DNA from: Streptosporangiaceae bacterium
GTDB lineage: Bacteria; Actinomycetota; Actinomycetes; Streptosporangiales; Streptosporangiaceae
Assembly (NCBI GenBank): GCA_025964715.1
Contig: JAOPYH010000199.1
Span: forward strand, 1-64,000
Reading direction: 5' to 3'
Length of the DNA: 64,000 nt
Shown: piece after piece, positions 1-64,000 of the stretch
How positions within the stretch are numbered: the first letter of the stretch is position 1
How the letters are laid out: each line of letters starts with the position of its first letter
Translations under genes and position numbers: made by a program
Notes under the pieces: generated by a model
The model's database searches: none
What the model saw: the letters and a program-made list of their open reading frames with translations, nothing else
What the model was told of the DNA's origin: nothing

Positions 1-2630
1 TGGAAGGCGACCCGGCCGTGCCGCATCAGCTCCGTGTCGCTGACCTTCCACGTGTGCGCCTCGCGGTCCCCGCGCACGGACACGAAGTTGAAGCGGTCCG
101 CGGAGTAGATCCCGGCGTTCTCGCGCAGAGCCCGCTGCAGCAGGTCGCTGTCGACGGCGCGGGGCAGGTCGGCGAAGCGCAGTTTCCGGAGCACGTCGCC
201 GTCCGCGAGGATCGTGCCGCCCTGGATGAGCTCCGCCTCGGTGTGCTCCAGGTGCGGGAAGCGCAGCAGGGTGACGCCGTGCGTCCGCATCTCGCAGTAG
301 TGTGCGCCCTTCCCGACGAGGCCGGCGGTCGTGTAGTCGAAGGTGTACGCCAGGTCGCTCAGGTAGTGCGCGCCGTAGAGGTTGTCATCGTCCATCTTGG
401 CCAGGTACGCGCCGTCGGCGGCGTCGATACCGAGGTTGAGGACCGACCCGAGGCTGAGTGAGGCGTCGGCCGTCAGCACGACGACGTCCTCCAGCCCGGC
501 CGCCCGCGCCTTCTCCGCCACGCCGTCCGCCGGGATGCCGTGGAGCACCAGCACGAGCTGCAACGGCCGGTGGACCTGCTGTGCCACCTGTTCGAGGGCG
601 TGGTCGATCTGCTCGGGCCGGTTGGTGGGCAGGATCACCGAGATCGAGCGTTCGCGGCGTGGGCGGGAGACCCCGGCGGCCGACAGCAGCGAGTCGGCCC
701 GGTGGCCGTACAGGTGCCTGCCGAACACCTCGCGCATGGCCAGGTGCCCGGTGCGGTCACGCAGGTCGGCGTTCTTCATCAGGTCGACGAGCGCCTCGGT
801 GGTCTGCTCCGGCGCCGACGACAGCCGTACGAGATCCCCGAAGACGTTCTCCAGCGCGCGGGAATGACCGGAGACGACCGGTGTGCCGCACGCGGACAGC
901 TCGAACACCCGGCGGGCGCACATCGTCGGCGACTCGGTCACCGAGTTCACGTTGAGGAAGATCTTGTACGCCTTGTAGGCCGCGAGCATCCGCTCGTACG
1001 GCAGCGAGCCGACGATGAAGTCGGTGTACTCCGGCGGGAAGGTGAAGTCGGGGTCGTCGGAGATGCGGCTGTAGATGTGCAGGTCGAACTCGCGCGCCGG
1101 GGCGAGGACGGTGTCCATCTGCGCGGCGCGCTCGGGGTACTTCCTGGTGTGGTACGTCCCCGCGAACGCGACCTCGTGTCTGCGGCCGCCGGGGACCGCG
1201 ACCGGGTTGTGGATGCGCGGCTGCGCGCCGAACGGCAGGAGCGCGACCCGGTCGTGGCCGAGCGCCTCGACGTATCGGGGGATGCAGTCGGAGTCCACGG
1301 TGAAGACCCGGTCGAACAGCTTCGCCGTCTCGATGAAGCGCTCGAAGTTGGGCGGGTCCTCCTTGTTCCAGAACACCGTGGGGATGCCCTGCTCCGCGCA
1401 CCACGCGACCAGGTCGCGGACCGGCTGCTTGGGGGCGCCCGCCGCGCTCATCATGGTCGCCCAGCGGCCGTCGTTGCCGTGCCAGGCGGACTCGGCGAAC
1501 AGCATCGCGGGCCGTTCCCGTTCGAGTACCTCGCGCCAGTCGTCCGGCCCGAACTGGATCTGCTGCCACTCGTAGCGGAAGGCGGTGGCGGAGAACACGT
1601 CGAGGATCACCGCGACCTTGACGTCCCGGGCCACCGGCCCGTCCGGGATGACGACGTCGGGGATGTCGACCGAGGAGTAATGGCCGGACAGGTCCGGGGA
1701 GCCCGCCGTCGTCTCCGGTTCGGGTTCTTCCAGGCGCGGCGAGGACTTGAGCGCGGTCGCGACGTTCCGCGGCAGCCGCAGGGCGTCCGCCGGGCGCTTC
1801 GCGCTCCACAGCGCCTCGCCGAGCCGCCACCACTTGCGGTTCTTCGCCGACTTCAGCTGCCAGGTCACATAGTCCGTGCGGTAGGACTGATGCGCCAGCC
1901 GCGCCTCCAGGTTCTTCATCCGCGCGTTGACCTGTTCGTACCGCGCGATGGCGACGTCGTAACGCCGCATCTTCTCCTTCTCGGCCTGCACCGCCTCCTG
2001 GATGGCGATCAGCGCCCGCTCCATGAGCGGTTGCGACTCCACGATGAGGCGGTCCGGGTCGGCCATCGGCATGGGCCGCGCCCGCACCCGCAGGTACTTG
2101 TCGACGATGTGGAGGCTCTCCACCGAGACGTACGGCGCCAGCAGCCGCACCAGCGAGTCCACGTAGAACGTGGCGTGGTGGTCGTGGTGCCGGCTCAGGC
2201 CGAACGGCGTCGTCAGCACGAGCAGGCCGTCGGGGCGCAGAACCCGCGCCGCCTCGGCCAGCAGCGGTGAGGCGTCCTCGGAGTGCTCCACGATCTCGCC
2301 CATCAGGACCGTGTCAAAGGAGCCGTCCGGGACGTCGAGGGCGGTTCCGTCGGCGACCAGGAAGTCGAGCCGCTCGCGTACGTCCTCGGGTTCGCCGTCG
2401 CGCTCGGACCGCGCGTACTCGACGCGGTCGGCCTGGATGTCCACGCCGAGCACGGTCAGGCCGCGCCGGGCGCAGAGGATCGAGGCGATGCCCTGCGAGC
2501 ATCCGATGTCGAGAACGTCTCCGCTGGCCTGCCCGACGAGCCAGTGGATACGATCACGAGCGACCTGTTGCGTGCTTTCAGCCCAGAGCTCGCCCTTGTA
2601 GACCTCGGAGATGCGATCGGAATTAGCCAT
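1..2630 (-). CDS. Methyltransferase-glycosyltransferase fusion protein (3' end cut by window edge)
   Basis: The reading frame opens at ATG 2630, with AGAGG a few bases before it, and stays open for 876 codons to the window edge, so the C terminus is missing. Residues about 25-150 form a class I SAM methyltransferase with motif I VLDIGCSQG. A charged, probably coiled-coil stretch follows (about 185-270). Residues about 330-620 resemble CgeB/DUF3880 glycosyltransferases (NSVTESPTMCARRVFELSACG). From about 645 a GT-A family 2 glycosyltransferase starts (SISVILPTNRPEQ) and shows a metal-binding DDD in YLAKMDDDNLYG. The family is known from surface polysaccharide, glycoprotein or spore-coat loci; a role in cell-surface glycan assembly is inferred. 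No partner gene is visible because the locus continues off the window. Confidence 0.85.
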   Translation of the reverse strand, partial: MANSDRISEVYKGELWAESTQQVARDRIHWLVGQASGDVLDIGCSQGIASILCARRGLTVLGVDIQADRVEYARSERDGEPEDVRERLDFLVADGTALDVPDGSFDTVLMGEIVEHSEDASPLLAEAARVLRPDGLLVLTTPFGLSRHHDHHATFYVDSLVRLLAPYVSVESLHIVDKYLRVRARPMPMADPDRLIVESQPLMERALIAIQEAVQAEKEKMRRYDVAIARYEQVNARMKNLEARLAHQSYRTDYVTWQLKSAKNRKWWRLGEALWSAKRPADALRLPRNVATALKSSPRLEEPEPETTAGSPDLSGHYSSVDIPDVVIPDGPVARDVKVAVILDVFSATAFRYEWQQIQFGPDDWREVLERERPAMLFAESAWHGNDGRWATMMSAAGAPKQPVRDLVAWCAEQGIPTVFWNKEDPPNFERFIETAKLFDRVFTVDSDCIPRYVEALGHDRVALLPFGAQPRIHNPVAVPGGRRHEVAFAGTYHTRKYPERAAQMDTVLAPAREFDLHIYSRISDDPDFTFPPEYTDFIVGSLPYERMLAAYKAYKIFLNVNSVTESPTMCARRVFELSACGTPVVSGHSRALENVFGDLVRLSSAPEQTTEALVDLMKNADLRDRTGHLAMREVFGRHLYGHRADSLLSAAGVSRPRRERSISVILPTNRPEQIDHALEQVAQQVHRPLQLVLVLHGIPADGVAEKARAAGLEDVVVLTADASLSLGSVLNLGIDAADGAYLAKMDDDNLYGAHYLSDLAYTFDYTTAGLVGKGAHYCEMRTHGVTLLRFPHLEHTEAELIQGGTILADGDVLRKLRFADLPRAVDSDLLQRALRENAGIYSADRFNFVSVRGDREAHTWKVSDTELMRHGRVAF

Positions 2631-2729
2631 GGAGCCTCTTGTCGTCGGGAGTGGCGCAGCGACGCTAGCCGCGTCCGGCGAACGGACGGTGTCGAGCAGG
2701 AGACGCCGGGGTAATCGACGGAGAAGAAG

Positions 2730-2942
2730 GTGTTCACAGTGGGCGTCATCAGTCCGGGAGTACTGGCCGCGTACGCCGCCACGGCCTTCGTGCTGATGAT
2801 CAAGTCCGGGCCGGACATGCTCTTCACCCGCGGCTCCGTCGTGTACGACGCCGTACGGCTGATCGGCGCGGCGCTCCGGAGGCTCAACGTCGCGACCGGC
2901 TCGTACCCGGGTCTCGCCGCCAAGATCGCCACCACCCGGTAG
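2730..2942 (+). pseudogene. LysE/RhtB-type exporter remnant, internally deleted
   Basis: GTG-started frame of 70 codons with normal GC-rich third positions, so it was recently coding. The first 35 residues read like the first membrane helix of LysE/RhtB amino-acid exporters, including the SGPDMLFTRGS stretch that matches the family PGPDMLFV motif with the first Pro changed to Ser. It then jumps to VVYDAVRLIGAAL, which matches the AFDAVRLAGAAYLL helix that is normally about 40 residues further on; everything after that is unlike LysE. Full-length exporters are about 200 residues. The stop codon abuts the ATG of the phosphotransferase, so translation may still be coupled to it. The identification rests on short motifs only. 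Confidence 0.5.
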
Positions 2943-3827
2943 ATGGCATCTCCGCATCCGCCGGATACAGTGCTCGGCTGGGTTCGCGACGTCGTCGGCG
3001 GCAGGATCATCTCGATCCGCTCGATGGGCGCCGGGTCCACCACCATGCACGCCATCGACGCGGGCGACCCGCCGCGCCGGATGGTGGTGCGCCGGTTCCA
3101 CGACACGGGGCGGCTGCGCACCGACCCCTGGTACGTCCCGGCCAACGAGGCCGCCGTGCTCGAGTTGCTGGACGACACCGAGGTGCCCGCGCCGCGACTG
3201 CTCGCCGCCGACTCGTACGGCCGGATCTGCGACGTGCCCGCGCTGCTGACCACGCGGGTGCCAGGGCGTCCCCCCGCGCGCCCCTGGGAGATGGACGTCT
3301 TCCTCACCGCGATGACGCAGGCCCTCGCGCGCGTCCACGAGGTGTTCCTGGAGACCGACCTCCCGGCGTATGCGCCGTACTACGACCGGGCCGTGTACGG
3401 CGACCGCCGCCCGCCTGAATGGTCGGGCAGTCCCGAGCTGTGGGAGCGGGTGTTCGAGGCCGTGTCCAGGCCGGCGCCGGAGACCGCGACCGGGTTCATC
3501 CACCGCGACTTCCATCCGGGCCAGACGGTGTGGTCCGGCGACCGGCTCACCGGCATCGTCGACTGGACCACCGGCTGCCGCGGGCCGTACGGCATCGACC
3601 TGGCCCGGATGCGGATCAACCTGGCCATCGACTACGGCGTCGAGGTCTCCGGGCGCTTCCAGGCGATCTACCGCGAGGCGACGGGCCAGGACGTGCGCCA
3701 CCCGTACTGGGACCTCACCGACGCCGCCGACGTGGTCCTCGACATGCCCGTCCCGCAGACACAGGCGATCGCCGACAAGTACGCCCGTTTCGAGCACTGG
3801 ACCGCCATCGCCCTGGCCGACCTGTGA
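2943..3827 (+). CDS. Aminoglycoside phosphotransferase (APH)-fold kinase
   Basis: 294 residues with the APH/choline kinase fold. The catalytic loop is HRDFHPGQTVW (about residues 184-194), with the Asp as catalytic base, and the metal-binding Asp lies in GIVDWTTGCRGPYGIDLA, both typical of phosphotransferase_APH proteins. The N lobe carries a short glycine-containing loop (MGAGSTTMHAI) and MVVRRF with the presumptive ATP-binding basic residue. The substrate cannot be told from sequence; most such chromosomal actinomycete genes are not proven resistance genes. The ATG lies directly after the stop of the LysE-like remnant and has no clear ribosome site of its own, which suggests coupling or an unrecognised start. 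Confidence 0.85.
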   Translation: MASPHPPDTVLGWVRDVVGGRIISIRSMGAGSTTMHAIDAGDPPRRMVVRRFHDTGRLRTDPWYVPANEAAVLELLDDTEVPAPRLLAADSYGRICDVPALLTTRVPGRPPARPWEMDVFLTAMTQALARVHEVFLETDLPAYAPYYDRAVYGDRRPPEWSGSPELWERVFEAVSRPAPETATGFIHRDFHPGQTVWSGDRLTGIVDWTTGCRGPYGIDLARMRINLAIDYGVEVSGRFQAIYREATGQDVRHPYWDLTDAADVVLDMPVPQTQAIADKYARFEHWTAIALADL

Positions 3828-3972
3828 GTCGCACGTGAATGGAAGCACGGCGAACACCACGCGCGGGCCGGCGGCCGGATGAGGCGGCCCCCGGGCAGAT
3901 CTTGTCGGAGTCCGCGAACCCGTCTATTTTTCGTGCGGGTGTGTCTCTCCCAGAGCGCTGAGGAGTCTTGCC

Positions 3973-6189
3973 ATGGGCTGGTGTGTCGGACACGGTCGGC
4001 GGTCGGCGGCGCTGCTGCTCGCGGCGGGGCTCACCTTCGCGCCGTCGGCGGCGCGGGCCGCGGGTGAGGCGCCGGGCGCTCCAGGCGGCGGGTCCTCGTG
4101 GACGACCGGCGACAAGACGGCGCTGGGCACCGCCACCGCGACGGCGTCGAAGGTCTGGTTCACCGTGGCCAACGGCGTCACTTCGGAGGTCTTCTATCCA
4201 CGCACCGACGTGCCCGACGTGCAGGACCTGCAGTACGTGGTCAGTGACGGGTCGAGCTTCACGGACCTGGAGCGCGACGCGACCACCCACGCGGTGTCGA
4301 TGCCGGACGAGAAGTCGCTGGAGTACACCGTCACGAACACGGCGACCAGCGGGCGCTACCGGCTGACCAAGACCTACGTGACCGACCCGGCCCGCTCCAC
4401 TCTGCTGATCAATACGCGTTTCCAGTCCCTGGACGGCGGCGCGTACAAACTGTACGTGCTGTACAACCCCTCGCTGGCCGGGAGCGGTGGCAACGACACC
4501 GGCGCGTGGGACGCGGCGAGCGGCGCGCTGGTCGCCAGCGACGGGCAGCCGGTGTTCGGATCGACGGTGGCCTCGGCGCTGAAGTCCTCGGTCGCCTTCA
4601 CCGCCCACTCGACCGGCTACAGCGGCACCTCCAGCGACGGCTACACCGACCTGTCCGCCACCAAACGGCTGACCAACCAGTACGACACCGCGAGCAGCGG
4701 TGGCAACATCGTGCAGACCGCGCAGGTCCCGGTCGGCGCGGACACCACCTTCACACTCGCCCTGGGCTTCGGCGCCGACCGCACGAGCGCGGCCTCGGCG
4801 GCCACCGCGTCGCTGTCGGCCGGCTTCGGCGCGGCGGAGTCGTCGTACGGCTCCGGATGGCACGGTTACCTCACCGGCAAGACGGTGCCGGCGAGCGTGT
4901 CCGGCGACACTCTGCGCCGCCGCGTCTACCTCGTGGGCCTGATGACCCTGCACGGGCTGGAGGACAAGACCTTCGCGGGCGCGAACGTGGCCTCCCTGGC
5001 CACCCCCTGGGGTGACTACGTCAACGGAAACGCCCTGAGCGACGGGTACCACCGCGTGTGGGCACGCGACCTCTACCAGCAGGGCACGGCGCTGCTCGCG
5101 GCCGGCGACGCAACCCAGGCCAAACGCATGGCCCAGTGGCTGTGGAACCGCCAGCAGATCACCGCGTGGACCCAGGGGGACGGCGTCTCGTACGGGCCGG
5201 GGTCCTTCCCCCGGTACTCGCCGGTGGGCGGGGTGAGCGGGGCGACGCCGCAGCAGCTCGGTTGTTGCGAGCAGCTCGACGAGGACGCGTTCCCGATCGT
5301 GCTGGCCTGGCAGACCGGCCTCACCGACGCGGCGACCTGGAGCAAGATCAAGTTGACCGCGGATCACATCGTGAGCTTGGGTCCCGCCACTCCGGGGGAA
5401 CGCTGGGAGGAGCAGGGCGGCATCTCTCCGTCCACCGTCGCGGCCGAGATCGCCGGTCTGGTCTGCGCCGGCGACATCGCGCGCCGCAACGGTGACTCCG
5501 CGAGCGCCGCGACGTACGAGAACACCGCCGATTCCTGGCGGAGCCGGCTCGACGGCTGGACGTTCACCACCACCGGGTACTTCGGCGACCACCGGTACTA
5601 TGAGCGGATCGAGCACGACACCGACCCCAACGACACCTACGCCCGTACCTTCGCCGACGGCACCTGGTACGAACGCGACATCGTCGACGGCGGCTTCCTC
5701 GACCTGGTGCGGCTCGGCGTCCGTCCGGCGTCGTACGGTGACGTGACGGCCTCGCTGCCCGAACTCGATGCCGTCGACTCGGTCACGGCCCCGAACGGCG
5801 ATGTGTACTGGCACCGCTACAACCACGACTCCTACGGCGAGAGCCAGGATGACGGCACCGGGTGGCCGGCGGCCCACGGCCATCTGACCGGCCGCGCATG
5901 GCCGCTGCTGTCGGGGGAGCGGGGCGAGTACGAGCTGGCCGCGGGCCGGCCGGCCGCTTCCTACCTCCAGGCCATGGCCGACGCCGGCAACGCCGGCTAC
6001 CTGATCCCCGAGCAGGTCTGGGACCGTGCGAACCAGTACGGCTTCACCGCCGGCAAGCCGACCGGCTCGGCGGCCCCGCTGGCCTGGGCGGAGGCGCAGT
6101 ACGTGCGGCTCGCCCAGTCGATCGACGCCGGGCGGCCGGTGGACCGGCCGTCGGTCGTGGCCTCCCGCTACGGGATACCCGGAGGGTGA
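3973..6189 (+). CDS. Secreted GH15 glucodextranase/glucoamylase-like enzyme
   Basis: 738 residues, ATG preceded by GAGGAG with 8 bases spacing. Residues 1-29 look like a Sec signal peptide ending in ARA. Residues about 30-300 fit the glucodextranase N-terminal beta domain. The rest is an alpha/alpha barrel of family GH15: GYHRVWARDLYQQG, then ERWEEQGGISPST with the likely acid Glu near residue 479, then LLSGERGEYEL with the likely base Glu near residue 649, then PEQVWD. These enzymes release glucose from the ends of alpha-glucans such as dextran, starch or maltodextrin. Arthrobacter glucodextranase is about 1000 residues with extra C-terminal domains; this one stops right after the barrel. 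No sugar transporter or regulator is adjacent. Confidence 0.9.
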   Translation: MGWCVGHGRRSAALLLAAGLTFAPSAARAAGEAPGAPGGGSSWTTGDKTALGTATATASKVWFTVANGVTSEVFYPRTDVPDVQDLQYVVSDGSSFTDLERDATTHAVSMPDEKSLEYTVTNTATSGRYRLTKTYVTDPARSTLLINTRFQSLDGGAYKLYVLYNPSLAGSGGNDTGAWDAASGALVASDGQPVFGSTVASALKSSVAFTAHSTGYSGTSSDGYTDLSATKRLTNQYDTASSGGNIVQTAQVPVGADTTFTLALGFGADRTSAASAATASLSAGFGAAESSYGSGWHGYLTGKTVPASVSGDTLRRRVYLVGLMTLHGLEDKTFAGANVASLATPWGDYVNGNALSDGYHRVWARDLYQQGTALLAAGDATQAKRMAQWLWNRQQITAWTQGDGVSYGPGSFPRYSPVGGVSGATPQQLGCCEQLDEDAFPIVLAWQTGLTDAATWSKIKLTADHIVSLGPATPGERWEEQGGISPSTVAAEIAGLVCAGDIARRNGDSASAATYENTADSWRSRLDGWTFTTTGYFGDHRYYERIEHDTDPNDTYARTFADGTWYERDIVDGGFLDLVRLGVRPASYGDVTASLPELDAVDSVTAPNGDVYWHRYNHDSYGESQDDGTGWPAAHGHLTGRAWPLLSGERGEYELAAGRPAASYLQAMADAGNAGYLIPEQVWDRANQYGFTAGKPTGSAAPLAWAEAQYVRLAQSIDAGRPVDRPSVVASRYGIPGG

Positions 6190-6734
6190 ACGCCGGCCCG
6201 CGACCGTGCTCGCCGGCAGTCGCGTGGTGTCGGTGAGTTACGGCCCCGGTGCGACGGCAGTTGTGATTTTCCGTGGTGCCCGTACCTCTTCCAATGCGCT
6301 GACCTGCGGGGTTACAGTCAAAGTGGTCCGGGATACTCGCGGGTGTTGATCCTCTGTGGATTTCCTCAACGAATCGCACCGGCCGGCCCGCGGTTTCCGG
6401 ACGATCAGGGATGGAGGGACCGTCGATCCGCCCCAGTAGATCCGGTCGCTCCGCCGTCGGCCCTATGCGCATCCGGGGCCGGCGATAGGGGCACTGGACG
6501 CCGATGAGCGACATAAGCCCACCGGCGCCCAGCGTCCCATCACGCAGGTCGGCGTTCAGGGCAGAGGCGCGCGCATTTGCACGTGTACTTGGCATATGCC
6601 GGACCTATGATGTCTCCATACGCGTGGATGTGCTGGGCCGTGGCCGCCGGCAGACCACTCAACCGGCACTCACCCTCTGCCGTAGGGGAGGCAGAGGCCT
6701 GATCCCCGTACGGGTGGCGTTCTGAGGGGGCCAC
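6190..6734. other. Non-coding stretch after the GH15 gene
   Basis: About 545 bases with lower GC than the neighbouring genes and no convincing reading frame. A 73-codon frame at 6504-6725 has mixed third positions and no recognisable similarity, so it is not called. No tRNA, clear terminator or operator was seen. The region leads into the decayed DUF397 gene and may hold its old promoter. Confidence 0.5.
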
Positions 6735-6917
6735 ATGCAGCGGATCGATCCGGATGTGCCGCCTTGGCCGCCCGAAGCCGGCTGGCGGAAGAGCAGTTAC
6801 AGCAACCCCAGTGGCAACTGCGTGGAGTCGACCCGGCTGCCCGACGCGGGCCGCCCCGAGGCGCCCCGGCGCGCCCCGGCGCGGACGACGGCCCCCGCCC
6901 TGTCGCCGCACCAATAA
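6735..6917 (+). pseudogene. DUF397 protein, degenerate C terminus
   Basis: 60 codons from ATG 6735. Residues 15-30 (AGWRKSSYSNPSGNCVES) are the hallmark of DUF397, a small actinomycete family whose members pair with Scr1/XRE helix-turn-helix regulators. Normal members continue with a VRDSKDP-type strand and end near LxFTPxEW. Here the second half (RRAPARTTAPALSPHQ) keeps only a vague echo of that part and ends early, consistent with point decay or a small frameshift. No XRE-type partner gene lies next to it. Probably non-functional. Confidence 0.6.
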
Positions 6918-7143
6918 CACGCGGCACGCCGTCTCGGCCAGCGTCGTCACGGCTGCTGGCCGAACCCGGACGGAGCGGTGGCCGAAGGGCCGCCCCTCCG
7001 GGAGGCCGGGGCGTGTGCCGGTCGTGCGTCCAGCCTGCGTGTACCGCCAATGGACCTTTCCGGACGCCCACACACCACTTATTCGGCACGCCAGTACCGA
7101 CAGGTAAGGTCATGACCAGCGTTGGGGGAGCGGGAGGTGGGTA

Positions 7144-7737
7144 TTGAAAGACCGGCTGTGGACGTGGCCGAACGTTTTGAGCTTCGCACGTCTGCTGGGT
7201 GTCCCCATTTTCCTGTGGCTGGTGCTCATCAAGCAGGACTGGTGGGCGTTCGGCATCCTGGTCTTCGCCGGGCTGTCCGACTGGCTCGACGGCAAGCTCG
7301 CCCGGATGCTCGACCAGACCAGCAAGCTGGGCACGTTCCTCGACCCCGCGGCGGACCGTCTCTACATCTTCGCGACACTGCTCGGCCTGGTCGTCCGCGG
7401 TGTCGTCCCCCTGTGGCTGGCGCTCGTGCTCATCGGCCGCGAGGTCTACATGGCGCTGCCCCTCTACCTCCTGAGACGGCACGGTTACGGGCCGCCGCCG
7501 GTGCACTTCGTGGGCAAGGCCGCCACGCTCTGCCTGCTGTACGCCTTCCCGCTGCTGTTTCTCGGGGTCCATTCGGGGACGTATGCCGTGGTCGCGAAGG
7601 TCGTCGGATGGGCGTTCACGATCTGGGGAACCGGCCTGTACTGGTGGGCGGCCGTCCTCTACACCGCCCAGGTGCGGCAGCTCGTGCGGGCCGACCACAG
7701 GTCCGGTGAACTGAAGGGAGCGGAACCCCGACCATGA
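7144..7737 (+). CDS. CDP-alcohol phosphatidyltransferase family protein
   Basis: 197 residues from TTG 7144, with GGGAGG just upstream. The full family signature DG-x2-AR-x8-G-x3-D-x3-D is present as D49, G50, A53, R54, G63, D67 and D71. About five hydrophobic helices make it an integral membrane enzyme that moves a phosphatidyl group from CDP-diacylglycerol to an alcohol. It heads the block that corresponds to M. tuberculosis Rv1822 (pgsA2) onward. The alcohol (glycerol phosphate, inositol phosphate or another) cannot be read from the sequence. The next gene starts about 30 bases downstream, so the two are probably cotranscribed. Confidence 0.88.
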   Translation: MKDRLWTWPNVLSFARLLGVPIFLWLVLIKQDWWAFGILVFAGLSDWLDGKLARMLDQTSKLGTFLDPAADRLYIFATLLGLVVRGVVPLWLALVLIGREVYMALPLYLLRRHGYGPPPVHFVGKAATLCLLYAFPLLFLGVHSGTYAVVAKVVGWAFTIWGTGLYWWAAVLYTAQVRQLVRADHRSGELKGAEPRP

Positions 7738-7768
7738 TCGGAGTACCCGTCGCAGAGGAGTGGCTCTC

Positions 7769-10267
7769 GTGAAGGCCGTTGTGATGGCGGGTGGAGAGGG
7801 GACGCGGCTGCGGCCGATGACCGCCAACCAGCCCAAGCCGCTGCTCCCGGTGGTCAACAAGCCGATCATGGAACACGTGCTGCGCCTGCTCAAGCGGCAC
7901 GGATTCACCGAGACCGTCGTCACCGTCCAGTTCCTCGCCGCGCTCGTGCGCAACTACTTCGGCGACGGCGAGGAGATCGGCATGGCGTTGAGCTACGCCA
8001 CCGAGGAGATGCCCCTCGGCACCGCCGGCAGCGTCAAGAACGCCCAGGACGCCCTGCGCGACGAGCGCTTCCTGGTGATCTCCGGGGACGCCCTCACCGA
8101 CATCGACCTGACCGACCTCGTACGCTTCCACAAGGAGAACGGCGCGCTCGTCACCATCGGTCTCAAGCGCGTGCCGAATCCGCTGGAGTTCGGCATCATC
8201 ATCATCGATGACGAGGGCCGCATCCAGCGGTTCCTGGAGAAGCCGACCTGGGGGCAGGTCTTCTCCGACACGGCGAACACCGGCATCTACGTCATGGAGC
8301 CCGAGGTTCTCGACCACGTCGCGGCGGGAGAGCCGGTGGACTGGTCCGGCGACGTGTTCCCCAAGCTGCTCGCCGAAGGCGCGCCGCTGTACGGCTATGT
8401 CGCGGACGGCTACTGGGAGGACGTCGGCACCCACGAGAGCTATCTCAAGGCGCAGGCGGACATGCTCTCGGGGAAGATGGACATAGAACTCGACGGCTTC
8501 GAGGTGTCGCCCGGGATCTGGGTCGGGGAAGGGGCCGAGGTCGACCCCGAGGCCGTCCTCATGGGACCGGTCTACATCGGCGACTACGCCAAGGTCGAGG
8601 CCGGCGCCGAGCTGCGTGAGTTCACCGTGCTCGGCAGCAATGTGGTGATCAAAGAGGGCGCCTTCCTGCATCGCGCGGTGGTGCACGACAACGTCTTCGT
8701 CGGCCCTTCCACCCACCTGCGCGGGTGCGTCATCGGCAAGAACACCGACCTGATGGCCGGCACCCGGGTCGAGGAGGGGGCCATCGTCGGGGACGAGTGC
8801 GTCATCGAGGCCGAGGCCTACATCTCCAGCGACGTCAAGGTCTACCCGTTCAAGATCATCGAAGCCGGCGCGGTCGTCAACACGAGCGTGATCTGGGAGT
8901 CGCGCGGCCAGCGCAACCTCTTCGGCCCGCGGGGCGTGTCCGGGCTGGTGAACGTCGAGGTCACCCCCGAACTCGTCGTCCGCCTGGCCAGCGCCTATGC
9001 CACGTCGCTCAAGAAGGGCGCGGTGGTCACGGCCTCCCGGGACGCGAGCCGAGCCGCCCGTACCCTCAAGCGCGCCGCGATCAGTGCCCTGACCGCGAGC
9101 GCCATCAACGTGCAGGACCTCGAGGCCAGCACGGTGCCGGTCGCCCGCTACGAGACGGCGCGGACGGACGCCGCCGGCGGGATCCTGATCCGGACGACCC
9201 CGGGGGACCCCCAGGGCGTGGACATCATGTTCATGGACGAGATCGGCTGCGATCTCTCCCAGAGTGGGCAGCGCAAACTGGAGCGGGTGTTCGGCCGGCA
9301 GGAGTTCCGGCGTGCCTTCCCAGGGGAGATAGCGGAGCTCGGCTATCCACCGCGGGTCGTCGAGACCTACTCGCGCGACCTAGTGCGGTGCGTCGACATC
9401 GGGGGAGTGCGCGACGCCCAGCTCAAGGTCGTGCTCGACTGCGCGGGAGGAGTGACCTCGCTGGTGCTGCCGAGCGTGCTCGGTCGCGTGGGCGTCGACG
9501 TTCTGACCAGGAACAACGCGCTCGATGAGGCCTCGCCGACCGAGACGCTCGCCGAACGCATGCGTGACCTGCAGCGGCTCGGTGAGCTCGTCGCCTCGGC
9601 CCGCGCGGCCTTCGGCGTGCGGTTCGACCCGGTCGGAGAGCGGATCTCGCTCGTCAACGAAGCCGGCAAGCTGATCAGCGACGACCGTGCCCTGCTCGTC
9701 ATGCTCGACCTCGTGGCGGCGGAGCGGCGGGCCGGGCGCGTGGCGCTGCCGGTCACCACCACCCGGGTCGCCGAGCAGGTCTGCCGCTTCCACGGCGTGG
9801 AGGTGGAGTGGACCTCGACCTCCCAGGACGTCCTCACCAAGACGGCGGCGGCCTCGGACATCATCTTCGCCGGGGACGGCCGTGGCGGGTTCGTCATACC
9901 CGAGTTCAGCAAGACGATCGACGGCCTCGCCGCCGTCATCAGGCTCCTCGGCCTGGTCGCCCGCACCCGCCTGACCCTGTCGCAGATCGACGAGCGTATC
10001 CCCGAGGCGCACCTGCTCCGACGGTCGGTGCCGACCCCATGGGCGGCCAAGGGGAGTGTCATGCGCCACGTCGTCGAGGCGGCGGGCGACCGCAGGATCG
10101 ACACGACCGACGGCGTACGGGTCGTCGAGGACGACGGCCGCTGGGTCCTCGTGATCCCCGACCCCTCTGAGGCGGTCACCAACGTATGGGCCGAAGGCCC
10201 CGACCCCGACAGCGCCCAGGCGCTTCTGGCGGAGTGGTCGGCGGTGGTGGAACGCGTCGACGCCTGA
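7769..10267 (+). CDS. Mannose-1-phosphate guanylyltransferase / phosphomannomutase-like fusion
   Basis: 832 residues. GTG 7769 is preferred over the in-frame GTG at 7760 because AGAGGAG at 7754-7760 then sits 8 bases upstream and the protein begins with KAVVMAGGEGTRLRP, the nucleotide-binding signature. Residues 1-235 are a sugar-phosphate nucleotidylyltransferase (PKPLLPVVNKP, SGDALTDIDL). Residues about 250-385 are left-handed beta-helix repeats. The rest is a phosphoglucomutase/phosphomannomutase-type region, but the usual active phosphoserine loop T-x-S-H-N-P reads TASRDAS, so mutase activity is doubtful, as in other actinobacterial homologues. Expected role: making GDP-mannose or another NDP-sugar for surface glycans. 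Lies between the phosphatidyltransferase and DUF881, where M. tuberculosis has no such gene. Confidence 0.88.
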   Translation: MKAVVMAGGEGTRLRPMTANQPKPLLPVVNKPIMEHVLRLLKRHGFTETVVTVQFLAALVRNYFGDGEEIGMALSYATEEMPLGTAGSVKNAQDALRDERFLVISGDALTDIDLTDLVRFHKENGALVTIGLKRVPNPLEFGIIIIDDEGRIQRFLEKPTWGQVFSDTANTGIYVMEPEVLDHVAAGEPVDWSGDVFPKLLAEGAPLYGYVADGYWEDVGTHESYLKAQADMLSGKMDIELDGFEVSPGIWVGEGAEVDPEAVLMGPVYIGDYAKVEAGAELREFTVLGSNVVIKEGAFLHRAVVHDNVFVGPSTHLRGCVIGKNTDLMAGTRVEEGAIVGDECVIEAEAYISSDVKVYPFKIIEAGAVVNTSVIWESRGQRNLFGPRGVSGLVNVEVTPELVVRLASAYATSLKKGAVVTASRDASRAARTLKRAAISALTASAINVQDLEASTVPVARYETARTDAAGGILIRTTPGDPQGVDIMFMDEIGCDLSQSGQRKLERVFGRQEFRRAFPGEIAELGYPPRVVETYSRDLVRCVDIGGVRDAQLKVVLDCAGGVTSLVLPSVLGRVGVDVLTRNNALDEASPTETLAERMRDLQRLGELVASARAAFGVRFDPVGERISLVNEAGKLISDDRALLVMLDLVAAERRAGRVALPVTTTRVAEQVCRFHGVEVEWTSTSQDVLTKTAAASDIIFAGDGRGGFVIPEFSKTIDGLAAVIRLLGLVARTRLTLSQIDERIPEAHLLRRSVPTPWAAKGSVMRHVVEAAGDRRIDTTDGVRVVEDDGRWVLVIPDPSEAVTNVWAEGPDPDSAQALLAEWSAVVERVDA

Positions 10268-10446
10268 CCCGGCACCTCCCGGACGCTACGAGGCCCAGTA
10301 CGTGCCGTTGCGTCCGCGCCCGGGAAGGGGAAGGGGAGCTTGGCCGCAGGGCGGGCTCAGAGGCTCTGGGGCCCTCAGGTCCCGCCCGACCACCCTGGAG
10401 GGAGGCCGAGCGGGCCCGAGCATCGGATGGGCCTTGCCAGAATGAC

Positions 10447-11325
10447 ATGGTGATGGAGCGGGAGAATCGGGCGCCCGGCGCCTGGGGGCGTCCGGACGCC
10501 TCGATGTCCCTGCTCGCCGATCTCTTCGCCGGCAAGGTCCTGGACCCCGGGTATGCCGAGGCGGCGACCCGCCGCGCGGCCCCGGGTGTCGCGGCCTCGC
10601 GGCCGCGCCGGGGGGCCCGTGTCGCGGGGCTCCTCATCGTGCTGGCCGTCATCGGCCTCCTGCTGGCCGCGGCCGGCGAGCAGGTGCGCCGGAGCGAGCC
10701 GGTGGCGGCGCGGCAGAGGGCCCGGCTGATCACCGAGATCCGCGGCCGTACAGCGGAGTCGGACGCGTTGCAGCGCCGCCTCGCGGCACTGCGCAGCGAT
10801 ACCGAGCGGGTACGCGAGGCGTCGCTGGCGAGCAGCGACGCCGGGCGCAGAGCCCGCGGGAGGCTCGCCCGCCTCTCCGACGCCGCGGCGGCGACCCCGG
10901 CCTCCGGCGGGGCCCTCGTGGTCGCACTCCAGGAGGCCCAGGGAGCCGGGCAGGAGACCGACGGGGCGGGCGGGGGCCGGGTCTACGACCAGGACCTGCA
11001 GATCGTCGTCAACGGGCTGTGGTCGGCCGGCGCCACGGCCATCGCGATCAACGGTCAGCGGCTGACGTCGCTCACCGCCATCAGGTCCGCGGGCGAGGCC
11101 ATCCTGGTCGACTACCGGCCGCTGTCACCGCCGTACACCGTGACCGCGCTGGGCGACCGCGAACTCCTGAGGACCGGCTTCGCCCATTCGCCCGCGAGCG
11201 GGCATCTGCGGGCGCTGAAGGACCAGTACGGCATCAGCGCCGACATACATTCGGAGCGCGGAGCCACGCTCCCGGCCGCCGGGGCGCTCCGGCTTCGCTA
11301 CGCGCAGGAGGAGACGAACGGGTGA
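10447..11325 (+). CDS. DUF881 membrane-anchored protein (first copy)
   Basis: 292 residues from ATG 10447; a second ATG lies two codons later. The frame is open further upstream, but that part is arginine-rich and unlike protein. One membrane helix (about residues 58-78) is followed by a coiled-coil-like stretch and the DUF881 domain with LQIVVNGLWSAGATAIAING and a C-terminal PPYTVTALGD. It matches Rv1823 in position. DUF881 proteins resemble a divisome/cell-wall scaffold and their exact function is unknown. The stop overlaps the GTG start of the next gene by four bases, indicating translational coupling. Confidence 0.85.
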   Translation: MVMERENRAPGAWGRPDASMSLLADLFAGKVLDPGYAEAATRRAAPGVAASRPRRGARVAGLLIVLAVIGLLLAAAGEQVRRSEPVAARQRARLITEIRGRTAESDALQRRLAALRSDTERVREASLASSDAGRRARGRLARLSDAAAATPASGGALVVALQEAQGAGQETDGAGGGRVYDQDLQIVVNGLWSAGATAIAINGQRLTSLTAIRSAGEAILVDYRPLSPPYTVTALGDRELLRTGFAHSPASGHLRALKDQYGISADIHSERGATLPAAGALRLRYAQEETNG

Positions 11326-11654
11326 TCGCCATCATCGGCCTCGTGGCCGGGGTGCTGCTGGGGCTGCTGCTCAAGCCAGAGGTTCCGCTGTACCTGCAGC
11401 CCTACCTCCCCATCGCCATCGTCGCGGCCCTCGACGCCATGTTCGGAGGGCTGCGGGCCAGGCTCGAGGGCATCTTCGACGAGAAGGTCTTCGTCGTCTC
11501 ATTCCTCAGCAACACCATCATCGCCGCCCTGATCGTCTTCCTTGGCGATCAGCTCGGTGTCGGATCGCAGCTGTCCACCGGGGTGGTGGTGGTCCTCGGC
11601 ATCCGGATCTTCTCGAACGTCGCGGCCATCCGGAGAAAGCTGTTCAGGGCATGA
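11322..11654 (+). CDS. sbp: Small basic protein Sbp (DUF1290)
   Basis: 110 residues from GTG 11322, overlapping the previous stop (GTGA) and itself overlapping the next start (ATGA). Three hydrophobic helices span almost the whole protein: IAIIGLVAGVLLGLLL near the start, YLPIAIVAALDAMFGGLRA in the middle and a C-terminal pair. The AALDAMFGGLRA segment is the core of DUF1290/Sbp, a protein conserved next to cell-division genes in Gram-positive bacteria. Equivalent to Rv1824. Its coupling between two DUF881 genes suggests a three-part membrane complex. Confidence 0.9.
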   Translation: MIAIIGLVAGVLLGLLLKPEVPLYLQPYLPIAIVAALDAMFGGLRARLEGIFDEKVFVVSFLSNTIIAALIVFLGDQLGVGSQLSTGVVVVLGIRIFSNVAAIRRKLFRA

Positions 11655-12406
11655 GCGCGCCCGGGGGCGAGGGTCCGCACGCACCGGACGGACGGGACGG
11701 CACCGACCCCGTGGGCCACGCGCGGCGCGGGGGCGGCCATGGTGCGTTGTCGATGCTCCTGCCGCGGGCCAACAAGGGGCAGCTGGTCGTCGGGCTGCTG
11801 TGCCTGGTGCTCGGTTTCGCCGTCGTGGCGCAGATGAAGTCCACCAAGGCCGACACGCGTTTCGCCAGTGCCCGCCAGGACGAGCTGGTGGGGATCCTGT
11901 CCGACCTGTCCCAGCGTTCGGAACGGCTGCGCGGCGACATCCGAGACCTCGAGGACACCAAGGCCGAGCTCGCCCGGGACCGGCAGGGCCAGGCCGCGAT
12001 GGACGAGGCCCGCAAGCGGGCGACCACCTACGGCCTGCTGGCCGGCACGCTCCCGGCCACCGGGCCCGGCATCCAGCTCGACATCACAGATCCGTCGCGG
12101 CGCGTGCGGGCCGGAGTCCTGCTCGATACGCTGCAGGAGCTGCGCGACGCCGGCGCCGAGGTGATCGAGGTCAACGGCGTCCGGATCGGTGTGAACAGTT
12201 ACTTCCTGGACGTGCCCGGCGCGGGTGTCGAGGCCGACGGACGGCGGCTGCAGCCGCCGTACCACTTCCTGGCCATCGGGGACTCCCACACCCTTGCCAC
12301 GGCCCTCAACATCCCAGGTGGGGTGATCAAGAGTCTGCAGAGCGCCGGAGCCACCGGTTTGATCACCCAGGAGCAAACGATCACGGTGCGCGCGGTACGG
12401 TCTTAG
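11651..12406 (+). CDS. DUF881 membrane-anchored protein (second copy)
   Basis: 251 residues from ATG 11651. A charged N-terminal tail of about 40 residues is followed by one membrane helix (GQLVVGLLCLVLGFAVVAQ), a probable coiled coil (QRSERLRGDIRDLEDTKAEL) and the DUF881 domain with VIEVNGVRIGVNSYF and PPYHFLAIGD. Corresponds to Rv1825. Paralogous to the copy two genes upstream. It is the last gene of the tightly overlapped DUF881-Sbp-DUF881 unit. Confidence 0.88.
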   Translation: MSAPGGEGPHAPDGRDGTDPVGHARRGGGHGALSMLLPRANKGQLVVGLLCLVLGFAVVAQMKSTKADTRFASARQDELVGILSDLSQRSERLRGDIRDLEDTKAELARDRQGQAAMDEARKRATTYGLLAGTLPATGPGIQLDITDPSRRVRAGVLLDTLQELRDAGAEVIEVNGVRIGVNSYFLDVPGAGVEADGRRLQPPYHFLAIGDSHTLATALNIPGGVIKSLQSAGATGLITQEQTITVRAVRS

Positions 12407-12615
12407 GCGAGGAGCACGCCGGGGGTGAGTGATCGCACGTAGTCCGCGCGGCAGTATGGACCCGCGATCACCGTCGAAGGTACCTTGAGGGCGACCAAGT
12501 CCCAGTTGACCCTTCAGGCTTTGCACGCTTAGGTTGCGGAAACCGTCGTATGAGACGGGCGGGGGAGTAGCGGGCGTGCCGCAGGTGCGCCGAAGGTAGG
12601 AGGCCGAGCCGATCG
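12407..12615. other. Gap where gcvH is found in related genomes
   Basis: 209 bases between DUF881 and the FHA gene with no reading frame resembling the lipoyl carrier protein GcvH, which occupies this slot in M. tuberculosis (Rv1826). No remnant could be recognised by eye. The region probably carries the promoter and leader of the FHA gene, whose ATG at 12616 follows AGGAGG at about 12598-12603. Confidence 0.5.
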
Positions 12616-13140
12616 ATGCCGAGCGTCTACTGCACGCAGTGTGGTCACGCCAATCCGGATGATGCCCGCTTCTGCTCGAACTGCGGCACTCCTCTTGCCA
12701 GGGGCGTGCCCCCCGCGCCTGAGAAGCCGGGGGAGTCCACCTCGACGATCTCACTGAGCGGGCTCGAGGCGGCACTGGACGGGGAGCAGGGCGAGGAGCT
12801 GGCCGCCGACCAGGTGGCGGTGGAGGCACTGCCGCCGGGCACCGCGCTGCTCGTGGTCAAACGGGGGCCGAACGCCGGAAGCCGGTTCCTGCTCGACAGC
12901 GAGAGCACCTCGGCGGGCCGCCATCCCGAGAGCGACATCTTCCTCGATGACGTGACCGTGTCCCGCAGGCACGCCGAGTTCAACCGGAGCGGAAACGTGT
13001 TCTCCGTACGGGACGTGGGCAGCCTCAACGGCACCTACGTCAACCGGGAACGCATCGATGAGGCCGGGCTGTCCGGCGGCGACGAGGTACAGATCGGCAA
13101 GTTCCGGTTGGTGTTCCTCGCCAATCCGCAGCACGGCTGA
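12616..13140 (+). CDS. garA: Zinc-ribbon FHA-domain protein, GarA/OdhI type
   Basis: 174 residues. The N terminus has a four-cysteine zinc ribbon (YCTQCGHANPDDARFCSNCG). A short Ser/Thr-rich segment (ESTSTISLSG) follows, in the place of the GarA/OdhI ETTS motif that Ser/Thr kinases phosphorylate. The FHA domain occupies about residues 80-165, with GRHPESDIFLDD, SRRHAEF and the LNGTYVN loop that bind phosphothreonine. GarA and OdhI are known to inhibit 2-oxoglutarate dehydrogenase when unphosphorylated. Position matches Rv1827. The exact ETTS motif is not preserved, so kinase control here is an inference. Confidence 0.88.
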   Translation: MPSVYCTQCGHANPDDARFCSNCGTPLARGVPPAPEKPGESTSTISLSGLEAALDGEQGEELAADQVAVEALPPGTALLVVKRGPNAGSRFLLDSESTSAGRHPESDIFLDDVTVSRRHAEFNRSGNVFSVRDVGSLNGTYVNRERIDEAGLSGGDEVQIGKFRLVFLANPQHG

Positions 13141-13175
13141 GGGGGTAGGGGGACGCGGCGACCGACGGGAGGGCC

Positions 13176-13877
13176 ATGAACGCGCGCGCCGCGAGGGCCC
13201 ACATGACAATCGGGGATGTGCTCGGCAGGCTTCGGGCCGAGTTCCCCGATGTCACCATTTCCAAGATCCGCTTCTTGGAGGCCGAAGGTCTGGTCGAGCC
13301 GGACCGTAGCCCGTCGGGCTATCGCCAGTTCAGCCAGGCCGACATCGAGCGGCTGCGGTTCGTCCTGGCGGCCCAGCGTGACCACTATCTGCCACTGCGA
13401 GTGATCAAGGACCGCCTGGAGAGCCGGGACGGGGATGGCGCCACCGCGTCCCCCGGCCCGCGGGGGCCCCGGACCCTGGTGGCCGCCGACACCACCGCGG
13501 ATGACCCGGACGTACGCCTCACCCGGCGGCAACTGATCGACGGGGCCGGCATCGATGGTGCTCTGCTGGCCAGGCTCGAGGAGTTCGGGCTGATCCAGCG
13601 GACCGGGCGCCACTATGACGGCGAGGCGTTGACCATTGCCCGGACCGCCGCGGCGCTGGGGGTGTTCGGCTTCGAGGCTCGGCATCTGCGCACCCTGAAG
13701 GCCGCCGCGGATCGGGAGATCGGCCTCATCGAGCAGGTCGTCGCACCGCTGCTGCGCCAGCGGGATCCGGGCGCCCACGGCCGGGCCGACGAGACCGCGA
13801 GGGAGATCACCGCCCTTTCGGCGAGGCTGCGTCAGGCCCTGGTCTCGGTGGCGCTGCGGGATCTGCTCGGTCATTAG
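13176..13877 (+). CDS. ftsR: MerR-family regulator, FtsR/Rv1828 type
   Basis: 233 residues from ATG 13176 with GGGAGGG upstream. The N-terminal MerR helix-turn-helix reads TIGDVLGRL, ISKIRFLEAEGLVEPDR and SGYRQFSQADIERLRFVL. A linker rich in Gly and Pro separates it from a second helical domain with winged-helix character (TRRQLIDGAGIDGALLARLEEFGL). This two-part architecture is that of Rv1828 and Corynebacterium FtsR, which activates ftsZ. Gene order beside the FHA gene agrees. The effector, if any, is unknown. Confidence 0.85.
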   Translation: MNARAARAHMTIGDVLGRLRAEFPDVTISKIRFLEAEGLVEPDRSPSGYRQFSQADIERLRFVLAAQRDHYLPLRVIKDRLESRDGDGATASPGPRGPRTLVAADTTADDPDVRLTRRQLIDGAGIDGALLARLEEFGLIQRTGRHYDGEALTIARTAAALGVFGFEARHLRTLKAAADREIGLIEQVVAPLLRQRDPGAHGRADETAREITALSARLRQALVSVALRDLLGH

Positions 13878-13889
13878 GCCGGTGGGCGA

Positions 13890-13908
13890 GGGGGCTCTTA
13901 CGGCCCCT
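13890..13908 (+). terminator. Possible weak terminator hairpin after ftsR
   Basis: A GGGGC / GCCCC stem with a 7-base loop (TCTTACG) lies 13 bases after the ftsR stop and is followed by TTCGGG rather than a proper T-run. It could attenuate readthrough into the DUF151 gene. Weak evidence. Confidence 0.3.
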
Positions 13909-14002
13909 TCGGGTCGTCGCGCCTTCCGGACGTAGGTGTACGTTGGCTACAAGGTCCAGTAGGAAGATCTGGAGACCAGCTCATTATCAGCGGGGAGCCA
14001 CA

Positions 14003-14473
14003 GTGAAGCAGATGGAGGTCGTCGGCGTCCGGGTCGAGATGCCCTCCAATCAGCCGATCGTCCTGTTGAAGGAGACGACCGGGGATCGCTACCTGCCCAT
14101 CTGGATCGGAGCCGTGGAAGCGACCGCCATCGCGTTCGCCCAGCAGGGTGTGCTCCCGGCTCGCCCGCTCACCCACGATCTGTTCCGGGACGTCCTGGAG
14201 GCACTGGGCGTGCAGTTGCGCACCATCAACATCACCGCGCTTCGCGAGGGGATCTTCTTCGCCGACCTGATCTTCTCCAACGGCGTCGAGGTCAGTGCCC
14301 GGCCCTCGGACTCCATCGCTCTCGCCCTGCGCACCGGGGCCACGATCTTCGCCAGTGAGGACGTCCTGGAGGAGGCGGGGGTCTCCATCCCCGACGAGCA
14401 GGAGGACGAGGTGGAGAAGTTCCGCGAGTTCCTCAACACCATCTCCCCCGACGACTTCGGCCGGGCCGGCTAG
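14003..14473 (+). CDS. DUF151 bifunctional nuclease family protein
   Basis: 156 residues. GTG 14003 is chosen because GGGGAG lies 5 bases before it and the product then begins like Rv1829 (KQMEVVGVRVEMPSNQP); the frame stays open upstream to ATG 13943 but the extra 20 residues are not conserved in character. The DUF151 core is ETTGDRYLPIWIGAVEA, RPLTHDLFRDVLEALG and SARPSDSIALALR. Plant and bacterial members have been reported to show DNase and RNase activity; the role in actinobacteria is not settled. The C terminus EDEVEKFREFLNTISPDDF is typical of the actinobacterial branch. Confidence 0.9.
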   Translation: MKQMEVVGVRVEMPSNQPIVLLKETTGDRYLPIWIGAVEATAIAFAQQGVLPARPLTHDLFRDVLEALGVQLRTINITALREGIFFADLIFSNGVEVSARPSDSIALALRTGATIFASEDVLEEAGVSIPDEQEDEVEKFREFLNTISPDDFGRAG

Positions 14474-14758
14474 GGCCGCGGAGCTCGGTCGCGCACCGGC
14501 CCGGGCCGGCCGCGCGAGGCCGATGCCGCCCGCCGGTGACGCTCGGTTCCGGGGCGGCTGGATCTGGGTAGGGATCGATTGGACGTCGAGGTGCGCAGTT
14601 TGCCCACATGAATCCGCTTCCTCCGGGCATGCGACGCGCCGACGACGAACGTTGACCACACTCTGACCGGCACCTACCGTGCTGGTGGAACACCCGTGGT
14701 GTAATTCGTCGAACCCCCTTGACGAAGCGCCGCGGGGTCACAGAAGCCGGAGGTCCGC

Positions 14759-15364
14759 GTGGCGGCGAGCAGCGGCGAGGGCAATGCGTCCCACGAAAGG
14801 CACACCGCGTCCCAGCGCGCCGGAGAGCAAGGCCTGCTGTTCGACACCACCGTGGCGACGCCCCCGGAGGACGTGGGCTATCGCGGCCCGACGGCGTGCT
14901 CGGCCGCCGGGATCACCTACCGCCAGCTCGACTACTGGGCGCGCACCGGCCTGGTGGAGCCGAGTGTCCGGCCCGCGCAGGGCTCGGGCAGCCAGCGGCT
15001 CTACAGCTTTCGCGACATCCTGGTCCTCAAGGTCGTCAAGCGGCTCCTGGACACGGGAGTGTCGCTCCAGCAGATCCGTACGGCCGTCTCGCACCTGCGC
15101 AACCGCGGCGTCAACGATCTGGCCCGGATCACTCTGATGAGCGACGGCGTAAGCGTCTACGAGTGCACGTCGGCGGACGAGGTCGTCGACCTGCTGCAAG
15201 GCGGGCAGGGTGTGTTCGGCATAGCGCTCGGCCGTGTCTGGCAGGAGGTCGAGGGAAGCCTGGCGGAGCTGCCGTCCGAACGTGCCATGGCCGACGGTGA
15301 CGATGACGACGACCACCCGCACGACGAACTCGCGCACCGGCGTCGCAGCCGCAAGACGGGCTGA
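14759..15364 (+). CDS. MerR-family regulator, Rv1830 type
   Basis: 201 residues from GTG 14759, preceded by CGGAGG at 5 bases. A poorly conserved leader of about 45 residues precedes a MerR helix-turn-helix (GITYRQLDYWARTGLVEPS, SGSQRLYSFRDILVLKVVK). The remainder is helical, with a very acidic Asp/His-rich C terminus (DGDDDDDHPHDE). Gene order after DUF151 matches Rv1830, whose homologues affect division timing. Target genes are unknown. It faces the flippase gene on the other strand, with only 30 bases between the two stops. Confidence 0.85.
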   Translation: MAASSGEGNASHERHTASQRAGEQGLLFDTTVATPPEDVGYRGPTACSAAGITYRQLDYWARTGLVEPSVRPAQGSGSQRLYSFRDILVLKVVKRLLDTGVSLQQIRTAVSHLRNRGVNDLARITLMSDGVSVYECTSADEVVDLLQGGQGVFGIALGRVWQEVEGSLAELPSERAMADGDDDDDHPHDELAHRRRSRKTG

Positions 15365-15394
15365 AGCGCCTCGGCACAGGCGACGGCTCCGCGC

Positions 15395-17842
15395 CTAGAT
15401 GGCCTTCTTGCGCTGCAGATAGGCGAAGGCCGCCCAGCCGGGCAGCACGGGGAGCCAGAAGGTCAGCAAACGGAACAGCAGCACCGCCGAGGTCGCGGTC
15501 TCGGCCGGCAGCCCCGACAGCGTCAGGCCCAGCGACAGGGCGCCCTCGACGGCGCCGAGGCCACCCGGCGTGGGAGCGGCCGAGCCCAGGGCATTCCCCG
15601 TGAGGAACACGATGATGATCGCGGTCCAGGGCAGTGAACCGCCGAACGCCCGGATCGAGGAGTCAAGGCAGACCACGAACGCGGCGGTCAGCAGCAGCGT
15701 GCCGCCGAGCCCCGTCATGATCTTCCGCGGTGATTGCAGCACGTCGAGCAGCCGGGGGACCACTCCGGAGAACATCGGCCTGAGCCGGGACATGACCAGC
15801 CGCCGTACACGGGGGACGGCGGCCGCGGCCGCCGTCAGCACGCCGACGGTCAGCAGCACGATCACGACGGTGCGGGAGGGCGCCAGGTCGGTGGCGCTGT
15901 GGGCGGACCCGGTCACGAAGCCGAACACCACGAGCAGCAGGATGTGCGTGATCATGCCGGAGAGCTGCGAGGCCCCGACGCTCGCGACGGCGGGCCCCGG
16001 CCGCACCCCGGCGCGCTGCAGGTAGCGGCTGTTGACGGCCACGCCGGTGACGGCGGCGGGCGCCACGAGCTTGACGAACGAGGCGGAGAGCTGCACCAGC
16101 ACCGTCCGGCCGACGGGCAGCCGCTCCGGCACGAAGCCGATGAGCATGAACGCGGCCGCGACGTAGGTGACGGCGGAGGCGAGCAGGCCGACGGCGGTCC
16201 ACTGCCACTGGGAGTGGAGCACGAGCCGGGGCAGGTCGACGTTGCTGAGCTGGGAGAGCAGGAAGTAGGCCCCGGCCGCGCCGGCGATGACGCTCACCAC
16301 CGTCCGGAGCCGGAAGCGTTCGAGCCGGACCGGCTCCACCTCGATCTCCGGCCGTAGCCGCAGGATCTGTTCCCGGACCCGGGTCAGGAGCTCCTTGTCC
16401 TGCTGCAGCGCGGATCGCGTCGAGCGGTTCAGCGCCACCTGCTGGAGCAGTGGCACGCTGGCGACGAGGGTGTCGGCGCCGAGCACCGGAGCGGCCGTAC
16501 GGACGGTGCGCTGTGGACCGACCCGCAGGGCCACGGTGGTGAGCAGCTGGGCGAGGTCGAGCCGGAGCACCAGGTCGCTGGCGGCGATCTCTCCCGCTCC
16601 CAGGTTGACGATGTAGGGGAGGCCGTCGTCGCCGAGCAGGATGCCGTCGCCCTCGAGCCTCCGGTGGGCCAGCCGATGGCCCTGCAGGAGCCGTAGCTGC
16701 CGCCAGATGCGGGTCAGCAGCTCGTCGGTCAGCTCCTGGTCCTCGAGCCCGCCGAGCCTGCGCCCGGGCACGTGGTCATAGGCGAGTAGCGCGGCCTCGG
16801 AGCCGACCTCCGAGGCCGCGAGGAGCCGCGGAGTGCGGACCCCGGCCGCCGCGGCGGCATGGGCCATCAGGGATTCCTGTTCCAGCGACCGGCGAAGGGA
16901 GCGCAGCGCCCGCCGGTTGGTGCCCCCGCGCAGCCGGGCGTAGCGCCACACGCGGTAGAGCAGGCCCGCGCTCTGCTGGTCGCGGTCCAGCACCATGACG
17001 TCGAGCCGGTGACGCGGCGGCGGCGACAGGGCCGGTCCGTTCTGCGCCGGCTCGGGATCCGCAAGCTCCACCTCGTAGCGCCGGGTCTCCGCCGGACCGT
17101 CGGGGAGCCGGCGGGCACTTACCGGCACCAGTCCCAGCCGGCTGAGCACGGCCATCACCGCGGTGCCGGAGGGCCGTGGATTGGGGGTACCGAAGGCATA
17201 GAGCGTGCCGTAGCCGATCGCCCGGCCGAGGACATAGGTCGCGGCCAGGGCCAGCACCGAGGCGTAGCCCGCCGTAAGGGCCGCGAGCGCGGCCACCCCG
17301 ATCACCGTCCAGGTGATGACCTGCCAGCGGGTGCGCCCGGCCAGCCGTACGGCCGTGACATAGGCGATCACCGGCGTGATGTCGGTGTGCAGCGGGTCGG
17401 CGCCCACCCCGCCCCAGCTGAGCGAGTCGGTCGGGCCCCCTGGCGCGGTGACCCACTCGTCCAGGCCCACGGTCGCGCCGAGCGCCACCACCGCGGCGAG
17501 CAGGCCCACCGCGATGCGGATGCCGTCCCTGCGGATCAGGCGGACGACGGCGAAGACCACGGGCACGGCCAGTACGCCGAAGCTGGACACCAGCGTGGCC
17601 AGGTTGAGCAGGAAGTGCGGAGTCTGCTGGGTGCCGTGGGTGATGTCTGATTCGAGGCCGCTCGTGGTCTGTTTGGCGATGCTCGGCAACAGCAGTACGA
17701 GCCCGAGCACGGCGGCCGAGACCAGGAACCGGATGGCGTCCGAGGGCCTGCGGATGCGCCACGGACGGGCGGGCTCGTCCACCGGCGTGGCCACCGGATC
17801 GCCGACCTCGGGGGTCACCGCCGCTTCATGCGTCCGTGCCAA
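15395..17842 (-). CDS. Flippase-like membrane protein with pseudokinase core (LPG synthase TM family)
   Basis: 815 residues from TTG 17842. Residues 1-230 contain about six membrane helices. Residues about 270-470 look like an aminoglycoside/RIO-type kinase domain that has lost its catalytic residues: the HRD loop reads AHRRLEGDGIL and the metal-binding DFG reads VNLGAG. Residues about 515-815 carry seven or more helices of the lysylphosphatidylglycerol synthase TM (UPF0104/AglD) family, including GNALGSAAPTPGGLGAVEGA. Family members move lipid-linked intermediates or anchor synthases; the substrate here is unknown. It is transcribed toward the conserved block, and its start shares a 450-base control region with gcvP. 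Confidence 0.82.
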   Translation of the reverse strand: MARTHEAAVTPEVGDPVATPVDEPARPWRIRRPSDAIRFLVSAAVLGLVLLLPSIAKQTTSGLESDITHGTQQTPHFLLNLATLVSSFGVLAVPVVFAVVRLIRRDGIRIAVGLLAAVVALGATVGLDEWVTAPGGPTDSLSWGGVGADPLHTDITPVIAYVTAVRLAGRTRWQVITWTVIGVAALAALTAGYASVLALAATYVLGRAIGYGTLYAFGTPNPRPSGTAVMAVLSRLGLVPVSARRLPDGPAETRRYEVELADPEPAQNGPALSPPPRHRLDVMVLDRDQQSAGLLYRVWRYARLRGGTNRRALRSLRRSLEQESLMAHAAAAAGVRTPRLLAASEVGSEAALLAYDHVPGRRLGGLEDQELTDELLTRIWRQLRLLQGHRLAHRRLEGDGILLGDDGLPYIVNLGAGEIAASDLVLRLDLAQLLTTVALRVGPQRTVRTAAPVLGADTLVASVPLLQQVALNRSTRSALQQDKELLTRVREQILRLRPEIEVEPVRLERFRLRTVVSVIAGAAGAYFLLSQLSNVDLPRLVLHSQWQWTAVGLLASAVTYVAAAFMLIGFVPERLPVGRTVLVQLSASFVKLVAPAAVTGVAVNSRYLQRAGVRPGPAVASVGASQLSGMITHILLLVVFGFVTGSAHSATDLAPSRTVVIVLLTVGVLTAAAAAVPRVRRLVMSRLRPMFSGVVPRLLDVLQSPRKIMTGLGGTLLLTAAFVVCLDSSIRAFGGSLPWTAIIIVFLTGNALGSAAPTPGGLGAVEGALSLGLTLSGLPAETATSAVLLFRLLTFWLPVLPGWAAFAYLQRKKAI

Positions 17843-18090
17843 CTGTCACCACCCTCGGGGCACCTTCTCGGAAGCAGAATCACTATCGGGCTCCCGGGCT
17901 CGGCGCACCCACTCGAGGGCGCCAGACCTTCGCGGGCCGCCCCCCTGCGTCAATCCCGTACATCGTACTTGTCACCCCTGTCATGCCATACCTGTCCCGC
18001 GATGATGTCGCACCTGTGCCGGCTCCCACCAGGGACGTGGATGATCGGCCTTGGCCGGAGATTGGGTAGGCTGCACCCAGAAGGCCGTCG

Positions 18091-18236
18091 ACCCTGTGCG
18101 GGAGAGATCACACGCCAACGGCGTGGGACGCCGAAGGGGCAACATCCCCGGAACCTCTCAGGCAAACAGGACCGCGTGGGCGAGGCACCTCTGGAATCGC
18201 TGCTCCGCCGATCAGGAGCGGATGACAGAGGGGGAG
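18091..18236 (+). promoter_or_regulatory. Glycine riboswitch upstream of gcvP
   Basis: The leader has the conserved parts of a glycine aptamer in order: GCGGGAGAG (18099-18106), GACGCCGAAGGGGCAAC (about 18127-18142), CCGGAACCTCTCAGGCAAA (about 18148-18166) and AGGACC. After it, GGCGAGGCACCTCTGGA to GACAGAGGGGGAGA forms a second, reduced pairing element like the ghost aptamer of single-type glycine riboswitches. Glycine binding is expected to switch on gcvP. The expression platform is the perfect hairpin described separately at 18239-18263. The aptamer ends are approximate to within about 10 bases. Confidence 0.9.
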
Positions 18237-18238
18237 AC

Positions 18239-18263
18239 CCGCCACCGGCCCGTCCGGTGGCGG
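18239..18263 (+). terminator. Riboswitch expression-platform hairpin
   Basis: A perfect 10-bp stem (CCGCCACCGG / CCGGTGGCGG) with loop CCCGT follows the aptamer and lies about 20 bases before the gcvP ribosome site AGGAGG at 18284-18289. No T-run follows, so it is either a GC-rich terminator of the actinobacterial kind or part of an alternative fold that hides the ribosome site. Confidence 0.5.
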
Positions 18264-18297
18264 CCTGAGCATCGCAGCAGCCCAGGAGGCTCCCCAT

Positions 18298-21174
<2,877 letters not shown>

Positions 21175-21267
21175 TCCCCGGCTCGGGACTGTGTCGCCGT
21201 GGGACGCCGGGTGCCGCGGTCGCTAGGCTCTGGGGAGATCGGGACGAATCCCTGCAAGGGCGTGGTG

Positions 21268-22425
21268 ATGAGCACGACTTCCGACGAGGCGACCGCGGAT
21301 CCGGCGTCGCGCTGCGAGGAGGCCCGCCGCCTCGCCGAGGCCGGCGACCTGGAACGCGCCGCCCGGCTCTTCGAGGAGGTCCTCGCGCTCGGGGACGTCC
21401 CCCAGCGCGCCCAGGCGGCTCTCGGCCTGGCCGTGGTCCTCGGCGACTCCGGTGATCTCGACGGTGCCCGTGCGGCGGACTGGGCCGCGATCGAGACCGG
21501 AGACGAGGAGTACGGTCCGCGCGCCGCCTATCATCTCGCGCTCGGCCATGAACGGGCGGGCGAACGGGACGCCGCGCGGCGTGCTTGGGAGGTCGTGGCC
21601 GGCTTCGGCAATCCGGCCTACCTCCCGCCCGCCTTCCTGGCACTGGCCCGGCTCGCCGACGACGACGATGATCACGCGGCCGCGCGGGAGTGGTGGGAGC
21701 GCGCGATCGACACCGGTGACGAGGAGTACGCCCCGGTCGCGGCGCACGACCTCGCCCGCCGGCTGCTGGAGCAGGGCGAGTCGGCCCGGGCCCAGCGGAT
21801 CCTCGCCGCCGCACTGCGGCTCGTGGACCGGGCCGCGGCGCCCTATGCCTACGCCCGGCTGGCCGCGGCGATCGGGATCGCTCACCTCGACCAGGCGATC
21901 GGCGCGTTCGGCGCGGTGCTGGAGGTCGACGGCGGCGAGCCGGAGGTGGCCGCACTGGCCACTGAGCTGCTGGCGCGGACACTGCCGCTGCGCGGCAGGG
22001 GCGAGGAGGCGCTCGAGGTCTGGCGCCGTGGCCTCGCCGACCCGCCACTGGCCGAGCAGGTGCGGGCGCGGCTGCGCCGGGACCTGCCCGCCGAGGACCA
22101 GGACGGCGAGGCGGGAGGCGACGGCACCGTGTGGTGGGAGCCGCACGTCGAGTCGGCGATCTGCGCCAGCGCGCTGCCGGCGCTGACCGGAGAGGTGTTC
22201 GCGGCGCTCGACGACGTCTACGCGCTCGTCGCCATGCGTTACGCCGAGGGAGCCGGCGACCTGCCCGCGGAGGCCCACGAGCTGCTCGGCCGGGCCGTAC
22301 GCGTGCCGAGCGACTTCGCCTGGGGTCGCGCGCTGCACGACAGCTTCGCCGAACGCCTGCGGTCGGCGACGGGCTCGCAGGAGCAGGTTGTGCCGCCCGG
22401 CTGGCCGGAGGCGCCGGCCGGCTGA
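21268..22425 (+). CDS. TPR-repeat protein
   Basis: 385 residues. ATG 21268 is chosen because AAGGG lies 7 bases upstream; the open frame reaches back to 21199 without a ribosome site. At least six helix-turn-helix repeats of about 34-36 residues can be seen in the first 270 residues (EEARRLAEAGDLERAARLFEEVLALG and later ARRAWEVVAGFGNPAY, AREWWERAIDTGDEEY), many ending in ALG or DTG-D-EEY. The C-terminal 90 residues are not repeat-like. TPR arrays serve as protein-protein scaffolds. No partner is suggested by the neighbours. Confidence 0.8.
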   Translation: MSTTSDEATADPASRCEEARRLAEAGDLERAARLFEEVLALGDVPQRAQAALGLAVVLGDSGDLDGARAADWAAIETGDEEYGPRAAYHLALGHERAGERDAARRAWEVVAGFGNPAYLPPAFLALARLADDDDDHAAAREWWERAIDTGDEEYAPVAAHDLARRLLEQGESARAQRILAAALRLVDRAAAPYAYARLAAAIGIAHLDQAIGAFGAVLEVDGGEPEVAALATELLARTLPLRGRGEEALEVWRRGLADPPLAEQVRARLRRDLPAEDQDGEAGGDGTVWWEPHVESAICASALPALTGEVFAALDDVYALVAMRYAEGAGDLPAEAHELLGRAVRVPSDFAWGRALHDSFAERLRSATGSQEQVVPPGWPEAPAG

Positions 22426-22484
22426 CGCGGCCCCGCCGGGGACGCGCGGCTCCCGCCGGTGCCGGAGGGCTCGCGCGCCGGGCC

Positions 22485-22727
22485 TCAGCCGGCGGGGTCG
22501 CGGTGGGCTACGACCTTGCTCATCCGGAGCCGCAGGAGGAGTTCGCCGGGCACTCCGTTACGGGTGCCGAACTCCTCGGCCCGGTCCGGGCCCATGTAGC
22601 GGCCGCCGAGCATCGTCGCCCACTCGCGCAGCTCGTGCGCGTCCTGCGACACCGTGGCCGCGCCCCTGATCATCACGAAGGAGTAGGGCGGCCGCCCGTC
22701 GTCGACGCAGATGGACACCCCGCTCAC
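22485..22727 (-). pseudogene. Truncated duplicate of PPOX-class flavoprotein (C-terminal half)
   Basis: 80 codons from GTG 22727, overlapping the stop of the complete gene by four bases (GTGA). From residue 6 onward it aligns without gaps to the C-terminal 75 residues of the neighbouring full-length protein, with about 52 identities, including RPPYSFV, LGGRYMGPDRAEE and RNG-PGE. The N-terminal half, which supplies much of the flavin/F420 site, is missing. A tandem duplication with loss of the first half explains it. The frame is intact and translation is likely coupled, so a small product may still be made. Confidence 0.7.
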
Positions 22728-23149
22728 TCGGCGATGTCCCGCACAGCGATCACCTTGCCGGTCCGCACCCGGACCAGGACCTCACCGGGCGCCCCGTTAC
22801 GTGCGCCGTATTCCTCGGCGCGGTCCGGGCCCATGTAGCGGCCGCCGAGGATCGTCGCCCACTTCCGGAGCTCGCTGAGGTCGTCCGACAGCCGGGCCTC
22901 GCCGAAGATGGTGACGAAGGAGTACGGCGGCCGTTCGTCGTCCACGCATATGGCGGTCCGCGGGTCGCGTCGCAGCGCCCTGCCCTTGACGCCCTCGCCG
23001 TGCGTGGTGAACACGATCTCATCACCGTCCAGCGCGATCCAGACGGGGGTCACGTGCGGGCTGCCGTCGGCCCGCGTGACCCCGACCTTGCCGGTGCGGG
23101 TGCCGGTGGAGACGAATTCACGCCACTCGGCCTCTGTCATCTGCTCCAT
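22724..23149 (-). CDS. PPOX-class F420-dependent oxidoreductase-like protein
   Basis: 141 residues from ATG 23149. The split beta-barrel of the pyridoxamine-phosphate-oxidase-like superfamily is seen in GKVGVTRADGSPHVTPVWIALDGDEIVFTT, KGRALRRDPRTAICVDD and PYSFVTIFGEA. Actinobacterial members of this size bind F420 or flavin and reduce small molecules; the substrate is unknown. Divergent from the Tex30-like hydrolase with about 60 bases between starts, and followed by its own truncated copy. A third, different PPOX protein lies at 46722-47219. Confidence 0.85.
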   Translation of the reverse strand: MEQMTEAEWREFVSTGTRTGKVGVTRADGSPHVTPVWIALDGDEIVFTTHGEGVKGRALRRDPRTAICVDDERPPYSFVTIFGEARLSDDLSELRKWATILGGRYMGPDRAEEYGARNGAPGEVLVRVRTGKVIAVRDIAE

Positions 23150-23208
23150 GCCCGGAGTCTGCCCACGTGGGCGCTCGACACGCCGGGCACTGGCGCTAGC
23201 GTGCCCTC

Positions 23209-23802
23209 ATGGACATCCTGACCTCGCACGGGCCGGCCCGGGTGGACCTCGACCCGGTGGGCAACCCCGCCTTCGTGCTGGCCCTCACGCATGGGTCCAA
23301 CGGCGGGGTCGAGGCGGCCGACCTGCTCGCCGTACGCGAGGTCGCGCTCGCGCTCGGCGGCACGGTGGCCCGGGTCCTACAGCCGTTCCGGGCTGCCGGA
23401 CGGCGGGCTCCCGGCTCGGCGGTGAAGCAGGACAAGGCCTGGCTCGAGGTGATCGAGGCGGTCCGGGACCACATCGGCGCGATCCCGCTGATCCAGGGTG
23501 GGCGCAGCAACGGTGCCCGGGTCGCGTGCCGCACCGCGCGTACGGCCGGGGCGAGGGGAGTGGTGGCGCTGGCCTTCCCGCTGCATCCGCCGGGACGCCC
23601 GGAGCGGTCCAGGGCCCCGGAGCTCCGGGACGCGGGGGTCGAGGTTCTGGTGGTCAACGGCGATCGCGACCCGTTCGGTGTGCCGGACCCGGCCGACGCG
23701 GCTCATGTGCACGTGCTGAGGGGGGAGCGGCACGATCTGGCCAGGGATCCGGCCGCGGTCGGCAAGGCGGTGGAGCCGTGGCTGCGACGCTGGGCACGAT
23801 GA
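23209..23802 (+). CDS. Alpha/beta hydrolase, KANL3/Tex30 type
   Basis: 197 residues from ATG 23209. FVLALTHGSNGG is the oxyanion strand-loop, GGRSNGARVACR is the nucleophile elbow with the catalytic Ser, EVLVVNGDRDPFG carries the acid Asp and GERHDLARDP the His. This order and the short length fit the KANL3/Tex30 dienelactone-hydrolase-like family. The natural substrate is unknown. No strong ribosome site is visible upstream of the ATG. Confidence 0.85.
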   Translation: MDILTSHGPARVDLDPVGNPAFVLALTHGSNGGVEAADLLAVREVALALGGTVARVLQPFRAAGRRAPGSAVKQDKAWLEVIEAVRDHIGAIPLIQGGRSNGARVACRTARTAGARGVVALAFPLHPPGRPERSRAPELRDAGVEVLVVNGDRDPFGVPDPADAAHVHVLRGERHDLARDPAAVGKAVEPWLRRWAR

Positions 23803-23914
23803 GTCCCCTGGACCTCCCTGCGATCCTTCGCGGGGTCCAGGGCCCCGCGTCCGGGCAGGCTGCCGCCGCCCGAGGATGATCACCCGATCGGACTAGTCCC
23901 CCGTTCGGGACGGG

Positions 23915-24118
23915 TCAGGCCGCCGACGGCGCAGGCAGATCCGTCGGACGGTGCGGTGCGATGATCCCCCCGTTGGGCAGCAGCTCGCCGGTGTCCTCGA
24001 ACAGGACGATGCCGTTGCACAGCAGGCTCCACCCCTGTTCAGGGTGGCTGGCCACGGTGCGAGCGGCGTCGCGGTCTCGTGCCTCAGGCAAGGGACAAGG
24101 CGGCTGGTGCGGGCACAT
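23915..24118 (-). CDS. DUF5999 family small protein
   Basis: 67 residues. ATG 24118 is chosen over ATG 24166 because GGAGG lies 7 bases upstream and the protein then begins MCPHQPPCP, the usual start of the family. HPEQGWSLLCNGIVLFEDTGELLP is the conserved core. The family is confined largely to actinomycetes and has no known function; the two N-terminal cysteines and two histidines suggest metal binding. Confidence 0.85.
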   Translation of the reverse strand: MCPHQPPCPLPEARDRDAARTVASHPEQGWSLLCNGIVLFEDTGELLPNGGIIAPHRPTDLPAPSAA

Positions 24119-24362
24119 CTGCGTGCCTCCGGTCTTGATTGCTCGTGGGTTCGTGTTGTCTGTCACTTAGGACGCGTACCAGTGTGCTGCGGTTCACTGC
24201 GGCGCGACATAGCCCGTTGGGACGGTTGTGCGCTGATGCCCCCGTGGCCGTGCAGGCCGGTCGTCACTTGGAGTGCCATTCCCAGCCTCCTCCCGATTGA
24301 CGCCTGTGCGCGAACAACACGCCGGTTCACGCCGGAACGGCCCGGCGCGTCGGCGGGGCCGC

Positions 24363-24938
24363 TCAGGCCAGTGTCGTCAGCAGTCCGGCCAGGACCACGT
24401 CCAGACCCGCGGTGAAGCGGTGGTCCCAGTCGACGGCGTCCCCGGGATCCGCTGTCCGGCGGAGCTCGCGGCCCCGCACCTCCAGCGCGGTGTGGCCGAT
24501 GACGTAGCCGATGAGCGTGTGCGCCCCGGCCGCCGCCGCGCCGTTGAGAAATCCCGCGAGCCGCAGCACTTCGCGCAGCGAGTCGGTGGTCGCGATGAGG
24601 GCCGTCGGGTTGCGCCGGGTGACGACCAGCGGCAGGACGCCGGCGTGCTCCAGCAACCGCGTCCGATAGGCGCCCGCCCAGGTGCGCAGGCGTTCGCGCC
24701 AGCCGCCGGCGTCGTGGCTCGCGGAGGTGTCGGCCGGGAGGACCGCGACGTGGGCGACGAGGCCGTCCAGCAGCTCCTCCTTGCCGCGTGGGAGGTGGTG
24801 GTAAATCGCCATGGCCTCGACCTCCAGCGCGTCGCCGAGCCGGCGCATGGTCAGACGTCCGAGCCCCTGCCCGTCGACGATGTGCAGGGCCGTCTCGATG
24901 ATGCGGTCACGGGTGAGGGGTTCACGCTGTTGCGACAT
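24363..24938 (-). CDS. TetR-family transcriptional regulator
   Basis: 191 residues from ATG 24938. The N-terminal helix-turn-helix reads TRDRIIETALHIVDGQGLGRLTMRRLGDALEVEAMAIYHHLPRGKEELLDGL, of the TetR class with the YHH recognition helix. The C-terminal half resembles the tetracycline-repressor ligand domain (RERLRTWAGAYRTRLLEHAGVLPLV). A 17-bp imperfect palindrome (GCCTTTACGCAGTAAGG on this strand) lies 8 bases before the start codon, as expected for self-repression. Four more copies of the motif occur up to 18 kb away, so this protein may control a local regulon. The neighbouring plus-strand gene begins 107 bases away. Confidence 0.88.
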   Translation of the reverse strand: MSQQREPLTRDRIIETALHIVDGQGLGRLTMRRLGDALEVEAMAIYHHLPRGKEELLDGLVAHVAVLPADTSASHDAGGWRERLRTWAGAYRTRLLEHAGVLPLVVTRRNPTALIATTDSLREVLRLAGFLNGAAAAGAHTLIGYVIGHTALEVRGRELRRTADPGDAVDWDHRFTAGLDVVLAGLLTTLA

Positions 24939-24945
24939 GCCGGCA

Positions 24946-24962
24946 CCTTACTGCGTAAAGGC
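24946..24962 (+). repeat. 17-bp palindromic motif, copy 1 (TetR promoter)
   Basis: CCTTACTGCGTAAAGGC. TTAC and GTAA are symmetric around a 3-base centre; the outer CC/GG arms are offset by one base. It lies between the TetR start codon and any possible promoter for that gene, so bound protein would block transcription or initiation. First of five copies in the window. Confidence 0.8.
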
Positions 24963-25044
24963 CCGAACCGTGGCCCGCAGGCGCACACGGGGCCCGTCCC
25001 GCGTACGCTTACTCGCGAGACCGCGCGAAAGGAGGGACCTCACG

Positions 25045-25476
25045 ATGCCGCTGGGTCACCGGGTGGGTAAGGATGTCATGGACGGCCACGCCGCCGATCA
25101 GAAGCTTGCCGGCACCTATCGTGACGTACTCGACGCGGCCACGGAGTCCGAGAACGCGTTGCGGCACGCCCAGGGTGAAGGGGCTCCAGGTACGGAGCTG
25201 CGCCGCCTGTCGCTCGCCCTCCAGCACGCCCTGACGGACGCGGTGCGGGTCGCCGAGGCCGCCGAGCGAGCGGCCATGGGGCCGCAGACCTACGTGGGTG
25301 AGGGTGCGAACGCCAAGCCGGCCCGGCGAGACGCCGACATCGCGCGGCGCAGGGCCAAGGCACGTCCCGACGTGCGGGTCTGGACCGATGAGGTCGACCG
25401 GCTGCGCACGGCCCGGGAGCGGCATGTGCTGAGCTTTCGAGTCGCGTCCGCCGCCGCGACCGCCTCGGCGGTCTGA
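25045..25476 (+). CDS. Hypothetical alpha-helical protein
   Basis: 143 residues from ATG 25045, with the strong ribosome site AAAGGAGG ahead of it. The protein is charged, Ala/Arg/Glu-rich and almost certainly helical (DVLDAATESENALRHA, RVAEAAERAAMG, ARRRAKARPDVRVW); there are no cysteines, signal peptide or membrane segments. No family was recognised. It is divergent from the TetR gene and shares its control region, so it is a candidate target of that regulator. Confidence 0.65.
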   Translation: MPLGHRVGKDVMDGHAADQKLAGTYRDVLDAATESENALRHAQGEGAPGTELRRLSLALQHALTDAVRVAEAAERAAMGPQTYVGEGANAKPARRDADIARRRAKARPDVRVWTDEVDRLRTARERHVLSFRVASAAATASAV

Positions 25477-25480
25477 GCGG

Positions 25481-25759
25481 CTACAGCCGTAGCAGCCCTT
25501 CGACGATACGGCCGGCGCGCTCCCGTCGCGGAGGGAGTGAGTCCCTCGGAATCTCGGCGTAGAACCGGATCAGCGCGGTCAACGCGGGAAGCCGATCGCG
25601 CAGCCTGAGCGAGTCAATGCGCTCCGCACACCCTATGGCGATGCTTATGGGCCCCTGTGGGATTTGGGGGGCAATCGTGGCCGCTTCTCGGTCAACCCCA
25701 GGTAGGCGGCCGGTGACGAGTGTCACGAGGGTGCGGGACACAGGACCGCCGAGTGGCAC
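25481..25759 (-). CDS. Possible small hypothetical protein
   Basis: A 92-codon frame whose second half has protein-like character and GC-rich third positions (ERIDSLRLRDRLPALTALIRF, PPRRERAGRIVEGLLRL). The first half is less convincing, its GTG start has no clear ribosome site, and it would run through the leader of the isomerase-like gene. It could be a real small gene, the tail of a decayed one, or chance. No similarity recognised. The rest of 25477-25848 holds nothing else recognisable. Confidence 0.35.
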   Translation of the reverse strand: MPLGGPVSRTLVTLVTGRLPGVDREAATIAPQIPQGPISIAIGCAERIDSLRLRDRLPALTALIRFYAEIPRDSLPPRRERAGRIVEGLLRL

Positions 25760-25848
25760 CGGAGTCCGAACTCTGGGAATCTACGCACTCGGGGAAGCGC
25801 TGGGGCGTGACCTGCTTTGTGCCGTGCTCTGACAGCGGGGGGGTTTAC

Positions 25849-26511
25849 TTGGGGCGCACGCCGCCGGACCGGCTCAGGGTCCTGGAGTCCTATCAGGACG
25901 GATCGGCGGCCATCCAGGCGATGGCGGCGCAGTGCTCGGACTGGAGTGCGCCCACGCCGTGCACGGACTGGCAGGCCGTCGACCTCGCCGGTCACCTGCG
26001 CTGTGTCGCTGAGAACTACCTGGAGTATCTGCAGGACGCGCCGGACAGCAGGCTCTCCAAACTGTTCGGCCAGGACACCGCCTCCGCGGTTCTGATCCGG
26101 CAGCAGGCCCGGCAGAACGCGGCGGAGCTCGCGGTGCTGCCCACGGAGCCGGGGCGCGACCGGATCATGTCCTTCACGGTCTCGGCCAGTGCCTATCTCG
26201 ATCTGGCCCCGGACGCGTGGGACCGGACCCACTTCGTCCACCGGGGCACGAAGTACACGGTGGGCGACCACGTGGGAGCCGCGTGCGTCGAGTGGCACCT
26301 GCACGCCTGGGACCTCGCCCGTGCCGTCGGGACCGACTACCGGCCACGCGACCCGGACGTCCTGGTCTCGGCCTGGCACTGGGGCGTCCCGCATCTGCCG
26401 CTGGGCTCCGGAGACCCCTGGCGGGCCGTGCTGCGCTCGTCCGGCCGCTCCGCGGACTGGCCCGAGGGCGAACGCCGGCCCCGCGTGCCGGCCAGCCTGG
26501 CCCACCGCTGA
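25849..26511 (+). CDS. Mycothiol-dependent maleylpyruvate isomerase-like (DinB-fold) protein
   Basis: 220 residues if started at TTG 25849, just after a G-rich ribosome-site-like run; an in-frame ATG at 25720 would add 43 residues that do not look like protein. The MDMPI N-terminal pattern is present: CSDWSAPTPCTDWQAVDLAGHLRC with the first metal-type His, and a later EWHLHAWDLARAVG with the second His cluster. The superfamily uses mycothiol or related thiols as cofactor for isomerase or transferase reactions. The specific reaction is unknown. Confidence 0.75.
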   Translation: MGRTPPDRLRVLESYQDGSAAIQAMAAQCSDWSAPTPCTDWQAVDLAGHLRCVAENYLEYLQDAPDSRLSKLFGQDTASAVLIRQQARQNAAELAVLPTEPGRDRIMSFTVSASAYLDLAPDAWDRTHFVHRGTKYTVGDHVGAACVEWHLHAWDLARAVGTDYRPRDPDVLVSAWHWGVPHLPLGSGDPWRAVLRSSGRSADWPEGERRPRVPASLAHR

Positions 26512-26625
26512 CCGGGCGGCACGACGCGGTGGCCGGTGTTCGCGGCCCGCGCCCACCCGCCTCGCGCCGTGATCTCGCCGATGTCCGCGCGGACGAGATC
26601 ACGGCCTGGCCTGCGGGGGGATGTG

Positions 26626-28443
26626 CTACTCGACGGTCACGCTCTTCGCGAGGTTGCGCGGCTTGTCGACGTCGTGCCCGAGCTCGACGGCGGCGTGATA
26701 GGCGAGAATTTGCAGCGGGATGGACAGCAGGATGGGGTCGAGTTCCGGCTCGTTCTTCGGCAGCACGATGGCGTCGTCGGCCAGCCGGGCGTCCGGCTGC
26801 CGGTGCGAGATCGTGAGCACCCGGCCGCGCCGGGCGCGGATCTCACCGAGCGTCGAGAGGTTCTTGTCGAGGAGCTCGTCGTCCGGCACCACGGCCACGG
26901 TGGGGAGCTCCGGGCTCACCAGTGCGAGCGGTCCGTGCTTGAGCTCGCTCGCGGGGTAGGCCTCGGCGTGCAGGTAGGAGATCTCCTTGAGCTTCTGCGC
27001 GCCCTCGCGGGCCACCGGGAATCCGCGCACCCGGCCGATGAAGAACATCCCCGGATAGCGGGCGAAGTCGCGGGCCAGCGTGGCGATGTGCTCCTCCTGG
27101 GCCAGGATCTCCTCGATCTGGTCCGGGATCGCGCGCAGCCCGTCCGCGATCCGGCGCCCGTCCGCGGGGGAGAGGTCATGGATCCGGCCGAGGTGCAGGG
27201 CGATCAGCGCGAGCACGACAGAGGTCGAGGTGAACGCCTTCGTGGAGGCGACCGAGACCTCAGGCCCGGCGTGCAGGTAGACGCCGCCGTCGCACTCCCG
27301 GGCGATCGCGCTGCCCACCGCGTTGACGACGCCGAGCACCCGGCCGCCCTTGCGCTTGAGCTCCTGCACCGCCGCGAGAGTGTCGTAGGTCTCGCCCGAC
27401 TGGCTGACGGCGATGTAGAGCGTGTCCGCCTCCACGACGGGGTTGCGATAGCGGAACTCCGAGGCGGGCTCGGCATCGGCCGGGATGCGAGCCAGCTCCT
27501 CGATGAGCTGGGCGCCGATCTGCCCGGCATAGTAGGCCGACCCGCAGCCGAGGATCTTCACCCGCTTGAACTCCCGCGCCTCCCGTGCCTCGAGGTTGAG
27601 ACCGCCCAGGTGGGCCGTGTGGAAGCGGGCGTCCAGGCGGCCGCTCAGGGCGCGGCGGACCGCGGTCGGCTGCTCGTGGATCTCTTTTTGCATGAAGTGG
27701 TCGTAGGTTCCGGCGTCGTACTGCCCCGGCTCCCAGTCGACGACCGACGGCCGCTTGTCCGTCCGGAGCGCGTCCTCCGTGAAGGTGCGGAAGCCGTCGG
27801 CCTGTACGGTCGCGAGCTCACCATCGTCGAGGTGCACCACCTGACGGGTGTAGTGAACGATCGCCGACAGGTCGGAGGCGATGAACATCTCCTTCTCGCC
27901 GATGCCCAGCACCACCGGGCTGCCGTTGCGCGCCACGACGATGCGGTCGGGCTGGCGCGTGTCGATCACCGCGATGCCGTACGTCCCCACCACGGAGCTC
28001 AGCGCCTGGCGGACGGCGTCCTCGAGGTCGCCGCTCTCCCCGGCGCGGGCGATGAGATGGGCCAGCACCTCGGAGTCGGTCTCCGAGCTGAACTCCACGC
28101 CCTCGGCGGCCAGCTTGCCGCGGAGTTCGTCCGCGTTCTCGATGATGCCGTTGTGCACCAGGGCGACGGTGCCGGAGACGTGCGGGTGGGCGTTCGCGTC
28201 ACTGGGCTCGCCGTGGGTGGCCCATCGGGTGTGCCCGATGGCCGGGCTGCCCTTGAACCTGGCGGGCAGGTCTTCGGCGAGGTTCGCGACGCGGCCCTTC
28301 ACCTTGCGTACCCGCAGGTCACCCGAGCGGCCGACGACCGCGATGCCGGCGGAGTCATACCCCCGGTATTCCAGGCGCTGAAGCCCTTCGACAAGGACGG
28401 GCACGGCATCCCGTGGCCCCACGTACGCGACGATCCCACACAT
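26626..28443 (-). CDS. glmS: Glutamine--fructose-6-phosphate aminotransferase (isomerizing)
   Basis: 605 residues. The protein starts MCGIVAYVG, where Cys2 becomes the N-terminal glutaminase nucleophile; GHTRWATHG and HNGIIEN complete the class II glutaminase site. Two SIS domains follow (CGSAYYAG, SQSGETYDTL, SVASTKAFT) and the C terminus LPKNEPELDPILLSIPLQ ends in NLAKSVTVE as usual. It makes glucosamine-6-phosphate, the entry to peptidoglycan and other amino-sugar synthesis. A small conserved gene lies 54 bases upstream on the same strand, probably in one operon. No glmS ribozyme was seen. Confidence 0.97.
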   Translation of the reverse strand: MCGIVAYVGPRDAVPVLVEGLQRLEYRGYDSAGIAVVGRSGDLRVRKVKGRVANLAEDLPARFKGSPAIGHTRWATHGEPSDANAHPHVSGTVALVHNGIIENADELRGKLAAEGVEFSSETDSEVLAHLIARAGESGDLEDAVRQALSSVVGTYGIAVIDTRQPDRIVVARNGSPVVLGIGEKEMFIASDLSAIVHYTRQVVHLDDGELATVQADGFRTFTEDALRTDKRPSVVDWEPGQYDAGTYDHFMQKEIHEQPTAVRRALSGRLDARFHTAHLGGLNLEAREAREFKRVKILGCGSAYYAGQIGAQLIEELARIPADAEPASEFRYRNPVVEADTLYIAVSQSGETYDTLAAVQELKRKGGRVLGVVNAVGSAIARECDGGVYLHAGPEVSVASTKAFTSTSVVLALIALHLGRIHDLSPADGRRIADGLRAIPDQIEEILAQEEHIATLARDFARYPGMFFIGRVRGFPVAREGAQKLKEISYLHAEAYPASELKHGPLALVSPELPTVAVVPDDELLDKNLSTLGEIRARRGRVLTISHRQPDARLADDAIVLPKNEPELDPILLSIPLQILAYHAAVELGHDVDKPRNLAKSVTVE

Positions 28444-28497
28444 GCTTTCTCCTCAGATTCTTTGCGGCTCGACCGGCTGTCCGTGCCTTCGCGACCG

Positions 28498-28776
28498 TTA
28501 CCCGTAGACGATTCGACGGAGCTGGCGCAGCGAAAGCACCGGTGGAGCGACCCGGCGCCCGGGGAGCTCGGCCTCGATCCGGCGGAAGATCTCGTCATTC
28601 GAGAGGCCGCAGCGCGACCTCAACTCCGTGTGCCGCCGCCGGACGTACGCCTCCGCCGGCTCGGAGAAATAGGCCAGCACGTCCGCCACCACGCGGGCGG
28701 CCTCACCCGCGTTCAGCGGGGAGGTTCGTGTCAGGTGATCGACGAGATCCCGGTACGGACCGGCGGCACTGGACAT
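28498..28776 (-). CDS. Conserved hypothetical protein upstream of glmS
   Basis: 92 residues from ATG 28776, with GGGAG about 10 bases upstream; in-frame ATGs at 28785 and 28812 are alternatives. Features: a short helical N terminus (GPYRDLVDHLTRTSPL), EAARVVADVLAYFSEPAEAYVRRRHTEL, and the end LPGRRVAPPVLSLRQLRRIVYG. It reads like a small cytoplasmic protein with a helical, possibly DNA- or ribosome-binding character. Function is not known. Spacing to glmS suggests cotranscription. Confidence 0.65.
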   Translation of the reverse strand: MSSAAGPYRDLVDHLTRTSPLNAGEAARVVADVLAYFSEPAEAYVRRRHTELRSRCGLSNDEIFRRIEAELPGRRVAPPVLSLRQLRRIVYG

Positions 28777-28937
28777 GGCGGACATACTCCCGCGCATGAC
28801 CGAAATAAGCAAAGTCCTGCCCGAATTCGGGCAAAATCCGGGAACTCTACGGGCCTTGGTTGGCGTGTAACGGGACCGGATGCCGGCGCAGCGCGCGTTC
28901 CCCCGCGGTCGGCGGATCCTAGGCGGAGGCTCGGGGT

Positions 28938-29180
28938 CTAGGCGTGGTCACGCACCAGCCCCCCGGTCTGCGGATCGGCGGCCCGGGCGCAGTGCGCGCA
29001 GCAGTACCAGTGCTCACCGGCCTCCACGCCGTGTCCGATGACGCGGCACTTGCAGTGCTCGCAGATCGGCGCCATCCGGTGGATGGCGCATTCGAAGCTG
29101 TCGAAGACGTGCACGACCCCCTGAGCGTGCACCTCGAAGGACATCGCGTACTCGTTACCGCAAACCTCACACCGTGCCAT
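28938..29180 (-). CDS. Small cysteine-rich zinc-ribbon (metallothionein-like) protein
   Basis: 80 residues from ATG 29180. Ten cysteines or histidine-cysteine pairs are arranged as RCEVCGNEY, FECAIH, CEHCKCRVIGHG and WYCCAHCARA, implying two or more zinc sites. The layout is typical of a small actinobacterial family sometimes labelled prokaryotic metallothionein. The internal HVFDSFECAIHRMAP segment suggests a treble-clef-like fold. Function is unproven. Its start faces away from the Nudix gene stop by about 100 bases on the same strand. Confidence 0.75.
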   Translation of the reverse strand: MARCEVCGNEYAMSFEVHAQGVVHVFDSFECAIHRMAPICEHCKCRVIGHGVEAGEHWYCCAHCARAADPQTGGLVRDHA

Positions 29181-29284
29181 GGCGAACGCTCCGTCTTCCT
29201 CCCGTCGCCCGCGTACGCGATCTACCCACTGCGCTCGGTTCTATCCACAGGGAGGGCTTCATCCAGGAGGTCCTGCGGGAGGGT

Positions 29285-29776
29285 TCAGCGACCGGAGCCC
29301 GCGAACCGGAGCTCGTGGCCGTCCTCGAGGTATACGGTCCGGGCCTCGGTGGCGGCGCGCAGGCTCGGCGCCATCCGGCGGCCGACGTGCGGGGGGACCA
29401 GCCCGCCGAGCTCGTCCGGGGACACCAGGACATGGTCGGACAGTTCGTCGGGGGGAAGCCGGATCCGGCTGATCTCCTCGCCCGTGATGGACCCCGCGAA
29501 GACGAAGATGTTCACGGCGTCGACGCCGTCGCGCGGCGGGCCCCAGTCGACGCAGACCAGGCCGTCGAGGTTCGGCGTGAGGCCGAGTTCCTCCTCGCAT
29601 TCGCGGACGCACGCGCCCAGAGGGGACTCTCCCTCTTCGATCACTCCGCCGGGCAGGAACCACCCGTCCTTGTAGGTCGGCTTGACCAGCAGCACCCGGC
29701 CCGTGTCATCGACCAGGAGCGCCGCGGCCGCGCCCCGCGTGCGGGGCAGGGATGCATAGAAGGCGGCATCAGGCAT
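29285..29776 (-). CDS. Nudix hydrolase
   Basis: 163 residues from ATG 29776. The Nudix box is complete: GGVIEEGESPLGACVRECEEELG (G-x5-E-x7-REx2EExG pattern, about residues 43-65), with the metal-binding glutamates present. It follows RGAAAALLVDDTGRVLLVK, the usual first strand pair. The family hydrolyses nucleoside diphosphates linked to other groups; the specific substrate cannot be predicted. No operon partner is evident. Confidence 0.9.
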   Translation of the reverse strand: MPDAAFYASLPRTRGAAAALLVDDTGRVLLVKPTYKDGWFLPGGVIEEGESPLGACVRECEEELGLTPNLDGLVCVDWGPPRDGVDAVNIFVFAGSITGEEISRIRLPPDELSDHVLVSPDELGGLVPPHVGRRMAPSLRAATEARTVYLEDGHELRFAGSGR

Positions 29777-30036
29777 GTCCTGAGGCTAGGCCGTCCAACG
29801 GCGCTGGTCTCGGGGCGTTCCAGGCCGCGGGGCCGCATTCGTCCACCAGCCGATCAGGTCGCCGTGGATACGTTCGCGACACGACGCCGAAAAGACGAAA
29901 GGTCAACCTGGCACGGCGGAGAACGTGTGAGACGTGATCGCCGCACGGAGGCCGGCGTTCTGGCCGTGAGGCCGTTTTAACACAGGGGTGACAGAACGGA
30001 CGCGTTCGTGAAACGGCACCTCATCAGTATCGGCGC

Positions 30037-30873
30037 ATGGGATTTGGAGCGGCCGGTCGGGGGGAGTGGGATTCCAGCCCGCGGAGCGGCGGCTTCGAGG
30101 GGGAGCCGCTGGCCGGGTTCGCCATAGGTGTCACCGGGGCCGGCCGGCACGAGGAGCTCGCCTCGTCGCTGGAGCGGTGTGGCGCCCGGGTGCACGTCCC
30201 CGCGATCCCTCCGGTTCGGCTCGGCGACGTCAGCGAGCTGCTGCGGTGGTCGCGGACCGACGGCTCGACCCCGCTACGGCGACTGGTCGGGCAGGCGGTG
30301 GCCGAGACCGTGGACGCGATCACCTTTACGAGCGCGGTCGCGGTCGCGGTCACCATGGCACTGGCGGCCGAAGAGGGGCTGGAGGACGCGCTCATCGCGG
30401 CCCTGCGCTCGCAGGTCGTGGCGGCCTGCGACGGACTGCGAACCGCCGAGGCGCTCGAGGAGCGTGGCGTGCCGACCGTCCGGCCGGATCAGCCCCGGAC
30501 CGACGCGCTGGTGCGGGCCATCGTCTCCGGCGTGCCGCGACGACGCGCCCGCCGGCTGTGCGCAGGGGGACACGTGCTGGAGCTGCGCGGTCACGCGGTC
30601 GTGCTGGACGGCCGGCTGCGGCCCATCGCACCGGGGCCCATGTCCATCCTGCGGGCGCTGGCCCGCCGGCCGGGCCATGTCGTCTCGCGGGGAGAACTGT
30701 GCGGGGCGCTGCCCGGCCGCGCCCTCAGCGGGCCGCCCGCGGACGCGCACGCCGTGGAGATGGCGGTCGCGCGGCTGCGCCGGGGCCTGGGGCGGAACGG
30801 GATCGTGGAGACCGTGGTCAAGCGGGGTTACCGGCTGGCCTGCGAGCCGGCCCGGCCCGATGGAGTGTTGTGA
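30037..30873 (+). CDS. NnaR-like HemD/winged-helix regulator with shortened HemD domain
   Basis: 278 residues from ATG 30037. Residues about 25-165 match uroporphyrinogen-III synthase (HemD): LAGFAIGVTGAGRHEELASSL at the start and DAITFTSAVAVAV with ACDGLRTAEALEERGVPTVRP at the end. The middle of the HemD fold, about 110 residues, is absent; the chain goes directly from GDVSELLRWSR to the second subdomain. Residues about 185-275 are an OmpR/PhoB-type winged helix (LEIRG-like strand, MSILRALARRPGHVVSRGEL, MAVARLRRGLG, VVKRGYRLA). Full-length homologues such as Streptomyces NnaR act with GlnR in nitrate/nitrite assimilation and are about 390 residues. DNA binding may survive; enzyme or ligand function probably does not. 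Confidence 0.75.
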   Translation: MGFGAAGRGEWDSSPRSGGFEGEPLAGFAIGVTGAGRHEELASSLERCGARVHVPAIPPVRLGDVSELLRWSRTDGSTPLRRLVGQAVAETVDAITFTSAVAVAVTMALAAEEGLEDALIAALRSQVVAACDGLRTAEALEERGVPTVRPDQPRTDALVRAIVSGVPRRRARRLCAGGHVLELRGHAVVLDGRLRPIAPGPMSILRALARRPGHVVSRGELCGALPGRALSGPPADAHAVEMAVARLRRGLGRNGIVETVVKRGYRLACEPARPDGVL

Positions 30874-30937
30874 ACTCCCGGTGCCGGGCCCGCGTCGGTG
30901 GATCGCGGTCCGGGCGTCCGCAGGGGACGCCGCGGGA

Positions 30938-32140
30938 TCAGACCGCGTAGTCCAGCAGCGGCATGGCGTTGCTGGGATGGCGCAGCTTGGAGAGTGACTC
31001 CTTCTCCAGCTGACGGATTCGCTCACGGGTCAGGCCGAGATGCTTGCCGATCTCGTCGAGGGTGCGCGGCGTGCCGTCGTACAGCCCGAACCGCATCGAC
31101 ATGATCTTCTCCTCGCGGGGGGAGAGGATGCCGAGCGTCCGGCGGAGCTGGGCGGCCATGAGCTGGCGGTCGACCAGTTCTGAGGCCTCGGGGCTGTCGA
31201 CGTCCTCGATCAGGTCGCCGATACGTGTCTCGCCGTCCTCACCGATTGTGGAGTCCAGGCTGATCGGCTGCCGGCTCGTGCGCAGCAGCTCGCGGATCTG
31301 CTCGGGGCTCTTGTCGAGCTCCACGGCCAGTTCCTCGGCGGTCGGCTCGCGGCCGAACCGCTGGTGCATGTCACGCTCGATGCGGCTCAGCTTGCTGAGC
31401 ATCTCCAGGACGTGGACGGGAAGCCGGATCGTGCGGGCCGAGTCGGCGAAACCGCGCTGGATGGCCTGCCGGATCCACCACATCGCGTAGGTGGAGAATT
31501 TGTAGCCCCTGGCGTAGTCGAACTTCTCGACCGCGCGGATCAGGCCGAGGTTGCCCTCCTGGACCACGTCCAGCAGCGACAGGCCGCGGTCGGCGTACTT
31601 CTTCGCGACGGACACGACAAGACGCAGGTTCGCCTCGAGCATGTGGGACTTGGCGCGGTTTCCGTCCTCGACGACCCATTCGAGCGCCTCGCGGTAGTCG
31701 TCGCTGAGCCCGGTTTCGGTCTCGAGCTTGTACTCGGCGTAGAGGCCGGCCTCGATGCGCTTGGCGAGCGCGACCTCCTGATCGGCGGTGAGCAGCTGCC
31801 GCCGCCCGATCGCCTTGAGGTAGGTGTGGACCGAGTCGCCCATGACCGTGGAATGGTCGTCCAGGTCCGTGGAAGCGCTGACCTCGTCGCTGTCGTCATC
31901 CCCGTCGGCGGCCTCGGCCGTGGTGCGCGAGCCGTCCTGGCTGGCGAGCTGGACCCCGGCCTCGGAGAGCTCTCGCAGGATGGAACGGCCCTGGGCGGGG
32001 GTGATGCCGGCGTTATGGAACGCCTGGCGGACCTCATCGAGTGAAAGGTGCCCCTGGGCGCGTCCCCGGTCCAGTAGTTCGTCGAGGGGCGTGATCGACT
32101 CCGCGGTGGCGGCCTTGGTCTTTACGGCCGTTCTCGGCAT
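30938..32140 (-). CDS. Principal-type RNA polymerase sigma factor (HrdB/SigB group)
   Basis: 400 residues from ATG 32140, with GGGAGGGAGG upstream; the open frame continues back to 32311 but that part is the leader. Residues about 15-70 resemble region 1.1 of HrdB (DELLDRGRAQGHLSLDEVRQAF). Regions 1.2-2.4 include DSVHTYLKAIGRRQLLTADQE and the -10-binding DVVQEGNLGLIRAVEKFDY to KFSTYAMWWIRQA. Region 3 follows, and region 4.2 reads TLDEIGKHLGLTRERIRQLE. All core motifs of group 1/2 sigma factors are intact. Retention of region 1.1 makes it HrdB-like; the size and the SigR-type promoter upstream also fit a SigB/HrdD-like factor, so group 1 versus 2 is undecided. Confidence 0.9.
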   Translation of the reverse strand: MPRTAVKTKAATAESITPLDELLDRGRAQGHLSLDEVRQAFHNAGITPAQGRSILRELSEAGVQLASQDGSRTTAEAADGDDDSDEVSASTDLDDHSTVMGDSVHTYLKAIGRRQLLTADQEVALAKRIEAGLYAEYKLETETGLSDDYREALEWVVEDGNRAKSHMLEANLRLVVSVAKKYADRGLSLLDVVQEGNLGLIRAVEKFDYARGYKFSTYAMWWIRQAIQRGFADSARTIRLPVHVLEMLSKLSRIERDMHQRFGREPTAEELAVELDKSPEQIRELLRTSRQPISLDSTIGEDGETRIGDLIEDVDSPEASELVDRQLMAAQLRRTLGILSPREEKIMSMRFGLYDGTPRTLDEIGKHLGLTRERIRQLEKESLSKLRHPSNAMPLLDYAV

Positions 32141-32213
32141 GAGGACACCTCCCTCCCTTCGTCGTGGGTGCAACACGTTGGGGTGAACATGACATTTCGT
32201 GTGCACTATCCGG

Positions 32214-32240
32214 AACGTCATGAAGCCCCAGCATTGTTCC
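32214..32240 (-). promoter_or_regulatory. Candidate SigR/SigH-type promoter of the sigma factor gene
   Basis: On the minus strand GGAAC (32240-32236) and GTT (32216-32214) are separated by 19 bases, matching the GGAAY-N18/19-GTT pattern of oxidative-stress ECF sigma factors (SigR, SigH). Initiation would give a leader of about 65 bases before the ATG at 32140. The rest of 32141-32461 holds only repeat copy 2. Confidence 0.45.
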
Positions 32241-32416
32241 CGACCAGCACAAACCCGCCCGAGGGGCGCGGCTTCGTGGCCCTGGCGGCCTGAGGCGCCG
32301 TATGGCCACACTGCCGCCCACCGGGAATTCGCGCAAATCGAGCGGAACCGGACGGGTGACCTCGGAGCCCCTCAGGCCGGTCAGTCCCGGGCGCGGGCCG
32401 GGGAGGCGAGGCCACG

Positions 32417-32433
32417 CCTTACTATGTAAAGGC
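32417..32433 (+). repeat. 17-bp palindromic motif, copy 2
   Basis: CCTTACTATGTAAAGGC, identical to copy 3. It lies 28 bases beyond the stop of the CDF transporter gene and about 280 bases upstream of the sigma factor start, both on the minus strand. Confidence 0.8.
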
Positions 32434-32461
32434 GCTGAGTCCGGACTGTATGATCACCGCG

Positions 32462-33481
32462 TCACCCCGGCCCGCCGGCCTCTCCGTGCTCCCGGCCGTC
32501 CGAGCCGGTCTGTGGCATTGGACGGCCGTACCGGGCGATCACTCGTTCGCGCAGACCGGGGTCGTCTCGGGGGACCGGCTCGATGAAGACCTCGTCTATC
32601 TCCTCATGGGCGGCGCGCAACTGGTGGGCCATACGCACGCAGGCGCGCTCGACGTCACCGGCCGTGAGCGTGTCGCGGAAATCCAGCCGGGCGCAGACGA
32701 GGACCAGATCGGCGCCGAAGGTGAGCGTCACGATGTCCACCACCCACTCGATCTCGGGAGCGGAGGCGAGGAGGTTACGGACCCCGTCCACCAGGCGCGG
32801 GTCGGCCTGGTTGCCGACGAGCAGGCCGAGGTTGATGCGCCCGAGCAGCAGCGCCACGGCGGTGAGGATCACCCCGATCAGCAACGACGCGAGACCGTCC
32901 CAGAAGGCCGAACCGGTGAGCTGGTGCAGGCTAAGCCCGCCGAAGGCGAGCAGCAGCCCGAGCAGCGCGGCCGTGTCCTCGAGCAGGACGCTGACGGAGG
33001 TGGGCTCGTCGGTGGCTCTCACATAGCGCAGGAGGTTCAACCCGTGATCCCGTGCGTCCGTGCGGACCTGCCTGGCCGCCTGGCGCCATGAGACCGCCTC
33101 GAGGACGAAGGCGATCGCCAGCACGATATAGCCGACTGTGGGGTCGGCCTCCCGTTCATGGCCGAGCAGCGTCTCGATGCCGCGCACAAAGGCGAAGAGT
33201 GCCCCCATGCCGAAGATCGCAACCGCGACGAGGAGCGTCCAGATGTACCGCTCCTTGCCATATCCGAGTGGATGGCGCCGGTCGGCGGGCCGGCTGCTCC
33301 GGCGCAGGCCGGTCAGCAGCAGGACCTCGTTGAACGTGTCGGCGACCGAATGGGCCGCCTCGGCGGCCATGGACGCCGAGCCGGTGATCACGGCGGCGAT
33401 GATCTTGGCGATCGCGATGCCGAAGTTGGATCCGAACGCCAGCAGGACGGTGAGCGTGCTGTTCTCTTGTTGGTTTCGCAT
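32462..33481 (-). CDS. Cation diffusion facilitator (CDF) metal transporter
   Basis: 339 residues from ATG 33481. Six membrane helices occupy about residues 10-220. The metal-site helices carry AAHSVADTFNE (H-x3-D) in TM2 and VSVLLEDTAALLG (D) in TM5. The C-terminal cytoplasmic part (about 225-320) is the usual small alpha/beta dimer domain (VVDIVTLTFGADLVLVCARLDF). CDF proteins export Zn, Mn, Fe or similar divalent ions by proton exchange. Metal choice cannot be fixed by eye. The gene is bracketed by two identical, same-direction copies of the 17-bp motif. Confidence 0.9.
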   Translation of the reverse strand: MRNQQENSTLTVLLAFGSNFGIAIAKIIAAVITGSASMAAEAAHSVADTFNEVLLLTGLRRSSRPADRRHPLGYGKERYIWTLLVAVAIFGMGALFAFVRGIETLLGHEREADPTVGYIVLAIAFVLEAVSWRQAARQVRTDARDHGLNLLRYVRATDEPTSVSVLLEDTAALLGLLLAFGGLSLHQLTGSAFWDGLASLLIGVILTAVALLLGRINLGLLVGNQADPRLVDGVRNLLASAPEIEWVVDIVTLTFGADLVLVCARLDFRDTLTAGDVERACVRMAHQLRAAHEEIDEVFIEPVPRDDPGLRERVIARYGRPMPQTGSDGREHGEAGGPG

Positions 33482-33570
33482 GCCTGCCCCCAGTCAAGCT
33501 TGGCACCTAGGCGATCCCGGCGGAGCAGCGGCCGTTCCGGCGCGGACACGTTCACTGGGCACATCCTGAA

Positions 33571-33587
33571 CCTTACTATGTAAAGGC
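33571..33587 (+). repeat. 17-bp palindromic motif, copy 3
   Basis: CCTTACTATGTAAAGGC, identical to copy 2. It lies 90 bases upstream of the CDF start (minus strand) and 40 bases past the menE stop. The rest of the short gap shows nothing recognisable. Confidence 0.8.
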
Positions 33588-33627
33588 AGTGGCCTGGCTC
33601 ATGCGAACCCCACGAGATCGCCCTCCC

Positions 33628-34803
33628 TCAGGCTCGGCGCAGCCGCGCGCGATCCGGCTTTCCAGAGGGGAGCAGAGGGATCATCTCGACGAGCTCGAGC
33701 TCCCGGGGCGCGGCGTGCGGGGGAAGCCGTTCGCGGGCCCACCGGCGCAGCTCCTCGAGGGTGGGGGACTCATCGGCGGGCACCACCACGGCGGTGACCC
33801 GCTCACCCCACTCGCGGTCCGGCCGCCCCACCACGACGATGTCCCGGACGGCGGGGTGCCGGGACAATACGGAGGCGATCTCGCCGGCGACGACCTTCTC
33901 GCCACCCGTGTTGATCACGTCGTCGATCCTGCCGCGCACGAGCAGCCGCCCGTCCTCGATGGCGCCGAGGTCCTGGGTGACGAACCAGTCACCCTCCCGG
34001 GCCGCGGCCGTCAGGTCGGGCCGCAGCCGGTAGCCGGAGAAGAGCATGGGGCCGGCGAGGCGGATTCGCCCGTCCTCGGCGAGATCCACGGATACTCCGT
34101 CGAGTGGCTTGCCGTCGTAGACGCATCCGCCGCACGTCTCGCTCATCCCGTAGGTGGTGAACACCCGCCCGCCCCGGGAGCGTGCCTCGGCGACCAGGAG
34201 CGGGGGAGCGGCGGCACCGCCCAGCAGGATGGAGCGGAAGGCGGCGAGCTCGACGCCGGCGTCGAGCATCCGCCGCAGCTGGGTCGGCACCACGGAGATG
34301 TGCTCCGCACCACTTCCGGCCACCGCGGCGACGTCGAAGCGCGGCTGGATGACCGGGTCGGTGCCCCCGGCGTGCGACCGTACGAGCACCTGGATCCCGG
34401 CGATATGACTGGTCGGCAGGCAGCACAGCCAGCGGTCGCCCGGTCCGGCCCCGAGCCGGGCCAGCGTGGCGGTGGCCGAGTGCAGGAGCGCGGAACCGGC
34501 CAGCTCAACGATCTTTGGCAGGCCTGTGGACCCCGACGTGGCGATGAGCACGGCGGTGTCCTGCTCCACGGGAACCCGGGCCTGGCCGCCCGCGGGTTCG
34601 TAGGCGCGTTCGCCGTCCTCGGTCTCCACCGCGGACGGACGCAGGGCGCCGAGCAGCGCCCGCAGTGCGGGCGCGGGGAGGTCGGGGGAGATGGGACAGA
34701 TCGCCGGGCTCGCTCCGTCCGAGGCGTGGTGCAGCGCTTCGCCGAGGACGTAATGGAGCCGGGGACCCGGTGGAAGCACGACGGCTTTGACGAGACGATC
34801 CAT
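33628..34803 (-). CDS. menE: o-Succinylbenzoate--CoA ligase
   Basis: 391 residues. ATG 34803 is chosen because the product then begins as compact MenE proteins do (MDRLVKAVVLPPGP); the frame continues upstream but overlaps the menB leader. The ANL adenylation signature is ATSGSTGLPKIVELA, followed by FTTYGMSETCGG, VTQDLGAIEDGRLLVRGRIDD and the catalytic Lys in LLPSGKPDRARLR. Actinobacterial MenE enzymes are short like this one. It activates o-succinylbenzoate for ring closure by MenB. Divergent from menB with about 85 bases between starts, which must hold both promoters; no clear ribosome site precedes its ATG. Confidence 0.9.
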   Translation of the reverse strand: MDRLVKAVVLPPGPRLHYVLGEALHHASDGASPAICPISPDLPAPALRALLGALRPSAVETEDGERAYEPAGGQARVPVEQDTAVLIATSGSTGLPKIVELAGSALLHSATATLARLGAGPGDRWLCCLPTSHIAGIQVLVRSHAGGTDPVIQPRFDVAAVAGSGAEHISVVPTQLRRMLDAGVELAAFRSILLGGAAAPPLLVAEARSRGGRVFTTYGMSETCGGCVYDGKPLDGVSVDLAEDGRIRLAGPMLFSGYRLRPDLTAAAREGDWFVTQDLGAIEDGRLLVRGRIDDVINTGGEKVVAGEIASVLSRHPAVRDIVVVGRPDREWGERVTAVVVPADESPTLEELRRWARERLPPHAAPRELELVEMIPLLPSGKPDRARLRRA

Positions 34804-34888
34804 GGCACCGGCAAGGTTAGTTGACCCCGCTGGACCGATCACCACCGGGAAGACGCTTGAATAGATGCGGCCGAGGAGGGATGAAGCA

Positions 34889-35788
34889 ATGGTTTCAGAG
34901 CTGTTCGACCCGGATGCGTGGAAGATCGTAGACGGGTTCGGTTTCACCGACATCACCTACCACCGTGCGGTGGACCAGGGGACCGTCCGTATCGCCTTCA
35001 ACAGGCCCGAGGTGCGCAACGCGTTCCGGCCGCACACGGTCGACGAGCTCTACCGCGCGCTCGACCACGCTCGCATGAGCAGCGACCTCGGGTGTGTGCT
35101 GCTGACCGGCAACGGGCCCTCGGCCAAGGACGGCGGCTGGGCGTTCTGCTCGGGCGGCGACCAGCGCATCCGCGGCAGGGACGGCTATCGCTACGCCGGA
35201 GGAGAGACGGCCGAGTCCATCGATCCCGCGCGAGCGGGACGCCTGCACATCCTCGAGGTCCAGCGGCTCATCCGCTTCATGCCCAAGGTCGTCATCTGCG
35301 TCGTCCCCGGGTGGGCCGCCGGCGGCGGGCACAGCCTTCATGTGGTCGCCGACCTGACGCTGGCCAGCAGGGAGCATGCCAGGTTCAAGCAGACCGACGC
35401 CGACGTCGCCAGCTTCGACGGCGGCTTCGGCTCGGCTTACCTCGCCCGTCAGGTCGGCCAGAAGTTCGCCCGTGAGATCTTCTTCCTCGGCGATACCTAC
35501 GACGCCGAGGCCGCGCACCGGATGGGGATGGTCAACGCGGTGGTCCCACACGAGGACCTGGAAAAGGTCGCGCTCGAGTGGGGCCGGAAGATCAACGGCA
35601 AGAGCCCCACCGCGCAGCGCATGCTGAAGTTCGCCTTCAATGCCGTGGACGACGGCCTGGTCGGCCAGCAGGTGTTCGCCGGCGAGGCCACGCGCCTCGC
35701 CTACATGACGGGCGAAGCGGCCGAGGGCAGGGACTCCTTCCTGGAGAAGCGCGACCCCGACTGGTCCGGCTTCCCCTGGTATTACTGA
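34889..35788 (+). CDS. menB: 1,4-Dihydroxy-2-naphthoyl-CoA synthase
   Basis: 299 residues from ATG 34889, with GAGGAGGG 8 bases upstream; an ATG at 34865 is less likely. Crotonase fold with VRIAFNRPEVRNAFRPHTVDEL, oxyanion loops AFCSGGDQRIRG and VPGWAAGGGHSLH, and the MenB-specific ASFDGGFGSAYLARQVGQK and DTYDAEAAHRMGMVNAVVP segments. The C terminus EKRDPDWSGFPWYY is diagnostic. It closes the naphthalene ring of menaquinone. First gene of the plus-strand menB-menC-menD group. Confidence 0.96.
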   Translation: MVSELFDPDAWKIVDGFGFTDITYHRAVDQGTVRIAFNRPEVRNAFRPHTVDELYRALDHARMSSDLGCVLLTGNGPSAKDGGWAFCSGGDQRIRGRDGYRYAGGETAESIDPARAGRLHILEVQRLIRFMPKVVICVVPGWAAGGGHSLHVVADLTLASREHARFKQTDADVASFDGGFGSAYLARQVGQKFAREIFFLGDTYDAEAAHRMGMVNAVVPHEDLEKVALEWGRKINGKSPTAQRMLKFAFNAVDDGLVGQQVFAGEATRLAYMTGEAAEGRDSFLEKRDPDWSGFPWYY

Positions 35789-35848
35789 GCAGATGCGGCC
35801 GGGCGGGCGAAAGCCTGGGCTGGGCCGGGAACGAAAGGGGCCGGGCGG

Positions 35849-36799
35849 TTGCGGGTCTACTCCATCCCGATGCGCACGCGTTTTCGTGGCATCACCCGCC
35901 GTGACGGGGTGCTCATCCATGGTCCCGAGGGGTGGGGCGAGTTCTCGCCGTTTCCCGACTGCGGCCCGCATGAGTGCGCCCGCTGGCTCGCCGCGGCCCG
36001 GGAGGCCGCCTACGAGGGCTGGCCGGAGCCGCTGCGCGACCGCGTTCCCGTCAACGTCACCGTCCCGGCGGTCGGCGTGGAGCAGGCGCACGAGATGACG
36101 CGCCGGTCCGGGTGCCGCACGGCCAAGGTGAAGGTGGCCGAGCGGGGCCAGACCGACGCCGACGACATCGCGCGCGTGGAGGCGGTGCGAGACGCGATCG
36201 GACCCGGTGGGAGGATCCGCATCGACGTCAACGGCGGCTGGAACGTCGACCACGCCGCGCGCATGATCAGGACGCTGGACCGCTTCGAGCTCGAGTTCGT
36301 CGAGCAGCCCTGCAGGTCCATTGAGGAGCTCGCCGACGTCCGCAGGCGCGTGGACGTGCCGGTGGCCGCGGACGAGTCGATCCGTCACGCCGAGGACCCT
36401 CTCACCGTGCGCGCACGCGGAGCCGCCGACCTCGTGGTGCTCAAGGCGCAGCCCCTCGGCGGGGTCCGTACCGCCCTGAGGATCGCGGCGGAGTGCGGAC
36501 TCCCCGCGGTCGTGTCCAGCGCGGTGGAGACCTCGGTGGGCCTGGCGGCCGGTCTGGCCCTCGCCGCGGCGCTTCCCGAGCTCCCCTACGCCTGCGGTCT
36601 GGGCACTCTGTCCCTGCTGGAAGGGGATGTGGCGATGGACCCGCTGGTCCCCGTGGACGGGGAGATACCCGTCCGCCGGCCCGACATCGACGAGCGGGCC
36701 CTGGGCCGCTATGAGGTGGACGGCGCCGAGTGGCGGCACCGGGTCGCGCAGGCGCAGGCGCTGCTGGACGCGCAGCCGGTCATCCGGGTCCTCCGTTGA
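35849..36799 (+). CDS. menC: o-Succinylbenzoate synthase
   Basis: 316 residues from TTG 35849, with AAAGGGG 8 bases upstream. Enolase-superfamily barrel: the acid/base Lys of KVKVAERG, then metal ligands in RIDVNGGW, EFVEQPC and VPVAADESI, and the second Lys in VVLKAQPLGG. The short length and these motifs match actinobacterial MenC. It dehydrates SHCHC to o-succinylbenzoate. Its stop overlaps the TTG start of menD (TTGA), so the two are translationally coupled. The gap to menB is 60 bases. Confidence 0.93.
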   Translation: MRVYSIPMRTRFRGITRRDGVLIHGPEGWGEFSPFPDCGPHECARWLAAAREAAYEGWPEPLRDRVPVNVTVPAVGVEQAHEMTRRSGCRTAKVKVAERGQTDADDIARVEAVRDAIGPGGRIRIDVNGGWNVDHAARMIRTLDRFELEFVEQPCRSIEELADVRRRVDVPVAADESIRHAEDPLTVRARGAADLVVLKAQPLGGVRTALRIAAECGLPAVVSSAVETSVGLAAGLALAAALPELPYACGLGTLSLLEGDVAMDPLVPVDGEIPVRRPDIDERALGRYEVDGAEWRHRVAQAQALLDAQPVIRVLR

Positions 36800-38469
36800 A
36801 CCCGGCGACGGCTCTGGCGACCGTGCTGGTGGACGAACTGCTGTGCGCCGGGATGACCGACGCCGTGCTGGCACCCGGTTCCCGCTCCGCACCTCTCGCG
36901 CTGGCGTTGTACGAGAGGTCCACGCACGCCGCGGATGTGCGGCTGCACGTGCGCGTCGACGAGCGGTCGGCGTCCTTCCTCGCGCTCGGCCTGGCCAAGC
37001 GCAGCGGCCGCCCGGTCGCCCTGGTGTGCACCTCGGGGACCGCTACCGCCAACTTCCATCCGGCCGTCATTGAGGCCCATGAGTCGCGGATACCGCTGAT
37101 CGTGCTCACCGCCGACCGGCCGCCCGAGCTGCGCGACACCGGAGCCAACCAGTCCATCGACCAGGTCAGGATCTATGGCTCGTCGACCCGGTGGAGCTTC
37201 GAGGTCGGCGTGCCGGAGGAGCGTCCCGGCATGGTGGCCTACTGGCGTTCGCTGGTGAGCCGGGCATGGGCGGCCGCGCAGGATCCCGACCCGGGCCCGG
37301 TCCATCTGAACGTGGCGTTCCGCGAGCCGCTGATTCCCGACGGCGACACATCCTGGTGCGAGCCGCTGGGAGGCGCCTCCGGCGCGCCGTGGACCAAGGT
37401 CCGGTCGGCCACGCCGGGGTCGGTGCTACACGTCCCGCCGACCCGGCGCGGAGTGCTGGTCGTCGGGGACGGCGCCGTCAACGTCAAGCGCTATGTCGCC
37501 GCGGCCTCCATGGCGGGGTGGCCGGTGCTGGCGGAGCCCAACGGCAACGCGCGGTACGGGGACCACGCACTGTCCTCGCACCATTTCCTGCTCGGCGTCC
37601 CGGAGTTCGTGGAGCGGCACCGGCCCGAAGTCGTCGTGACGCTCGGCAAGCCCGGGCTGTCGCGTCCGCTCATGTCCCTGCTGCGCCGGGCCGAGCAGCA
37701 CATCGTGGTGTCGCCCTCGCTGGCCCGCTGGCCCGATCCCGTGCGCTCGGCGACCCAGATCGCGCAGGACGTGGAGATCCCCGTGGTGTCCGGCGACGAC
37801 GGGTGGCTCAGATCCTGGCGCGCCGCCGACCTGGCCGCGCGTGATGGCGTCGACGCGGTCCTGGATGAGTCCGACGAGGTCACCGAGCCCCGGCTGGCCC
37901 GGGACCTGGTCGCCGGCCTGCCGGGTGGGTCACTGCTCTTCACGGCGGCCAGCATGCCGATCCGCGACCTGGACCAGACCATGCGGCCGCGCAGGGGGAT
38001 CCGCATTCTCGCCAACCGCGGGGCGAGCGGGATCGACGGTCTCGTCTCCAGCGCGATGGGGGCCGCGCTGGCCCATGCGGGTCGTTCGTACGCGCTCTTG
38101 GGGGACCTCTCGTTCCTGCATGACCAGAACGGGTTGATCCTCGGGCCGCATGACGAGCGGCCGGATCTCGCGATCGTGGTCGTGAACAACCAGGGGGGCG
38201 GGATCTTCTCTCTGCTGCCGCAGTCGGGGATCCCCGGCCCGTTCGAGCGGGTCTTCGGCACGCCGCACCAGGTGGACCTTTCCCACATCGCGGCGGCCCA
38301 CGGGCTGCCGTACACCCTGCTGGAGTCGGCTTCCGACCTGCCGAAGGCGGTGGCGGGGCAGGGGTTGCGGATCATCGAGGCCCGGACCCACCGCGGCGAC
38401 AACGCGGCGCTGCACGCCCGGATGAGGCGTGCGGCGCATGCCGCCGTCCGTGCCGTGCTGCCCGACTGA
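36796..38469 (+). CDS. menD: SEPHCHC synthase (2-succinyl-5-enolpyruvyl-6-hydroxy-3-cyclohexene-1-carboxylate synthase)
   Basis: 557 residues from TTG 36796, four-base overlap with menC. The chain starts NPATALATVLVDELLCAGM as MenD proteins do. ThDP-enzyme features: PGSRSAPLALALYE, the catalytic Glu region DERSASFLALGLAK, CTSGTATANFHPAVIEA, and the C-terminal cofactor site LLGDLSFLHDQNGL with VVVNNQGGGIFSLLPQ. It joins isochorismate and 2-oxoglutarate. Convergent with the SOD-like gene; one 17-bp motif lies in the gap. Confidence 0.95.
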   Translation: MNPATALATVLVDELLCAGMTDAVLAPGSRSAPLALALYERSTHAADVRLHVRVDERSASFLALGLAKRSGRPVALVCTSGTATANFHPAVIEAHESRIPLIVLTADRPPELRDTGANQSIDQVRIYGSSTRWSFEVGVPEERPGMVAYWRSLVSRAWAAAQDPDPGPVHLNVAFREPLIPDGDTSWCEPLGGASGAPWTKVRSATPGSVLHVPPTRRGVLVVGDGAVNVKRYVAAASMAGWPVLAEPNGNARYGDHALSSHHFLLGVPEFVERHRPEVVVTLGKPGLSRPLMSLLRRAEQHIVVSPSLARWPDPVRSATQIAQDVEIPVVSGDDGWLRSWRAADLAARDGVDAVLDESDEVTEPRLARDLVAGLPGGSLLFTAASMPIRDLDQTMRPRRGIRILANRGASGIDGLVSSAMGAALAHAGRSYALLGDLSFLHDQNGLILGPHDERPDLAIVVVNNQGGGIFSLLPQSGIPGPFERVFGTPHQVDLSHIAAAHGLPYTLLESASDLPKAVAGQGLRIIEARTHRGDNAALHARMRRAAHAAVRAVLPD

Positions 38470-38518
38470 CACGTCTCGATCGCACCGCTCGCCGCCCCGC
38501 TCAGTCTACCAATTAGCA

Positions 38519-38535
38519 CCTTACAGTGTAAAGGC
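38519..38535 (+). repeat. 17-bp palindromic motif, copy 4
   Basis: CCTTACAGTGTAAAGGC, in the 80-base gap between the converging menD and SOD-like genes, 50 bases after the menD stop. It is not upstream of any nearby start, which argues against a simple operator role for this copy. Confidence 0.8.
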
Positions 38536-38549
38536 GTGCGGCGGTTCGA

Positions 38550-39284
38550 TCAGAAATCGACGTTGACGCAACCGAGCCGATCACCTGCGACGCCGGCATG
38601 CCCGGCGTGGGTCTGGGTGTGCTCGGCGTGCACGACGATCGAGCGAGGGCGCCGGTCGGTGAACTTCCAGCCCACCGTGGAGGCCGCGGTGGCGTTGCCG
38701 TCCTTGTCGGTGGCGAAGTCGAGCCAGATCTCGTTGCGCGGGTTGGCGTAGGCGGGGTTCACCGACGGCTGCACCGGGTCCGCCGTGTTCTGATAGTGCG
38801 GGCCCGCGTCGTCGCCCTTGGCGCCACAGCTCTTCTGGTGCACATGCGCGCCGTACCTGTGGTTGGGCAGGAGGCCGTGTGCCGTCAGGAGCACGGTGGT
38901 GCGTCCTTCGGGCCTGGACGTCGACAGCGCGGTGACGTCCGCGCCGATGGGGATCAGGGCCGGCTTGTAGGTGATGGCGTCGGCATTCTTCTGATACTTC
39001 TCGAAGTTCGCGGAGGTGAAGGCCACCTGGGCCGCCTGACCCGGAGGCACGGCGCCCGAGGGCAGGGCGTTGGAGGGGGTACCGGTGGGCGGCGCCGCGG
39101 TCGAGGGTGCCGCGGTGCCAGGTGCTCCGCTGGGCGTCTCGCCACGATGCCCTCGATGAGCGCCGCTCGGCTCGGCCGACGGGGTGGGCTGGGCCGAAGG
39201 GCTGGGCTCCCGCAGAGCCCAGCCCGACCCGCCCAGAGTGACCACGGCTATGGCCAGTAACGTGACGGCGGTGTTGGATCGCAT
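38550..39284 (-). CDS. sodC: Secreted Cu/Zn superoxide dismutase-like protein
   Basis: 244 residues from ATG 39284. A signal peptide (first 25 or so residues) is followed by a Pro/Ser/Thr-rich linker to about residue 80. The SOD beta-barrel shows the copper ligands in RYGAHVHQKSC, a PHYQN segment, and the last His in VVHAEHTQTHAG; a disulfide pair is likely (QKSCG and DRLGCVNV). The zinc loop with its usual His/Asp ligands and the GDLPNL motif are missing; ANPRNEIWLDFATD stands in that place, as in other actinobacterial family members. Activity is therefore uncertain. Downstream of a terminator, so separate from the reductase gene. Confidence 0.75.
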   Translation of the reverse strand: MRSNTAVTLLAIAVVTLGGSGWALREPSPSAQPTPSAEPSGAHRGHRGETPSGAPGTAAPSTAAPPTGTPSNALPSGAVPPGQAAQVAFTSANFEKYQKNADAITYKPALIPIGADVTALSTSRPEGRTTVLLTAHGLLPNHRYGAHVHQKSCGAKGDDAGPHYQNTADPVQPSVNPAYANPRNEIWLDFATDKDGNATAASTVGWKFTDRRPRSIVVHAEHTQTHAGHAGVAGDRLGCVNVDF

Positions 39285-39339
39285 GGTTACCCTGTTGCCG
39301 CTGATGACCTCGTTCAGTCACGGGTTCCGGTTTCTTTGA

Positions 39340-39365
39340 CAGAAAGAGCCCCCTCAGGGGCGCTC
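39340..39365 (-). terminator. Intrinsic terminator of the aldo/keto reductase gene
   Basis: On the minus strand, starting at the stop codon, GAGCGCCCC-TGA-GGGGGCTC forms a strong hairpin followed by TTTCTGTC. Stem, tight loop and T-rich tail fit a factor-independent terminator between the reductase and the SOD-like gene. Confidence 0.7.
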
Positions 39366-40347
39366 ACCAGCGGTCGTGCACCTGAGGGCGGAACAGGTCG
39401 TCGTACACCGAGCGCACCGCGTCCTGAGCGTCGCCGGAGAGCGACGGCAAGTCGGCCGCGGACGCGTTCGACCGGGCCTGGCCGGCATTGCGGGCTCCGG
39501 GAATCACCGCGCTGACGCCGGGTTGATCGATGACCCACCGCAGTGCGAACGCGGCCATGCCGCAGCCCTCGGGCACCTGGGAGCCGAGCCGTCGCGCGCC
39601 CTCCAGGCCGACGGCGAAGTCGACGCCGGAGAACGTCTCGCCGACGTCGAAGGCTTCGCCGTGCCGGTTGAAGTTGCGGTGGTCGTCGCCAGGGAACCGG
39701 GTCCTCTCGTCGTACTTCCCGGACAGAAGCCCGCTGGCGAGCGGGACCCGCGCGATGATCCCCACGCCCGCCGCGCGTGCCGCCGGAAGGACCCGCTCGA
39801 GGGGCTTGAGCCGGAAGGCGTTGAGGATGATCTGCACGGTGGCCACGCCGGGCCGTGCGATCGCGGTCAGCGCCTCATCGCAGGTCTCCACGCTCACGCC
39901 GTAGGCGGCGACGCGTCCTTCGTGGACCAGCGCGTCCAGCCCCTCGTACACAGCGTCGGAGGAGTAGACGGCGGGTGGCGGGCAGTGCAGCTGCACGAGA
40001 TCGAGGGTCTCGACGCCGAGGTTGCGCCGGGACCGGTCGGTCCAGGCGCGGAAGTTCTCCGGCGTGTACAACGCGGGGTCCAGCGGAGCGCGACGGCCCA
40101 TCTTGGTCGCCACGGTCAGCCCGGCTTCGGGACGCTCCCGCAGAAGCCGCCCGATGATCTGCTCGCTGCGCCCGTCGCCGTACACGTCCGCGGTGTCGAT
40201 GAAGGTGACACCGGCGTCCACCGCGGCGGACAGCGTGGCCAGCGCGTCGCCGTCGCTCACCTCGCCCCAGTCGCCGCCGAGCTGCCAGGCTCCGAGGCCG
40301 ACCACTCCGACCTTGCGTCCGGTCCGTCCCAAAGTGCGATTTTGCAT
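39364..40347 (-). CDS. Aldo/keto reductase
   Basis: 327 residues; ATG 40347 is chosen because the protein then begins MQNRTLGRTGRKVGVVGLG, the usual first strand. The catalytic tetrad is visible: Asp and Tyr in FIDTADVYGDGRSEQ, Lys in VATKMG and His in LVQLHCPP. NADPH-binding loops (ARVPLASGLLSGKYDE and PEGCGMAAFALRWVIDQPGVSAVIPGA) follow. Substrate unknown. Divergent from the MFS gene, with two perfect palindromes between the starts. Confidence 0.9.
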   Translation of the reverse strand: MQNRTLGRTGRKVGVVGLGAWQLGGDWGEVSDGDALATLSAAVDAGVTFIDTADVYGDGRSEQIIGRLLRERPEAGLTVATKMGRRAPLDPALYTPENFRAWTDRSRRNLGVETLDLVQLHCPPPAVYSSDAVYEGLDALVHEGRVAAYGVSVETCDEALTAIARPGVATVQIILNAFRLKPLERVLPAARAAGVGIIARVPLASGLLSGKYDERTRFPGDDHRNFNRHGEAFDVGETFSGVDFAVGLEGARRLGSQVPEGCGMAAFALRWVIDQPGVSAVIPGARNAGQARSNASAADLPSLSGDAQDAVRSVYDDLFRPQVHDRW

Positions 40348-40409
40348 ACGGTCGAGCCTAGAGCCCGCTCGACCGGGCCTTGGCAGGGCGGCCAAGCGAT
40401 CCGCCGAGC

Positions 40410-40451
40410 CCGCCCGGTGCACCGGGCGGCGGTCCCCGGCCGCGGCCGGGG
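40410..40451. repeat. Two adjacent perfect palindromes between divergent genes
   Basis: CCGCCCGGTGCACCGGGCGG (40410-40429) and CCCCGGCCGCGGCCGGGG (40434-40451) are perfect dyads of 20 and 18 bp, only four bases apart. They sit between the start codons of the divergent aldo/keto reductase (40347) and MFS transporter (40538), the place for an operator shared by both. They could also form stable hairpins in either leader. Confidence 0.6.
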
Positions 40452-40537
40452 TAGCCTCCAACCTCCGTGACGTGTCGTAGGCGGACGCCACGGGGGCACG
40501 GACCCGGGAGCATACGGCCGGAACCCACGGAGGTCAG

Positions 40538-41821
40538 ATGAGCGCCGATTCCGGCCGGGTCTCCTTGGCCGCCCCGCTACGGCACCGGTCGTTCCGGTGC
40601 TTGGCGGCCGGCCGGATGCTGGCCTATCTGGCCAACAGCATGGCTCCGGTGGCGCTGTCCTTCGCGGTGCTGGACCTCACCGGATCCACTGCGGACCTGG
40701 GCCTGGTCGTGGGGACTCGCTCGCTGGCCAACGTGATCCTGCTGCTCTTCGGCGGTGTGCTCGCCGACCGGGTCAGCCGGGCGCTCGTGCTCCAGGGGTC
40801 GGCTGTCGCCTCGGCGGCCGTTCAGGGCGTCCTCGCCCTCAGTGTCCTGCTCGGCTTCACCTCCATCCCGCTCCTGCTCGTCCTGAGCGGCCTCAACGGC
40901 GCCCTGGCCGCGGCGTCCATGCCGGCCGCGGCCGCGCTGACCCCCCAGACCGTGCCACCCGGTGAGATGCGGCAGGCCAATGCCGTCGCTCGCATGGCCA
41001 TGAACCTGGGCGTCATCACGGGGGCTTCGGTGGCCGGGCTGCTGGCGTCCGTCGCGGGACCCGGGTGGGCGCTGGCCGTCAACGCGGGCGCGTTCGTCGT
41101 CGTCGGTCTCTGCTACCTCGGCGTCCGGGTACCCCTTGCGGTGACGGAGGGGGGCCGCGTGCGTCCGTTCCAGGACCTGCGGGAGGGCTGGTCGGAGTTC
41201 GTCTCCCGGACGTGGGTTTGGGTCGTCGTGCTGCAGTTCATGGTGGTGAACGCCGTGGTGGCCGGCGGTGTTCAGGTGCTCGGACCGGGCATCGCGGATG
41301 CCACGGTGGGACGGATGGTCTGGGGTCTGGTCCTGGCCGCGCAGATGGCCGGCGCACTGGCCGGGGGAGTCGTGGCGGTCCGGTTCCAGGTGGGGCGCGC
41401 GTTGTTGCTCGGCGTCGCGGTCGTCGCCGTCGAGGCGGTGCCGCTGCTGGCCCTCGCCGAGGCCCCCGTCGTGTGGGTCCTGCTGGTGGCGATGGTCCTC
41501 AGCGGCATCGCCCTCGAACAGTTCGGCATCGCCTGGGACCTCTCGCTGCAACAGAACATTCCCGCCGATCGGCTGGCCCGCGTGTACTCCTACGACGCCC
41601 TTGGCTCCTTCATGGCCCTGCCGCTGGGAGAGATGGCGGCCGGACCCCTGGCCGAGCGGCTCGGCACCCGCGCCACCCTCGTGGGGGGCGCCGTGCTGGT
41701 GGTGACCGTGACCGCCGCCTGCCTTTGCAGCCGAAGTGTCCGGTCCCTGGCCGTCGAGGGTGTGGCCGGAGCCGGCCCGCTCCCGGAGAAGACCGCCGGC
41801 CGGCCGACGGCGGTGGCCTGA
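40538..41821 (+). CDS. MFS transporter
   Basis: 427 residues from ATG 40538, with GGAGG upstream. About twelve hydrophobic helices are visible. The MFS loop motif between helices 2 and 3 reads GGVLADRVSRALVL, and helix 5 carries the GVITGASVAGLLASVAGP stretch. It fits the MFS_3 (macrolide/enterobactin exporter-like) branch. Transport direction is probably export; substrate unknown. Divergent from the aldo/keto reductase, possibly coregulated through the two palindromes. Confidence 0.9.
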   Translation: MSADSGRVSLAAPLRHRSFRCLAAGRMLAYLANSMAPVALSFAVLDLTGSTADLGLVVGTRSLANVILLLFGGVLADRVSRALVLQGSAVASAAVQGVLALSVLLGFTSIPLLLVLSGLNGALAAASMPAAAALTPQTVPPGEMRQANAVARMAMNLGVITGASVAGLLASVAGPGWALAVNAGAFVVVGLCYLGVRVPLAVTEGGRVRPFQDLREGWSEFVSRTWVWVVVLQFMVVNAVVAGGVQVLGPGIADATVGRMVWGLVLAAQMAGALAGGVVAVRFQVGRALLLGVAVVAVEAVPLLALAEAPVVWVLLVAMVLSGIALEQFGIAWDLSLQQNIPADRLARVYSYDALGSFMALPLGEMAAGPLAERLGTRATLVGGAVLVVTVTAACLCSRSVRSLAVEGVAGAGPLPEKTAGRPTAVA

Positions 41822-41845
41822 AGGGACAGTCCGTCGGCCGGCGGT

Positions 41846-42643
41846 TCAGGCGAGCAGGCGGGACCGCATGGCATCGGTGTCGGCACCGGTCCAGCCGTGC
41901 ATGGCGAGCCAGTCAGGGACGCCGCCGAAGCGCTCGTCCACCGAGGCGAGGAACTTCTCCATGATGTAGGCGTGGGGCACGTGGCTGTCGGCCGGCCGGG
42001 AGTCCAGGTCCGCGGCATAGGTCGGACTCCTCCGCAGCCGGGCCAGCAGCTTGTCCATCCGCTGTCCGGTCTGGGCGTAGTCGGACACGATGGCCTCGCG
42101 GGTCACCCCCGCCGTCTCCAGAGCCAGGGCGCAAACCACGCCCGTACGGTCCTTACCGGCGGCGCAGTGCAGCAGCGCCGCACCCTCGTCACGGATCATG
42201 ACGCGCAGAGCCGCCACGATCGAGTCCGGCCGGTCCTGCAGATAGCCCAGGTAGTGGCCGACGGAGCGATCGCTTTCCGGGCCGCCATCCTGCCTGGTCT
42301 GCCAGGGCAGGACCTTGTCCGCGTCGATGGCGTCCGCGGCGACGTCGGTGTAGACCCCGCCCTCGGAGAAGAGCGAGAGATGGTGGACGGTGACCGTGGA
42401 TTCGCAGGTGAGCGGACCCCGCCCCTCGAGCCGGACCTCGGGGTCGCTCCGCAGGTCCACCACATGCCGCAGGTTCAGGTCCCCGATGAGCCGGCGGACG
42501 TCCGCGGGGGAGAGGGCCTGCAGGTTGTCGGAGCGAAGCACCCGGCCGAAGCGGGTCTGCCGCCCTTCAGCCGTGGTCAGCCCACCGAGATCCCGAACGT
42601 TGACCGCGCCGTCAAGTTCAATCCATCGACTCTGAGCATCCAT
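41846..42643 (-). CDS. Tyrosine/serine protein phosphatase-like protein
   Basis: 265 residues from ATG 42643. The P-loop HCAAGKDRTG (C-x5-R) is the active site of the Y_phosphatase3 family. Conserved upstream blocks are NVRDLGGLTT, RSDNLQALSPADVRRL and VVDLRSDPE with the general acid loop. Such enzymes dephosphorylate tyrosine or phosphoinositides. The neighbours do not indicate a target. Convergent with the MFS gene, 24 bases apart. Confidence 0.9.
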   Translation of the reverse strand: MDAQSRWIELDGAVNVRDLGGLTTAEGRQTRFGRVLRSDNLQALSPADVRRLIGDLNLRHVVDLRSDPEVRLEGRGPLTCESTVTVHHLSLFSEGGVYTDVAADAIDADKVLPWQTRQDGGPESDRSVGHYLGYLQDRPDSIVAALRVMIRDEGAALLHCAAGKDRTGVVCALALETAGVTREAIVSDYAQTGQRMDKLLARLRRSPTYAADLDSRPADSHVPHAYIMEKFLASVDERFGGVPDWLAMHGWTGADTDAMRSRLLA

Positions 42644-42765
42644 TTATCCGAGGTTATACGCCGGAGTGCCGCTTTTCGCCCGAGCAAGGTGAAGCTCACG
42701 TGGCGGGCAGGCTCTGCGGGGGCGAAGCGCCACCGCAACTCTTGCCAGAGTACTTGAGCCTTCAA

Positions 42766-42781
42766 TTTACATTGTAAAGGC
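42766..42781 (+). repeat. 17-bp palindromic motif, copy 5 (overlaps menF stop)
   Basis: TTTACATTGTAAAGGC, the most symmetric core of the five copies (TTTAC-ATT-GTAAA), lacking the leading CC. It includes the TAA stop of menF on the other strand and is 122 bases upstream of the phosphatase start. Confidence 0.75.
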
Positions 42782-44032
42782 AGGCTCCGGTGAGTCACCC
42801 TCCAGGGCGTACTGCATCGCACGGAACTTGTTCCCCGCCTCGACAAGCTCCGACTGCGGATCCGAATCCGCGACGATGCCACAGCCGGCGAAGAGCCTCG
42901 CCCTGGTCCCGTCGATCTCGGCACAGCGCAGTGCGATGCCCCATTCGCCGTCACCGCGTGCGTCGATCCAGCCGACCGGGCCGGCATAGCGGCCGCGGTC
43001 CATGACCTCCAGCTCGCGAATCAGATCCATGGCGACGTCGGTAGGGCTGCCGCCCACGGCCGGGGTCGGATGCAACGCCGCGACCACGTCGAGGACCGAC
43101 CTCTCCCGGTCCAGTAGCCCGTGCACCGGTGAGGCCAGGTGCTGGACGTTGGACAGGCTGAGCAACTCCGGTTCGGCCGGGACGCTCAGCTCCGAGCACA
43201 GGGGGGCGAGCGCGTCGCGGACCATCTCGGCGGCATAGGAGTGTTCCTGACGGTCCTTGGCCGACCGGAAGAGCGCGGCCCCGCGGGCCTCGTCATCAGC
43301 CGGGCTGGTGCCGCGGGCGGTCGTGCCGGCGAGGACCAGCGAGTCGATGCGATCGCCCGTGCGCCGGATCAGGAGTTCGGGGGTGGCTCCGACTAGCCCG
43401 GCGCAGGAAAAGGTGTAGCAGCCGGGAAAGCGCTGAGCGAGCCTGCCCAGCAGGACGCGGGCATCGATGGGCTCGTCGGCCACGGCCTGCAGATCACGGG
43501 CCAGGACCACCTTGCCGAGGCGTCCTTCACGGATGCGTTCCACGGCCGCTTCGACGGCCTGAGTCCACCCGGTCGCGGTCAGCGTCCCATCGCTCCAGCT
43601 CAGGCCGGAGGGCGCTGTCCGGGGGTGGGCCAGGGTCAGGGGGTCCGTGCCGTCCCCTATGGTCGTGTACCAGGCCTGGCCGTCGCGGCGGCCCAGCACG
43701 GCGCGGGGCACTATGAGGACCGAGTCGCTCGACTTGGGGTCGAAGCCGAAGCTGCCGAAGGCCACCGGGCCCGATCCCGGAACCTGCACGGCGTCGTCCA
43801 CGTCGGCGCCGGCGAACAGCTCGCGGAGCCAGCTGTCGGCCCAGGCGAAGCGGTTCTCGTCGCCACCGGGGACCACCGCCCGGACCGCCTCTCCCCAGCC
43901 CACGATTCCCTCCCCATGGCGAACCCACGCGAGGGCGGAGGGATGGGGGAGCCGTGCGAGCAGGTCGACCGGTTCGGGGACCGGGACGGTACGAACGACA
44001 AGCCGGTCCGCGGCACCGAGGGCGACATTCAC
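42767..44032 (-). CDS. menF: Isochorismate synthase
   Basis: 421 residues if started at GTG 44032; the frame opens at ATG 44107 and the true start is uncertain, since no strong ribosome site is seen. Chorismate-binding fold: KVVLARDLQA, CYTFSCAGLVGATPELLIRR, LAGTTARGTSPADDE, SVLDVVAALHPTPAVGGSPTD and YAGPVGWIDARGDGEW. It converts chorismate to isochorismate, the first step to menaquinone. Location close to menBCDE and lack of siderophore genes favour MenF over a DhbC/EntC role. Copy 5 of the 17-bp motif covers its last codons. Confidence 0.88.
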   Translation of the reverse strand: MNVALGAADRLVVRTVPVPEPVDLLARLPHPSALAWVRHGEGIVGWGEAVRAVVPGGDENRFAWADSWLRELFAGADVDDAVQVPGSGPVAFGSFGFDPKSSDSVLIVPRAVLGRRDGQAWYTTIGDGTDPLTLAHPRTAPSGLSWSDGTLTATGWTQAVEAAVERIREGRLGKVVLARDLQAVADEPIDARVLLGRLAQRFPGCYTFSCAGLVGATPELLIRRTGDRIDSLVLAGTTARGTSPADDEARGAALFRSAKDRQEHSYAAEMVRDALAPLCSELSVPAEPELLSLSNVQHLASPVHGLLDRERSVLDVVAALHPTPAVGGSPTDVAMDLIRELEVMDRGRYAGPVGWIDARGDGEWGIALRCAEIDGTRARLFAGCGIVADSDPQSELVEAGNKFRAMQYALEGDSPEPAFTM

Positions 44033-44185
44033 GAGGGCCACTCTACGGGAGAGTTGAACCCGTTCAAACGGGCGGGACAAGGGGTTCGGCTGGGATGCTG
44101 GACACATTGGCGTGACCTGCGCGGCAGCCGGGCCGGGACTGTTCCGGTCCTTTCGGGGTGATCATTGTCGGCATATGCTCCGCGC

Positions 44186-45094
44186 ATGACGAATCGACCG
44201 GTGCATGTGCTCGTCGACGGATACTCCTATTTCGAGGCGCCGAGATGGCATGACGGGCGACTGTGGGTCTCGGACTTCTACACCCGTCAGGTGCTCGCGA
44301 TCTCGCTCGACGGGACGGCCGAGACGGTCGTGAACGTCCCGGGGCAGCCTTCCGGGCTCGGGTGGCTGCCCGATGGGACTCTGCTCGTGGTCTCCATGCG
44401 CGACCACCGGGTGTTGCGGCTCGATGGAGACGCGCTGGTCGAACACGCCGACCTGTCCGCCTTCGCCGGGGGGCACAGCAACGACCTGGTCGTCGATGGG
44501 GAGGGCCGTGCCTACGTCGGGCACTACGGTTTCGACCTGGACGCTCTCGCGCCGATGCGGGCCACGAACCTCGTCCGTGTCGATCCCGACGGCTCTGTCA
44601 CGGCGGCGGCGGCGGACCTCATGTTCCCCAACGGTCTGGTCATAACGCCGGAGGGCACGTTGATCGTGGCCGAGACGGCCGCGGCGCGGCTCACCGCCTT
44701 CGATATCGAGGCCGATGGCGCACTGTCCGGCCGCAGGGTGTGGGCCGCCTTCGGAGACCCACCGGAGACCGACGACACGGCCGCGGAGTTCGCCCGGTAT
44801 GCGATGGACCGCTCGACCGTGGCGCCGGACGGAATCGCACTTGATGCCGAAGGGGCCGTCTGGGCCGCTGACGCCCTGCACCACAGAGTGGTCCGGGTCC
44901 GTGAGGGCGGCGAGGTGCTGGAAGAGATCAGCGGAGGGGAGTACGGGGTCTACGCCTGCGCGCTGGGCGGGCCGGACGGGCGCACGCTCTTCTTGTGCGC
45001 CGCTCCGACCTTCGCTGAGGCCCAGGCGTCCGTGGACCATCGTGCGCGGATCTTGACCTGCCGCGTGGACGTCCCGCGGGCGGGGCGTCCGTGA
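44186..45094 (+). CDS. SMP-30/gluconolactonase-like beta-propeller protein
   Basis: 302 residues from ATG 44186; TTG 44165 is an alternative. Six-bladed propeller features of the SMP-30/regucalcin family: YFEAPRWHDGRLWVSDFYTRQV, the PSGLGWLPDGTLLVVSM blade, MFPNGLVITPEGTLIVAET and PDGIALDAEGAVWAADA, holding the calcium/metal ligands Glu, Asn and Asp. It probably hydrolyses a lactone. The stop overlaps the GTG start of the FAD oxidoreductase, forming a three-gene unit with it and the flavin/PPOX protein. Confidence 0.9.
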   Translation: MTNRPVHVLVDGYSYFEAPRWHDGRLWVSDFYTRQVLAISLDGTAETVVNVPGQPSGLGWLPDGTLLVVSMRDHRVLRLDGDALVEHADLSAFAGGHSNDLVVDGEGRAYVGHYGFDLDALAPMRATNLVRVDPDGSVTAAAADLMFPNGLVITPEGTLIVAETAAARLTAFDIEADGALSGRRVWAAFGDPPETDDTAAEFARYAMDRSTVAPDGIALDAEGAVWAADALHHRVVRVREGGEVLEEISGGEYGVYACALGGPDGRTLFLCAAPTFAEAQASVDHRARILTCRVDVPRAGRP

Positions 45095-46683
45095 GCCCCG
45101 AAGCGGTGCGGCCGCGTCGCGAGTCCTACGACGCCGTGATCGTGGGTGGTGGGCACAACGGCCTCGTGGCGGCCGCCTACCTCGCGCGTGCCGGCCGCAG
45201 TGTGCTGGTCCTCGAACGGCTCGCCCGTACGGGAGGTGCCGCGGTGTCGTCGCAGGCGTTCGCCGGGGTGCCGGCCCGGATGTCGCGCTATTCCTATCTG
45301 GTGAGCCTGTTGCCGAGGGCCATCACCCGCGACCTGGGGCTCCGGCTGGAGCTGCGCAGACGCCGTATCTCCTCCTACACGCCCACGCTGCGCGGATCGC
45401 GGGCCACCGGACTGCTGGTGGACGCCCAGGACAGCGGCCGTACGGGTGCGGCGTTCGGGCGGCTGACCGGCTCCGCCCGTGAGTTCGAGGCGTGGCGGCG
45501 TTTCTACGCGATGACCGGGCACGTGGCCGAGCGGGTGTTCCCGACTTTGACCGCGCCACTGCCGACCCGGGAGGAGCTGCGCCACCGGATCGCCGACGAC
45601 CGTGCCTTCGAGGCGCTGTTCGAGCGGCCGCTGGGGGAGGTGATCGAGGAATCCTTCTCCGATGACCTGGTCCGCGGGATCGTCTTCACCGATGCGCTGA
45701 TCGGGACGTTCGCGCATGCTCATGACCCGTCGTTGCTGCAGAACCGGTGTTTCCTGTATCACGTGATCGGCAACGGCACGGGCGACTGGGACGTGCCCGT
45801 CGGGGGGATGGGGGCGTTGACGGACGCGCTCGCGGGCGCTGCCCGGGACGCGGGAGCCGAGCTCGTCGTCGAGCACGAGGTCACGGGGATGGACACCGAT
45901 GGCCGACGCGCAGAGGTGCGCTACCGTCGCGGTGACGTCGAAGGCCGGGTCGCGGCCGCGCACGTGCTGGCGAACGTCGCGCCTGACACGTTGTACGGGC
46001 TACTCGGGGAGCCCGCTGTAGAAGCCCGGCCCGAAGGCGCACAGCTGAAGATCAACATGCTGCTGCGGCGGTTGCCCCGGCTGCGCGACGCCGAGGTGGA
46101 CCCACGTGAGGCGTTCGCGGGGACCTTCCACATCGGGGAGTCCTACAGCGAGCTCGAGGCGGCCTATCGCGAGGCCGCGTCCGGACGGCTCCCGTCGGCC
46201 CCTCCTTCGGAGATCTACTGCCATTCGCTGACCGACCCGTCCGTCCTCGGCGCGGAGCTGGCCGCGCAGGGATATCACACGCTGACCCTGTTCGGGCTGC
46301 ACATGCCGGCGCGTTTGTTCGCCGAAGACGTCCGGCAGGCCGCGGTGGAGGCGACCGTTGCGCGGCTGGACGAATGCCTGGCCGAGCCCATCGCGGGGTG
46401 CCTCGCGACGGACGCGGAGGGACGGCCGTGCGTCGAGGCGAAGACCCCGCTCGATCTGGAGCGCGAACTGGGCCTGCCCGGCGGCAACATCTTCCACCGC
46501 GAGCTAGCGTTCCCGTTCGCGGCCGATGATGGGGCTCCGGGGCGTTGGGGCGTCGAGACTGCGCATGCGAACGTCTTCGTCTGTGGTGCCGGTGCAGTGC
46601 GCGGTGGCGGCGTCAGCGGCGTCCCAGGGCACAACGCGGCCATGGCGGTCCTCGAGGCCGGGGGTTCTGTCGGACCCGGATGA
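45091..46683 (+). CDS. FAD-dependent oxidoreductase, phytoene desaturase/PYROXD2-like
   Basis: 530 residues from GTG 45091, overlapping the previous stop (GTGA). The FAD dinucleotide site is YDAVIVGGGHNGLVAAAYLARAG with ERLARTGGAAVS. Later blocks are WDVPVGGMGALTDALA and, near the end, FVCGAGAVRGGGVSGVPGHNAAMAV, the second FAD motif of the carotenoid desaturase/PYROXD2 group. Unlike CrtI, there is no carotenoid gene nearby; a role with the upstream lactonase in oxidising a small metabolite is possible but unproven. Confidence 0.88.
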   Translation: MSPEAVRPRRESYDAVIVGGGHNGLVAAAYLARAGRSVLVLERLARTGGAAVSSQAFAGVPARMSRYSYLVSLLPRAITRDLGLRLELRRRRISSYTPTLRGSRATGLLVDAQDSGRTGAAFGRLTGSAREFEAWRRFYAMTGHVAERVFPTLTAPLPTREELRHRIADDRAFEALFERPLGEVIEESFSDDLVRGIVFTDALIGTFAHAHDPSLLQNRCFLYHVIGNGTGDWDVPVGGMGALTDALAGAARDAGAELVVEHEVTGMDTDGRRAEVRYRRGDVEGRVAAAHVLANVAPDTLYGLLGEPAVEARPEGAQLKINMLLRRLPRLRDAEVDPREAFAGTFHIGESYSELEAAYREAASGRLPSAPPSEIYCHSLTDPSVLGAELAAQGYHTLTLFGLHMPARLFAEDVRQAAVEATVARLDECLAEPIAGCLATDAEGRPCVEAKTPLDLERELGLPGGNIFHRELAFPFAADDGAPGRWGVETAHANVFVCGAGAVRGGGVSGVPGHNAAMAVLEAGGSVGPG

Positions 46684-46721
46684 GACTCTGTGCCTCCATG
46701 TCCCCGAGCACGGAGGCAGCC

Positions 46722-47219
46722 ATGGCCGCCTGGAGTGAGGTCGCCGACTCGGCGCCGGAGTTCGCCGGCAGAGCGCTGGCGCGCTTCGAGGCGCACAAGC
46801 ACAAGACGATGGCGACACTGCGCAAGGACGGATCGCCGCGAATCAGTGGCATCGAGGCCCGGTTCGCCGGTGGTGAGCTGTGGTTCGGCTCCATGCCCGG
46901 CGCGCTCAAGGCGCTGGATCTTCGGCGGGATCCGCGGTTCGCCCTTCACAGCGGGTCGGCGGAGCCCAATGAGGCCGATCCGGCTGCTTGGGGCGGTGAC
47001 GCGAAACTGTCCGGGTCGGCGCTCGAGGTCACCGACTCCGGGCAGGTCGCCGAGGCGCTGCGGGCGATCGGCGCCGACCCCGCCGCCTACGGCGACTCCC
47101 ACCTGTTCAGGGTGGATGTACGGGAGGTCGTGCTGACCCGCGTGGGCGAGCCAGCCGACCATCTCGTCATCGAACTCTGGCGTGCCGGTGAGGGGCTGCG
47201 CCGTTTCGAGCGGAAGTGA
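46722..47219 (+). CDS. Pyridoxamine 5'-phosphate oxidase-like (PPOX) protein
   Basis: 165 residues. ATG 46722 is preferred because GGAGG lies 5 bases upstream; ATG 46698 lacks a ribosome site. Split-barrel features: KHKTMATLRKDGSPRISGIEARFAGGELWFGSMPG and ALKALDLRRDPRFALHS. It belongs to the flavin/F420-binding superfamily but differs from the pair at 22.5-23.1 kb. The end HLVIELWRAGEGLRRFERK is usual. Follows the FAD oxidoreductase by 38 bases, probably in the same transcript. Confidence 0.85.
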   Translation: MAAWSEVADSAPEFAGRALARFEAHKHKTMATLRKDGSPRISGIEARFAGGELWFGSMPGALKALDLRRDPRFALHSGSAEPNEADPAAWGGDAKLSGSALEVTDSGQVAEALRAIGADPAAYGDSHLFRVDVREVVLTRVGEPADHLVIELWRAGEGLRRFERK

Positions 47220-47228
47220 CCGGGGCGG

Positions 47229-47813
47229 TCAGGACCGGCCGCGGCCGGCCAGCTTCCACGCCGCCGGCAGCAGTCCGGCCGCGAGGACCACCTTCAGCGC
47301 GTCGCCGATCAGGAAGGGCGTGACGCCCATGGCGACGGCTTTGGCCAGGTCGACGTGCAGGGCGGCCATCATGTACGGCACGCCGACGGCGTAGATCGCC
47401 AGCAATCCGACCGCCATGGTGCAGGCCGTGCGGACGGGGGTGCGGTCGCCGCCGCGCTGTGAAAGGGCGCCCACGAGCGCCCCGGCGAGGACGAAGCCGA
47501 TCACGTAACCGAGGGACGGCATGCCGGCTCCCGAACTGCCCTCGGCGAACCACGGCACGCCGGCCATGCCCGCCAGGAGGTAGAGCAGCATGCCGGCGGC
47601 CGAACGGCCCATGCCGAGCGTCGCTCCGGCCAGCAGGACCGCGAACGGCTGCCCGCTCACGGGGACGGGCGTGCCGGGAATCGGGAGTGAGATCTGGGCG
47701 GCGAGGCCTACGAAGACGGCGGAGCCGACCACGAGTGCGAGGTCACGGCCGAGCGTGCCGGGCAGCAGGTCACTGAGCACGGCTGGGCGCCTGGTGACAT
47801 GAGTGGTTGCCAC
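47229..47813 (-). CDS. bioY: Biotin transporter BioY
   Basis: 194 residues from ATG 47813. Six membrane helices with the BioY signatures AAQISLPIPGTPVPVSGQPFAVLLAG, the GRSAAGMLLYLLAGMAGVPWFAEG loop and TPFLIGDALKVVLAA at the end. BioY is the substrate-binding S component of ECF-type biotin uptake, and can work alone at low rate. The ECF ATPase and T components (bioM, bioN) are not next to it. The short leader (47814-47880) has no operator that could be assigned. Confidence 0.95.
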   Translation of the reverse strand: MATTHVTRRPAVLSDLLPGTLGRDLALVVGSAVFVGLAAQISLPIPGTPVPVSGQPFAVLLAGATLGMGRSAAGMLLYLLAGMAGVPWFAEGSSGAGMPSLGYVIGFVLAGALVGALSQRGGDRTPVRTACTMAVGLLAIYAVGVPYMMAALHVDLAKAVAMGVTPFLIGDALKVVLAAGLLPAAWKLAGRGRS

Positions 47814-47880
47814 ATTCCCTCCAAGGATTGCGTGTCAACCTGAACGTAGACGATCTAGGGCTGCGACGGGATCACGGGAT

Positions 47881-48594
47881 CTACAGATTTGCGGGCGGCA
47901 GATTTGTCGCGTTCGCCAGGGATCCTCCGGGAGTGTGCGCCACGTAGAGGACATCGGGTTCACCGCGGGACACCGGGACCGTGCGGACCTCGACCCCGAT
48001 GAAGCGCTTACGCAGGCGTTGCTCGAACGACCTGGCCTCGTTGGCGCTCCAGACGGCCAGCACGCCGCCGGGGTTCAGCCGCGAGGCGAGCAGGTCAAGG
48101 CCCGCGTCGCCGTACAGCTCGGCGTTGTCCTCGCTGACCGTCCATTCCGGGCCGTTGTCGATGTCCAGGCAGATCGCGTCATAGGCCCGGGCTGCGCCAC
48201 GCAGGAAGGACGCCAGGTCCGCGCACTCGACCGTCACCCGCGGGTCTTCGAGGGCGCCCTCGGAGAACGGCCTGAGGTGGGTGGCGTGCCAGCCGATCAC
48301 AGCCGGTTCCAGCTCGACCACGGTGACAGCGGTCTCGCGGCGACGGATAGCCTCGGCGAGGGAGAACCCGACGCCCAGTCCGCCGATGAGCATCCGTACG
48401 TCACCGGTGAGGTGCTCCAGCGCGGACTGGATCAGCAGCCGCTCGGACTCGCCATTGCGGGTGTCCATGAGGAACACGCCGTTGCTGATGATCTCGAAGG
48501 CCGTGCCCACTCGCCGCAGCACCAGGTCACCCCCGGCACGGCCTTCGGCGCGGGCGATGGTGGCAGGCTCTTCACGGGGATCTGTTGCGCTCAC
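47881..48594 (-). CDS. Spermidine synthase-like methyltransferase-fold protein
   Basis: 237 residues if started at GTG 48594; the frame is open to GTG 48612. Rossmann fold with MLIGGLGVGFSLAEAIRR, VTVVELEPAVIGWHATHL, DAICLDIDNGPEWTVSE and GVLAVWSANEARSFEQRL. This is the spermidine-synthase-like branch common in actinobacteria. The polyamine-synthase residues around the Asp of the reaction centre are only partly kept, so real aminopropyl transfer is doubtful. Function unknown. Confidence 0.8.
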   Translation of the reverse strand: MSATDPREEPATIARAEGRAGGDLVLRRVGTAFEIISNGVFLMDTRNGESERLLIQSALEHLTGDVRMLIGGLGVGFSLAEAIRRRETAVTVVELEPAVIGWHATHLRPFSEGALEDPRVTVECADLASFLRGAARAYDAICLDIDNGPEWTVSEDNAELYGDAGLDLLASRLNPGGVLAVWSANEARSFEQRLRKRFIGVEVRTVPVSRGEPDVLYVAHTPGGSLANATNLPPANL

Positions 48595-48641
48595 CCCCGT
48601 CAGCCTAGGCACCTGCCGGATGGCGACGTTCCGGCGGCCGG

Positions 48642-50255
48642 TCAGGCGCTTCGCAGGAACGCGGCGGCGATCGGGGCCGCGACGCCACCGCCGGTGCCGC
48701 CGCCCTCGACGATGACCGCGAACGCCAGGTCACCGCGGTAGCCGATGAACCAGGCGTGCGTGGGGGGCTTGGCCCCGGTGCCGTACTCCGCCGTCCCTGT
48801 CTTTCCCGCCGTGCCGGCGGGCAGCCCGGCGTCCTTGGCCGTGCCGTCGGTCACGACCGCTGACATCATCGTCCGCAACCCGGCCACGACGCCCGGGTCG
48901 AGTGTGCGGGTCGTGGCCTTGCCGCTGCGGACCAGGTTGGGTGAGCGCCAGGCGCCGTCCTTGACCGCGGCGGCGACCCCGGCCATGTTGAGCGGGCTGG
49001 CGAGTACCCGGCCCTGGCCGAACGAAGCGGCCGCGAACTCGGCGTCGTCGTGCGGTGTGGGGAATCGGCCACGCTGGGCCGCGACCCCGGGGGTGATGGG
49101 AGTGTCGAAGCCCAGATCCCGGGCGGCCTTGACGAGCTGCTGCTTGCTGATCCGCCGGACGGTCTCGTTGGCGAAGGCGGTGTTGCAGGAGTGGGCGAAG
49201 GCCGTACGGAAGTCGATGGCACCGAACTCCTCGCCCTCGAAGTTGCGGAAGGACCGGCCGCCGATGTTCGCGGTCTTGGTGCAGCTCACCTGGTCGCCGA
49301 GGTGGAGGCCGTCGGCCAGCAACGCCGCGGAGGTGACGACCTTGAACGTGGAGCCGGGTGGGTACTGCCCCAGGAGCGCGCGGTTCCATCCGCCCGGCTG
49401 GTTGGCCACGGCGACGATCTCACCGGTCGAAGGCCGCAGTGCCACGAGGGCGGCGGGTTTAGCCTGTCCGGTGATGGCCCTCGCCGCCGCGGCCTGGATC
49501 CGGGGATCCAGGCTGCTCCGCACGTTCGCTCCGCGCTTGCCCTCGATCCGGCCGACAGTGGCCACGGGCCGGTTGCCGGCGTCGACGATGTCGATGCTGG
49601 TGGCGGGGGTGCCGGCGAGCCTGCGCTCCATCTCCTGCTGGATCCCGCCGTGTCCGACCAGGTCCCCCTGCTTGTACGGGGCGCCGAGGCGGTGCAGGTC
49701 GGCGGCCGTCGCCGGGCCGACCGTGCCGACGAGCTGCTGCACCGAACCCGACACTCCGGGACCGTCCACCGGCAAGCCGTTCGCGTCCACGACAGTGCCC
49801 CGCTGGGGCCACCTGGCCGTCAGGGCGAGCCGCTGTCCCTGCCGCAGCTGCGGATGCAGGACGGCGGGCGTCCACGCCACCTGCCAGCGCCGATCCTTCT
49901 TGATCAGCGGGAGCTCGCCCGCATAGCTCCAGCCCCCGCCGCTCTTGAGCGTCAAAGAGGCCGTGAAGGGCACCCGGTTCCCGCGCGCCGGGCCGGGCCG
50001 GAACGTCGCCTTGGTGACTCCGAGCGCGGTGCGCGTCTCCCCGTACCGCGTGTCGAAATCCGGCGGTGAGCCGGCGGTGAGCCGGCGCATCGCGGCATAG
50101 TCGCTCCGCTCCCAGGCGGCGAGGTAGGCGGCGGCGGTCTGAGCCGGGGTGCCCTTGGTGCGCAGCAGCCAGAAGGCGCCGGCTCCGCCTCCTGCGAGCA
50201 CCAGCACGATCACCAGCGGAACGATGAAGACAATCTTTTTACGTCTCGCTTGCAC
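48642..50255 (-). CDS. Class B penicillin-binding protein with NTF2-like domain
   Basis: 537 residues from GTG 50255. A single N-terminal membrane helix (KIVFIVPLVIVLVLAGGGAGAFWLL) is followed by an NTF2/MecA_N-like domain (about 35-145), a PBP dimerisation-type segment, and the transpeptidase domain. Active-site motifs: S-x-x-K in PPGSTFKV (Ser near residue 302), SCN in AHSCNTAF and KTG in GKTGTAEYGTG. It cross-links peptidoglycan on the outer membrane face. The MecA_N-type domain also occurs in low-affinity PBPs such as PBP2a. No rod or fts genes adjoin it. Confidence 0.92.
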   Translation of the reverse strand: MQARRKKIVFIVPLVIVLVLAGGGAGAFWLLRTKGTPAQTAAAYLAAWERSDYAAMRRLTAGSPPDFDTRYGETRTALGVTKATFRPGPARGNRVPFTASLTLKSGGGWSYAGELPLIKKDRRWQVAWTPAVLHPQLRQGQRLALTARWPQRGTVVDANGLPVDGPGVSGSVQQLVGTVGPATAADLHRLGAPYKQGDLVGHGGIQQEMERRLAGTPATSIDIVDAGNRPVATVGRIEGKRGANVRSSLDPRIQAAAARAITGQAKPAALVALRPSTGEIVAVANQPGGWNRALLGQYPPGSTFKVVTSAALLADGLHLGDQVSCTKTANIGGRSFRNFEGEEFGAIDFRTAFAHSCNTAFANETVRRISKQQLVKAARDLGFDTPITPGVAAQRGRFPTPHDDAEFAAASFGQGRVLASPLNMAGVAAAVKDGAWRSPNLVRSGKATTRTLDPGVVAGLRTMMSAVVTDGTAKDAGLPAGTAGKTGTAEYGTGAKPPTHAWFIGYRGDLAFAVIVEGGGTGGGVAAPIAAAFLRSA

Positions 50256-50354
50256 CCGAAACCCCCACTAGCTCCCCCGTGTCTCGCCAACCCTAAGCGA
50301 CGCGGAGCGTTGAAGATCGGCGGGGACGACATTTCCGTACCAGCCGACCATCCG

Positions 50355-51386
50355 TCACAGGAGCGTGAGCTGCTGCGGCCTGGGTTCGGCCGGCTTCGGC
50401 GCCGCGATGCGCCGGTGGGCGTTGCGTTCGGTGGCGCGGCGATCGATGCCGTATTCGGTGGCGAGATCGCGCACCCGCCGGCTGATGCGCTCCTGGAACT
50501 CCTTGGGCGCGTAGGCACCGCGCCCGTACAGCCGCTCGTAGGGCTGGACGAGCTCGGGGTGGTGCTCGCGCAGCCAGGCCATGAACCATTCGCGCGCGCC
50601 CGGGCGCAGGTGGAGGGTTATGGCGGACACCGAGGTCGCACCGGCCTCGGCGATCTGGCGTACGGCCGCGTCGAGCTGTGCCGGCGAGTCGGTGAGAAAG
50701 GGGAGGATCGGGCCCATCAGCACGCCGCACCCGATGCCGTGCTCGTTCAGCGTCGCGCAGACCTGCAGCCGTTTCTGCGGACTCGGGGTCCCTGGCTCGA
50801 TGAGCCGCCAGAGCTCCTTGTCCACGAAGCCGACGGACACGGCTGTGCCGACCTCGGTGCGCTCGGCGGCCTCCTCGAGCAGCGGCAGGTCGCGCAGGAT
50901 CAGGGAGCCCTTGGTGAGGATGGAGAAGGGGTTCCCTGCGTCGCGCAGGGCGCTCAGGATGCCGGGCATCAGCTGGTAGCGGCCCTCCGCGCGCTGGTAG
51001 CAGTCGACGTTGGTGCCCATCGCGATGTGCTCGCCGGCCCATTTCGGCGCGGCCAGTTCCCTGCGTACGAGCTCGGCCGCATTGACCTTCACGACGATCT
51101 TGGAGTCGAAGTCGGATCCGGCATCGAAGTCCAGATATTCATGGGTCTTGCGCGCGAAACAGTAGGTGCACGCATGAATGCATCCGCGATACGGGTTGAT
51201 GGTCCAGTGGAACGGGACGTGGGAGGCCGCGGGCACCCTGTTGATGATCGACTTGGCATGGATCTCGTAGAAGGTGATGCCGCTGAACTCGGGCGTGTCG
51301 ATGGTCCGGGTGACCGCCGTCCGCTCGATCAGCGGGAGGTCCGGGCGCGCCCCGTCCTCGAGCAGTCTGAGGTTGTCCCACCGCAT
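50355..51386 (-). CDS. Radical SAM protein, Rv2578c type
   Basis: 343 residues; ATG 51386 follows GGGGG at 6 bases and begins MRWDNLRLL. The iron-sulfur cluster motif C-x3-C-x2-C is seen in RGCIHACTYCFARKTHEYLDFD, close to the N terminus. NPYRGCIHACTYC and the later TKGSLILRDLPLLEEAAER are typical of the Rv2578c/SplB-like group of unknown substrate. Divergent from a small Pro/Tyr-rich membrane protein gene 250 bases away; nothing else was recognised in that gap. Confidence 0.88.
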   Translation of the reverse strand: MRWDNLRLLEDGARPDLPLIERTAVTRTIDTPEFSGITFYEIHAKSIINRVPAASHVPFHWTINPYRGCIHACTYCFARKTHEYLDFDAGSDFDSKIVVKVNAAELVRRELAAPKWAGEHIAMGTNVDCYQRAEGRYQLMPGILSALRDAGNPFSILTKGSLILRDLPLLEEAAERTEVGTAVSVGFVDKELWRLIEPGTPSPQKRLQVCATLNEHGIGCGVLMGPILPFLTDSPAQLDAAVRQIAEAGATSVSAITLHLRPGAREWFMAWLREHHPELVQPYERLYGRGAYAPKEFQERISRRVRDLATEYGIDRRATERNAHRRIAAPKPAEPRPQQLTLL

Positions 51387-51637
51387 ATCGATCCCCCTAG
51401 GCTCGAACACGTGAACGATAGAACGTGTATTCGAGCAAGGCAAACCGGCCCGCGCCGTGTCCCGCCGGTCCAGGAGTGCCGCGACCTGCGCCAACGCCTT
51501 CCCGGGGGAACGCCGCGTGGTGGGGTGACGGGTCCCGCCGTTAGCGACAGGCTGTTGCCGCACCGTCGGCTCGACACGCGTGTGGTCGCGGTGGCCGACG
51601 GATGCCGACGCCGACTGCCGATCACTCGGAGGAACCC

Positions 51638-51934
51638 ATGGGATACCCGCCGCAGCCGCCGCCTGGATACGGGCCGCCGGAGGGCGGCTACGGGCAGCCC
51701 TACCCGGCCCCTCGATCGAACATGCCGGTGATCCTGTCCGTCATCGGGATAATCTGCTGGTTCTGCTGCGCGCCCTTATCCATCGTGCTGGGCGTCGTGG
51801 CTCAGGGCCAGTTCCGCAGGCAGGGCCAGCCGGACGTGCTGGCCAAGGTCGCCTGGATCGGCGGCGTCGTGGCGCTCCTGCTCGGGATCGTCTTCACGAT
51901 CATGCGGTTCTCCATGAACCGGACCACGTACTGA
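51638..51934 (+). CDS. Small membrane protein, DUF4190-like with Pro/Gly/Tyr-rich N terminus
   Basis: 98 residues from ATG 51638, with GGAGGA 5 bases upstream. The N terminus is Pro/Gly/Tyr-rich (GYPPQPPPGYGPPEGGYGQP), followed by two membrane helices: SVIGIICWFCCAPLSIVLGVVA and VAWIGGVVALLLGIVFTIM. The two-helix form with a proline-rich cytoplasmic tail is common in actinobacteria (DUF4190/dispanin-like). Function unknown. It belongs with the DUF2752 and CD225-like genes just after it, on the other strand. Confidence 0.75.
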   Translation: MGYPPQPPPGYGPPEGGYGQPYPAPRSNMPVILSVIGIICWFCCAPLSIVLGVVAQGQFRRQGQPDVLAKVAWIGGVVALLLGIVFTIMRFSMNRTTY

Positions 51935-51940
51935 CGCGCG

Positions 51941-52366
51941 TCAGGGGGCGAGCACGTGGGCGAAGGGCAGGTTTCGCAGGATCCAGAAGGCCATGACCGT
52001 GACGAACAGCGCCCAGATGAGCCGGGGGTCTCCGGCCTTGGTCCGGGGTGGACGGCCCTGGGCCCGGGCGAGCGTCCACCTGGCCCAGAAATAACCGAGC
52101 ACCGGCAGCATCGCGAAGGCGAGCACATTGTGTCCCATGGCCTCGCCGAAGTGCCCGTGTGCCAGAGCGTGGAACATCCGAAGGGATCCGCAGCCCGGAC
52201 AGTAGAGACCGGTGACGGCGAGGAAGGGGCACGTCGGGTAGTTGCCGTGCGCGTTGGGGTCCACGCTGCCGACGTAGACCAGTCCGGAGACGGCCAGGAC
52301 CAGCGCGCCGGCCGGCGCCAGCAGCGGATGTGGCGGGCGCCGGCCGGCGCTGAGCTTGCTCAGCAT
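51941..52366 (-). CDS. DUF2752 membrane protein
   Basis: 141 residues from ATG 52366. DUF2752 core: YPTCPFLAVTGLYCPGCGSLRMFHALAHGHFGEAMGHN with the conserved CPxCGxTR-like cysteines, and three or four membrane helices (LLAPAGALVLAVSGLVY, NVLAFAMLPVLGYFW, LIWALFVTVMAFWIL). Found across actinobacteria and Bacteroidetes without a proven function. A CD225 protein gene is 35 bases upstream on the same strand, suggesting an operon. Confidence 0.85.
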   Translation of the reverse strand: MLSKLSAGRRPPHPLLAPAGALVLAVSGLVYVGSVDPNAHGNYPTCPFLAVTGLYCPGCGSLRMFHALAHGHFGEAMGHNVLAFAMLPVLGYFWARWTLARAQGRPPRTKAGDPRLIWALFVTVMAFWILRNLPFAHVLAP

Positions 52367-52401
52367 GATGCGCAGTGAATCAGATCTGCTGCCAACGCGC
52401 T

Positions 52402-52818
52402 TTAGTAACCAGGGGCGGAGCCGCTGCTGGCGGCCAGGACGCCGAACACGAGATACACCACCCATACGACCACCCACACGGCGCCGAGGAGCGTGGCGAC
52501 GAGTGCCCAGGTCTTGGCCTTCCGGGAGGAGTCGTTCGCGCCCTGGAAGTCCCCCTGGCTGTACTTCGAGTTCACCTGCGAGGCGAACACGATGGACACG
52601 ATTCCGGGCACCTGGCAACAGAAAATGGTCGACAGGATGGACCAGACAAGGTAGTTCGGCGGGGGTGTACCGCCACCCTGGGGCACGTTTCCGTAACCGC
52701 CCCCGTAGCCGCCACCCTGCGGCGGATAACCGCCACCCTCGGGCGGATAACCGCCGCCCTCGGGCGGATAACCGCCCCCCTGGGGCGGATATCCGCCGCC
52801 CCCGTACCCATAGCTCAT
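52402..52818 (-). CDS. CD225/dispanin family membrane protein with GGGYPPx repeats
   Basis: 138 residues from ATG 52818, with GGAG 6 bases upstream. Residues 7-34 are four tandem 7-residue repeats GGGYPP(Q/E), then GYGGGYGN. Residues about 55-140 are the CD225/dispanin fold: NYLVWSILSTIFCCQVPGIVSIVFA, with the membrane-inserted half-helix and Cys pair, then a second helix (TWALVATLLGAVWVVVW). Bacterial dispanins are unexplored; the repeats form a flexible cytoplasmic tail. The repeat DNA spans about 52705-52800. Confidence 0.85.
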   Translation of the reverse strand: MSYGYGGGGYPPQGGGYPPEGGGYPPEGGGYPPQGGGYGGGYGNVPQGGGTPPPNYLVWSILSTIFCCQVPGIVSIVFASQVNSKYSQGDFQGANDSSRKAKTWALVATLLGAVWVVVWVVYLVFGVLAASSGSAPGY

Positions 52819-52925
52819 GCTGTCTCCATCTGGCCGCACGTTGTCACGACATACTGAGCTAGCACCTTAGCGATAACCGTGGCAAATGCGTACCGAGACC
52901 GGCTTGTCCGGCAGAATGCCCTCTC

Positions 52926-54512
52926 ATGAGCCGGGGATTTTGGAGCAGGAAGGCCGCGGTGGCGGTCACGAGCGTGGCTGCGCTCGCAGCGATGACGTCC
53001 TGTGGTGTGGACGTCGAGGCCCGCGGAGGGCAGGGAGACCGCCCCGGCCCCGTCGCCGAGTGCCCGGCGGTCAGGGCACCGGGCGACTCGCCGGCCCGGC
53101 AGGTACGGGGGATGTGGATAGCCACGGTCGCCAACGTCGACTGGCCCTCACGGGCAGGGCTGGCCGCGGACGCGCAGAAGGCGGAGTACCTCCGGTTGCT
53201 CGACGTCGCGACGGCACTGAACCTTAATGCGGTGTTTGTCCAAATACGTCCCACGGCTGACGCCTTCTACCGGTCCCCGTACGAACCCTGGTCACAATGG
53301 CTCAGCGGCACGCAGGGCAAGGACCCTGGATATGACGTCCTGAAGTTCCTTGTCGCCGAGGCGCATGCCCGCGACCTTGAGTTCCACGCCTGGTTCAACC
53401 CCTACCGGGTGAGCAAGCAAGCGGATGTGAAAAAGCTCGCGCCCACGAACCCGGCGCGGCTGCATCCGGACTGGGTCGTGCGCTATGGCAAGGAGCTGTG
53501 GTACGACCCGGGCCTGCCCCAGGTGCGGGATCTCGCCGGCAAGGTCGTGATGGACGTCGTCAGCCGATATGACATCGACGGCGTGCACTTCGACGACTAT
53601 TTCTACCCGTACCCCGAGCATGGCGATTTCCAGGACGCGGCGACCTTCAAGAAGTACGGGGCGGGCACGAGCAAGGCGGCGTGGCGCCGCCAGAACGTCG
53701 ACACCTTCGTCGAGAGCCTGGCCCGGCAGGTTCACCAGGCGAAGTCCTGGCTGCAGTTCGGGATCAGCCCGTTCGGAGTGTGGCGGAACAAGACCTCCGA
53801 CGGGAACGGCTCCGCCACCAGGGCGCTGCAGAGCTACGACGACATCTATGCCGACACCCGCACATGGGTACGCCAGGGCTGGCTCGACTATGTGACGCCC
53901 CAGCTGTACTGGCCGATCGGGGACGGCCGGGCGGACTACAAGACCCTCGTCGGCTGGTGGTCCCGTCAGGTCTCCGGTACTGCCGTACGGCTCACCATCG
54001 GGCAGGCCGCCTACCGCGTGGGCGAGGACGCCACCTGGCGGAGACCCACCGAGCTGTCCCGGCATCTGACCATGAACGCGCGCCATCCGCAGGTCCGGGG
54101 CGATGTGTTCTTCAGCGCGCAGAGCCTGGCGTCCGATAAGGCGGGGTTCGCGGCGCGGCTCCGCAAGGACCATTACTCCCGCCCCGCGATCATCCCACCG
54201 GTGCGGGGACGCGGTGGGAAGGCACCCGCTCCGGTCACGGACCTCAAAGCCTCGGGTCAGGGCCGGTCCGTACGGCTCCAGTGGCGAGGTTCGGGGGCCA
54301 CGTCCTACGCCATCTACCGGGTCGACGGCCGGGGCGCGCCGTGCGCGCCGGTCGATCCCGGGAGGCTCCTGGCGACGGTGCGCGGCACGGCCTTGGTGGA
54401 CCCCACCGCCAAGCCGGGCGTGAGTCACACCTACTACGTCACGGCGCTGGACCGGCTGCACTTCGAGAGCGCACCCGGGCGCGGATCCACCATTACCGCA
54501 CAACGGGGATAA
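52926..54512 (+). CDS. GHL10-family lipoprotein (DUF187, YngK-like glycoside hydrolase)
   Basis: 528 residues from ATG 52926. A signal peptide ends in a lipobox-like LAAMTSC, so the protein is probably lipid-anchored. The TIM-barrel GHL10 domain covers about residues 60-420: RGMWIATVANVDWPS, NLNAVFVQIRPTADAFYRSP, the motif VSRYDIDGVHFDDYFYPYPE with the likely catalytic acid residues, and GWLDYVTPQLYW. A fibronectin type III-like domain follows (about 440-528). The family acts on bacterial cell-wall or surface glycans. The next small gene is DUF3040. Confidence 0.9.
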   Translation: MSRGFWSRKAAVAVTSVAALAAMTSCGVDVEARGGQGDRPGPVAECPAVRAPGDSPARQVRGMWIATVANVDWPSRAGLAADAQKAEYLRLLDVATALNLNAVFVQIRPTADAFYRSPYEPWSQWLSGTQGKDPGYDVLKFLVAEAHARDLEFHAWFNPYRVSKQADVKKLAPTNPARLHPDWVVRYGKELWYDPGLPQVRDLAGKVVMDVVSRYDIDGVHFDDYFYPYPEHGDFQDAATFKKYGAGTSKAAWRRQNVDTFVESLARQVHQAKSWLQFGISPFGVWRNKTSDGNGSATRALQSYDDIYADTRTWVRQGWLDYVTPQLYWPIGDGRADYKTLVGWWSRQVSGTAVRLTIGQAAYRVGEDATWRRPTELSRHLTMNARHPQVRGDVFFSAQSLASDKAGFAARLRKDHYSRPAIIPPVRGRGGKAPAPVTDLKASGQGRSVRLQWRGSGATSYAIYRVDGRGAPCAPVDPGRLLATVRGTALVDPTAKPGVSHTYYVTALDRLHFESAPGRGSTITAQRG

Positions 54513-54566
54513 TGATCTTGATCAATGGGGAGGAACCAGGCGCGGCTTGACCCCCCGGAGGTAGAC

Positions 54567-54773
54567 ATGGCGCTCTCGATGGATGAGCAGCGGATTCTCT
54601 CGGAGATCGCATCCCAGCTGAGTGAGAACGACCCGCGGCTGGCGCGCCATCTTTCGACCTTCGGCCTGGCGCGCCGACGGCGGCGGATCAAGCTGCTCGT
54701 CATCGTGGGGATCGTGCTGGCCTTCGCCCTGACCGTGGCGGTGGCGGCCGTCGTGGTCATCGCCGGATCCTGA
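54567..54773 (+). CDS. DUF3040 family membrane protein
   Basis: 68 residues from ATG 54567, with GGAGG 5 bases upstream. The N terminus MALSMDEQRILSEIASQLSENDPRLARHLSTF is the DUF3040 signature, followed by a basic stretch and one membrane helix (LLVIVGIVLAFALTVAVAAVVVIAG). Widespread in actinobacteria, where homologues are usually about 100-130 residues with two helices; this one keeps a single helix. No function known. Confidence 0.85.
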   Translation: MALSMDEQRILSEIASQLSENDPRLARHLSTFGLARRRRRIKLLVIVGIVLAFALTVAVAAVVVIAGS

Positions 54774-54823
54774 TGGCCGGGCTGCCGCGGCGCTGAAACC
54801 ACGACGGCCCCGGCGGTGGCCTG

Positions 54824-55918
54824 TCAGGTTCGCAGAGGGCACACGGCGACGGCCCGGGGACCGTCGTGCGGTGCGGTCACGGTCCCGCCGGACAGCCGGT
54901 CCAGGTGCCATTCGACGTGGGAGACGGGGCTGCGCAGGCCGGTCAGGAGGTCTGCGAGCCGGCGATGCCGGCCGGGCTGAGCCGGGTCGGGAACCAGGCC
55001 GGTCCACAGCACCTCGGCACTTGCGGCCGTCCATCGGGCCGCCGCGCCAAGGACGTCGTCGAGGTCCCGGGCCACCTCGCCGACCGGCCGTGCGGCCATC
55101 GCCTCCTGGATCATCCGTTCCCGGGCCTCATAGTCGAGTGTGTCGTCGAACCGATCCGGAAACGACGGCCGGTGCCCATCGAAGATCATGTCCTCGCCGC
55201 TCGCGACGGCCCGCACGGCCGCGACCTGCCAGCGTGTCCATTCGGCCAGGTGGGCGAGCGTCGCATGGACGGCGGCCGTGGTCTCGCGGGACATGCGGGG
55301 TTCGCCGGTGAGGCTCGCAAGCCGCAGCCTCACGCGGTCCAGGTGGTCGCGCGTCCAGGCCCGGGCGCGCGACGGGGCGTCGTGATCGTCGTCCGGCGGG
55401 CGCCTGGGTGCCGGGATCCGCAGAGTGGTGAGCAATTCGTCCAGGGGACGTATTCCGGACGTGCCGCCGGTCAGATAGGCCGCGTCTATGCGGTCGAGAC
55501 GAAACAGCCGCGGGCCGTCGCGCAGCCGGCACCAGCCGACGAGGTATTCGCCGTAGGGCGCCACGACCAGTCCGTGGGCTTCGACGTCGCGCCGGGTCCG
55601 CTCACCGGTGTGACCCGTGTAGGAGATCCGTACGATTCCCCGGGTCCGCACGGCGTCGGCGACGGTCCGGTGTACGGGGCCGGCCAAGGAGGCGAGTCCG
55701 GCGAGCGTGGGCGGCTGGGGTTCCTCGGCCAACGCCGGCCCGCGTCCCCGTACCGTCACGACGGGCAGGCCGTCAGCCGAGAGGGTCTCGATGTCCCGCT
55801 GGAGCGTGCGCTCGCTCACTTGCAGCAGGCTCGCCAGATCCCTTGTGGCGACCGGCTCCGGGGCGGCGGCGCGCAGCTCCGCGACCAGGCCCAGCAGCCG
55901 TTCCGCGCGCGTCATCAC
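54824..55918 (-). CDS. HTH-WYL regulator with DinB-like C-terminal domain
   Basis: 364 residues from ATG 55918. Residues 1-60 are a DeoR-type helix-turn-helix (RDLASLLQVSERTLQRDIETLS). Residues about 90-165 contain the WYL-type sensing domain (GIVRISYTGHTGERTRRDVEAHGLVVAPYGEYLVGWCRL). Residues about 195-364 are different: a four-helix-bundle-like region with HATLAHLAEWTRWQVAAVRA and a final HVEWHLDRL, reminiscent of DinB/DfsB proteins. WYL regulators usually end with a WCX domain, so this tail is unusual. Target genes are unknown; the degenerate AAA gene just upstream on the same strand is one candidate. Confidence 0.8.
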   Translation of the reverse strand: MMTRAERLLGLVAELRAAAPEPVATRDLASLLQVSERTLQRDIETLSADGLPVVTVRGRGPALAEEPQPPTLAGLASLAGPVHRTVADAVRTRGIVRISYTGHTGERTRRDVEAHGLVVAPYGEYLVGWCRLRDGPRLFRLDRIDAAYLTGGTSGIRPLDELLTTLRIPAPRRPPDDDHDAPSRARAWTRDHLDRVRLRLASLTGEPRMSRETTAAVHATLAHLAEWTRWQVAAVRAVASGEDMIFDGHRPSFPDRFDDTLDYEARERMIQEAMAARPVGEVARDLDDVLGAAARWTAASAEVLWTGLVPDPAQPGRHRRLADLLTGLRSPVSHVEWHLDRLSGGTVTAPHDGPRAVAVCPLRT

Positions 55919-55968
55919 CTCATCTTGACCGCGGATGGCCGGATCTATACCTGTACCTGCCGGGATTT

Positions 55969-58284
55969 TCAGCTGGAGAGGTCCTCGACGATGCCGCTGA
56001 GGTCCTCGGGCGTGAGGAGGAGGGCCGTCGACTCCGAGATGGCCCGAGTCTCACCGGCCCGGCCGAGCTGGTTGGTGCAGGCCCGCTCGAGATAGACCTC
56101 GATGACCCTGGCGTTGATGAACCGGCCGCGGCCGGGGAGCCGCGCGAGATCCTGGCGGGCCATATCCCAGGCGGCCGCCGAGAGGCTGACCTGCCGCTCG
56201 GCTGCGAGGAGCCCGAGCAGCGCGCCGCGCAGCACCGGGTCGGTGAGGTCGGGGAGCCGTACGGCCCGGAAGCCGGTGACGAGTTCGGGTGATGCGGCCG
56301 ACAGCTCCGCCATGCGCTCGGTGGTGCAGGTCGCCACGAGCACCGTGTCGCTGACACCCTCGACCCGGGAGCGATAGAGCGCGCCGGCGTAGTCCTGCCC
56401 GTCCGGGTCGTCGAGGACGAGCGTGTCCAGGCGTTCGAGCAGCAGCGTGTGCCCTGCGTGCTCGTCGAGCGCGGCCCGTACTCCCTCGGGGTCGCGTTCG
56501 CGCAGGTCCTCGGCGTGCATGGAGTGAACCTCGCCGCTGCTGACCTCCACCTCGGCCAGCGCGCGAGAGATCATCCGGGTGAGCCTGCGCTGTCCGGACG
56601 AGGCGCCGCCGAGCAGCAGGAGCGCGGGTGCCGACGCGCTCGACACCTCTTGGCCGCGGAGCCGTCGTGCCCATTTCCCGCGCCGCCGTACCTCGGTGAG
56701 CAGCCGGTCGACGTCGTCGGGCCCGGACAGGAACCGGGTGCCGTAGGCCTCCACGATCTGGCTAGCCCCGACCGCGGGCGCCGAGGCCGGATGCGGCGCG
56801 GCCGGGGCCGCGGGGCCGGGCGGTGACGGTGGCTCGGGAGGACCCGGCTGCGGCGCTGCCTCCGGCGGGCCTGCCCTCCCTTCGGCCAGGTGCGCCCGCG
56901 CTGCCTCGATGATCTCCCACGGCGTCAGCTCGCCGGTCGACCTGGGGGCCTGCAGCGCCGGGCTGTCGAGCTCTGCCGCGGCCGCCGCGGCTACGGCGAA
57001 CCCGGGCGCGGGCGGAGGGACGTGCGCGAGCCGGCACCAGGTCAGCGCGACGGTGTAGGACGTGGCGAGCAGGGCCTGCACGTCTTCTGCCCGGTCACAG
57101 CGCAGCACCTCGGGGAGCCGGCCGTCCCTTGGCCAGAACTCCCGCAGCGGGTGCCCCGGCTGGGTGAGCACCGCGTGCAGCGTGCCGGCACTGTCGGGAT
57201 CGAGCCAGGGCAGGACGGCGGCGACCGCGTGCGGGGCACCCTGAAGGTCCGCGGCCAGCACGGCCACACCCGCGCGGCGGGCTTCAGCCGCGCCCAGCGA
57301 CCGGCGCGACAGGCCGGCGACGGTCTCCGCGAGGTCATAGACACCGAGCCGGAGATATTCGCCAGGGGCTCCGTCACGGACCATCGGGGTGGCGAACTCG
57401 GCCGGGCAGCGGCGCCGCCATTCCTGGGTGATGGTAGCGGGGCCGAAGCGGGCGGCCGCCATGTCCTGCTGGACCATCGGCAGGGTGGCCGAGGTGATCG
57501 CCGCGAGGGCGTCGGCGCCGGGCCGGAACCTGGGGTCGCCGCACAATGCCGTGGCGACCTGGTTCATGACCCGTACGAGGTAGGACCCGCCGACCAGGTC
57601 CCCCGTGCCCAGCCGGTCGCTGTAGTAGCCCGTCAGCCGGGAGAGATCGGGAGGCGTCATCCAGCGGAGGACATGGCCGGGAGCCGTGAGATAGGGGACG
57701 AACAGCTCGATCAACGGGTGCTCGCCCAGCACGACAGGGGATCCGGCGCACCACAGCAGCGCTCCCCAGGCGGCGGCGACCGTGCTGGGGGTGCCAGGTG
57801 GGAAGGCGTTGTCCTGGAGGCGGAACTGCGCCGGGTTGACCGACAGCGCGGTGATCAGGGCCTGTTGCAGCCGCGCCACGACGGCCGTCCCGGGCGGCCT
57901 GCCGAGGAAGGCGGTGGAGGAGATCCGGCCGGCGGCGAGGTCGGGTCCGACCGGGAACAACTGGGGCGGCACCGGCGGGTTTGCGGCTCCCGGCCGTGCC
58001 CGGCCGACCACACGGCGGGAGGCCGGGTCCGCGGGCGGGGGAGACGGATGCCAATGACCGTCCAGGCCGCAGCGGTACCAGCGGCCCCAGGCGCCGAACA
58101 ACCACCACTCTCCGGCGCCGGCGAGCATGTGCGAGATGACGGCCTCGCAGCGCTGGGGCGGCGCCGCACCACGCCACCAGGACGAGGCCGCCATCGCACG
58201 GACCTGTGCCTCCACCGCCGAGAAGGGATCGTCTGTTCCTCCGCCCATGCCAGGGCCGGCCGCCTGCCAATTCACCTGCCGCAT
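55969..58284 (-). CDS. CbxX/EccA-like AAA protein with degenerate Walker motifs
   Basis: 771 residues from ATG 58284, with AGGA about 9 bases upstream. The N-terminal 480 residues form an Ala/Leu/Pro-rich domain not recognised here (RCEAVISHMLAGAGEWWLFGAWG near the start). A Pro-rich linker (about 480-515) leads to a AAA+ module. Walker A reads LLGGASSGQRRLTRM (near residue 557) without the GKT/S lysine, and Walker B reads TLLLERLDTL without the DE pair. Sensor and lid sequences still resemble CbxX/EccA (VLVATCTTERM, GRFINARVIEVYLERA). It is probably a pseudo-ATPase acting as a scaffold or binding partner. No ESX genes are nearby. A WYL regulator gene follows. Confidence 0.7.
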   Translation of the reverse strand: MRQVNWQAAGPGMGGGTDDPFSAVEAQVRAMAASSWWRGAAPPQRCEAVISHMLAGAGEWWLFGAWGRWYRCGLDGHWHPSPPPADPASRRVVGRARPGAANPPVPPQLFPVGPDLAAGRISSTAFLGRPPGTAVVARLQQALITALSVNPAQFRLQDNAFPPGTPSTVAAAWGALLWCAGSPVVLGEHPLIELFVPYLTAPGHVLRWMTPPDLSRLTGYYSDRLGTGDLVGGSYLVRVMNQVATALCGDPRFRPGADALAAITSATLPMVQQDMAAARFGPATITQEWRRRCPAEFATPMVRDGAPGEYLRLGVYDLAETVAGLSRRSLGAAEARRAGVAVLAADLQGAPHAVAAVLPWLDPDSAGTLHAVLTQPGHPLREFWPRDGRLPEVLRCDRAEDVQALLATSYTVALTWCRLAHVPPPAPGFAVAAAAAAELDSPALQAPRSTGELTPWEIIEAARAHLAEGRAGPPEAAPQPGPPEPPSPPGPAAPAAPHPASAPAVGASQIVEAYGTRFLSGPDDVDRLLTEVRRRGKWARRLRGQEVSSASAPALLLLGGASSGQRRLTRMISRALAEVEVSSGEVHSMHAEDLRERDPEGVRAALDEHAGHTLLLERLDTLVLDDPDGQDYAGALYRSRVEGVSDTVLVATCTTERMAELSAASPELVTGFRAVRLPDLTDPVLRGALLGLLAAERQVSLSAAAWDMARQDLARLPGRGRFINARVIEVYLERACTNQLGRAGETRAISESTALLLTPEDLSGIVEDLSS

Positions 58285-58401
58285 AGTAGCCGTCCTGGCC
58301 GATTCGCCTGCCCTGCCGTTGATCGACCCCAATCGGCGGTAATGAGCGTCATCGCATTATGCTCATTAGCCCTTGGGGATCTCGGGATGTGGGAGCGGGC
58401 G

Positions 58402-59379
58402 ATGGGCGGCGGTAGCGCGGCGGCACGGACGAAGGCCTGGGGACTGGGCTTGGCCGTGGTCTCGTCGATCTGTTTCGGTGCCTCGGGACCCTTCGGTAAG
58501 GCTCTGATCCACGCGGGGTTCGGCCCGCTGCAGGCGGTGTGGTTGCGTGTCCTGGGGTCCGCCCTGGTCCTGGTCCCGCTGGTCCTGGTCCTGCGTGGCC
58601 CTTCGCGGCTTCGTGGCCTGCGGCCCTTTCTCCCGCAGCTCGTCGTCTACGGGATGACCGGCGTCGCCGGGTGCCAGGCGTTCTACTTCGTGGCGGCCTC
58701 GCGGCTGCCCGTCGGGATCGCGATCCTGCTGGAGTTCACCGGACCGGTCCTGGTGCTCGGCTGGATCCGGCTCGTCCGCAGGACCCGGGTCCATCCGACC
58801 GCCGCGCTGGGCGTCGGGGTCGCGATGGCCGGCCTGGCCTGCGTCGTGCAGGTCTGGTCGGGAGTGCGGCTTGACCTCATCGGCCTGCTGGCCGGCCTGG
58901 CGGCCGCAGCCTGCCAGGCGATGTACTTCCTGCTCGTCGAGCGGTTGACGGCCGACGTCGATCCGCTGGTCATGACGGCTGCGGGTGGCGTCGTGGCCGC
59001 GGTCGTGCTGGCCGTGCCGGCGATGCCCTGGGCGCTCCCTTGGCACATCCTGTCGGAGAACGTCGGGGTGGGCGCTCATTCCGCTCCCGCGTGGGCGCTG
59101 GCGCTCTGGATCATCCTGGTCAGCACCGTGATCGCCTACGTCACCGGCGTCGCCGCGGTGCAGCGGCTGTCGGCTCAGGTCGCGGGAGCGATCTGCTACA
59201 CCGAGGCGGTCGCGGCCACCCTGATCGCCTGGGCCGCCCTCGGCGAACGCCTCAGCCCCGTGCAGCTCGTCGGCGGCGTCGTGGTGCTCGCCGGCGCCTT
59301 CATCGCGCAGAGAGCCGCGTCGGGCAGTGCCGCGATCGCGGAGACCGCCGAGATCCCTGTGCCGTCGCCCGCGTCCTGA
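58402..59379 (+). CDS. EamA/DMT-family transporter
   Basis: 325 residues; ATG 58402 follows GGGAG at 6 bases, with ATG 58387 as alternative. Ten membrane helices in two EamA halves: the first half shows AVVSSICFGASGPFGKALIHAG and LRVLGSALVLVPLVLVL; the second GLLAGLAAAACQAMYFLLVERL and SAQVAGAICYTEAVAATLIAWAALGERLS, which holds the usual E-x-V and ALGE blocks. It exports or imports small metabolites; family members often handle amino acids or purines. Divergent from the degenerate AAA gene. Confidence 0.92.
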   Translation: MGGGSAAARTKAWGLGLAVVSSICFGASGPFGKALIHAGFGPLQAVWLRVLGSALVLVPLVLVLRGPSRLRGLRPFLPQLVVYGMTGVAGCQAFYFVAASRLPVGIAILLEFTGPVLVLGWIRLVRRTRVHPTAALGVGVAMAGLACVVQVWSGVRLDLIGLLAGLAAAACQAMYFLLVERLTADVDPLVMTAAGGVVAAVVLAVPAMPWALPWHILSENVGVGAHSAPAWALALWIILVSTVIAYVTGVAAVQRLSAQVAGAICYTEAVAATLIAWAALGERLSPVQLVGGVVVLAGAFIAQRAASGSAAIAETAEIPVPSPAS

Positions 59380-59617
59380 CGGCCGCCGGGCCGTGGCCGC
59401 ACGTGGTCGGCCGGACGGTCTTCGAGGCGCGGGAACCGGTCAGTGGTTCCACGCGCACCTGCCACGCGGGTCCACCTGCTCCCACACCCCGTCGCGCTCG
59501 TTGCGGGCGCGTGGGCTCCGGGTGTCAACAGTGCACACCTGACCCTATACAGCTCTTTATCACGTCATAAGTCGCCATAGCGGCTCATTCCCCCCGGGTG
59601 CTTGCCTCAACGGACGA

Positions 59618-59633
59618 TCGCGTGATCACGCGA
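59618..59633. promoter_or_regulatory. 16-bp perfect palindrome before the fungalysin gene
   Basis: TCGCGTGATCACGCGA reads the same on both strands and lies 48 bases before the GTG of the protease gene. It is a good candidate operator for a dimeric regulator. The rest of 59380-59681 has no reading frame; it includes a lower-GC stretch near 59550 that may hold the promoter, and AGGAGG at 59670-59675. Confidence 0.55.
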
Positions 59634-59681
59634 CCGTGTCCGAGACCGGGCCCGCGGTCCCGATCCCGCAGGAGGTTCCAG

Positions 59682-62609
59682 GTGCCCATCACGAAGTGGT
59701 CCCGAGTGGTCGCGATCGTGACCACCGGGACGCTCCTATCGGTCTCCGCGACCGGTATGGCACAGAGCGAGACCCGTACAAAACCGCATCTGCCGGACAT
59801 CCTGGCCGAACACACCGCCAGCCCCGACAAGGACGCCCGGGCCGGCTGGGTCGCCCCCACCGGGCGGCAGCGAGGTCAGGTGGACGGCACGACGGTCCGC
59901 TGGAACCGCCTCGGCACACCGGCGTCCGTGAGCAGGCCAGCCGGGGCCGCGCTGGCGACAGGTCTCCCGGCCGACGCCGAGCAGGCCGCCCGCGCCTATC
60001 TGACCGCCAACCGCGAGCTGTTCGGCCTCAGCGACGCAGCGGTGCGGTCTCTGGAGAAGGTCGCGGTCAACCCGATCGGGAGCGGCTCCGCCGTGCTGCT
60101 GCGTCAGCGCTTCGGCGACCTCCAGGCCGGGTACGACGGGATGGTCGTGCTGGGCGTGACCTCCGGCAAGGTCGTGTTCGTCTCCTCCAGCCTGGCGCGC
60201 GAGACGGCGGCACCCTCGCCGGCCACCCTCGATCAGGGCAAGGCCATGGACTCGGCCGCCCGTGACGCGGGCATCAGCCTCAGCGCAGCGGAGACCAAGA
60301 GAGCCCGCCTCGTGGCCGTGCCGACGGCTGCGGGCGCACGCAGCGCTTACCAGGTCACGCTGATCGACAGCACCGGCTCCGATGGTCAGCCGGCGGCGGT
60401 GAACTCCTACGTCGACGCCCGTACAGGGCAGGTGCTCGTCCGCGAGAACCTCGTCGACCACGCCGGCGCGTCCGACCCCGGAAATCCGCGGTGGGAGGCT
60501 TTCCCCGCCGCGCCCTCGGCGGACTACTCCTCCAGGGACACCCGTCAGACCTGGTGCCACCGCGCGGGTCCGGGCTGCGACTACGTGGTCGGCGGTGACC
60601 CGGCGACCGGACGGGCCTGGGACCTCGACCACACGACGGGACTGCCCACAGCCACGAGCATCGGCAACTCCTCGCGGACCTATGAGAACCGCGCCAACGG
60701 AGACCCCTTCACCGTCGGCACTCGCACCAACGCTCCGAGGCCCGACCGCAACTACGCCTATCCGTGGACCAACCAGTGGCACACGGCCAAGTGCGATCCG
60801 GCGGCCCTCGACAGCCCGCAGGAGGCCGACGTCGAGGCGGCGATGTCCAACCTGTTCTCGATGCACAACCGCATGCACGACTGGTCGTACCGGCTGGGCT
60901 TCACCGAGAAGGCCTGGAACATGCAGACCGACAACGGGACCCGCGGCGGCGGGGCCGCCGACCCCGAGCAGGGGAACGCGCAGGCCGGCGCACGCGTCGC
61001 CAGCGTGCGGGACAACGCCAACCAGATCACGCCGCCGGACGGCATCCCGCCCATCACGAACATGTACATGTGGCAGCCGATCGCCGGTGCGTTCTACTCA
61101 CCGTGCGTCGACGGCGACTACGACATGAGTGTGATCGGCCATGAGTTCACCCACGCCATCTCCGGCCGCATGATCGCCGGCCCGGACGCCGGCTGGAGCG
61201 GACCGCAGGCGGGTGCGATGAACGAGAGCACCTCCGATCTGTTCGCAATGGAGTACCTGTACGAGTACGGGTTCCGCCCGCCGGGCGACACCCCGTACGT
61301 CACCGGTGGCTACGTCACCGGGGACCCGCACGCCGGCATCCGCAACTACGACATGAGCAAGAGCCCGCTGAACTACAGCGACATCGCCTACGACCTCGTC
61401 GGCCAGCAGGTGCACGCCGACGGCGAGATCTGGAGCGCCACCCAATTCGACGTCCGCGAGGCCTTCGTCAAGCGCTACGGCGAGGGTGGCCCGGCCGCGC
61501 AGCGGGCCTGCGCCGAGGGCAGGACGCCACTGGACAAGTGCCCCGGCAACCGGCGCTGGGTGCAGCTGGCCTATGACGCGCTGCTCCTCATGGCCAGCGG
61601 CGCGGTGAGCTACGTCGACCACCGGGATGCGTGGCTGGCGGCCGACGCCATCCGGTTCGGCGGCGCCGACCGGAGCCTGCTGTGGGATGCGTTCGCACAG
61701 CATGGCCTGGGGGAGGGCGCCTCGAGCAACGGGACCGCCGATCCCGATCCGCTGCCGAGCTTCGCCTCCCCGGCGTCCCGGAACGCCACCGTGGCGCTGC
61801 TGCCCTCCGGTGACGCCAAGGGCGGCAAGGTCCGTGTGTACGTCGGCGACTACGAGGCGCGGGCCATGCCCGTTGCCGACACCGACCCGGCGACGAACCT
61901 GGGAGACACCTTCACGATCGCGCCCGGGCGCTATTCGTTCCTGGCAGTGGGTGGCGGGTTCGGGCACAGGCGCTTCACCGCCACGATCGGCTCCCGGACC
62001 ACGTCACTGCCGGTCTGGATGCCCCGCAACGAGGCCGCCGCGGCCGGCGGTGCCTCGGCCACGGGCGACGGCGTCGATCAGGCCAAACTGATCGACGAGA
62101 CCGAGGCCACGAACTGGCAGTCGCTCACCGCACCGGTCGAGGGCCGCCAGGTGACCGTCGACCTCGCGGGCGACAAGGCCGTACGGGTAGAGCGGGTCCA
62201 GGTGAGCGCGATGCTGCGGCCCACGCAGCCGGGCGACCCGGAGCACTCGCCGGGGGCGTCGCAGAACCGGTTCACCGCGCTCCAGCGGTTCCAGGTGCTG
62301 GCCTGTGACGCGGCGAAGGCCGACTGCTCCAAGGACGCCTCCTTCACCACCGTCTACACCAGTCCTTCCCGTGCGTTCCCGGCCGGCAAGCCGCGGCCCC
62401 GGGCGCCGGAACTGATCCTGCGCTCCTTCGACATCCGCGAGACCAAGGCCACGCACCTGCGGCTTCGCGTCCTGGCGAGCCAGTGCACCGGCAACTCCAC
62501 CTACGCGGGCGAGCAGGACAACGACCCGCGCTCCACCACCGACTGCACGGCGGGCAGCTCCAGGTCCGGCATCGTACGGGCGGCCGAGTTCGAGGCCTTC
62601 GCGCACTAA
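59682..62609 (+). CDS. Secreted fungalysin-family (M36) metalloprotease
   Basis: 975 residues from GTG 59682, with AGGAGG 6 bases upstream; the frame extends to 59598 but that part is arginine-rich leader. Signal peptide to about residue 28 (VVAIVTTGTLLSVSATGMA). A FTP/PepSY-type propeptide follows (about 80-265), then the M36 catalytic domain with zinc ligands H487 and H491 in GHEFTHAISGRM and Glu near residue 515 in AMNESTSDLFAMEY. The C-terminal 200 residues include a discoidin-like (LIDETEATNWQSL) beta domain with paired cysteines. Expected to be an extracellular protease maturing by propeptide removal. A 16-bp palindrome lies before it. Confidence 0.93.
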   Translation: MPITKWSRVVAIVTTGTLLSVSATGMAQSETRTKPHLPDILAEHTASPDKDARAGWVAPTGRQRGQVDGTTVRWNRLGTPASVSRPAGAALATGLPADAEQAARAYLTANRELFGLSDAAVRSLEKVAVNPIGSGSAVLLRQRFGDLQAGYDGMVVLGVTSGKVVFVSSSLARETAAPSPATLDQGKAMDSAARDAGISLSAAETKRARLVAVPTAAGARSAYQVTLIDSTGSDGQPAAVNSYVDARTGQVLVRENLVDHAGASDPGNPRWEAFPAAPSADYSSRDTRQTWCHRAGPGCDYVVGGDPATGRAWDLDHTTGLPTATSIGNSSRTYENRANGDPFTVGTRTNAPRPDRNYAYPWTNQWHTAKCDPAALDSPQEADVEAAMSNLFSMHNRMHDWSYRLGFTEKAWNMQTDNGTRGGGAADPEQGNAQAGARVASVRDNANQITPPDGIPPITNMYMWQPIAGAFYSPCVDGDYDMSVIGHEFTHAISGRMIAGPDAGWSGPQAGAMNESTSDLFAMEYLYEYGFRPPGDTPYVTGGYVTGDPHAGIRNYDMSKSPLNYSDIAYDLVGQQVHADGEIWSATQFDVREAFVKRYGEGGPAAQRACAEGRTPLDKCPGNRRWVQLAYDALLLMASGAVSYVDHRDAWLAADAIRFGGADRSLLWDAFAQHGLGEGASSNGTADPDPLPSFASPASRNATVALLPSGDAKGGKVRVYVGDYEARAMPVADTDPATNLGDTFTIAPGRYSFLAVGGGFGHRRFTATIGSRTTSLPVWMPRNEAAAAGGASATGDGVDQAKLIDETEATNWQSLTAPVEGRQVTVDLAGDKAVRVERVQVSAMLRPTQPGDPEHSPGASQNRFTALQRFQVLACDAAKADCSKDASFTTVYTSPSRAFPAGKPRPRAPELILRSFDIRETKATHLRLRVLASQCTGNSTYAGEQDNDPRSTTDCTAGSSRSGIVRAAEFEAFAH

Positions 62610-62771
62610 GGCGGCGCGCCGCGCATCCGGCACAGGGTCGGGCCATCGCTCCCGGAGCGGCGGCCCGGCCGCTGTCCAACGACGGTCCGGCGGCTACCGG
62701 CACAGGCAAGGAAGAGGCAAGTCCCGAGCGGGGTCCGCGCCCGAACGCCCGGGTCGCAGTAGCGTGCGACC

Positions 62772-63938
62772 ATGCCGACTCCCGAGGCCGTGGACCGGCG
62801 GCGGATGCCGCCGTGGCTGCCCCGGGCGTTCATGCTCGCCGCCGCTACGGTGGCGCTCTTCGTGGCCGTCGTCTGGGTGGCGCTGCGGCTGCGCGGCCTG
62901 CTGCTCCTGCTGCTCATCGCCATGTTCCTGGCGCTGGCGATCGAGCCGGCGGTCAACAAACTCGCCTCGCACGGGTGTCGGCGCGGGGCCGCCACGGGGC
63001 TGGTCTTCCTCGCACTCGGGATCTTGACCGCGCTGTTCTTCGCGGTTCTGGGGTCCCTGCTCGTCAGCCAGGTGACCACACTGGTCCACGGGATCCCCGG
63101 CTATGCCCAGCACCTGGTGGGCTGGGCAAACCGCACTTTCCGTACGCATGTGTCGCAGGCCGACATCGGCCGGCAACTGAGCCGGACGGGCGGGCTGGTC
63201 TCCGGTCACCTGTCCGCGCTGGCCGGCAACGCCTGGGGCATCGGCACCACCGCCCTCGGGGCCGTCTTCCAATCCTTCGCGGTGCTGCTGTTCGCCTACT
63301 ACCTCGCCGCCGAGGCGCCACGGGTGCGCCGGACCATCTGCTCTGTGCTGCCGCCCCACCGCCAGCGCGAGGTCCTGCGCGCCTGGGAGATAGCGGTGGA
63401 CAAGACGGGGGGCTATATATACTCCCGGGCGCTGCTGGCCATCGCCTCCGGCGTCGCGCATTGGATCGTGCTGTCGCTGCTGGGGGTCCCGTTCGCCTTC
63501 GCGCTCGCCCTCTGGGTCGGCGTGGTGTCGCAGTTCATCCCCACGATCGGCACCTACCTAGCCGGAATCCTGCCGCTGCTGGTGGCGGTCGCCAAGAGCC
63601 CGCTCACGGCGCTGTGGGTGCTGCTGTTCATCCTGGGCTATCAGCAGTTCGAGAACTACGTCCTGCAACCGCACATCACGGCGCGGACGGTGGACATCCA
63701 TCCGGCGGTCGCGTTCGCGGCGGTCATCGCTGGCGCCGCCCTTCTCGGCCCCATCGGCGCCGTGCTCGCGATCCCGGGGTGGGCCAGCCTGCAGTCGTTC
63801 GCCAAGACCTATATCCACCGGTACGGGGTCGAGGAGCATCGGCTGACCACCGGGACACCTGAGCCGGAAAAAAGGGCGAAGCACCCGAAACCCCGGCGCC
63901 CGCCGTGGCGGCGGCCTCCTGGGGACAATGGCCGCTAG
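62772..63938 (+). CDS. AI-2E family transporter (PerM-like)
   Basis: 388 residues from ATG 62772. Seven or eight membrane helices: FMLAAATVALFVAVVWVAL, LLLLLLIAMFLALAIEPAV, GLVFLALGILTALFFAVLG and the C-terminal block PTIGTYLAGILPLLVAVAKSPLTALWVLL with FILGYQQFENYVLQPHI, the family signature. Proteins of this group export varied small molecules or sodium; the AI-2 link is only for some. The basic tail (KRAKHPKPRRPPWRRPP) is cytoplasmic. Convergent with the partial gene at the right edge, overlapping by four bases. Confidence 0.9.
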   Translation: MPTPEAVDRRRMPPWLPRAFMLAAATVALFVAVVWVALRLRGLLLLLLIAMFLALAIEPAVNKLASHGCRRGAATGLVFLALGILTALFFAVLGSLLVSQVTTLVHGIPGYAQHLVGWANRTFRTHVSQADIGRQLSRTGGLVSGHLSALAGNAWGIGTTALGAVFQSFAVLLFAYYLAAEAPRVRRTICSVLPPHRQREVLRAWEIAVDKTGGYIYSRALLAIASGVAHWIVLSLLGVPFAFALALWVGVVSQFIPTIGTYLAGILPLLVAVAKSPLTALWVLLFILGYQQFENYVLQPHITARTVDIHPAVAFAAVIAGAALLGPIGAVLAIPGWASLQSFAKTYIHRYGVEEHRLTTGTPEPEKRAKHPKPRRPPWRRPPGDNGR

Positions 63939-64000
63939 GGGGCAGGTCGCTCCACCGCGGTCCGGTCCGCCTCCTGCAGCGTGATCCGGGTGTCCCAGTC
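63935..64000 (-). CDS. C-terminal end of an unidentified gene (cut by window edge)
   Basis: The minus strand is open from the window edge to a TAG at 63937-63935, giving the last 21 residues (DWDTRITLQEADRTAVERPA, then Pro). GC-rich third positions and the tail-to-tail position against the AI-2E gene support a real gene. Too short for a family call. Confidence 0.4.
   Translation of the reverse strand, partial: DWDTRITLQEADRTAVERPAP

Follow-up and report, generated by a model that had tools for sequence, protein, structure and literature searches.

A predicted pseudo-ATPase that joins a degenerate AAA+ module with a fixed P-loop replacement to an unannotated domain in actinomycetes

Introduction

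What use does a bacterium have for an AAA+ module whose nucleotide-binding and catalytic residues have gone? The question is raised by a gene in a stretch of 64,000 nucleotides (the window) of contig JAOPYH010000199.1 from a Streptosporangiaceae bacterium. An earlier note, made from the sequence alone, had described there a large protein with both Walker motifs lost and proposed that it is a pseudo-ATPase scaffold, possibly one half of a two-gene system. In an excerpt of PMC10659427, members of the SpoVK/CbbX/EccA clade are described as narrow chaperones with variable N-terminal recruiting domains. Both fold and clade are already known. No name exists in the libraries searched for the family, for its fixed GQRRL motif, or for the N-terminal domain, here called N470, and our literature search found no description of an N470/GQRRL family.

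Results

The reading frame at 55969..58284 is a real gene, which runs on the minus strand from an ATG at 58284 to a stop at 55969, encodes 771 amino acids, and gave a 100% self-match. The encoded protein, N470-D1, consists of three parts, all on the minus strand. N470 (residues 19 to 470; 56875..58230), delimited by a 36-row alignment (A2) and an AF2 model, is predicted to be mostly helical; it is followed by a Pro/Ala-rich linker of 38 residues (471 to 508; 56761..56874), recognized from the sequence, and by D1 (residues 509 to 770; 55975..56760), a degenerate AAA+ module with its lid, delimited by a second alignment (A1). BLAST offsets indicated that the linker is much longer in most relatives. 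Searches with the full protein returned no match in NCBIfam, PADLOC, or PHROGs and, in Pfam, AAA_lid_6 alone, under its cut-off; its sequence matched no PDB chain by phmmer, and a plasmid search returned one weak record. No match worth naming was found in Pfam, NCBIfam, PADLOC, or PHROGs for the N-terminal part of about 480 residues, which had been called a domain of unknown type.

The C-terminal module had been assigned to the CbxX/EccA type of AAA+ domain from the order of its motifs, and structure prediction bears this out. An AF2 model of D1 built from 24 rows (pLDDT 87.7, pTM 0.83) was compared with known structures using Foldseek, in which the top four matches were CbbX chains (E=2e-10 to 1.4e-9), and using VIA, in which CbbX chains scored Z 18.0, 17.8, and 17.6, ahead of the following chain at 16.8; the best of these CbbX matches had an rmsd of 6.2 over 252 aligned positions. 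A 29-row D1 profile searched against PDB sequences also placed CbbX first (E=6e-4), with an alignment that spans the P-loop, Walker B, and the lid. Because the model, the structural comparisons, and the profile all point to CbbX, we consider the AAA assignment sound: D1 is an AAA module by predicted structure, with the AAA+ fold and lid of the SpoVK/CbbX/EccA clade, and is nearest to CbbX by both profile and fold. The lid helices, described as kept, were recognized only weakly by sequence, as AAA_lid_6 matched below its curated cut-off (E=0.0049 with the full protein and 0.00086 with D1 alone).

Relatives were collected by a contig scan that returned 30 loci, mostly from Thermomonosporaceae, of which 29 (L005-L033) constitute group A and one (L034) is a fragment. 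Motif positions in D1 were set by aligning it with CbbX and with the intact CbxX proteins encoded in the same genome; the clade signatures (sensor-1 GY, Asn, and arginine finger) were taken from an excerpt of PMC10659427, and the role of the pore-loop Tyr in CbbX from an excerpt of PMC5437159. L006, L012, L024, and L025 end before D1. L029 was left out of A1, as the C-terminal part of its D1 reads out of frame, with its P-loop still GQRRL; L024 was left out of A2, and two further alignments leave out, among others, L004, L016, and L029 (A3) and L004, L024, and L026 (A4).

In place of the clade's P-loop GxxxxGK[ST], the window protein has GGASSGQR at residues 559 to 566 (56587..56610, minus strand), reading G559-G-A-S-S-G-Q565-R566-R567, with Lys replaced by Gln and Ser/Thr by Arg. 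This replacement is a property of the family. Across 29 aligned D1 modules, 28 have Q and one has E at the Lys position, the next position is R in 29/29, and the loop pattern GxxxxG[QE]RR is strictly conserved; 13 further D1 modules from the paralogous group B introduced below (L076, L121-L132) all read GQRR, so that the substitution of Lys by Gln or Glu and of the following Ser/Thr by Arg holds in 42/42 D1 modules examined. The loss of the Walker A lysine was therefore correctly read. The reported loss of the Walker-B acidic pair stands for its second member only. At LLLER (residues 614 to 618; 56431..56445, minus strand), the window protein has E617-R618 where the clade has Asp-Glu; over the 29 rows, the second position is G in 22, R in 3, D in 3, and E in 1, and the first acid is kept throughout (14 E, 15 D).

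Other parts of the motor are missing as well. The Tyr of the sensor-1 GY signature is C in 28 rows and V in 1; the arginine-finger position is D, G, A, or V in 29/29 in both HMMER and MAFFT alignments; and the Asn shortly before the first arginine finger is replaced by S, H, A, or I. The pore-loop-1 Tyr is absent, with a four-residue gap across QYVG in the D1 of 20/20 relatives, a gap also present in the alignment of the D1 profile to CbbX. Three arginines are invariant. The second arginine of the clade (sensor 2) corresponds to Arg726 in NAR (residues 724 to 726; 56107..56115, minus strand) and is R in 29/29 rows, and Arg673 and Arg676 of RAVR (residues 673 to 676; 56257..56268, minus strand) are likewise invariant in 29/29, lying two and five residues beyond the canonical finger. 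Based on these residues, D1 is predicted to be a pseudo-ATPase without nucleotide binding or hydrolysis.

Nei-Gojobori dN/dS was 0.14 to 0.32 for D1 (six close pairs) and 0.10 to 0.39 for N470 (seven pairs). Some of the dS values are small; the ratios indicate purifying selection rather than decay. That the gene is a decaying pseudogene, as the loss of catalytic residues, and of a second module in several lineages, might suggest, is hardly credible and was rejected in view of these ratios and the invariant replacement motif, together with an open frame and orthologues in several genera.

A second module, D2, follows D1 in three group-A relatives (L005, L007, and L008, of 25 group-A loci having a 3′ end), in a paralogue from the window's own genome (L004), and in group-B relatives. 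Homologues in which another part of the protein has its Walker residues intact would have counted against the pseudo-ATPase proposal, and this was borne out in part: the P-loop Lys is kept in 19/20 D2 modules (L127 has R), and the Walker-B Asp-Glu pair is found in 0/20, where QE, QQ, QK, EN, ED, or DR stands instead. The pore Tyr is kept in 0/20. Since the Asp-Glu pair is missing throughout, the relatives look impaired in hydrolysis too; the wider family is not clearly nucleotide-free, because the D2 modules of the three group-A relatives keep both Lys and Asp and that of the group-B gene L123 still has an acidic pair, Glu-Asp.

In a tree of 36 modules, the D1 modules of the two groups, A and B, cluster in one clade (100/100) and their D2 modules in another (98/94). 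As each clade joins the two groups, their common ancestor most likely had the layout N470-D1-D2, and D2 was lost within group A, in the lineage of the window with Actinomadura/Thermomonospora, in that of Actinocorallia, and in that of Actinoallomurus. On a 29-row tree, at least two changes of the D2 label are needed; we read this as two or three losses, because the D2 modules of A and B are sister clades, with the number turning on a single fork. Actinocorallia is placed differently by the N470 tree (for which group A was thinned to 15 rows and L080 was missed by a length/motif filter). A recent frameshift as the sole cause of the loss in the window was rejected, as tblastn with D2 as the query gave no match in the window, and L009-L033 likewise yielded no remnant of D2; the single match, that of a CbxX module in L028, falls within D1. 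Separately, in Actinoallomurus spadix (L029), the D1 lid region near 10690-10799 reads out of frame, which looks like a frameshift or an assembly error.

Fold comparison of N470 gave no credible match. Its AF2 model (pLDDT 75.2) had a best Foldseek match of E=0.31, with none under 0.001, which does not amount to evidence of a new fold. Pfam assigned no family to any of 36 N470 rows and returned no match for the window copy, and the matches below threshold were to DUF6927 in two rows (best E=0.048) and to Methyltransf_12 in one (E=0.088). Three paralogue groups were distinguished: A, which contains the window gene; B, with the layout N470-D1-D2 (D1 and D2 in 12/12 genes fetched); and C, N470 alone. 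The neighbors of group B are presumably gamma-carbonic-anhydrase-like, DivIVA-like, and phosphate-transport genes. Stand-alone N470 proteins of 436 to 494 aa were found in 11 other genomes of the family, and beside these genes lie, within the fetched stretch, a DivIVA-like gene in 11/11, a small gene of 61 to 81 aa in 9, and an anhydrase-like gene in 6. In many genomes, the small gene comes directly after a group-B or stand-alone N470 gene (e.g., L004:11646-11831). Among 25 genomes chosen for holding group A, all 25 had another full-length copy that falls in the group-B band, and 6 had group C. Sampling of the order gave N470 in 12 of 31 genomes and sampling of the class in 2 of 30, in both cases solely within the window's family.

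We also observed, in genome G003 (contig 488), a 1,179-aa protein with three CbxX-type AAA modules (L050:8736-12275, minus strand) that ends in GLGQYL. GQYL is given in an excerpt of PMC8223512 as the proteasome-docking tail of Mpa and Bpa. Among 984 called proteins, a [QN]Y[LM] ending occurs in this protein and three ARC/Mpa proteins and in no others. The triple-AAA protein, which was seen in one genome only, may be a proteasomal ATPase that has not been described. Its long-branched module m1 joins D1 in the 36-module tree, a placement to which we attach no weight. Kinship between N470 and the N terminus of this protein, compared as a single sequence, was not supported (hhalign probability 1.1%, E=0.047).

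Discussion

We consider N470-D1 to be probably a scaffold or adaptor without catalytic activity that arose from chaperones of the SpoVK/CbbX/EccA type, because its motor parts are lost yet the degenerate module is retained in relatives. The pseudo-ATPase part of the original proposal is supported by the AAA fold, by the loss of catalytic and threading residues in all D1 modules examined, and by purifying selection. As for the scaffold part, D1, which from its residues should be unable to bind nucleotide normally, hydrolyze it, or thread substrate, may have been kept as a surface for oligomerization, packing, and interaction with other proteins. It would hold the N470 domains in a fixed arrangement on their flexible linkers, and N470 would be the part that recruits a specific client. 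In the ancestral form, assembly may have been gated through D2 by nucleotide that is bound and not turned over, and in the window protein even this nucleotide-gated assembly would have been lost. Speaking against this reading, nucleotide binding persists in some degenerate AAA modules, and D1 could have a residual or unusual ligand, as the conservation of its first Walker-B acid and of its sensor-2 Arg might signify.

The main rival holds that D1 acts in trans and, in the manner of LAP1 and LULL1, donates an arginine to the site of an intact protein of the CbxX type in the same cell. The invariance of Arg673 and Arg676, so close to the lost finger, speaks for such a role, as do at least five CbxX-type proteins of the window genome whose motifs are intact; the LULL1 mechanism is described in an excerpt of PMC4999309. 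However, none of the adjacent genes encodes an active partner, the five CbxX-type genes being located on other contigs, and no row has an arginine at the canonical finger position itself. We therefore judge a trans-acting role unlikely.

A connection with the Pup-proteasome is suggested by group C, which adjoins prcB in the Pup-proteasome cluster, on the opposite strand, in 8/8 intact copies (L047:8417-9976; L077:7486-9060; L090-L095). The pup gene is seen on its other side in 6/8, and group C most often lies between pup and prcB; at L047, Pup, Dop, PrcB, PrcA, and the proteasome ATPase all exceed their NCBIfam cut-offs. N470 could accordingly be a proteasome accessory, with its AAA-fused paralogues, the window protein included, serving the proteasome or its ATPases as adaptors or as ring caps that need no ATP, a role that we regard as quite improbable. 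The proteasome locus of the window genome has no group-C copy, few group-A genomes carry one, and in G002 group C has decayed to fragments beside pup. Groups A and B are located elsewhere, the window protein has no C-terminal GQYL docking motif, and conserved gene order may persist without a functional link. We give equally little credence to the broader proposal that N470 represents an undescribed domain of actinomycetes with a tie to the Pup-proteasome and, when fused to dead AAA modules, forms ATP-independent, non-threading regulatory or capping rings. If such a proteasome ring exists, one family would display stepwise loss of its motor, through a D2 without the Walker-B pair to no D2 at all.

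The two-gene system proposed in the earlier note, in which the WYL regulator would sense a ligand and control or act with the pseudo-AAA protein, fared poorly in a survey of gene neighborhoods. The regulator gene (54824..55915, minus strand; WYL E=1.6e-16, HTH_11 E=1.2e-9) lies on the same strand about 50 bp downstream of the N470-D1 gene. Group-A loci that include the 3′ end of the gene number 25 of 29, the other four ending before the WYL site, and in these tblastn with the WYL protein found a full relative downstream in 10/25, a remnant in 1/25 (about 43 residues of the tail, after the AAA gene in L005), and none in 14/25. In L010, L011, and L022, the WYL gene is gone and the following genes are kept. 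Because WYL is present in full in only 10 of the 25 loci and neighboring genes stay in order where it is missing, the data do not support a fixed two-gene system, whose chances we rate as slim. The steadier neighbor is a divergent gene about 100 bp upstream (58387..59379, plus strand), which we take to encode an EamA-type transporter and which is near the gene in 23/29 group-A loci. The C-terminal half of the WYL protein (54824-55372) has no Pfam match beyond HTH and WYL.

It is very improbable that D1 is an atypical working NTPase which uses the GQRRL loop and the remaining Walker-B acid. The strict conservation of the loop, the first Walker-B acid, and the sensor-2 Arg would fit such an enzyme, but the P-loop Lys, the Mg-binding Ser/Thr, the arginine finger, sensor 1, and the pore Tyr are missing, as is the catalytic Glu in 28/29 rows.

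Pseudo-AAA subunits have been recognized before; the present case is one of several paralogues, within a single bacterial family, that have preserved a dead AAA module whose replacement motif is fixed, and relatives show intermediate stages, with a second module that has the P-loop Lys but no Asp-Glu Walker-B pair and then is gone. This combination allows one to test, in a common soil bacterium, what purpose an AAA ring serves when it uses no ATP. No annotation covers N470, one paralogue of which is located within the Pup-proteasome cluster.

Comparison with known systems

Among solved structures, the nearest relative of D1 by sequence profile and fold is CbbX, the red-type Rubisco activase, with which it shares the AAA core and lid. 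D1 differs from CbbX in lacking the P-loop Lys, the Ser/Thr, the catalytic Glu, the arginine finger, and the pore-loop Tyr, and the window protein carries N470 in a different kind of locus, with no Rubisco genes among the listed neighbors of the window gene or the group-A loci.

An EccA-like protein from the same genome (L072:5051-8335) likewise has a degenerate AAA module, its second, with the P-loop GSGRR. It differs in its intact first module, beta-helix N terminus, and locus, which we take to be ESX-like from its small WXG100-like genes. Its degenerate module does not group with D1 in the module tree, where it sits on a long branch and is placed unsurely. Relatives of the window protein do resemble the SpoVK/EccA clade in D2, which in L007 matched SpoVK (TIGR02881, E=1.7e-47), CbbX (TIGR02880, E=6.2e-38), and EccA (TIGR03922, E=1.1e-33), all below curated cut-offs, and the layout of a variable N-terminal domain with an AAA module, as set out in an excerpt of PMC10659427, is shared. 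In contrast to EccA of type VII secretion systems, which belongs to an ESX cluster and has a TPR/beta-helix N terminus, the window protein has neither TPR nor beta-helix, and no ESX genes are among those listed between about 48.6 and 63.9 kb, as the earlier note had stated. D1 also departs from the clade in its sensor-1 GY, Asn, and finger signatures, and D2 in its pore Tyr.

Proteasome activators (Mpa/ARC and Bpa) end in GQYL, as does the ARC of the same genome, whereas the window protein ends in EDLSS. LAP1 and LULL1, the activators of TorsinA, are described in an excerpt of PMC4999309 as AAA-related partners without Walker A and B, a likeness of description; unlike D1, they are eukaryotic luminal proteins with a known partner. 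A precedent for a structural subunit exists within the clade itself, as the CbbX of the red alga C. merolae is a hetero-oligomer of which one subunit is listed, in an excerpt of PMC5437159, as mostly structural.
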